Source: a virus
Direction: 5' to 3' (one strand)
IMG/VR virus record: IMGVR_UViG_3300037189_001411
Span: 1 to 23,195 of that record
Length of the DNA: 23,195 bases
Shown here: piece by piece, positions 1-23,195 of the stretch
Position numbering within the stretch: the first letter of the stretch is position 1
Layout: every line of letters begins with the position of its first letter
Position numbers and translations under genes: made by a program
Notes under the pieces: model-generated
Databases searched by the model: none
What the model was told of the DNA's origin: nothing
Seen by the model: the letters and a program-made list of their open reading frames with translations, nothing else

Positions 1-645
1 AACGGCGTTGGTGGCCCAACACTCGGAGACAATGTTGTATTCAATACAACAGGAACTCTTGCTTCTACAATCTCTGCTGATACCTCTGCTTATGCAACAG
101 GTTACGATGGAATCATCCCAACTGTCCTCGGTGCAAACTCAGGTGCAGTTAATGAGATCAACTCAGCATTTTCTACATCTAATCCGGGTGTTGAATACCA
201 GACTGTATTCGGAACACTTTACGATGCAGTTAAGGCTGATCCAGATGAAATTCTTATCAACGGTGCAGATCGCCGTCAGCTCTCAGATGCAATCAAGAAT
301 GGCTCAACTGCTAACTACCGTCTAAATCTCTCACAGACAGATACAGGCGATTATGTTGGTGGCGCAGTCATCGGTGCATTGCACAACGAGACAACAGGCA
401 AGCTAGTGGACATTACAGTTCACCCTTGGCTTCAGGCTGGCGTATCACCAGTCCTTTCATACACACTTCCAATCCCTGACACAGAGGTTTCTGATGTCTG
501 GGCGGCAGTCAATGTTCAGGACTACATGGGTATCCAGTGGCCTGTAACTCAGTTCGCTTATGAGTTCAGCACCTACTATCGCGGAACCTTCTTCTGTTAT
601 GCACCTGCTTGGAATGGTGCAGTATCAGGTATCGTTTCAGCGTAA
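1..645 (+). CDS. Major capsid protein, C-terminal part (partial, runs off left edge)
   Basis: The frame is open from base 1 to the TAA at 643-645 and gives 214 residues with no start, so the gene begins outside the window. The C-terminus contains SDVWAAVNVQDYMGIQWPV and ends YRGTFFCYAPAWNGAVSGIV. It resembles the end of actinophage major capsid proteins with the HK97 fold, whose late beta strands form the P-domain and A-domain. Hundreds of copies would build the icosahedral shell. Position supports the call: it directly precedes the head-tail connector genes. A strong hairpin follows the stop codon. No catalytic motif is expected. The fold assignment rests on sequence style and gene order rather than a decisive motif, so another abundant head protein is possible but less likely. 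Confidence 0.75.
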   Translation, partial: NGVGGPTLGDNVVFNTTGTLASTISADTSAYATGYDGIIPTVLGANSGAVNEINSAFSTSNPGVEYQTVFGTLYDAVKADPDEILINGADRRQLSDAIKNGSTANYRLNLSQTDTGDYVGGAVIGALHNETTGKLVDITVHPWLQAGVSPVLSYTLPIPDTEVSDVWAAVNVQDYMGIQWPVTQFAYEFSTYYRGTFFCYAPAWNGAVSGIVSA

Positions 646-657
646 GTTAATTAAGGG

Positions 658-681
658 TAGGGCGGTGTCAAAGCCGCCCTA
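658..681 (+). terminator. Strong hairpin behind the major capsid gene, no U-tract
   Basis: TAGGGCGG at 658-665 pairs perfectly with CCGCCCTA at 674-681 around an 8-base loop. The downstream bases (TTCACTACAGG) are not U-rich, so this is not a classical intrinsic terminator. It may be a partial terminator or a barrier that protects the 3' end of the capsid message. U-poor terminators have been proposed in actinobacteria. Confidence 0.55.
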
Positions 682-699
682 TTCACTACAGGAGGCAAA

Positions 700-963
700 A
701 TGTCAAGGATGATCCCACCAAAGGGTATGAAGGAACTTGCGGTAGAGACTTCTAAAGGCACGAAAGTATTAAAGGCTGGCAAAGATGGAATGTTTCATAT
801 TAACGATCCAAAACTAGCTCGTCAGTTAAAGAAAGAAGGCTTGGGAGTCGCTGGTACTGCTGGCGTACTTACCAATGCTTCGCAAGTTGGCTACACCTGC
901 AACGCGTGTGGTTTCGGTTCATTCTTCAAGAAATGCGGAAAGTGTGGGGAAATAAATGAGTAA
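700..963 (+). CDS. Small head-region protein with C-terminal zinc ribbon
   Basis: An 87-residue protein with a well-placed ribosome binding site (AGGAGG at 690-695). The N-terminal half is basic and looks like the short sequence seen in small phage head proteins. The C-terminus carries CNACGFGSFFKKCGKCGE, two CxxC knuckles typical of a zinc ribbon. It lies between the capsid gene and the first connector gene, overlapping the latter by 8 bases, so it is co-translated with head-tail joining proteins. Function is unknown; a minor head or assembly role is inferred from position only. Confidence 0.75.
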   Translation: MSRMIPPKGMKELAVETSKGTKVLKAGKDGMFHINDPKLARQLKKEGLGVAGTAGVLTNASQVGYTCNACGFGSFFKKCGKCGEINE

Positions 964-1849
964 CGCATATACAGGTACTACCCATCAGTTCTCAACCCCT
1001 TATCTGACCCTAGATGAGTTCAAGAACGCTCCTACGGCTATTGATATTTCCAACCTTGTATTTAACTCGCAAGACCCTGATGTGCAGGATGCAGAGCTAA
1101 ACAATGTGATCGCTCGCGCTTCCTCATGGATTGATACCTTTTGCAATCAGGTTTTAGCCGCTACCACAGAGCAAGAACAACAGAGAACTCGTATCGGCGC
1201 TGACGGCACATTTAGATTGCACCCACGCTACAACCCTGTTATTGCCCTTACTTCTATGCAGTACGGCAACCCTTCTACTCAGTTGCAGACTCTCTCAGAT
1301 TGCTCGATTGCGTGGATTGAAGATCAGCAGATTATTGTTCCTTACGCAAATCTCTCACTTACCTATTCTTCACAAGGCGCGCTACAGTTTGGCTTTCCAA
1401 CTAGCCCACGCGTTGAAACTTATATTAAATATACTTATGTTTGTGGTTACGCCAATACAACTATTGTTACTGCTACTGCTGGTCAATCAAGTGTGACCGT
1501 AGCAGACGGCACAGGAATTATTGCTGGTCAGATGATGAAGATTTACGATGGCTACAATAGCGAGAATGTTATGGTTGCAAGCACCTACACATTTGGCTCA
1601 ACTACCGTTCCTCTTGTTAATCCTCTTGGCTATAGCCACGCGGCAGGTATCTCAATCTCAGCACTTCCACCAGCCATTAAAGAAGCGGCGATCCTTGTAA
1701 CTACCGCCTTCCTCAAAGTTCGTGGAGATTCTTCTATGACTATGGGTATCGGCACAAGCGCTGGCCCAAGCACACCCGGCAAGGATAAGCTCAGCGATGA
1801 GATATTCCTTGCTAAAGACTTGCTTCAGCCTTACCGTAGGGTCAGATAA
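956..1849 (+). CDS. Head-to-tail connector (adaptor) protein
   Basis: A 297-residue protein. The N-terminal 120 residues have the pattern of gp6/gp15-type head-tail adaptors: YLTLDEFKNAP, then a helix (LNNVIARASSWIDTFCNQ), then a segment RLHPRYNPVIALTSMQYG. It lies directly after the capsid region, where adaptors that dock below the portal are encoded. The middle part (about residues 165-230, rich in Thr, Val and Gly) looks like an inserted beta domain and makes the protein longer than the usual 100-200 residues. Start ATG overlaps the preceding gene by 8 bases and the stop overlaps the next start by one base, indicating translational coupling. Confidence 0.7.
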   Translation: MSNAYTGTTHQFSTPYLTLDEFKNAPTAIDISNLVFNSQDPDVQDAELNNVIARASSWIDTFCNQVLAATTEQEQQRTRIGADGTFRLHPRYNPVIALTSMQYGNPSTQLQTLSDCSIAWIEDQQIIVPYANLSLTYSSQGALQFGFPTSPRVETYIKYTYVCGYANTTIVTATAGQSSVTVADGTGIIAGQMMKIYDGYNSENVMVASTYTFGSTTVPLVNPLGYSHAAGISISALPPAIKEAAILVTTAFLKVRGDSSMTMGIGTSAGPSTPGKDKLSDEIFLAKDLLQPYRRVR

Positions 1850-2355
1850 TGGCAGTAGGTCGCAAAGAAGCCAGAGATACCATTGCTACCTTTATCAAGC
1901 CACCACAAGTAGATGGCATCAATCAGGTATTTACCTCATTCCCTAAGCGTATTAACTTTGAGGTTAATGCCCTGCCTTCCCAAAAGAACCGTTGCGCCGC
2001 AGTAGTCTTTATTGAGTCCGAGACAGAGACTCGTATTGGTTTAGGTGGATACACTTCAGCAGGGGTGGCTACAGGTATCAAGAAAGTTGATTACTCAGTA
2101 GCGATTCAGCTCTTTCATCACTCGGTTGAAAACAATGCTGAAGATGCTATGGCTGACTTTGATAATGTCATAGATAACCTTAAAAACCGCTTACGCTCAG
2201 ATCACCAGTTTGGCGATAAGTCAGGCGTACTTGTATGGCAAGCGGCAGAACCAGTTATTAACACTTCTTACGGCGAGCCAATGAGCGGTACTGGTACTGC
2301 TACTGAAACTTGGGCAGTTGTGAGATTTGATGTTACCCAAGTTATTAACGCATAG
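1849..2355 (+). CDS. Tail terminator / tail completion protein candidate
   Basis: A 168-residue protein beginning MAVGRKEARDTIATFI. It has an alternating strand-helix look, with VDYSVAIQLFHHSVENNAED in the middle and a C-terminal segment ETWAVVRFDVTQVINA. This matches the layout of actinophage tail terminators, which cap the tail tube and join it to the head. Location between the adaptor and the major tail protein agrees. No residue motif is decisive; another head-tail joining role (neck or stopper protein) is the main alternative. Confidence 0.55.
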   Translation: MAVGRKEARDTIATFIKPPQVDGINQVFTSFPKRINFEVNALPSQKNRCAAVVFIESETETRIGLGGYTSAGVATGIKKVDYSVAIQLFHHSVENNAEDAMADFDNVIDNLKNRLRSDHQFGDKSGVLVWQAAEPVINTSYGEPMSGTGTATETWAVVRFDVTQVINA

Positions 2356-2363
2356 GAGTAATA

Positions 2364-2528
2364 ATGAAATTCACTTACAATGGAACAGATGAGCGAGTAT
2401 TTCCATCGCTCTCAATCGTAGTTCAGCCCGGCGATAGTTTTGAAGCCCCTGATGATTTCAGCGCGGCAAATGTTTCAGCACCAAAATCAAAACCTGTAAA
2501 AGACCCAACACCAACAGTAGGAGAGTGA
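2364..2528 (+). CDS. Small conserved-looking protein before the tail tube gene
   Basis: A 54-residue protein starting MKFTYNGTDERVFPSLSI and ending TPTVGE. Its start has a good ribosome binding site (AGGAG at 2354-2358) and its stop lies one base before the start of the tail tube gene. The first 35 residues look like a short beta fold (VVQPGDSFEAP); the tail is Pro- and Lys-rich and probably disordered. The spacing on both sides leaves little doubt that it is translated. Function unknown; position suggests a minor head-tail or tail component. Confidence 0.7.
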   Translation: MKFTYNGTDERVFPSLSIVVQPGDSFEAPDDFSAANVSAPKSKPVKDPTPTVGE

Positions 2529-2529
2529 A

Positions 2530-3519
2530 ATGCCACTAGCACAACCATCCGTTAAGTCGTATTTAGGCGTTGCCCTAGAAACGACAAAAGGAACACCAGT
2601 AACGGCTACAAACTTTGTGCCAGTTACCATGAACTCATTTAAGCCAGTTGATGTAATTGCGCCTCTCTACGACACAGGGCTTCGCGGATCAATGGTCGAG
2701 AACTATGCCTATGTTCAAGGTCGCAAGCACACCACCGTTGATTTTGGCGGTTCGGTCTTTGCCGACACTATCGGCTACTGGATTGCAGGCGTACTTGGCG
2801 ATGTAACTACTACAGGCGCAAGCGCTCCTTATACCCACGCTATTGCACTCAAGAACGCAGTAGGCGGCTCAGGCGATGCTCAGCCAAAGGCTCTTACAAT
2901 CACAGACTTCTACGCCGCAAACACACGCCAGTATCCCGGCGTTCAGATCACAGATTTTGGTCTAACCTTTAACGCTGACGGTATGTTGGAATACACCGTT
3001 AAAACTATGGGTTGGGCTTCTGTTACAACTACTGCGCCTGCTCCATCGTTTTCAACAGTTCTACCTACTCAGGTCTGGACTGGTGTAGTAACAATCGGTG
3101 GATCAACCGTTGCCTATGTTCGCACCGGAACTCTTGATCTTTCCCGTAAGTCAGAGGCAATCTTTGGCGTTGGTAATACTCAAAACCCATATCAGGTATT
3201 CCTTGGCGCTCTTACTGCTAAAGGCAAGATCACCTTTGTAATGCAAGACGATACCGAGCTAACTCGTTATATCACTAACACGCAACCAGCCCTTACCTTC
3301 AACTTCTCAACTGGTGCAGGCGCAACCGCTACTCAGGTTCAGTTCACTCTCTCAAAGGGTGCTTATGTAACTGGCGCGATTGAGCGTAATGCTGATTATG
3401 TTGAAGTAACTGTAGATATCGAAGGTCTTGGAAATACAACAGATGTTGGATCTACTTCAGGATACTCACCTGTTAAGTTCACGCTTCAGAACGCTCTCCC
3501 AAGCGGAACTTTCCAGTAA
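2530..3519 (+). CDS. Major tail tube protein
   Basis: A 329-residue protein, the building block of the tail tube. The start MPLAQPSVKSYLGVALETTK, the text on altered baselines (GTPVTATNFVPVTMNSFKP) and the strand-rich body are typical of actinophage major tail proteins, in which hexameric rings stack to form the tube. The C-terminus (VEVTVDIEGLGNTTDVG) closes the beta barrel. It is the largest gene between the terminator candidate and the assembly chaperone, the standard place for it. The ribosome binding site (AGGAG, 2519-2523) lies inside the previous gene. A 14-bp hairpin follows the stop. Confidence 0.8.
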   Translation: MPLAQPSVKSYLGVALETTKGTPVTATNFVPVTMNSFKPVDVIAPLYDTGLRGSMVENYAYVQGRKHTTVDFGGSVFADTIGYWIAGVLGDVTTTGASAPYTHAIALKNAVGGSGDAQPKALTITDFYAANTRQYPGVQITDFGLTFNADGMLEYTVKTMGWASVTTTAPAPSFSTVLPTQVWTGVVTIGGSTVAYVRTGTLDLSRKSEAIFGVGNTQNPYQVFLGALTAKGKITFVMQDDTELTRYITNTQPALTFNFSTGAGATATQVQFTLSKGAYVTGAIERNADYVEVTVDIEGLGNTTDVGSTSGYSPVKFTLQNALPSGTFQ

Positions 3520-3529
3520 CCACTAGAAT

Positions 3530-3566
3530 CCTTGTGGGGTAGGCCGCCTTCCCCTACCTCACAAGG
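3530..3566 (+). terminator. Long hairpin behind the tail tube gene, no U-tract
   Basis: CCTTGTG at 3530-3536 pairs with CACAAGG at 3560-3566, and the stem continues inward (GGGTAGG at 3537-3543 with CCCTACCT-side bases 3553-3559, one G-U) for about 14 pairs with a 9-base loop. No run of T follows. It sits between the tail tube and chaperone genes and probably limits read-through or stabilises the tail tube message. Confidence 0.55.
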
Positions 3567-3599
3567 CTATCCATAACGAAGGCAAGTTGGAAGGAAACC

Positions 3600-3950
3600 A
3601 TGTCTAAAACTATTACTCTCCCATCAGGTAACACCGCAGTATTGCGCGACCCATCAACTCTTCGCGTAAAAGATCGCAAGAAAGTTGTTGCGGCGGCTAA
3701 TGGTCAAGAAGGTCTGCTACAGGCTATGTCTATGACTGATGGCTTGATTGCAGTTCTTATTGAATCGTGGTCGTTTGATCTCATCATTCCGTCTATTCAT
3801 ATTGCCTCACTAGATGAGCTAACTATGCCTGATTATGATGCGCTTGCGGCAGAGGCAACAAAGGCTCAATCTGCAATCTTTACAGACTTCTCTGAGACCC
3901 CTGCTAACCAGCAGAACCCCGATAGCCCTTTAGGAGACTTGAACGCCTAA
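3600..3950 (+). CDS. Tail assembly chaperone, short (zero-frame) form
   Basis: A 116-residue protein (MSKTITLPSGNTAVLRDPST). It starts with a beta hairpin and has a helical core (LIAVLIESWSFDL), like the short form of lambda gpG-type tail assembly chaperones. These bind the tape measure protein during tail polymerisation and are absent from the mature virion. It lies between the tail tube and tape measure genes, the canonical place. Ribosome binding site GGAAGG precedes the start. Six codons before its stop lies a perfect -1 slippery heptamer, so a fraction of ribosomes would make the longer form. Confidence 0.8.
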   Translation: MSKTITLPSGNTAVLRDPSTLRVKDRKKVVAAANGQEGLLQAMSMTDGLIAVLIESWSFDLIIPSIHIASLDELTMPDYDALAAEATKAQSAIFTDFSETPANQQNPDSPLGDLNA

Positions 3951-4147
3951 AGTGGGTATTAGAAGGTAATCAATCAAGTGAGTTACATGATTACCCTTAT
4001 GATGAGTATTTCTATTATTTATGCGCTAAAGAGTTTGGCTGGACTCCCACAGAGACAGACGAGCAACCCGCAGAAATGGTGGATTGGATTATTAAGATTT
4101 TCGGCATAGTCAGGGAGATTGAAAATGATCGAGAACAATATTCCTAA
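3600..4147 (+). CDS. Tail assembly chaperone, long form made by -1 frameshift
   Basis: Reading is in frame 0 from 3600 to the TTA codon at 3930-3932 (111 residues), then shifts back one base so that AGG at 3932-3934 is next, and continues to the TAA at 4145-4147. This adds 71 residues, starting RRLERLKWVLEGNQSSEL and rich in aromatic and acidic residues (HDYPYDEYFYYLCAKEFGW), giving 182 in total. The extension has no ribosome binding site or start codon of its own near its beginning, which fits expression by frameshift, as in the lambda gpG/gpGT arrangement. The extension would carry the part that contacts tail tube subunits. It overlaps the next gene by 23 bases. Confidence 0.75.
3926..3932 (+). 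promoter_or_regulatory. Programmed -1 ribosomal frameshift site CCCTTTA
   Basis: The heptamer reads C CCT TTA in the zero frame and CCC TTT A after slipping, a perfect X XXY YYZ pattern. It lies where the -1 frame becomes open (the last -1 frame stop, TAG, is 3923-3925, directly upstream) and just before the zero-frame stop at 3948-3950. I do not see an obvious strong stem-loop directly downstream. Confidence 0.8.
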
Positions 4148-4526
4148 TGTTATGCGCGGTGTTATCAAGGCTCAAACTCGTATTGATAACGGCGCTCGTA
4201 TGGCGCGCGATGAAATGATGAACACGCTTATTCAACTCTCTAAAGAACAAATTAAAGGTAGGCGTTTACCCGGTGAAAAAGCCGAATCAGGCAAACCTCC
4301 TATGAACCGTACAGGTAACTTACGCCGATCTATTAAAGGCGAAAAGATGCGGCAAGGATTTGCCACCTATTCAGCCGTAGTCGGCCCAACAATTATTTAT
4401 GGTCGCAGGGTAGAACTTGGTGGAGGCAACTGGCCTGCTGGCACAAAGTTCCCTTACATGAAACCTGCATGGGAAAAGTTTAGACCGTTAGCACTTGGTA
4501 TTATTCGCAAACACTTGGCACTCTAG
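4125..4526 (+). CDS. HK97 gp10-like tail completion protein
   Basis: A 133-residue protein (MIENNIPNVMRGVIKAQ). It begins with a long helix and has a basic mid-part MNRTGNLRRSIKGEK, then YGRRVELGGGNWPAG and a closing FPYMKPAWEKFRP. The order NRTGNLRRSI - Y-x-x-x-VELGG - PYMKPAWE is characteristic of the HK97 gp10 / minor tail completion family. The ATG at 4125 is chosen because AGGGAG (4112-4117) sits 7 bases upstream; a TTG at 4119 is too close to it. It is placed between the chaperone and tape measure genes, which is unusual for this family, normally found before the tail tube. Confidence 0.75.
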   Translation: MIENNIPNVMRGVIKAQTRIDNGARMARDEMMNTLIQLSKEQIKGRRLPGEKAESGKPPMNRTGNLRRSIKGEKMRQGFATYSAVVGPTIIYGRRVELGGGNWPAGTKFPYMKPAWEKFRPLALGIIRKHLAL

Positions 4527-4535
4527 GAGGTTATG

Positions 4536-5807
4536 ATGGCAGAGTTCTTCCCACCAGTTCTCTTTGAGATCAAGGCTAAGGCTACTGAGGCTATCGCTGC
4601 TTTTGGTGAGGTCAATCACGAACTTGCCAAGATGGAGAAGAACGGACTTCTTGCTAGTGGCGCTTTGGGCAAAGTAGAAAAGGCTTCTAGGCTTGCTGGT
4701 ACTGCCATTCTTGGACTTGGTGGAGCGTTTGCCGTATTTGGTATAGCAAGCGTAGAAACTTTAGATAAAGTAGAAAAGTCTCAGGCAAATCTTGAAGTAG
4801 CCGTTAAAAATACTGGCGTTGCCTATGAAGATGCCAAGCCTTATATTGACTCTCATGCTAAGTCAATGATGGCACTTGGATTTACTTATGACGATACCTA
4901 CGCCGCTTTAGCCAAAATGACTGCCGCTTCAGGTAGCCCTAAAGTCGCTCTTGAAAGTTTAAGCGTAGCCGCCGACCTTGCTCGCGCTAAACAAATGTCT
5001 CTTGCAGATGCAGGAACTCTTGTAGCTCGCGCCTCTATCGGTCAGGCTAAAGGTCTTGGTGATCTAGGTATTGCTTTAGGCAAGACACTCCCTAAAGGCG
5101 CTTCTATGGCGCAAATCTTTAAGGCTATTGAGGATCGAGTTGGCGGTTCGGCTAAGGCATTTAAGGAAACTCTCTCAGGTGGCATTGCCGTTGCTCGGGC
5201 TAATTTCCAAGCCTTAGAGGTTCAAGTTGGTACAGATTTAGTTCCTACCTTGCTTAAAGTTACCGACTGGATTACTAACTCAGGTATTCCAAAGTTGAAA
5301 AACTTATTTGATACAGTTAAAAATAATATGGGCGTATTTAAGGTATTAGCAGGAATTCTTGCTGGAGTATGGGCAACTGGCAAGATCATGGCATTTATTG
5401 GAGCTATTAAAGAAGTTGTTGCCGTCTATAAAACTTTAGCGGCAAGTGCGGCGATAGCGGCGGCGGCAGAAGCATTAGCAACAGGTGGCGCTAACTTAGC
5501 ACTTGGTAGTGCGGCTATTCTTGCGGCTGGCGGTGTATTCGCGGCGGCTGGCGTGAGCTACCTTGCCTATAAAGCCACAAATCCTGCAAAAGCGGCAACT
5601 CCAACACCGGGTAGTATGAAAATGCCTGTTCCGGGATCATCTCAATCTAAGTCTGGCAGTATTGCTGGCAAAGGTGTAACAAGAGTTGATACCAAACCTA
5701 CAACACCAATCCAACAAAATATTACAATTTACGCAAGCAACACCAATGATATTTCAAGTAAGTTGGCTAAAGCCGCTAAAAACGGTATTCCAATAGGGGG
5801 CAAGTAA
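4536..5807 (+). CDS. Tape measure protein (short)
   Basis: About 423 residues, mostly alpha helical and Ala-rich. The N-terminal part (FEIKAKATEAIAAFGEVNHELAKME) and the segment with KSQANLEVAVKNTGVAYEDA are typical of actinophage tape measures. Hydrophobic stretches follow at roughly residues 270-350 (VLAGILAGVWATGKIMAFIGA and several Ala/Gly-rich segments), and the tail is Pro/Ser-rich, ending in a short strand TPIQQNITIYAS. It sets tail length and is later ejected with the DNA. With about 1.5 angstrom per residue the tail would be near 60 nm. AGGAGG at 4525-4530 favours the second ATG (4536) over the one at 4533. Confidence 0.85.
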   Translation: MAEFFPPVLFEIKAKATEAIAAFGEVNHELAKMEKNGLLASGALGKVEKASRLAGTAILGLGGAFAVFGIASVETLDKVEKSQANLEVAVKNTGVAYEDAKPYIDSHAKSMMALGFTYDDTYAALAKMTAASGSPKVALESLSVAADLARAKQMSLADAGTLVARASIGQAKGLGDLGIALGKTLPKGASMAQIFKAIEDRVGGSAKAFKETLSGGIAVARANFQALEVQVGTDLVPTLLKVTDWITNSGIPKLKNLFDTVKNNMGVFKVLAGILAGVWATGKIMAFIGAIKEVVAVYKTLAASAAIAAAAEALATGGANLALGSAAILAAGGVFAAAGVSYLAYKATNPAKAATPTPGSMKMPVPGSSQSKSGSIAGKGVTRVDTKPTTPIQQNITIYASNTNDISSKLAKAAKNGIPIGGK

Positions 5808-6607
5808 TGACTGTTTCTGCTTATCAATATGCCTTTAACGGTCTTACTTTTGGCGCAGGTACGCCCTACATTGTAGAAAATGTAGATGGTCTAGGTGGCA
5901 CTTCCCCGCTTCGTATTCAAGACGATAATCGCGGTTATATTGACGGCTCATACTCGGGGCGTGATTTCTATGATGGTCGTACCGTTACCTTTGACATTCT
6001 TATAACTGGCGATTCAACATATAACGCTCAGTATTACTACAAGACTATGCAGGCGGCTTTTGCCGTACAACCTCTTGGCTATTATGTAGATCCAACAGGA
6101 GGCACTCCTGCGGCAAGCCAACTGCAACTATTCCAATATCAACTCACTAGCGATACTGGTTCTAAGCGTATGTATGGGCGCGCTCGCGGGATTACCCTTT
6201 CAATTACGCCTGAATTTGGCTTTGGCTACATTATGTGTCGAGCTGAGTTCTTCTTCCCCGATCCACGCTATTACGATGAAACCGCTACAACCCGCACAGG
6301 AACATCTATTACCGTTGGCAATACTGGGTGGGCTACCTCTTGCCCTGTAATTACCATTGCCAGCCCTAGCGCAAGCGGAAACATTACAGACGGCACAACA
6401 ACAATGTATTTCACTAGCGTTACAACTAGCCAGACATTGACCATTGATCTCTTGCAACGAGTTATTTATACAGGCTCAACACCTGCAAGAAACCTGTTAA
6501 ACGCAAATACAACAGGCTGGCTTTCTATTGCTCCTAATACTTCAAGCATAACTTGGACTTCTACTGTTGGCTCTATGTCTGTACCGTATAGAAATGCCTA
6601 TGTATGA
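5807..6607 (+). CDS. Distal tail (Dit-like) protein
   Basis: A 266-residue protein. The N-terminal half has the pattern of siphovirus tail components: FNGLTFGAGTPYIVENVDGL, then a strand pair and RTVTFDILITGDS, then RGITLSITPEFGFGYIMCRAEFFFPDPRYY. Such proteins form the hexameric hub at the tail tip that joins the tube to the receptor-binding machinery. The last 90 residues are Thr/Ser-rich strands. The start ATG shares its A with the tape measure stop codon, and the stop overlaps the next start (ATGA), so the three genes are translationally coupled. Order (tape measure, Dit, Tal, fibre) is canonical. Confidence 0.75.
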   Translation: MTVSAYQYAFNGLTFGAGTPYIVENVDGLGGTSPLRIQDDNRGYIDGSYSGRDFYDGRTVTFDILITGDSTYNAQYYYKTMQAAFAVQPLGYYVDPTGGTPAASQLQLFQYQLTSDTGSKRMYGRARGITLSITPEFGFGYIMCRAEFFFPDPRYYDETATTRTGTSITVGNTGWATSCPVITIASPSASGNITDGTTTMYFTSVTTSQTLTIDLLQRVIYTGSTPARNLLNANTTGWLSIAPNTSSITWTSTVGSMSVPYRNAYV

Positions 6608-7737
6608 CCACGACTTCCTTTCAGTATGTAACAACTAACCTCTACCAATCAGGCTCAACCGCTAACCCAATTATTGCTGAGTTGCCATTTACCAATGTGA
6701 ACTTTACTCAGCAACTTAACTCTATTGGTACATTTCAAGGTAGCGTTTTACTCTCTGGAATCAATAGCGCAAACCTAAACGCTTACAATGGCACAATTCC
6801 CGGCAAGACAATTCTCTGGGTGCTTTGGAATGGTGTGCCTGTTTGGTCAGGCGTAATTTGGCATAGAGATTACGATAGCGAGTCTCAGATTCTTAGCATT
6901 ACCGCGCAGGAAATGATGAGCCTTTATCAGCGCCGTAGGATTGCTACAACTAAGAATTACACAACCGTTCCAAAAGACCCTTGCTATATTGCCCGCGATC
7001 TCATGCAGTATTCAGAGGCTCGCAGTCATGGCAAGACTGGTATGACCTATGACTCAACCCTTTATGGTTCAACGGTTAGCAGAACTTACAACGGTTATGA
7101 ATACAAATCGGTATATCAGGCTATTAAAGATTTAGCTCAGAATTACTTTGACTTTACTATTTACCCAGATGCTCCGATTGCCCATAGCGGTCAGTTAGTC
7201 AATAAGTTCTCAATGGGCGTTCCTCTTGGCAGAATTTATAGCGCATCAGATAGTTCGGCTTTGGTGTTCTCTTTGCCGGGTAATATCGTCAAATACACAT
7301 TCCCCGAAGATGGACTTGCCGCCGCCAATACCCTTTATGGCTTAGGCTACGGAGCTAATAATTCTAAGATAGTTGCCACTTATGTTGATTCAAGCAAGAT
7401 TGGTAGTGGCGGGGATTGGCCTCTATTAGAAGATGTAGTTAATTACATGGATATTAACAATTCCACTCTTCTCTCTCAGGTTACGCTAGGAACAGGCAAC
7501 GCAATTTCCTATCCACCAACTACGGTTCAGGTTGTTCTGCCTACTTATGCCGATCCTATGTATAGCGTGTATCAGATCGGCGATGAAGCGCGGGTTTATA
7601 TTCAAGATGATTACTTCCCATCTGGGTTAAACTTAATCATGCGTATTGTGGCGATAGATGTATCACCCGGCGAAAATGGCCCTGATCGAGTAACAATAAC
7701 TCTTACAAGACAACTAGCGGCAGGATCGGTGTCGTAA
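6604..7737 (+). CDS. Minor tail protein, tail-tip hub (Tal / Gp37-like)
   Basis: A 377-residue protein starting at the ATGA overlap. The N-terminal domain has FTQQLNSIGTFQGSVLL, then TILWVLWNGVPVWSGVIW and SESQILSITAQEMMSLYQRRRI. That pattern (a value-bearing strand, VWSGVI, then a domain ending at SLYQRRRI) is typical of siphovirus hub proteins of the Gp37-like type in actinophages. The C-terminus ends PGENGPDRVTITLTRQ, a beta-sandwich edge also found in that family. It should sit at the tail tip between Dit and the fibre. No peptidoglycan hydrolase domain is visible. Confidence 0.75.
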   Translation: MTTTSFQYVTTNLYQSGSTANPIIAELPFTNVNFTQQLNSIGTFQGSVLLSGINSANLNAYNGTIPGKTILWVLWNGVPVWSGVIWHRDYDSESQILSITAQEMMSLYQRRRIATTKNYTTVPKDPCYIARDLMQYSEARSHGKTGMTYDSTLYGSTVSRTYNGYEYKSVYQAIKDLAQNYFDFTIYPDAPIAHSGQLVNKFSMGVPLGRIYSASDSSALVFSLPGNIVKYTFPEDGLAAANTLYGLGYGANNSKIVATYVDSSKIGSGGDWPLLEDVVNYMDINNSTLLSQVTLGTGNAISYPPTTVQVVLPTYADPMYSVYQIGDEARVYIQDDYFPSGLNLIMRIVAIDVSPGENGPDRVTITLTRQLAAGSVS

Positions 7738-8984
7738 TGGCGTATGTAAATATTCCACCTAATCTGCAAGATATGTTTTATGGGCTTTCAGACCGAATCG
7801 CCAAGTTGGAGAGTGGCCCTAGTGGGCCGCAAGATACTGCCGATACCGCGCAAAGTACCGCTTCTACTGCTTACGCTCAAGCGGTAAATGCTCAGTCAGA
7901 TGCCGCAACTGCTTTAGCTCAGGCAAATATTGCTTACGCGCAAGCAGTCAGTTCTCTCAAGCCTAGCGCCTATGTAATCTCAAACGCCTCTCAACAAATT
8001 ACTTCTATTGCAACTAACGGCGTAACGGTTTATTCAGGCAGTTCTTCATCTTCGGGCGCTCGCGTAACTATGAACTCGTTAGGTCTTGCAGGTTACGATT
8101 CAAGCGGTACTGCAACATTTTCTATTAGTGCCTCTACAGGCGCGGCAGTATTTTCAGGAAGTATTACAGGTTCAGCAATTACTGGTAGTACCCTTAATGT
8201 CTCAGGTAATTTTATTGTTAATTCAAGCGGATACCTTACGGCTACTGGCGCAACAATTACTGGATCTATTACTGCCACAAGCGGATCATTTACTGGTTCA
8301 ATTTATGCCTCTGCTGGAACTATTGGTGGTTTTAGCATTGTAAGCAATGATTACTTACAGTACGGCACAACTTATCTTTACGGAGATTCATCTAGTAGCA
8401 CTACTTACGCATTTTACAACAATTATCGTGGCGTTCTTGGAAATAGTCTTTATGCTTCATCAACTTCTAGTTCGGCTATTTATAGTAATGGAGGCATTAC
8501 CTCAAATACAACAGGAAACATAGGAACAAGTTTGTCTGTTGGCACATCCATCAGTAGCGGAACTTCTATAACTGCTAATGGGCATTTAATTGCGGCTTTA
8601 ACTACAACTACTGACACAAGTTCATCTTCTGCCAATGCCGTAGTAAGTGCGGCTAGCGGAATTATTTATCGCTCTACTTCATCTCAAAGATATAAAGTAG
8701 AAATTACGCCTCAATCCATTCCAGCAACTTCTATTATGGCGCTTCAACCTAAATCTTATGTGGACAAAAAGCAATCAGAGGAAAAGGGTACAACCGAAGG
8801 ACTACCTCGGTATGTAGGTTTAATAGCCGAAGATGTAGCTCAGATTGATGTGTTAAAAGACCTGCTTGTTGTCTATAATGAAAATAACGAGCCTGATGCA
8901 ATTAACTATGATCGTATTGCCGTTGCTTTAATTCCACTACTGCAAAACCATGAAACACGACTCAACAAGTTAGAAGGCAAATAA
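7737..8984 (+). CDS. Tail fibre with C-terminal S74 intramolecular chaperone
   Basis: A 415-residue protein. Residues 1-30 hold a short coiled coil (FYGLSDRIAKLESG), residues 35-75 an Ala/Gln heptad-like helix, and residues 80-310 a Ser/Gly/Thr-rich repetitive beta shaft (ITGSITATSGSFTGSIYAS). The last hundred residues form an S74 peptidase/chaperone domain: RSTSSQRYKVEITPQ, then ALQPKSYV and GLIAEDVAQ. In that family a Ser-Lys dyad cuts the chaperone off after the trimer folds; S315 and K320 have the spacing I recall for the endosialidase dyad. The fibre probably determines host recognition. Coupled to the previous gene by a one-base overlap. Confidence 0.85.
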   Translation: MAYVNIPPNLQDMFYGLSDRIAKLESGPSGPQDTADTAQSTASTAYAQAVNAQSDAATALAQANIAYAQAVSSLKPSAYVISNASQQITSIATNGVTVYSGSSSSSGARVTMNSLGLAGYDSSGTATFSISASTGAAVFSGSITGSAITGSTLNVSGNFIVNSSGYLTATGATITGSITATSGSFTGSIYASAGTIGGFSIVSNDYLQYGTTYLYGDSSSSTTYAFYNNYRGVLGNSLYASSTSSSAIYSNGGITSNTTGNIGTSLSVGTSISSGTSITANGHLIAALTTTTDTSSSSANAVVSAASGIIYRSTSSQRYKVEITPQSIPATSIMALQPKSYVDKKQSEEKGTTEGLPRYVGLIAEDVAQIDVLKDLLVVYNENNEPDAINYDRIAVALIPLLQNHETRLNKLEGK

Positions 8985-9157
8985 TGGAACTACCTATTGA
9001 CGAAGTATTAAAAGAGATGCGCGATATCATCGGCACACAAGCCCAAGAGATTGCGCTTCTCAAAGCAACACTCACCGCCCTACAAAACCCGCAACCTTAT
9101 ACAACGGCAGTCACCGACAAGCCTGATGTATTAGGAACGCAAGGAATCAAACCATAA
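8984..9157 (+). CDS. Small coiled-coil protein after the tail fibre
   Basis: A 57-residue protein whose ATG overlaps the fibre stop by one base. The first half is a predicted amphipathic helix with leucine spacing (VLKEMRDIIGTQAQEIALLK ATL), the second half Pro/Thr-rich and probably disordered. It might be a trimeric accessory to the fibre or a product of the lysis region. I do not recognise the family; the coupling and codon use similar to its neighbours support translation. Confidence 0.65.
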   Translation: MELPIDEVLKEMRDIIGTQAQEIALLKATLTALQNPQPYTTAVTDKPDVLGTQGIKP

Positions 9158-9172
9158 CCGAAAGGTGCAATC

Positions 9173-9436
9173 TTGCTCACCAATGTCAATGCCGCCACAA
9201 TAATCTATTCTTACTTCTTTGTATTTGCAGCTCTTCTTGCAGGTATGGGAATGATTGCTAAACACACTATCGGCAAGCACACAGAAGAACTTAAAGACAA
9301 GTTAAGCCGCATTGAATACGCTCTATACAACGATGGCAAGACCGGGCTTATTAACAAGGTTGAAGAGTTACTAGAAAATCAACAGGCAATTAAAATAGAT
9401 GTAGAAGTTATGAAGGCAAAAATTGAAGATCAATAA
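9173..9436 (+). CDS. Membrane-anchored coiled-coil protein, lysis region
   Basis: An 87-residue protein starting at a TTG (9173) with AAAGGTG five bases upstream. Residues 10-30 form one transmembrane helix (YSYFFVFAALLAGMGMIA); the rest is a charged helix (EELKDKLSRIEYAL and VEELLENQQAIKI), so an N-in, one-span protein with a soluble coiled coil. It resembles DUF2746-type phage proteins found next to endolysins. A holin accessory, antiholin or spanin-like role is possible but unproven. It overlaps the next gene by 14 bases. Confidence 0.7.
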   Translation: MLTNVNAATIIYSYFFVFAALLAGMGMIAKHTIGKHTEELKDKLSRIEYALYNDGKTGLINKVEELLENQQAIKIDVEVMKAKIEDQ

Positions 9437-9629
9437 AATCTTATTGTGGAAACTGATTTCTATATTTAGAGTATGGTTTCAGACATTTCTTACCATTGAA
9501 ATTGTCTTACATATTAAAGACATTATTAACGGCGCTTTCTTTTGGCAGGTATGCCTCGGAGCGTTCGTTCCAGTTGTAATTCGGTGGGCTACCCCCAGTG
9601 ATGAATTTCCTGATGAAAGGTTGCATTAG
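9423..9629 (+). CDS. Small two-span membrane protein, lysis region
   Basis: A 68-residue protein with a TTG start (9423) inside the end of the preceding gene. Two hydrophobic segments lie at about residues 8-30 and 37-54 (FFWQVCLGAFVPVVIRW); the C-terminus is hydrophilic (TPSDEFPDERL). Such proteins are common beside actinophage endolysins and may act as a holin or a regulator of one. Start choice rests on overlap and on the lack of an ATG; it is less certain than the frame itself. Confidence 0.65.
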   Translation: MKINKILLWKLISIFRVWFQTFLTIEIVLHIKDIINGAFFWQVCLGAFVPVVIRWATPSDEFPDERLH

Positions 9630-9634
9630 TAAAG

Positions 9635-9883
9635 ATGAAACACAAACTGCTCAATGTGCTTATGCGTATTGTTGCGGTATTTGGGGCTTCTGGTCTTTCT
9701 GTTATTGGCGCTAGTTCCATGTTTGGAGTTAATACGCTGGTCGGAATATGTATTGCTGGAACGCTAGGAGTGGCTACCGTTACAGAGGCTCTAGCTCGAA
9801 GTTTTCTTGATGACGGAAAACTTACAGATAAAGAGATAGACTCTGCCTTCAAGAAGATTGATAAGAAAAGGATTGAAGAATGA
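9635..9883 (+). CDS. Two-span holin-like membrane protein
   Basis: An 82-residue protein. Two hydrophobic helices (IVAVFGASGLSVIGASSMFG and LVGICIAGTLGVATVTEAL) are followed by a charged cytosolic tail (SFLDDGKLTDKEIDSAFKKI). This shape fits phage holins that open the membrane for the endolysin, and its start lies close to the endolysin gene, overlapping it by four bases (ATGA). The region has at least two other candidates for holin, so which one makes the hole cannot be decided from sequence. The ribosome binding site is weak. Confidence 0.65.
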   Translation: MKHKLLNVLMRIVAVFGASGLSVIGASSMFGVNTLVGICIAGTLGVATVTEALARSFLDDGKLTDKEIDSAFKKIDKKRIEE

Positions 9884-10335
9884 GCGCACAGACAGTTATT
9901 GATATCGCCAAGAAAGAAATCGGTTACAAAGAAGGCGCTAACAACGCTACCAAGTACGGTCAGGCTTTTGGTATGGATCATGTCTCTTGGTGTTGCATAT
10001 TCGTATGGTGGTGCTTTTGGGAGGCTGGACTACAAGCCAAGATTATGAAAACCGCAGGGGTTGAGGTTCTTGAGAACTGGGCAGTTAAAAACAAGCTCAC
10101 CGTTCCTGTAGCCAATATTCAGCCCGGCGATCTCTTGCTTTATGACTTTACTAAGTCAGGTAAATCTGAGCATATTGAGATAGCCACTAGCGCCGTAGAT
10201 GCAAAGAAAATGGTTCATGCTATTGGCGGCAATACAAGCGATCCCGCTTCAGGCTCTCAGGCAAATGGAGACGGAGTGTATGCTAAGACTCGACCTATCA
10301 GCCTTATTAAGACGGTAGTTCGCCCACAATACTAA
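9880..10335 (+). CDS. Endolysin, CHAP-type peptidoglycan hydrolase
   Basis: A 151-residue protein made of one CHAP (cysteine, histidine-dependent amidohydrolase/peptidase) domain. C38 in SWCCIFVWWCFW is the likely nucleophile, H98 in KSEHIEIA the base, and N118 in AIGGNTSD a probable third residue. The domain also has the PGDLLLYD strand that normally precedes the histidine. It would cut peptide bonds or the amide of peptidoglycan at the end of infection. There is no signal peptide and no separate cell-wall-binding domain, so release should depend on a holin. It begins at an ATGA overlap with the holin-like gene. Confidence 0.88.
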   Translation: MSAQTVIDIAKKEIGYKEGANNATKYGQAFGMDHVSWCCIFVWWCFWEAGLQAKIMKTAGVEVLENWAVKNKLTVPVANIQPGDLLLYDFTKSGKSEHIEIATSAVDAKKMVHAIGGNTSDPASGSQANGDGVYAKTRPISLIKTVVRPQY

Positions 10336-10344
10336 GGAGTAAAA

Positions 10345-10563
10345 ATGCTAGAAAAACTCTCACCACAACTACGCCACGCGTTGATTGCACTGATTGGATC
10401 AGCTTTCACTCTTGGTGTTGGATACATTCATAGCCTTCACCTCAGCGCGCCTATTCAGGCTCTTGTAGGGTCGGCAATAGCGGCTCTTGCGCTTGTTGTT
10501 ACCCCACTCACCAATCAGTACGGCATTACCGAACTCAACGCAGATGGCACACCTAAGAAGTAA
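10345..10563 (+). CDS. Second holin-like membrane protein
   Basis: A 72-residue protein with a good ribosome binding site (AAGGAG) nine bases after the endolysin gene. Two hydrophobic segments lie at about residues 11-30 (LIALIGSAFTLGVGYIHS) and 36-55 (IQALVGSAIAALALVVTP); the tail is short and ends GTPKK. It resembles holins placed downstream of actinophage endolysins. Together with the proteins encoded at 9173-9883 it gives the lysis module four membrane proteins. A strong terminator follows directly, ending the late transcription unit. Confidence 0.7.
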   Translation: MLEKLSPQLRHALIALIGSAFTLGVGYIHSLHLSAPIQALVGSAIAALALVVTPLTNQYGITELNADGTPKK

Positions 10564-10579
10564 ATAAAACCTCTTAGAC

Positions 10580-10613
10580 ACCCCCACCCTAATCGGTGGG
10601 GGTCTTTTTTATT
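10580..10613 (+). terminator. Rho-independent terminator at the end of the late operon
   Basis: ACCCCCACC (10580-10588) pairs with GGTGGGGGT (10595-10603) around a six-base loop, and CTTTTTTATTT follows. This nine-pair GC-rich stem with a U-tract is the clearest terminator in the window and separates the structural/lysis genes from the DNA metabolism genes. Confidence 0.92.
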
Positions 10614-10648
10614 TGGTAGGCTTCTCCCAACTTCTAAGGGGGGTTACT

Positions 10649-10876
10649 ATGGCTCTTGCAGATTCTCTTGCTAAAAGAGATTTTCGCACCGACCTATGCT
10701 CTATTGGTAAAATCTATTCAAGGCTTGATGACGGCGATAAGAAGGCATTTGATAAGGCTCTTGCCGACAATGTTCCCGTTAATACGCTACTGGTTGCTCT
10801 TCAGGCTGAAGGCTATAAAGTGAGTTGGAGCGCGGTAAATAAACATATTAAAAAGTTGTGCAGGTGTTTTGAATGA
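10649..10876 (+). CDS. Small helix-turn-helix-like protein
   Basis: A 75-residue protein with a strong ribosome binding site (AAGGGGGG). The start at 10649 (MALADSLAKRDFRTD) is preferred over one at 10613, which lies inside the terminator. The C-terminal half (VPVNTLLVALQAEGYKVSWSAVNKHIKKL) reads as a helix-turn-helix, with the last helix basic. Similar small actinophage proteins end in a short Cys-x-Cys, as here (LCRCFE). It may be a DNA-binding regulator. It shares four bases with the metallophosphoesterase gene (ATGA). Confidence 0.7.
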   Translation: MALADSLAKRDFRTDLCSIGKIYSRLDDGDKKAFDKALADNVPVNTLLVALQAEGYKVSWSAVNKHIKKLCRCFE

Positions 10877-11910
10877 GCCTGAAAGACAACCTAAACCCTG
10901 ATCCGCAAATAGCCGATCTCCGCAAAGCCCTACTTAATACTCAGAGGCAGTTAGCCAATGTCAAGAAGAATAAAGATGATTTCACCGCCGCCGTTGTTCA
11001 AGCCGCGCACGATGCGATGCTCTCTGCTGGCCCAGTACCGTCAGTTCCTACGCCTAAGAAAGATACACGCGCTAAGAAAGCAGAAGTAGCTCTCCTACAC
11101 TCAACCGACTGGCAATTAGGCAAGCAGACTCTTACCTATAACTCCAAAGAGGCAGAGCGCCTTATCAAGCAATCTATTGAGAAAACCATACGCATCACCG
11201 ATATCCACCGCCAAGATCACCCTGTTAAGGAAATAGTCTTGATGTTAGGTGGAGACTTAGTTGAAAATACGACAATCTTCCCTTCTCAGGTGTACGAAGT
11301 GGACTCAGATGTAATGAGTCAGTTCGTGGATGTTTCGCGCATCCTCATAGACATTACTCGAACTCTCTTGGCTAACTTTGAGAAGGTAACGGTAGTCTGC
11401 GAGCCAGGCAATCATGGTCGTATTGGTAAGTTTGGCGAACTGCCTAAAGATATTAACTGGGATAAATTGGCTTATATGTTTGCCGGGCAAGCTCTAGCAG
11501 ATGAGAAGCGCCTGACTTGGCAGATGACTAAAGAGGATATTCAGCGCGTAGAGATAGGCAACTATAAAGCTCTGCTTATTCATGGAGACGAGATCAGATG
11601 GGGAACTGCCTCAACTATTGTCAGATTCGCTGATCGCTGGAAATCGGGCGCGTATAAGTTCTTTGATGAGGTAGAGCAGATTACTAAGGGCTTTGACTTT
11701 AGGGATCTTTACATAGGTCACTACCACCAGCACCAGTCTTGGAATATGGCTAACGGAGAAGGAAGCGTGTTTATGTCAGGGGCGGTAGAGACTGGCAACA
11801 GATACGCTCGGGATCTTCTAGCCTCCAATGGGGCCGCCTCTCAGCGCCTACACTTTGTAGATCCCACCAAGGGGCGTGTGAGCGCCGAATATAGGTTGTG
11901 GCTAGAGTGA
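10873..11910 (+). CDS. Metallophosphoesterase, calcineurin-like (phage nuclease or phosphatase)
   Basis: A 345-residue protein. After a helical N-terminus (residues 1-70), the metal-binding motifs appear in order: STDWQLG (D79-x-Q81), LGGDLVE (G127 D128), GNHGRIG (179-181), IHGDE (H237) and GHYHQHQ (282-285). These define the calcineurin-like superfamily, and the arrangement resembles SbcD/Mre11-type or phage DNA repair phosphoesterases. The first motif has D-W-Q where D-x-H is usual, which may alter one metal site but recurs in phage members. Probable role in DNA end processing or nucleotide hydrolysis. Confidence 0.8.
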   Translation: MSLKDNLNPDPQIADLRKALLNTQRQLANVKKNKDDFTAAVVQAAHDAMLSAGPVPSVPTPKKDTRAKKAEVALLHSTDWQLGKQTLTYNSKEAERLIKQSIEKTIRITDIHRQDHPVKEIVLMLGGDLVENTTIFPSQVYEVDSDVMSQFVDVSRILIDITRTLLANFEKVTVVCEPGNHGRIGKFGELPKDINWDKLAYMFAGQALADEKRLTWQMTKEDIQRVEIGNYKALLIHGDEIRWGTASTIVRFADRWKSGAYKFFDEVEQITKGFDFRDLYIGHYHQHQSWNMANGEGSVFMSGAVETGNRYARDLLASNGAASQRLHFVDPTKGRVSAEYRLWLE

Positions 11911-11975
11911 TGTGGCTCTACCTGTTTATCCTAGCTCTATGGGCGCTGATAGCCGTTTTAGCGGGTATCTTTTAG
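11910..11975 (+). CDS. Possible 21-residue transmembrane peptide
   Basis: The ATG overlaps the metallophosphoesterase stop (TGATG), and the peptide is almost wholly hydrophobic (WLYLFILALWALIAVLAGIF), one membrane-spanning helix. The tight overlap is how coupled phage genes look here, but the size is too small for a confident call. Confidence 0.35.
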   Translation: MWLYLFILALWALIAVLAGIF

Positions 11976-12006
11976 CACCCGAAGGGTGGAGTTAAATTTT
12001 TTTTTT

Positions 12007-12043
12007 AATAAGAAAGCCCCTACTCGTAACTGAGCGGGGGCTT
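12007..12043 (-). terminator. Terminator for the reverse-strand gene (possibly bidirectional)
   Basis: On the reverse strand, AAGCCCC-type arm at 12043-12037 pairs with GGGGCTT at 12020-12014, with a smaller inner stem, and TTTCTTATT follows the stem on that strand. On the forward strand the following bases are less U-rich. The hairpin sits 27 bases beyond the stop of the gene at 12071-12283. Confidence 0.65.
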
Positions 12044-12070
12044 ATCTGCGTTTCAGGGGGGATCGGGATT

Positions 12071-12283
12071 CTAGCCTTGTTCTTCGCCGTCAATCAAATC
12101 TTCGCCTGTTAGGGCGATATTAGATAGCTTCATAGTCTCTACGGCCTCGGCAAAGAGCTTAGTAGCCCTATTGCATAGATCGTCTAAATGGTCAGGAAAA
12201 TTCTCGCTAGATTGGATTTCCACCTCTAGGTCATATACCCGCACCATTACGCTAATCATTGCCAAAGAATAGCCTAAAAACAC
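12071..12283 (-). CDS. Small acidic hypothetical protein, only gene on the reverse strand
   Basis: A 70-residue protein from a GTG at 12283 (an internal ATG gives 62 residues). Composition is ordinary for a protein: VRVYDLEVEIQSSENFPD, then a helical part with DDLCNRATKLFAEAVETM and an acidic end (TGEDLIDGEEQG). All other genes in the window are on the forward strand. Support comes from natural composition, similar codon use to the neighbours, no forward-strand gene competing for this stretch, and the terminator placed just beyond its stop. The ribosome binding site is weak. It could be a regulator of early expression; no family is recognised. Confidence 0.6.
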   Translation of the reverse strand: MFLGYSLAMISVMVRVYDLEVEIQSSENFPDHLDDLCNRATKLFAEAVETMKLSNIALTGEDLIDGEEQG

Positions 12284-12364
12284 CTTACAAAATCCTTCCC
12301 TTTTTAGGGGATAAGCCGTACTCTGTAACTAATGCCAATCCCGGCAGATGAGGAAGGAACGGCT

Positions 12365-12913
12365 ATGGCTTATAACTTAGATAACTACGAACCTGTAGAA
12401 GTGCGACTTGAACGCTTTTGGGAAAAGTACCCAAATGGTCGAACTCATACTGCGGTACTAGAAAAGACTGTTGATTCAATTTTAATGATTGGATCTATTT
12501 ACGCAGAGCGTAATGACTTAAACCCAATAGCAACAGGAATTGCAGAAGAAATTAAATCTAACTCAGGTGTTAATCGTGATGCGTGGGTAGAGAACTGCGA
12601 GACCTCATGTTTGGGAAGAGCGTTAGCCAACGGCGGCTTTGCCGCAAAAGGTGGCAAGCGCCCATCTAAAGAAGAGATGCAGAAAGTAGCTCGCCGTGAA
12701 GAGCAAGCAGTTACCGCACCTGCTTGGACTGACGAGCAGAAAGCGTTGGCGGTCGAGGCGCTAGAGCAAGTTGCAAACATTGACTCGGTTGCAGAACTCA
12801 AGTTGTTCTATCAAGGTTGCAACGAGGCAAATCTTTTAGATATCCCAACTAATAACACCACGATCAAGAAGGCAGTTGCAGATCGCAAGAAGGTATTGGA
12901 GGCAACTAAGTGA
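12365..12913 (+). CDS. Candidate ssDNA-annealing protein (Erf/Rad52/Sak-like)
   Basis: A 182-residue protein. Start 12365 (MAYNLDNYEPVEVRLERFWE) is preferred over 12332 because AGGAAGGA lies about six bases upstream. Residues 10-110 have the pattern of phage ssDNA-annealing proteins: FWEKYPNGRTHTAVLEK, then AWVENCETSCLGRALANGGF, where the E-x-x-x-T-S-x-x-GRALA signature recurs in Erf/Sak-like families. The second half is helical. It lies in one operon with a Cas4/RecB-like nuclease, the classic pairing of annealase and exonuclease in phage recombination. The family is diverse, so the call is by motif resemblance. Confidence 0.55.
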   Translation: MAYNLDNYEPVEVRLERFWEKYPNGRTHTAVLEKTVDSILMIGSIYAERNDLNPIATGIAEEIKSNSGVNRDAWVENCETSCLGRALANGGFAAKGGKRPSKEEMQKVARREEQAVTAPAWTDEQKALAVEALEQVANIDSVAELKLFYQGCNEANLLDIPTNNTTIKKAVADRKKVLEATK

Positions 12914-13047
12914 GCATGATGCACCCACTCCCACCGCTACGCAATCGCCGTTACTACCAAGTGCGCTCAGTAGTGCGCGTTATCTTTTGGAGCAACGCGT
13001 TCTTCTGGTTTATGGTTGCAATTCTTGAGTTTGGGGGTCGCAAGTGA
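12910..13047 (+). CDS. Small single-span membrane protein
   Basis: A 45-residue protein from a GTG (12910) that overlaps the previous stop by four bases (GTGA); GGAGG at 12898-12902 is seven bases upstream. A basic N-terminus (LPPLRNRRYYQVRS) is followed by one hydrophobic helix (VIFWSNAFFWFMVAIL). It shares four bases with the next gene (GTGA). Function unknown; the overlaps indicate a real coding unit. Confidence 0.6.
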   Translation: MSMMHPLPPLRNRRYYQVRSVVRVIFWSNAFFWFMVAILEFGGRK

Positions 13048-13388
13048 TTACCCCACAACAAGTAGAGAAGCGCCTCTTTGATCTATCAAAAGAAATGGAT
13101 GAGGCACACGCCGATCTTGTAGGTGCAGAACAAGAATTTCATTCTTCCTCTGCTAATTACGAGGTCGCAATGGCTAAGGCTCGTATGAAGAACTCGCATA
13201 CTGATCTTAAGATGACTGCCACAATGCGCGAGGATCAAGCGCTTATTGAAAACGAATCTATGCACCTACGGCTATCTATTGCAGAAGCATCAGTCAAGGC
13301 TTGCCGGGCTAATGTGAACCGTATTCGTACTCAGGTAGATATCACGCGCTCTATTAGCTCATCTATTAAAGCCACGCTGGAGTTGTAA
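13044..13388 (+). CDS. Helical coiled-coil protein of the recombination operon
   Basis: A 114-residue protein from a GTG with GGGGG about seven bases upstream. It is almost wholly helical and charged, with long heptad-like stretches (VEKRLFDLSKEMDEAHADL and RLSIAEASVKACRANVNRIR), so probably a coiled-coil dimer. Related phage proteins sit near annealing proteins, but no function is known to me. It could be a partner of the annealase or nuclease, by position only. Confidence 0.75.
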   Translation: MITPQQVEKRLFDLSKEMDEAHADLVGAEQEFHSSSANYEVAMAKARMKNSHTDLKMTATMREDQALIENESMHLRLSIAEASVKACRANVNRIRTQVDITRSISSSIKATLEL

Positions 13389-13528
13389 TGACTTACGACT
13401 TCTATGGGCAAGAATGGTATGGAAAATGCGGTGCTTGCCGTACTGAGTTATACGCGCCAACCAAAGGCGCTTACTTGCTTCAATACTCGCTACATACTCA
13501 CTCTAATAATTGTTTAGGTGGTTACTAA
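13388..13528 (+). CDS. Small C2HC zinc-finger-like protein
   Basis: A 46-residue protein starting at an ATG that overlaps the previous stop by one base. It has C14xxC17 (KCGACRTE) and a later pair H37/H39 and C43 (SLHTHSNNCLGG), enough for one zinc site. It overlaps the next gene by one base. Unknown function; likely DNA or protein binding. Confidence 0.65.
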   Translation: MTYDFYGQEWYGKCGACRTELYAPTKGAYLLQYSLHTHSNNCLGGY

Positions 13529-13692
13529 TGGCGGCTTGCGGTATGTGTTCAGAACTAGGCAAGAAATTACACAAGCGCTGGTACAACTCATACAAAGTTT
13601 ATGTTTGTATGAAATGCGCTCTTGACCATGAAGATAAATTAGATGTGGGGGCGCTCAATGGACATTATCAAGACACTCACAACTGCGCTTAA
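13528..13692 (+). CDS. Small Cys/His-rich zinc-binding protein
   Basis: A 54-residue protein (MAACGMCSELGKKLHKRW). It contains C4xxC7, C27xxC30 and a C-terminal HYQDTHNC, giving up to two zinc sites. The start at 13528 shares one base with the previous stop. The end overlaps the nuclease gene by 35 bases in another frame. Function unknown. Confidence 0.65.
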   Translation: MAACGMCSELGKKLHKRWYNSYKVYVCMKCALDHEDKLDVGALNGHYQDTHNCA

Positions 13693-14311
13693 AGAGGCAG
13701 ACAATCAACGCGCTAGATCAACTCAGGTAGAGCTAGGTGCTTCATCTGTTGGTGGGTGTCGCGCTCAGGCTTGGCATATCATTAACCAAACTCCGAAAAT
13801 AAACGAAGGAACTGAATCACTTGCGGCGATATTGGGTACTGCTATCCATAACACGGTACAAGAAGCGTTACAGTCATACGATCTGTTTGGTGAGGACTAT
13901 CTCCTTGAACAAGGGTTTGAGACCCCGGAACTCAAAGGGCATTGTGATTTCTATTCTCGAAAAGATAAGTTGGTCGTGGATTGGAAAACTACTAGCCTTA
14001 AAAACTTATCGAAGTTTCCGAGCGCACAACAAAAAATGCAAGTGCAACTTTACGGTTATCTCCTTACCAAAAATGGTTTGGAAGTTGAAACGGTAGCTCT
14101 TTGCGCCATCCCCAGAGATGGGCGTATGCGTGATATTAAAGTATGGCAAGCCCCATACGATGAAAGCGTTGCAGTAGAAGGCTTACAGTGGATAGCTGAG
14201 ATTAAAGCAATGGAATCCGCTCCCCCACCCGAGAGAAGCGCGGCTTTCTTTTGCCGCGATTATTGTTCTTACTACGACCCTAGCGGGAAGATTGGATGCA
14301 CAGGAAAATGA
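13658..14311 (+). CDS. PD-(D/E)XK exonuclease with four-Cys cluster (Cas4/RecB-like)
   Basis: A 217-residue protein from ATG 13658, with GGGGG at 13647-13651. Motifs in order: LGTAIHNTVQ (H64), GHCDFYS (D97), VVDWKTTS (D108-W-K110) and MQVQLYGYLL (Q-x-x-x-Y), the catalytic core of RecB-type nucleases. C34 (GGCRAQAW) with C199, C203 and C214 in the C-terminal segment are placed as in the iron-sulfur cluster of Cas4/AddB-like nucleases. It should resect double-stranded ends to give single strands for the annealase candidate upstream. WhiB overlaps its end by four bases. Confidence 0.85.
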   Translation: MDIIKTLTTALKEADNQRARSTQVELGASSVGGCRAQAWHIINQTPKINEGTESLAAILGTAIHNTVQEALQSYDLFGEDYLLEQGFETPELKGHCDFYSRKDKLVVDWKTTSLKNLSKFPSAQQKMQVQLYGYLLTKNGLEVETVALCAIPRDGRMRDIKVWQAPYDESVAVEGLQWIAEIKAMESAPPPERSAAFFCRDYCSYYDPSGKIGCTGK

Positions 14312-14637
14312 GAGAAGTCAATGTCAAGGGAACGGACTGGACTAAGGCTAATTGCCGGGGATTGAACACAGAGATTTTTTACTTAGAGGAAAGCGATTTA
14401 AAGGATCGTGGTATGACGATCAAAGTTATTCGCAAAGTATGTTTTACCTGCCCTATTCGCAAAGCCTGTTTAGATGCTGGTATGGAAGAGGAATATGGAA
14501 TTTGGGGAGGCTTCACAAAGCGAGAGCGCGTGTATATCCGCAACGGCAATCTTCACGATACCGACATGAACCCAGTACGCCGTCAATTAGAGGACTTTGG
14601 CATTACGCTAGATGAAGCTATTAAGGGGGTCGCATGA
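14308..14637 (+). CDS. whiB: WhiB-family transcription factor
   Basis: A 109-residue protein with the WhiB signature: C16 (WTKANCRG), C45-x-x-C48 and C54 (KVCFTCPIRKAC) for a [4Fe-4S] cluster, then GIWGG (64-68) and the basic GFTKRERVYIR. WhiB proteins are exclusive to actinobacteria and their phages and usually act through the primary sigma factor. The mycobacteriophage TM4 copy represses host whiB2 and blocks septation and superinfection. The ATG at 14308 overlaps the nuclease stop; an ATG at 14296 with GGGAAG is an alternative giving four more residues. Confidence 0.92.
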   Translation: MREVNVKGTDWTKANCRGLNTEIFYLEESDLKDRGMTIKVIRKVCFTCPIRKACLDAGMEEEYGIWGGFTKRERVYIRNGNLHDTDMNPVRRQLEDFGITLDEAIKGVA

Positions 14638-14930
14638 AAACTATTCTGCAAGAAGCCGAGACTGCGTTTATTACAGTCCATGAATCTTTCTGTTTAGAGC
14701 AGGATTCAAAGAAATGCAAGTTAAATCATTACGAGCTAATTCAGCGTTTAGTTGATTATGAGAAAGGCATAGAAGATCGAATCAGGTCTGAGATTGCTGG
14801 CGATTTAGAAGAGGCAAGGGATTTCATGGTGCTAACAAAAGACCCGGAAGAAGGTAGCGCGGCGATGTGGATTAGGTTTGCCTTTGATAAAGCAATTGGA
14901 TTTTTAAGGGGTAAAAATGGCTTGGATTAA
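14634..14930 (+). CDS. Hypothetical acidic helical protein
   Basis: A 98-residue protein, ATGA overlap with whiB. It has a Cys-containing N-terminus (ESFCLEQDSKKCKLN) and helices VDYEKGIEDRIRSEIAGDL and MWIRFAFDKAIGFLRG. No family is recognised. The overlap with both neighbours (14 bases with the next gene) indicates co-translation with whiB and the replication gene. Confidence 0.65.
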   Translation: MKTILQEAETAFITVHESFCLEQDSKKCKLNHYELIQRLVDYEKGIEDRIRSEIAGDLEEARDFMVLTKDPEEGSAAMWIRFAFDKAIGFLRGKNGLD

Positions 14931-15657
14931 AATTGATGACACTCTTCCCAATAACCCAAAAATTCTTCCGTTATCTGATGGGGCGTTTAGGCTTTACATT
15001 GAAGCTTTGTGTTACTGCAATCAATATCTGACTGATGGATTTCTTGCGGATGCGGTTTTATTTCGATTAGATATAAATAATAACCGTAAAGAACTGGTTG
15101 AGGCTTGTTTGTGGATTGAATGCCAAAACGGTATGCAGATCAACGATTATACCGAACATCAAACCAGCAAAGCTGGTGTGGAAGAGAAGCGCCAACAGTC
15201 GCGTGATCGTGTAACGCGTTACAGAGAGAAAAGTAACGCTAATGTAACGCTACCAGAATACAGAATACAGAATACAGAAATAAATACTTCATCAAACAAG
15301 TTTGATGATTTCTGGTCTGCTTACCCAAGAAAGGTCGGAAAGCGGGATGCCGAACGCGCTTACACGCGGGCGTTGAAGGTGGCTTCCTCTGAAGAAATCT
15401 TGGAAGGAGCTAAACGCTACGCGGCAGATCCAAACCGAACTGCCGAATTTACGGCTCACCCGGCAACTTGGCTGAATCGTGGGTCATGGGCAGACGAACC
15501 GTTACCCCCTAGAACGCCCACAAACGGCTCTCAGAGGCTTGTAACCGCCCCAACCCCTACTCCGCCCCGATTCTCAATAGAAGATCAGCGAGAAGGCGCT
15601 CCTATGCCCGATTCCGTTAAGGCGCTTTTAGGGCGTTTGGGCGATTTGCGCCAGTAA
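14917..15657 (+). CDS. Replication initiator-like protein (DnaD/replisome-organiser type)
   Basis: A 246-residue protein. The N-terminal domain (residues 1-90, MAWIKIDDTLPNNPKI, LSDGAFRLYIEALCYCNQ, LTDGFLADAVL) is the winged-helix start seen in phage replisome organisers. A basic linker (KRQQSRDRVTRYREKS) follows. The C-terminal domain (KFDDFWSAYPRKVGKRDAER ... AHPATWLNRGSW) is found in many phage replication proteins that recruit helicase. It would bind the phage origin and load the host helicase. No phage helicase, primase or polymerase is in the window, so host machinery is implied. The final 50 residues are Pro-rich and probably disordered. Confidence 0.75.
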   Translation: MAWIKIDDTLPNNPKILPLSDGAFRLYIEALCYCNQYLTDGFLADAVLFRLDINNNRKELVEACLWIECQNGMQINDYTEHQTSKAGVEEKRQQSRDRVTRYREKSNANVTLPEYRIQNTEINTSSNKFDDFWSAYPRKVGKRDAERAYTRALKVASSEEILEGAKRYAADPNRTAEFTAHPATWLNRGSWADEPLPPRTPTNGSQRLVTAPTPTPPRFSIEDQREGAPMPDSVKALLGRLGDLRQ

Positions 15658-15708
15658 GTAATCTATGCCACCATTTCTTGTAAGAGTTACACAGATCAGG
15701 GGGATCAC

Positions 15709-15900
15709 ATGAATACTCTTCGCATACGCAAAGTAAGTGATGTAAGTCTTGGCGATGTAATTTATTTTGGCGGTCAGCATTTGACGATCACTGAAATTGA
15801 TGCAGACCGATTTGGGCGCGAGCTACATCTGCAAGAACAGACAGGTCGCACTACCGTTCGCTTCTTTGCCGATTATGAAACTCTCAGCGTTGAGGCGTGA
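15709..15900 (+). CDS. Small hypothetical beta-rich protein
   Basis: A 63-residue protein with a good ribosome binding site (AGGGGG). The sequence alternates strands (VSLGDVIYFGGQHLTITEID ... GRTTVRFFADYETL), suggesting a small SH3-like or OB-like barrel. It shares four bases with rusA (GTGA). Function unknown. Confidence 0.65.
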   Translation: MNTLRIRKVSDVSLGDVIYFGGQHLTITEIDADRFGRELHLQEQTGRTTVRFFADYETLSVEA

Positions 15901-16283
15901 TTAAATTTTCGGTGGAAGGCACACCGATTCAGCAAGGCTCTATGCGCCATATTGGGCATGGAAGAATGATTCACAACAAGGCGGTAGAACTAGCCGCATG
16001 GAGAGCAGATATAGCCTCAGCCGCTAAACTGGCAGGGTGTACGCCAATCCTCGACCCGATTGCGATAACTATGAGATTTCGAGTTAAGCGCCCAAAGTCC
16101 GTCAAGCGCGATTACCCAACAGTTGCCCCGGATTTAGATAAATACATACGCGGGGTCAATGATGGGCTAACAGGCGTGGCGTTTGCAGATGACTCACAGG
16201 TAGTTCAGATAATTGCCAGCAAAGAATACGCAGATATGCCGGGCGTGGATATTGAGATTAGCGAAGGTTTCGACTGCCTTTAG
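15897..16283 (+). CDS. rusA: RusA-family Holliday junction resolvase
   Basis: A 128-residue protein from a GTG. The RusA signature is present: a basic RFRVKRPKSVKRDYP followed by APDLDKYIRGVNDGL (D79, D81, D89) and FADDSQVVQIIASKEY (D98, D99, K109). The acidic residues bind the metal ions for symmetrical cleavage of four-way junctions. It likely resolves recombination or replication intermediates before packaging, in line with the annealase, nuclease and SSB in the region. Its TAG stop is part of a LexA-type operator. Confidence 0.9.
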   Translation: MIKFSVEGTPIQQGSMRHIGHGRMIHNKAVELAAWRADIASAAKLAGCTPILDPIAITMRFRVKRPKSVKRDYPTVAPDLDKYIRGVNDGLTGVAFADDSQVVQIIASKEYADMPGVDIEISEGFDCL

Positions 16284-16296
16284 AACATCTGTTCGA
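16281..16296 (+). promoter_or_regulatory. LexA/SOS box candidate
   Basis: TAGAACATCTGTTCGA. GAAC-N4-GTTC is a perfect inverted repeat, and it matches the actinobacterial SOS box TCGAAC-N4-GTTCGA at 11 of 12 defined positions. The only mismatch is inside the rusA stop codon. TATAAC at 16298-16303, a possible -10 element, starts two bases after the box. Confidence 0.7.
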
Positions 16297-16297
16297 T

Positions 16298-16414
16298 TAT
16301 AACAATCTGGTAACAATCTAAAAAACTTGTTAAATAGCCTTCCTAATTCATTAACTTAGGCGTATTGTTCTTCTTGTTAGGGGCGAACGACCCCAAAGCA
16401 ACTGGAGGAATAAA
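16298..16414 (+). promoter_or_regulatory. AT-rich leader and probable promoter of the small-gene operon
   Basis: The 131-base gap after rusA is AT-rich. It holds TATAAC (16298-16303), two copies of TAACAATCT (16300-16308 and 16311-16319, 11 bases or one helical turn apart), and a short GGGG/CCCC hairpin at 16380-16394 before the ribosome binding site of the next gene. It probably holds the promoter for the downstream genes; a recognisable -35 element is missing, so the exact start is not known. Confidence 0.45.
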
Positions 16415-16561
16415 ATGGCTATAACAATGCCAAAAGTAGTAAAAGTTCAATGCGATTCTTGTGGTGCAACAGATACCGCAAACTGGAGTCAGTACGGCGC
16501 TGAGCAACCTTGTTTAACTTGCGATGCAGCTCCAATTTATCTTTCAAGGGTAGGTGCATAA
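16415..16561 (+). CDS. Small zinc-ribbon protein, first gene after the LexA box
   Basis: A 48-residue protein with a strong ribosome binding site (GGAGG, spacing about 6). It carries CDSC and CLTC (VQCDSCGATDT and QPCLTCDAAP), a compact zinc ribbon. As the first gene behind the SOS box it would be induced when host LexA is cleaved. Function unknown. Confidence 0.7.
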   Translation: MAITMPKVVKVQCDSCGATDTANWSQYGAEQPCLTCDAAPIYLSRVGA

Positions 16562-16816
16562 ATGGCTAAGGTAATAGATTCAATGGATAAATTAAACTTT
16601 ATTAAAAAACACCTTGTTAAAGGTAATCGTTGGCACATTTTTAAAGAACGAAATTACACAACATCAATTACTTATTGCAACATGGGTTTTGAACCACAAG
16701 ATTGTTCTTGGGGTTCAGCTAATGATGAACAATACAAATGGCAATTTGGCAAAAAATGGCATCCTGAAAACATCTGCCCAAAGTGCGTAAAGAACTTTGA
16801 ATTGGTGGTGGCATAA
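16562..16816 (+). CDS. Hypothetical protein with C-terminal Cys pair
   Basis: An 84-residue protein starting one base after the previous stop. It is basic and aromatic-rich (VKGNRWHIFKERNYTTSITY) and has single cysteines near residues 39 and 48 plus CPKC near the end (ENICPKCVKNF), possibly a zinc site. No family recognised. Confidence 0.65.
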   Translation: MAKVIDSMDKLNFIKKHLVKGNRWHIFKERNYTTSITYCNMGFEPQDCSWGSANDEQYKWQFGKKWHPENICPKCVKNFELVVA

Positions 16817-16918
16817 ATGATTGCGCTACTTCTTATTGGGATTCCTTTAGTAGGTTTAGGATTACTTCAACTTGTATTTATGGTTGAGGAAAGGATTACT
16901 GATGAAAGTTATCTGTAA
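16817..16918 (+). CDS. Possible small transmembrane peptide
   Basis: A 33-residue ORF starting directly after the previous stop. Residues 2-24 form one hydrophobic helix (LLLIGIPLVGLGLLQLVFMV), then a short acidic tail. It overlaps the next gene by 17 bases in another frame. Plausible as one more membrane peptide, but size alone keeps confidence low. Confidence 0.45.
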   Translation: MIALLLIGIPLVGLGLLQLVFMVEERITDESYL

Positions 16919-17156
16919 AGAAAACCACTGGTCTATCAAGGATGGACAGGTAATTCTTGATACGCCTGAAGGACAAGAGGCGGCTCGTAAGATGATTAAA
17001 GAGCTAGAGAAAGTAATCCGCACTCAAATTCATAACGAGATTGCCGACCTCAAGTTCACCGATAACCGCCAGCAGATTATGAAACATGGGCTAGAGAACT
17101 GCTTGCTTATGGTTCAGGATATTTGCGCGAAGATAGCGTTGGGAGATCAGAAATGA
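16902..17156 (+). CDS. Conserved-looking phage hypothetical protein
   Basis: An 84-residue protein from ATG 16902, preceded by AGGAAAGG. The first part is a short strand pair (KVICKENHWSIKDGQVI), the rest helical (EAARKMIKELEKVIRTQIH and KHGLENCLLMVQDICAKI). The next start overlaps its stop (ATGA). No function known to me. Confidence 0.65.
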   Translation: MKVICKENHWSIKDGQVILDTPEGQEAARKMIKELEKVIRTQIHNEIADLKFTDNRQQIMKHGLENCLLMVQDICAKIALGDQK

Positions 17157-17434
17157 GATCCACTTCTATTGCCGCGCAGATCAAAGCCGCGCCACGCATG
17201 AGTGAAAAGCGCGCTCGCATATATCAGTATTTAGTTGATCGCATGGAGCGCGGAGCTACAGATCAAGAAATGCAAATTGCTCTCAAGATAAGTGGCGATA
17301 CCCTGCGCCCAACCCGAGGCAAGTTGCTCAAAGATGGGCTGATCTACGATTCCGGCACAACTCGCACAAATGAAAACGGTAACGATTGCATAGTTTGGGT
17401 TGTATCTACTATCTCGCAGACAGGACTCTTCTAA
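17153..17434 (+). CDS. Winged-helix DNA-binding protein
   Basis: A 93-residue protein (MRSTSIAAQIKAAPRMSEK) with GGGAG upstream. Residues 20-70 form a helix-turn-helix (RIYQYLVDRMERGATDQEMQ, then ISGDTLRPTRGKLLKDGLIY), followed by a strand pair (TRTNENGNDCIVWVV), the shape of a winged helix. Similar small phage proteins are thought to regulate gene expression. It shares one base with the FmdB-like gene. Confidence 0.7.
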   Translation: MRSTSIAAQIKAAPRMSEKRARIYQYLVDRMERGATDQEMQIALKISGDTLRPTRGKLLKDGLIYDSGTTRTNENGNDCIVWVVSTISQTGLF

Positions 17435-17604
17435 TGCCTAACTACGAATACAGATGCCCTGCCGACTACTCAATGATTGAGATGTACCAATCGTTTGAAG
17501 ATAGCTCTATTCCTAACTGCCCACAATGCGGTCAGCAGATGAGCAAGCAGTATCAAGCCACGCCCGCAGTATTTCGCGGTACAGGGTGGGGAGGTCAGAA
17601 GTGA
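17434..17604 (+). CDS. FmdB-like zinc-ribbon protein
   Basis: A 56-residue protein that starts MPNYEYRCPADYSMIEM and holds PNCPQCGQQM, then ends in the phage-typical GTGWGGQ. This fits the FmdB/CxxC regulatory family. One Cys of the usual first CxxC is missing (RCPADYS), so zinc binding may use another ligand. The start shares one base with the previous stop. Confidence 0.8.
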   Translation: MPNYEYRCPADYSMIEMYQSFEDSSIPNCPQCGQQMSKQYQATPAVFRGTGWGGQK

Positions 17605-17711
17605 ATCCTGATGTTTGTTACGAACATGGAAATACTTGCGATGACCCTAAGTGCTTGTGCTTTGTTTTAATGAAAGAAGATTGCGAACAATGTCTGGAGG
17701 CGGCAAAATGA
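17601..17711 (+). CDS. Very small Cys-rich protein
   Basis: A 36-residue protein from a GTG with GGAGG upstream, overlapping the FmdB-like stop by four bases (GTGA) and the kinase start by four. It contains six cysteines (VCYEHGNTCDDPKCLC and DCEQCLEAAK), so it is probably a zinc-binding peptide. Both overlaps and a good ribosome binding site make it credible. Confidence 0.6.
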   Translation: MNPDVCYEHGNTCDDPKCLCFVLMKEDCEQCLEAAK

Positions 17712-18241
17712 TTATTGGTCTTAGTGGTTATGCTCAAGTTGGTAAAGATACGGTTGCAAACATTCTTGTTCAGCATCACGGTTACAAGCGCGTAGCCTTT
17801 GCCGACAAGATTCGAGAGTGCTTATTTGCGCTTGACCCAATTATCTCAGTACGAGCTGAGTTCCCACTTCATCTCTCAGAATACTTTGATGATTTTGGAT
17901 GGGAAGCGGCTAAGAAGATGCCCGAGGTTCGCAGACTGCTTCAAGTGCTAGGCACTGAGGTAGGTCGCAATATTATTGACCCGCAGTTATGGATCGAGAT
18001 GGCGCTCGGCAATGTAGAGGCTGGCGATAAAATCGTAGTAACTGATGTGCGATTTCCTGACGAAGCCCAAGAGATTAAGTGGTTGTTTGGCGAAGTGTGG
18101 CGCATAAATCGCCAGGGAATATACCCTGCTAATGACCATAGTTCTGAAACGGCTATGGATGACTGGGTATTTGATCGCATTCTTGATAACTCAGGTGATC
18201 TCCAAATGCTTGAAGAGCTAGTGGATGATTTGATCTTATGA
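17708..18241 (+). CDS. Deoxynucleoside monophosphate kinase
   Basis: A 177-residue protein from ATG 17708 with TGGAGG upstream. It begins with a P-loop of the dNMP kinase type (IGLSGYAQVGKDT, residues 3-15, with GKDT) followed by the helix VANILVQHHGYKRVAFADKI. Later motifs include EVRRLLQVLGTEVGRNI and VVTDVRFPDEAQEI. The family (T4 gp1-like) phosphorylates dNMPs to dNDPs, keeping the nucleotide pool filled for phage DNA synthesis. No thymidylate synthase or base-modifying enzyme is seen nearby in the window. Confidence 0.85.
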   Translation: MIIGLSGYAQVGKDTVANILVQHHGYKRVAFADKIRECLFALDPIISVRAEFPLHLSEYFDDFGWEAAKKMPEVRRLLQVLGTEVGRNIIDPQLWIEMALGNVEAGDKIVVTDVRFPDEAQEIKWLFGEVWRINRQGIYPANDHSSETAMDDWVFDRILDNSGDLQMLEELVDDLIL

Positions 18242-18486
18242 CACACGATGAATTGCTGGCTCATATTGAAAGATATGAAAAGTCTGCCAAAACAGGTTTC
18301 ACGCCGGGCGTTTTTACTGCCCTTTATGTAGTAGTGGAGTTGCATAAGCCAATGTGGAACGGTGAATATTGCAGTGAATGTCATCCAGACCACAATGGTT
18401 TGTATCCCTGCCCCACCATTCAAGCCATTAAAGAAAGTCTAGTTCCTAGAATGCCAAAGATTTATTGGAGAAAAAATGAACGCTGA
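18238..18486 (+). CDS. Hypothetical protein with Cys/His motif
   Basis: An 82-residue protein, ATGA overlap with the kinase. A helical N-terminus precedes YCSECHPDHNGLYPCPTI, a Cys/His zinc-like motif ending in the YPCPTI that I associate with actinophage small proteins. Ends in a basic tail. Function unknown. Confidence 0.7.
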   Translation: MTHDELLAHIERYEKSAKTGFTPGVFTALYVVVELHKPMWNGEYCSECHPDHNGLYPCPTIQAIKESLVPRMPKIYWRKNER

Positions 18487-18625
18487 GTGGAATATAGGCA
18501 GGTGTCAATCATGCGGGGAATGGATCGTATTTGACCGCCCTTGCTCGGCTTGTACTACAATAACCACACGACCAGAGAAAGGGGATGCAGAAATGCACAC
18601 TTCAATCAACGGAGGCACACGATGA
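18476..18625 (+). CDS. Small zinc-ribbon protein
   Basis: A 49-residue protein (MNAEWNIGRCQSCGEWIVF) with CQSC and CSAC (DRPCSACTTI), a compact zinc ribbon; the rest is Thr-rich and basic. It overlaps the preceding gene by 11 bases and has TTGGAG upstream. Its end lies inside the region where the transglycosylase start is uncertain. Confidence 0.65.
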   Translation: MNAEWNIGRCQSCGEWIVFDRPCSACTTITTRPEKGDAEMHTSINGGTR

Positions 18626-19076
18626 GCGCACTAGGACAGGCGGCGATTGGAGCGGCCTGAAATTAAAGGCTCGATTCCTTCTAGTAGCGGCAGTGGCCGT
18701 AGGACTCGCGCTTGCTAATCCGTCATACGCAATAGCTCCAAAACAGATGTTTGTACAACGAACACCTATGGCGGCAAAGCACTATGCCAAACTACAATTA
18801 AATAATTACGGATGGGCAAGACAATGGGGATGTTTAGAAACTCTTTGGCAGAATGAATCCAACTGGAGACCTAATGCCAAGAATCACACTCCTGTTAAAA
18901 TGCTCGTAAACGGTAAATGGGTTAAATTCTATGCTGGCGGGATTCCGCAGAAATTAGGACTTAACCCAAATGCAAGCGTTGAAAAGCAGATATCGGTTGG
19001 GCTTAGTTATATCCGGGATCGTTACGGCTCACCCTGTAATGCTTTACGGTGGTGGAAGTCTCACTACTGGTACTAA
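18585..19076 (+). CDS. Secreted actinobacterial-type lytic transglycosylase
   Basis: The first ATG in frame (18585) gives 163 residues, but the first 23 overlap the previous gene and look unlike a signal peptide. A CTG at 18657, overlapping a TGA, would give a classical one: basic LKLKAR, then FLLVAAVAVGLALANPSYA and a likely cut after SYA. The mature part, about 112 residues, has WGCLETLWQNESNW with the probable catalytic Glu, AGGIPQKLG and YIRDRYGSPC, as in actinobacterial lytic transglycosylases. It would be exported and act on peptidoglycan, unlike the CHAP endolysin. It may weaken the wall or hinder superinfection. Followed by a terminator. Confidence 0.75.
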   Translation: MQKCTLQSTEAHDERTRTGGDWSGLKLKARFLLVAAVAVGLALANPSYAIAPKQMFVQRTPMAAKHYAKLQLNNYGWARQWGCLETLWQNESNWRPNAKNHTPVKMLVNGKWVKFYAGGIPQKLGLNPNASVEKQISVGLSYIRDRYGSPCNALRWWKSHYWY

Positions 19077-19079
19077 AGT

Positions 19080-19101
19080 TCCTAGTGCCGTTCCACTAGG
19101 A
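19080..19101 (+). other. Perfect hairpin directly after the transglycosylase gene
   Basis: CCTAGTG (19081-19087) pairs with CACTAGG (19094-19100) around a six-base loop; one further A-T pair extends it to 19080-19101. No U-tract follows; the next hairpin is a few bases downstream. It may form a structured 3' end with it. Confidence 0.6.
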
Positions 19102-19104
19102 CAC

Positions 19105-19158
19105 AAGGGCGGTTGAGCAGAGATACCTCCAGTTCTCAGCTCCCGCCCTTCTTTTATT
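19105..19158 (+). terminator. Rho-independent terminator after the transglycosylase gene
   Basis: AAGGGCGG (19105-19112) pairs with CCGCCCTT (19143-19150); GAGC (19115-19118) and GCTC (19139-19142) extend it past a two-base bulge. CTTTTATT follows. This ends the operon that begins near the LexA box. Confidence 0.85.
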
Positions 19159-19250
19159 GTGGTATGTTATGAGCGTTGGCAACCCGCCAACAGTCGAAAT
19201 ACAACTTCATATTGAAGGTCTGACTTGTGAGGCCACAACTAGACCAACTA

Positions 19251-19288
19251 AACCCCTGAACCGTAATAAAAACGCTCAGGGGTTTTTT
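19251..19288 (+). terminator. Rho-independent terminator before the proteasome-like gene
   Basis: AACCCCTGA (19251-19259) pairs with TCAGGGGTT (19276-19284) over nine bases, with TTTTTT following. It lies 17 bases before the next gene, so the stretch 19159-19250 between the two terminators is bracketed and could be a small RNA or a leader. No promoter or tRNA shape is evident in it. Confidence 0.88.
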
Positions 19289-19304
19289 AATGTAAGGTAT
19301 GCCC

Positions 19305-19841
19305 ATGACCACAATCGCGGCAATCCAATATGAAGATCGAGTGGTTATAGGCGCAGATAGCCAAGTAACTGCTACTCGTCAGTTCTCGCATCCGCGTATG
19401 GCAAAGATTACAGAACGCGGTCAATATTTAATTGCCGGGGCTGGATTAAGTTCTGCTTGCGATATAGCTCAACATATTTGGATTCCACCTAAGCCAACAG
19501 TTGATGACCGTAAAGACCTATATCACTTTATGATTGCCAAAGTAGTGCCATCTCTCAAGCAATCTTTTAAAGATAATGATTTCAAGTTAGAGGATGATAA
19601 AGATGAAGAAACCCGATTCTCGTTCCTCATCGCCGTTGGTGGTGAAGTGTTTGATTTGGCTGACGATTTTGCCGTTAGCCTTGACAGTAGTGGTCATTAC
19701 GCTATTGGATCGGGGTCTAGCCTCGCTCTTGGCGCGCTGGCACATGGCGCAACTCTTGAAGAGGCGTTAGAAATAGCCGCAAGTAAAGACCCATATACCT
19801 CAGCGCCGTTTTATTTCCATGAGCAGGTAAAGCGTGGATAA
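19305..19841 (+). CDS. Proteasome beta / HslV-like Ntn hydrolase
   Basis: A 178-residue protein. ATG 19305 is chosen because AAGG lies seven bases upstream and because, after Met removal, Thr is residue 1. The mature start TTIAAIQYEDRVVIGADSQ puts Thr1, Asp17 and Lys33 (HPRMAKIT) at the classical catalytic positions of proteasome beta subunits and HslV, and AIGSGSSLALGAL (132-144) matches the GSGS loop. An SFLIAVGGEVFDL strand pair completes the fold. No ATPase partner (HslU, Mpa/ARC) is seen in the window. It could assemble with itself or the host proteasome, or be a stand-alone peptidase or amidase. The role in infection is unknown. Confidence 0.8.
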   Translation: MTTIAAIQYEDRVVIGADSQVTATRQFSHPRMAKITERGQYLIAGAGLSSACDIAQHIWIPPKPTVDDRKDLYHFMIAKVVPSLKQSFKDNDFKLEDDKDEETRFSFLIAVGGEVFDLADDFAVSLDSSGHYAIGSGSSLALGALAHGATLEEALEIAASKDPYTSAPFYFHEQVKRG

Positions 19842-20178
19842 GAAAATAGCAGAGACCGTACTAGCTCGCGCCAAAGGCTACTGCGAGGCGTGTGGCTTGC
19901 CCGGCGATGACTTTGCCTTGCACCATAGAAAACTGAAATCGCGTGGGGGCAAAGACGAAGTTGCCAACCTGATTGCGGTTCACCATAAGTGCCACAATCT
20001 AGGCACAGATAGTATTCACCTAAACCCAAAAGTGGCTACGGTGAAAGGCTGGATGATCCCTTCGTGGGCCAATCCCGCCGAATACCCCTTACATCTTCAC
20101 GATGCAGAGGTAGTAGTGTTGGACAACGAGGGCAATTACAACAAATTGGAGGCTTCACATGGCACAGATAACAGTTAG
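19834..20178 (+). CDS. HNH endonuclease
   Basis: A 114-residue protein from a GTG that overlaps the previous stop by eight bases. It has C17xxC20 (YCEACGLP), then LHHRKLKSRGGK (H30, H31, R32), then NLIAVHHKCHN (N45, H50, C53, H54): the HNH layout with a zinc site. The C-terminal half is a separate segment with no motif. Small HNH proteins of this type nick or cut DNA, sometimes in packaging or as homing enzymes; no intron surrounds it. It overlaps ssb by 20 bases. Confidence 0.85.
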   Translation: MDKKIAETVLARAKGYCEACGLPGDDFALHHRKLKSRGGKDEVANLIAVHHKCHNLGTDSIHLNPKVATVKGWMIPSWANPAEYPLHLHDAEVVVLDNEGNYNKLEASHGTDNS

Positions 20179-20551
20179 CGGAAATGTAGGAACTGATCCT
20201 GAGATTAAGTTTTACGATGGAAAGAACGGCTCATTTGGTGTAGCTCGTTTCTCTCTTGCCTATACCCCGCGTGAGAAAGATAAGGCAGGTAATTACACAG
20301 ATGGGATCACTACTTGGTTCTCTGTATCGGTTGTTGGCAGACAAGCAGAACTTGTTGCCGATTCCATCACAAAAGGTCAGCGTGTTCAGGTTACTGGCGC
20401 ATTTAAGCAGTCCAGTTACACCGCCAAAGACGGAACACAAAAGCAAGGATTAGAGATTAAGGCAGATAGCGTTACTCTTGAACTTGTAGGCGCTAAGAAA
20501 TCAAAGCCAGTAGTTAATGATGAACCCGAGTGGGCTAACTCATGGAACTAA
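20159..20551 (+). CDS. ssb: Single-stranded DNA-binding protein
   Basis: A 130-residue protein with a good ribosome binding site (GGAGG). The OB fold is recognisable: ITVSGNVGTDPEIKFYDGKN, FGVARFSLAYTPREKD, TTWFSVSVVGRQAELVADSI, KGQRVQVTGAFKQSSY. Residue 55-100 aromatic and basic positions are as in bacterial SSBs. The C-terminus ends DEPEWANSWN, with no DDDIPF-type tip, so interaction with host SSB partners may differ. It would protect ssDNA during replication and recombination and may work with the annealase candidate. Confidence 0.9.
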   Translation: MAQITVSGNVGTDPEIKFYDGKNGSFGVARFSLAYTPREKDKAGNYTDGITTWFSVSVVGRQAELVADSITKGQRVQVTGAFKQSSYTAKDGTQKQGLEIKADSVTLELVGAKKSKPVVNDEPEWANSWN

Positions 20552-20709
20552 TTGACTCTAAAACCGTCTGCGAGATTTTAGGTATCACTACTAATAATCT
20601 TCATCAACTTCGTTACCGTAAGCAGTTGGTATGGGTTGAGAAGAAAGGCAAGCAGGTTTATTACAACCGCGCCGATGTAGAAACACTAAAGGCTAAACGC
20701 TCAAAGTGA
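20542..20709 (+). CDS. Small MerR/excisionase-like helix-turn-helix protein
   Basis: A 55-residue protein (MELIDSKTVCEILGITTNN). Helix-turn-helix: VCEILGITTNNLHQLRYRKQ, then a wing-like strand pair KKGKQVYYNRADVETLK. This is the MerR-type fold used by excisionases and by simple phage regulators. It overlaps ssb by ten bases. With no integrase visible it is more likely a transcription regulator than a true excisionase. Confidence 0.7.
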   Translation: MELIDSKTVCEILGITTNNLHQLRYRKQLVWVEKKGKQVYYNRADVETLKAKRSK

Positions 20710-21314
20710 AATGCGCTAACTGCCGTAAAGCATCTGAAAAGCCAATTTGCGATTCATGCTGGTCTTTTGCGGTAGATCAATTGCGCGCATTTCCTAAGCG
20801 TTATCACGAATTAGAAGATGAGTTGTCTCCTAGTAGTGGCGCGCATGGCGAGCGAGTATCGGGATCTAAAACCCCACCGTTACCGGTAAGACTAGAAACC
20901 TTGCACCTGCGTACTGGCGGTATATCCACGCCACTTATCAAGCACGAAATAGAAATGCGAAAGATACGCCAAGAGACTCGCATTACTTGGCGCGGAGAAG
21001 AACTAAATCGAATTACCATAACCTGCGAATATCATATCAAGCGCCAGCAATGGACTTATGACGAGTATGGCGATATTGCTGATCTTGCTACAACCATTAT
21101 TAGCATCAGCAATAAAATCAACTATGTTTTAGGGCATAAGTCTGAGGATATTGTGATCGGCAGTTGCCCTACTATTGACGAAGAAGGAAAACCCTGCAAC
21201 GCTAAACTTAAAGTCAATCCACAAATGAAAGCGTTAGAAGTTACTTGTCGAGTCTGCGGAACGGTGTGGGATTCAACGCGCTGGAGATTGCTAGGAAAGA
21301 TGATAGATGCCTAG
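20706..21314 (+). CDS. Zinc-finger phage protein with N- and C-terminal Cys motifs
   Basis: A 202-residue protein from a GTG that overlaps the previous stop by four bases. N-terminal KCANCRKASEKPICDSCW forms a zinc ribbon; the middle has GERVSGSKTPPLPVRLETL, a signature I associate with actinophage proteins of this kind. The C-terminal half has SCPTIDEEGKPCNAKL and VTCRVCGTVWDS, a second ribbon, and the middle is helical. Probably nucleic-acid binding; no enzymatic motif is visible. It overlaps the next gene by eight bases. Confidence 0.7.
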   Translation: MKCANCRKASEKPICDSCWSFAVDQLRAFPKRYHELEDELSPSSGAHGERVSGSKTPPLPVRLETLHLRTGGISTPLIKHEIEMRKIRQETRITWRGEELNRITITCEYHIKRQQWTYDEYGDIADLATTIISISNKINYVLGHKSEDIVIGSCPTIDEEGKPCNAKLKVNPQMKALEVTCRVCGTVWDSTRWRLLGKMIDA

Positions 21315-21471
21315 AATCAACGCCACACAAGCCGCGTTGCTTTACAAGGTAACAACTCGAACCGTCTATCGCTGGATTGAGCAAGAGCAGATCAAGTCCT
21401 ATGATGGATGGTATGAGCTTGATGACTTACAAGATGCCTATGAAAAATTACCCCATCGGCAACGGATTTGA
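21307..21471 (+). CDS. Second small helix-turn-helix protein
   Basis: A 54-residue protein (MPRINATQAALLYKVTTRTV). The helix-turn-helix is AALLYKVTTRTVYRWIEQEQ, followed by a short wing (IKSYDGWYELDDLQDAY), again MerR/excisionase-like. It lies at the end of the DNA metabolism block and its stop overlaps a possible -35 element for the downstream genes. A regulator of the late operon is possible, by position only. Confidence 0.7.
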   Translation: MPRINATQAALLYKVTTRTVYRWIEQEQIKSYDGWYELDDLQDAYEKLPHRQRI

Positions 21472-21506
21472 TTTTATCTCTTATGTCAGTTATATTGTTC
21501 TATAAT
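21468..21506 (+). promoter_or_regulatory. Promoter candidate for the methyltransferase-terminase operon
   Basis: TTGATT (21468-21473) is followed after 17 bases by TATATT (21491-21496). A perfect TATAAT lies at 21501-21506 with no fitting -35. The stretch TTATA/TATAA (21490-21494 and 21501-21505) is an inverted repeat that could bind a regulator. The next start is at 21535. Confidence 0.5.
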
Positions 21507-21534
21507 TGGCAAGGCGTGTAACTAGGATAGGATT

Positions 21535-21741
21535 ATGATTACCGCCGAAGCCACTCTTGATGAAATAGATGAAGCCCTAGCGCACCTGCGCGAACGCTTA
21601 CAAGATCGCTATGGTAATCGCCTGACCTATCAACAAAGGCAACTTTACCTTTCTAGCGTAGATGATCTCCTAGATGCAAGACTTTCACTAACGGAAGGCA
21701 ACCGTGAAAATTTCAATAACAGAGCTATCTCTAGACCCTAA
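21535..21741 (+). CDS. Small helical hypothetical protein
   Basis: A 68-residue protein (MITAEATLDEIDEALAHLRE) with AGGATAGG upstream. It is acidic and helical with a Tyr/Gln-rich middle (YGNRLTYQQRQLYLSSVDD). It is the first gene behind the promoter candidate and overlaps the methyltransferase by 38 bases. No family recognised. Confidence 0.65.
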   Translation: MITAEATLDEIDEALAHLRERLQDRYGNRLTYQQRQLYLSSVDDLLDARLSLTEGNRENFNNRAISRP

Positions 21742-22867
21742 AAACGCCCGCAAGCATTCTCAGCGTAACCTTGATGCTATTGCGGCTTCTCTGCTAAAGT
21801 TTGGCCAGCGCAAGCCTCTAGTAGTCCATCGTGGTGTTGTTCTAGCGGGCAACGGAACTCTAGAGGCCGCGCGTTCTCTTGGCTGGACAGAGATTGATGT
21901 TGCCGAAGTTCCCAACGATTGGGATATGGATACGGCTAAAGCCTACGCGCTTGCCGATAATAGAACTGCTGAACTGGCTGAGTGGGATGAATCTGAACTT
22001 GCCAAACAATTATTAGAGCTTGTAGATAACGAGTGGGATATAGCCGAATTAGGCTTTGAGATGCCACAGGTTATTGAAGTTGAGCCTGTTGATGAAGACG
22101 ATGTACCGGAAGCCCCGGCAGAACCTAAGACCAAATTAGGAGATGTGTGGCAACTGGGTAAGCACCGTTTAGTCTGCGGAGACTCTACTGATGTGACGGT
22201 TCTAGACAAACTCCTAGGAAATGAAAAGGCTGATCTAGTCTGGACAGATCCACCATACGGCGTAAGTTATGTGGGCAAAACTAAAGATGCTCTTACTATT
22301 GAAAACGATACGCTTAATATTGCCGAACTTGAAGAATTCTTGCGTTCTGCTTTTAATGCAATTTTTACTGCTACAAAGCCCGGTGCTTGCTGGTATGTAG
22401 CCGCGCCTTCGGGCAACTTGTTTCAAGCCTTTAGCATTCCTTTATCAGAATTAGAAATATGGCGGCACACCCTTGTATGGGTAAAGGACACCCTTGTTAT
22501 GGGGCGCGCCGACTATCACTACCGCCACGAATCTATCTTCTATGGCTGGACACCGGGAGCGGCGCATCAAACCCCGCCAGACCGCAAGCAAGACACTATT
22601 TGGGAAATAAAGCGCCCAAAGGCCAACAAGGAACACCCTACGATGAAGCCAGTTGAACTTATCGAGCGCGCTATTCAGAACTCTAGCCTTGCAGGTCAAT
22701 TAGTCCTAGATGCCTTTGGTGGCTCAGGGTCTACCCTTATTGCGTGTGAGCAGACAAAGCGCGTGGCTAGGCTAATAGAGCTAGACCCTAAATACTGTGA
22801 TGTTATTGTGACCCGATGGGAGAATCTTACAGGGCTAAAAGCCGAGCTTGTTACTGTAAGTAATTAA
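21704..22867 (+). CDS. ParB-like domain fused to a DNA adenine/cytosine-N4 methyltransferase
   Basis: A 387-residue protein from a GTG with GGAAGG upstream. Residues 1-95 are a ParB-type domain (ELSLDPKNARKHSQRN, GQRKPLVVHRGVVLAGNGT, AYALADNRTAELAEW). Residues 145-385 are an amino-methyltransferase: DLVWTDPPYGVSYV (DPPY 182-185, catalytic), HPTMKPVELIERAI and LDAFGGSGSTLIACE (338-344, cofactor loop). The DPPY motif precedes the SAM motif, the beta-class order. No restriction enzyme is beside it, so it looks like an orphan methylase, perhaps protecting phage DNA or marking it near packaging. Next to terS. Confidence 0.88.
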   Translation: MKISITELSLDPKNARKHSQRNLDAIAASLLKFGQRKPLVVHRGVVLAGNGTLEAARSLGWTEIDVAEVPNDWDMDTAKAYALADNRTAELAEWDESELAKQLLELVDNEWDIAELGFEMPQVIEVEPVDEDDVPEAPAEPKTKLGDVWQLGKHRLVCGDSTDVTVLDKLLGNEKADLVWTDPPYGVSYVGKTKDALTIENDTLNIAELEEFLRSAFNAIFTATKPGACWYVAAPSGNLFQAFSIPLSELEIWRHTLVWVKDTLVMGRADYHYRHESIFYGWTPGAAHQTPPDRKQDTIWEIKRPKANKEHPTMKPVELIERAIQNSSLAGQLVLDAFGGSGSTLIACEQTKRVARLIELDPKYCDVIVTRWENLTGLKAELVTVSN

Positions 22868-22871
22868 CACT

Positions 22872-23195
22872 ATGGCTAATAACAGTGCAGTACCAGAACC
22901 CGAGTTGGTAGATAAAGAAGTCAAAGTCCTAGAGCTTCGTAGAGCAGGATTGACTTGGCAGAGGATCGCCGAAGAGACAGGCTACGCAACCCATGTAGGC
23001 GCTTACGCGGCCTATAAGCGGGCTATCAAGCGTACTCAGCAACAACCCGCAGACGAGCTACGCGAAGCAGAACTAGACCGCGTAGATAGACTTCAATTAG
23101 CACTTTGGCCTAAAGCCATGAAAGGCGATAACGCTTCTATTAACACGATTGTTCGCCTGATGGAAAGAAGGGCTAGACTTCTTGGACTTGATACC
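22872..23195 (+). CDS. Terminase small subunit, N-terminal part (runs off right edge)
   Basis: The first 108 residues are present. The start MANNSAVPEPELVDKEVKVL leads to a helix-turn-helix (VLELRRAGLTWQRIAEETGY, then AYKRAIKRTQQ), then a long charged helix (LREAELDRVDRLQLALWPKA) and MERRARLLGLD. This is typical of actinophage small terminases, which recognise phage DNA and start packaging with the large subunit, expected just outside the window. The ribosome binding site is not obvious, and the start lies four bases after the methyltransferase stop. Confidence 0.8.
   Translation, partial: MANNSAVPEPELVDKEVKVLELRRAGLTWQRIAEETGYATHVGAYAAYKRAIKRTQQQPADELREAELDRVDRLQLALWPKAMKGDNASINTIVRLMERRARLLGLDT

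Follow-up and report, generated by a model that had tools for sequence, protein, structure and literature searches.

A predicted proteasome-type hydrolase encoded as a single-gene cassette by WhiB-carrying freshwater phages

What kind of enzyme is the proteasome-like protein encoded by this virus, where do its closest kin occur, and what could it do for a phage? Proteasome homologues were reported from phages several years ago, and none has yet been given a function. We addressed these questions for the gene at 19305-19841 of a 23,195-nucleotide stretch of viral DNA, positions 1 to 23,195 of IMG/VR record IMGVR_UViG_3300037189_001411, referred to here as the window. The gene and the features of its product are as follows.

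19305..19841, + strand: gene for a proteasome-like (BPH/HslV-type) Ntn hydrolase of 178 aa (open reading frame, profiles, fold, conservation)
19294..19297, + strand: Shine-Dalgarno-like AAGG, 7 nt 5' of the ATG at 19305 (sequence)
19308..19310, + strand: codon of Thr1, the predicted N-terminal nucleophile after Met removal (conserved in 101/101)
19356..19358, + strand: Asp17 codon GAT (conserved in 101/101)
19404..19406, + strand: Lys33 codon AAG (conserved in 101/101)
19572..19616, + strand: acidic loop DNDFKLEDDKDEETR at the pore-loop position between helix H2 and strand S7 (charge, alignment with BPH)
19707..19715, + strand: GSG loop (G134/G136 in 101/101, S135 in 98/101)

Identity and predicted fold

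The gene is a real open reading frame that runs from the ATG at 19305 to the TAA ending at 19841, and the GTAAGG around its Shine-Dalgarno-like site is kept in the aligned near relatives. A second in-frame ATG at 19299 would extend the protein by two residues (MPMTTIA...); this start is disfavored by the relatives and by ribosome-binding-site spacing, since only 1 nt separates it from the AAGG. The relatives have an in-frame stop 1-20 codons before the start, leaving essentially no room for a propeptide. A sequence-only reading of the window had counted Thr1, Asp17 and Lys33 at the exact spacing of proteasome beta subunits and HslV after Met removal, had pointed to an agreeing glycine loop and had named conservation of the three residues in orthologues as one of the tests that could refute it. 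The count is correct, and none of the three residues changes in any of 101 distinct viral ORFs, divergent ones included; in the same set, the GSG loop retains G134 and G136 throughout and S135 in 98. Conservation extends beyond the active site, since C51, D52, Q55, H56, P60, P61, D67, D70, Y72 and H73 (Thr1 numbering; C52, D53, Q56, H57, P61, P62, D68, D71, Y73 and H74 when counted from Met) are invariant in a 27-sequence alignment. Judged from codon comparisons, the gene is under purifying selection, with pairwise dN/dS against the window protein of 0.07-0.16 in those comparisons with unsaturated dS.

Profile and sequence searches place the resemblance to the proteasome family above chance. 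The Pfam Proteasome model (PF00227) is passed narrowly, at 23.4 bits against a cut-off of 22.4 and over residues 2-48 only, while PHROG 1040 ("peptidase HslV family") matches residues 1-173 at E 6.8e-27. Among PDB sequences, the top phmmer match of the single sequence is BPH (5ovu, E 4.7e-5), which the family profile also retrieves at E 2.3e-7. The NCBIfam HslV models TIGR03692 and NF003964 give 28.3 of 157.75 bits and 29 of 137 bits, respectively (E ~1e-6), below their cut-offs. The bacterial 20S proteasome beta (PrcB) model TIGR03690 gives 14.4 bits against a cut-off of 191.9, which is not reached; a special kinship to the actinobacterial proteasome, suggested from sequence alone, was thus not borne out, and an origin from a host PrcB gene is unsupported.

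The AlphaFold2 monomer model (pLDDT 88.4, pTM 0.86) has helix pairs H1/H2 and H3/H4 flanking the beta strands, includes helix H2 at residues 72-90 and lacks a C-terminal extension. Foldseek returned 1163 PDB matches at E <= 0.001, and all 50 of the 50 listed are BPH, HslV or proteasome chains. The predicted fold is therefore of the proteasome type, as the sequence-only reading had proposed; the nearest solved relative is BPH (5ovs, E 3e-10, TM 0.65-0.72) rather than the HslV or proteasome beta it had named, which follow. Some phage proteins among the viral matches already carry the names HslV or proteasome beta. The loop between H2 and S7 is 14-18 residues long with a net charge of -3 to -5 in 28 of 28 sequences compared, and aligns with the pore loop of BPH, which is likewise acidic. 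The turn between H3 and H4 is tight in the family alignment, and the two-helix insertion between S3 and S4 typical of connectase is absent from both alignment and model. Taken together, sequence, conservation and predicted fold indicate that the protein is almost certainly a proteasome-type Ntn hydrolase of the HslV/BPH group, with an active site that looks catalytically competent.

Relatives, host and gene neighborhood

Searches of the viral contig collection recovered 253 relatives with the single sequence and at least 568 with a profile, and the nearest copies found all come from viruses. The first of two scans of genome contigs confirmed no close bacterial relative; the second yielded 28 distant bacterial homologues, none of them titled Actinobacteria. 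In a single tree of 33 rows, whose inner resolution is modest and whose root is arbitrary, the window family forms one side of a 99/97 branch, HslV is set apart as a clade (100/100) and BPH-like bacterial sequences are separated from the window family by a 99/94 branch. By these criteria, the family is a large virus-only branch. Its sister (support 88/89) comprises the homologues of phages F5 and E7, the closest cultured relatives of the protease (OX376641 and OX376640, or L085 and L138; titles LanE43-AprF5 and LanE43-AprE7), which were isolated on 'Ca. Planktophila' LanE-43 (PMC10202952); the two records carry no annotation and one protease homologue each. Microbacterium and Arthrobacter phages encode more distant homologues, among them gene 15 of WaterT and gene 135 of Pumpernickel (Microbacterium phages, with M. 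paraoxydans as host) and gene 81 of Arthrobacter phage Hum25, in agreement with the expectation that other actinophages would have them, and in some other phages the homologue is annotated "protease". No near DNA match to the window was found in the phage collection. A separate group of homologues begins MTC rather than MTT and includes L136:4001-4546 (a conjugative Rhizobium etli plasmid), L137 (phage D'Alembert), and L139 and L140 (Myxococcota); this group is possibly the AAH of PMC8665760.

The genes that define the surroundings of the protease gene are listed below.

10873..11910, + strand: exonuclease-like gene, left border of an alternative slot A that is empty here (profile match, context)
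14296..14637, + strand: WhiB-family gene, which points to an actinobacterial host (PF02467, 1.7e-13)
18585..19076, + strand: transglycosylase-like gene that bounds slot B on the left (profile match, gene context)
19077..19304, + strand: intergenic leader with terminator-like hairpins (fold z -6.0; alignment)
19834..20178, + strand: HNH endonuclease gene that bounds slot B on the right and shares 8 bp with the end of the protease gene (profile match, context)

WhiB genes mark actinobacterial hosts (PMC10202952, PMC6802176). Since the window encodes one, its phage probably infects Actinobacteria, an assignment at the level of phylum that agrees with the sequence-only reading of an actinophage gene. 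The protease gene lies in the early region, "early" being read from gene position, among genes for the exonuclease, a Cas4-like exonuclease, WhiB, RusA, SSB and HNH. In colinear phages it is found either in slot B, flanked by the transglycosylase-like gene and HNH, or in slot A, directly after the exonuclease gene. Of 22 phage clusters in which both slots are readable, 16 have the gene in slot B, three in slot A, three in neither and none in both; the probability that all three slot A cases would fall among the six clusters without a slot B copy is 20/1540, or ~0.013. No protease copy was found in four 37-39 kb records of this phage group, and the slot B gene of L176, L213, L216, L221 and L225 encodes a homologue with only 29-30% identity to the window protein. 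No partner gene is common to the two slots, each of which contains the protease gene alone. The two slots, losses, swaps and lack of a partner indicate that this is an accessory single-gene cassette of the early region, present in one copy, that has been gained, moved, replaced by exchange and lost. Because most contigs are IMG/VR fragments, individual absences of the protease gene, or of an ATPase gene, are provisional.

Several other features were noted in and around these slots. The slot B homologue of L176 (15446-16048) resembles that of phage DSL-LC01 and has extra residues between H3 and H4; with this insertion, the distant DSL-LC01 type may fit a double ring poorly. PADLOC defence models gave no match among three protease homologues. 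The first ~85 bp of the leader are conserved in close relatives, and window positions 19077-19160 contain an 8-bp hairpin (CCTAGTGCCGTTCCACTAGG) together with another terminator-like hairpin whose tail is rich in T. A 20-mer from this stretch is present at 28 loci and a second motif in 24 contigs, and no Rfam family matches it. Positions 19163-19290 form an extra segment, overlapped by a 54-aa ORF, that ends in a terminator-like hairpin with loop AACCGTAATAAAAACGCT; among aligned relatives the segment occurs in L025 only, where the hairpin has the same loop and different stem bases, and the loop sequence is found in few contigs. Elsewhere in the window are a deoxynucleoside monophosphate kinase gene (17651-18241; PF21448, phrog_139), which some but not all of the related phages have, and a gene in which a ParB-like domain is apparently fused to an N6/N4 DNA methyltransferase (21704-22867; phrog_498). 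The near-identical relative L266 (1654-3633 and 9526-10185) has two genes between terminase and portal, one for a 659-aa protein with collagen-like repeats and the other methyltransferase-like.

Possible functions of the phage enzyme

The window protein is probably a protease, and the best overall explanation, to which we assign a probability of about 0.5, is an ATP-independent, ring-forming protease that would attack unfolded or small host proteins early in infection. Host methionine aminopeptidase would expose Thr1, with no propeptide to remove. By analogy with BPH, the subunits would most likely form a homo-oligomeric double ring in which the active sites face an acidic chamber lined by pore loops; by the argument set out in PMC8665760, the tight H3-H4 turn would allow a double ring. 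Such a ring would need no AAA+ unfoldase of its own and would take unfolded or small proteins as substrates, which is what has been proposed for BPH. The sequence-only reading had seen no ATPase partner in the window, and this extends to the related phages: 18 phage records contained no match to AAA_2 (PF07724), and among the phage records searched AAA (PF00004) was found only in F5 and DSL-LC01, both distant relatives. A phage-encoded unfoldase is accordingly less likely, yet possible because the contigs are mostly fragments, and we regard a ring that works without an unfoldase, a proposal drawn from BPH, as about an even bet. The weakest step is the job itself, which may be directed early against host proteins, in takeover or counter-defence, and not toward virion assembly. 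This tentative role is suggested by the location of the gene among replication and takeover genes and by its gain, movement, replacement and loss as a single gene. A broader proposal, that this virus-specific, ring-forming, unfoldase-independent protease is an exchangeable early weapon of freshwater actinophages against host proteins (e.g., defence proteins or antitoxins), with distant homologues swapped into the slot as targets change, is a long shot.

A site that looks competent is no proof of general proteolysis, because BPH was inactive on the substrates tried (PMC5777263). This leaves a minor but real chance that the phage protein is instead a specific processing enzyme, or a ligase with connectase-like chemistry, that acts on one host or phage peptide and does not carry out bulk degradation. 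The family-specific invariant residues outside the active site and the undemonstrated general activity of BPH (PMC5777263) favor such specificity, and connectase proves that the fold can serve as a specific ligase (PMC8665760); nevertheless, the S3/S4 two-helix signature of connectase is missing from alignment and model, and the acidic pore loop and tight H3/H4 turn resemble those of a ring former. Docking on a host proteasomal ATPase, or co-assembly with PrcA/PrcB to redirect or poison the host proteasome, would suit a phage of Actinobacteria (as its WhiB gene suggests), a phylum in which proteasomes are common, and a protein with the catalytic core of the proteasome fold. We consider this improbable, since HslV and BPH are closer than PrcB (14.4 bits with TIGR03690 against 28-29 bits with the HslV models) and since the modeled protein has a compact group-I shape without the C-terminal S12/H5 used as a criterion in PMC8665760. 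Matches to the HslV models at E ~1e-6 and the PHROG name could suggest an HslV orthologue that works with host HslU, but 28-29 bits is far below the curated cut-offs of 137-158, the HslV clade (100/100) and the window family (99/97) are separate in the tree, the acidic loop differs from the short basic linker of HslV (PMC5777263), and Actinobacteria have no HslV entry in Table 1 of PMC8665760. We rejected this very unlikely pairing on the sub-cut-off scores, the tree and the lack of AAA_2 in the 18 phage records.

Some phage proteases serve capsid or scaffold maturation, and homologues of the window protein are annotated "protease" elsewhere. A role in maturation is nonetheless scarcely credible here. 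The record with a 97%-identical copy has a separate head-maturation-protease-like gene (phrog_80, 1.3e-8; phrog_3270, 1.6e-6), in the order portal, Mu-F-like, head-maturation-protease-like and capsid, and the annotation of Microbacterium phage WaterT lists a capsid maturation protease in addition to the homologue. In addition, the gene lies in the early region, uses two alternative slots and is missing from the relatives of 37-39 kb. Because of this position and the separate head-maturation-protease-like gene, we reject a capsid maturation protease.

Comparison with known systems

The virus-only branch makes the function of such proteins testable, since it offers near-full-length genomes that carry the gene and others that lack it, two alternative positions and a swapped distant homologue. 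Cultured relatives with known hosts, the Planktophila phages F5 and E7 and the Microbacterium and Arthrobacter phages with their more distant homologues, add to this. The F5 and E7 homologues are 38% identical to the window protein over its full length and form its sister group, although these phages belong to a different phage group and have little gene content in common with the window phage.

Among solved proteins, BPH (PDB 5ovs, 5ovt and 5ovu; PMC5777263) is the closest parallel, as the best match in both fold and PDB sequence and with the same Thr1, Asp17 and Lys33. BPH has a long acidic pore loop, no propeptide and no known unfoldase (PMC5777263), and the phage protein likewise appears to lack a propeptide, has an acidic H2-S7 loop and has no dedicated unfoldase among the records searched. 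The two differ in that identity is only ~22-23% and the BPH-like bacterial sequences lie across the 99/94 branch; BPH is a tetradecameric double ring, whereas the window protein is known here from a monomer model. HslV (ClpQ) shares fold and catalytic residues with the window protein, and differs in family cut-offs far above the score obtained, in its separate clade, in a short linker with basic residues at the pore-loop position (PMC5777263) and in its HslU partner, which was not found in the 18 phage records searched. Connectase has the same fold and is a monomeric ligase (PMC8665760).

Proteins of this kind are already known, since Fuchs, Alva and Lupas described phage proteasome homologues in 2021 (PMC8665760) and PHROG 1040 carries the HslV family name, so the suspicion that the family was known proved right. 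Their AAH, PPH and CPH are also proteasome-like proteins of tailed phages with no known AAA+ partner and no assigned function. PPH is ~140 aa long and lacks helix H2, whereas the window protein has 178 aa and H2, which rules out membership in that group. No AAH gene was found in Actinobacteria-specific phages by PMC8665760, whereas the window family occurs in WhiB-encoding freshwater phages; should it prove to be AAH, it would bear on that remark. What is new here, as far as sequence relationships define it, is a virus-only clade in WhiB-encoding freshwater phages that is sister to the unannotated homologues of the Planktophila phages.
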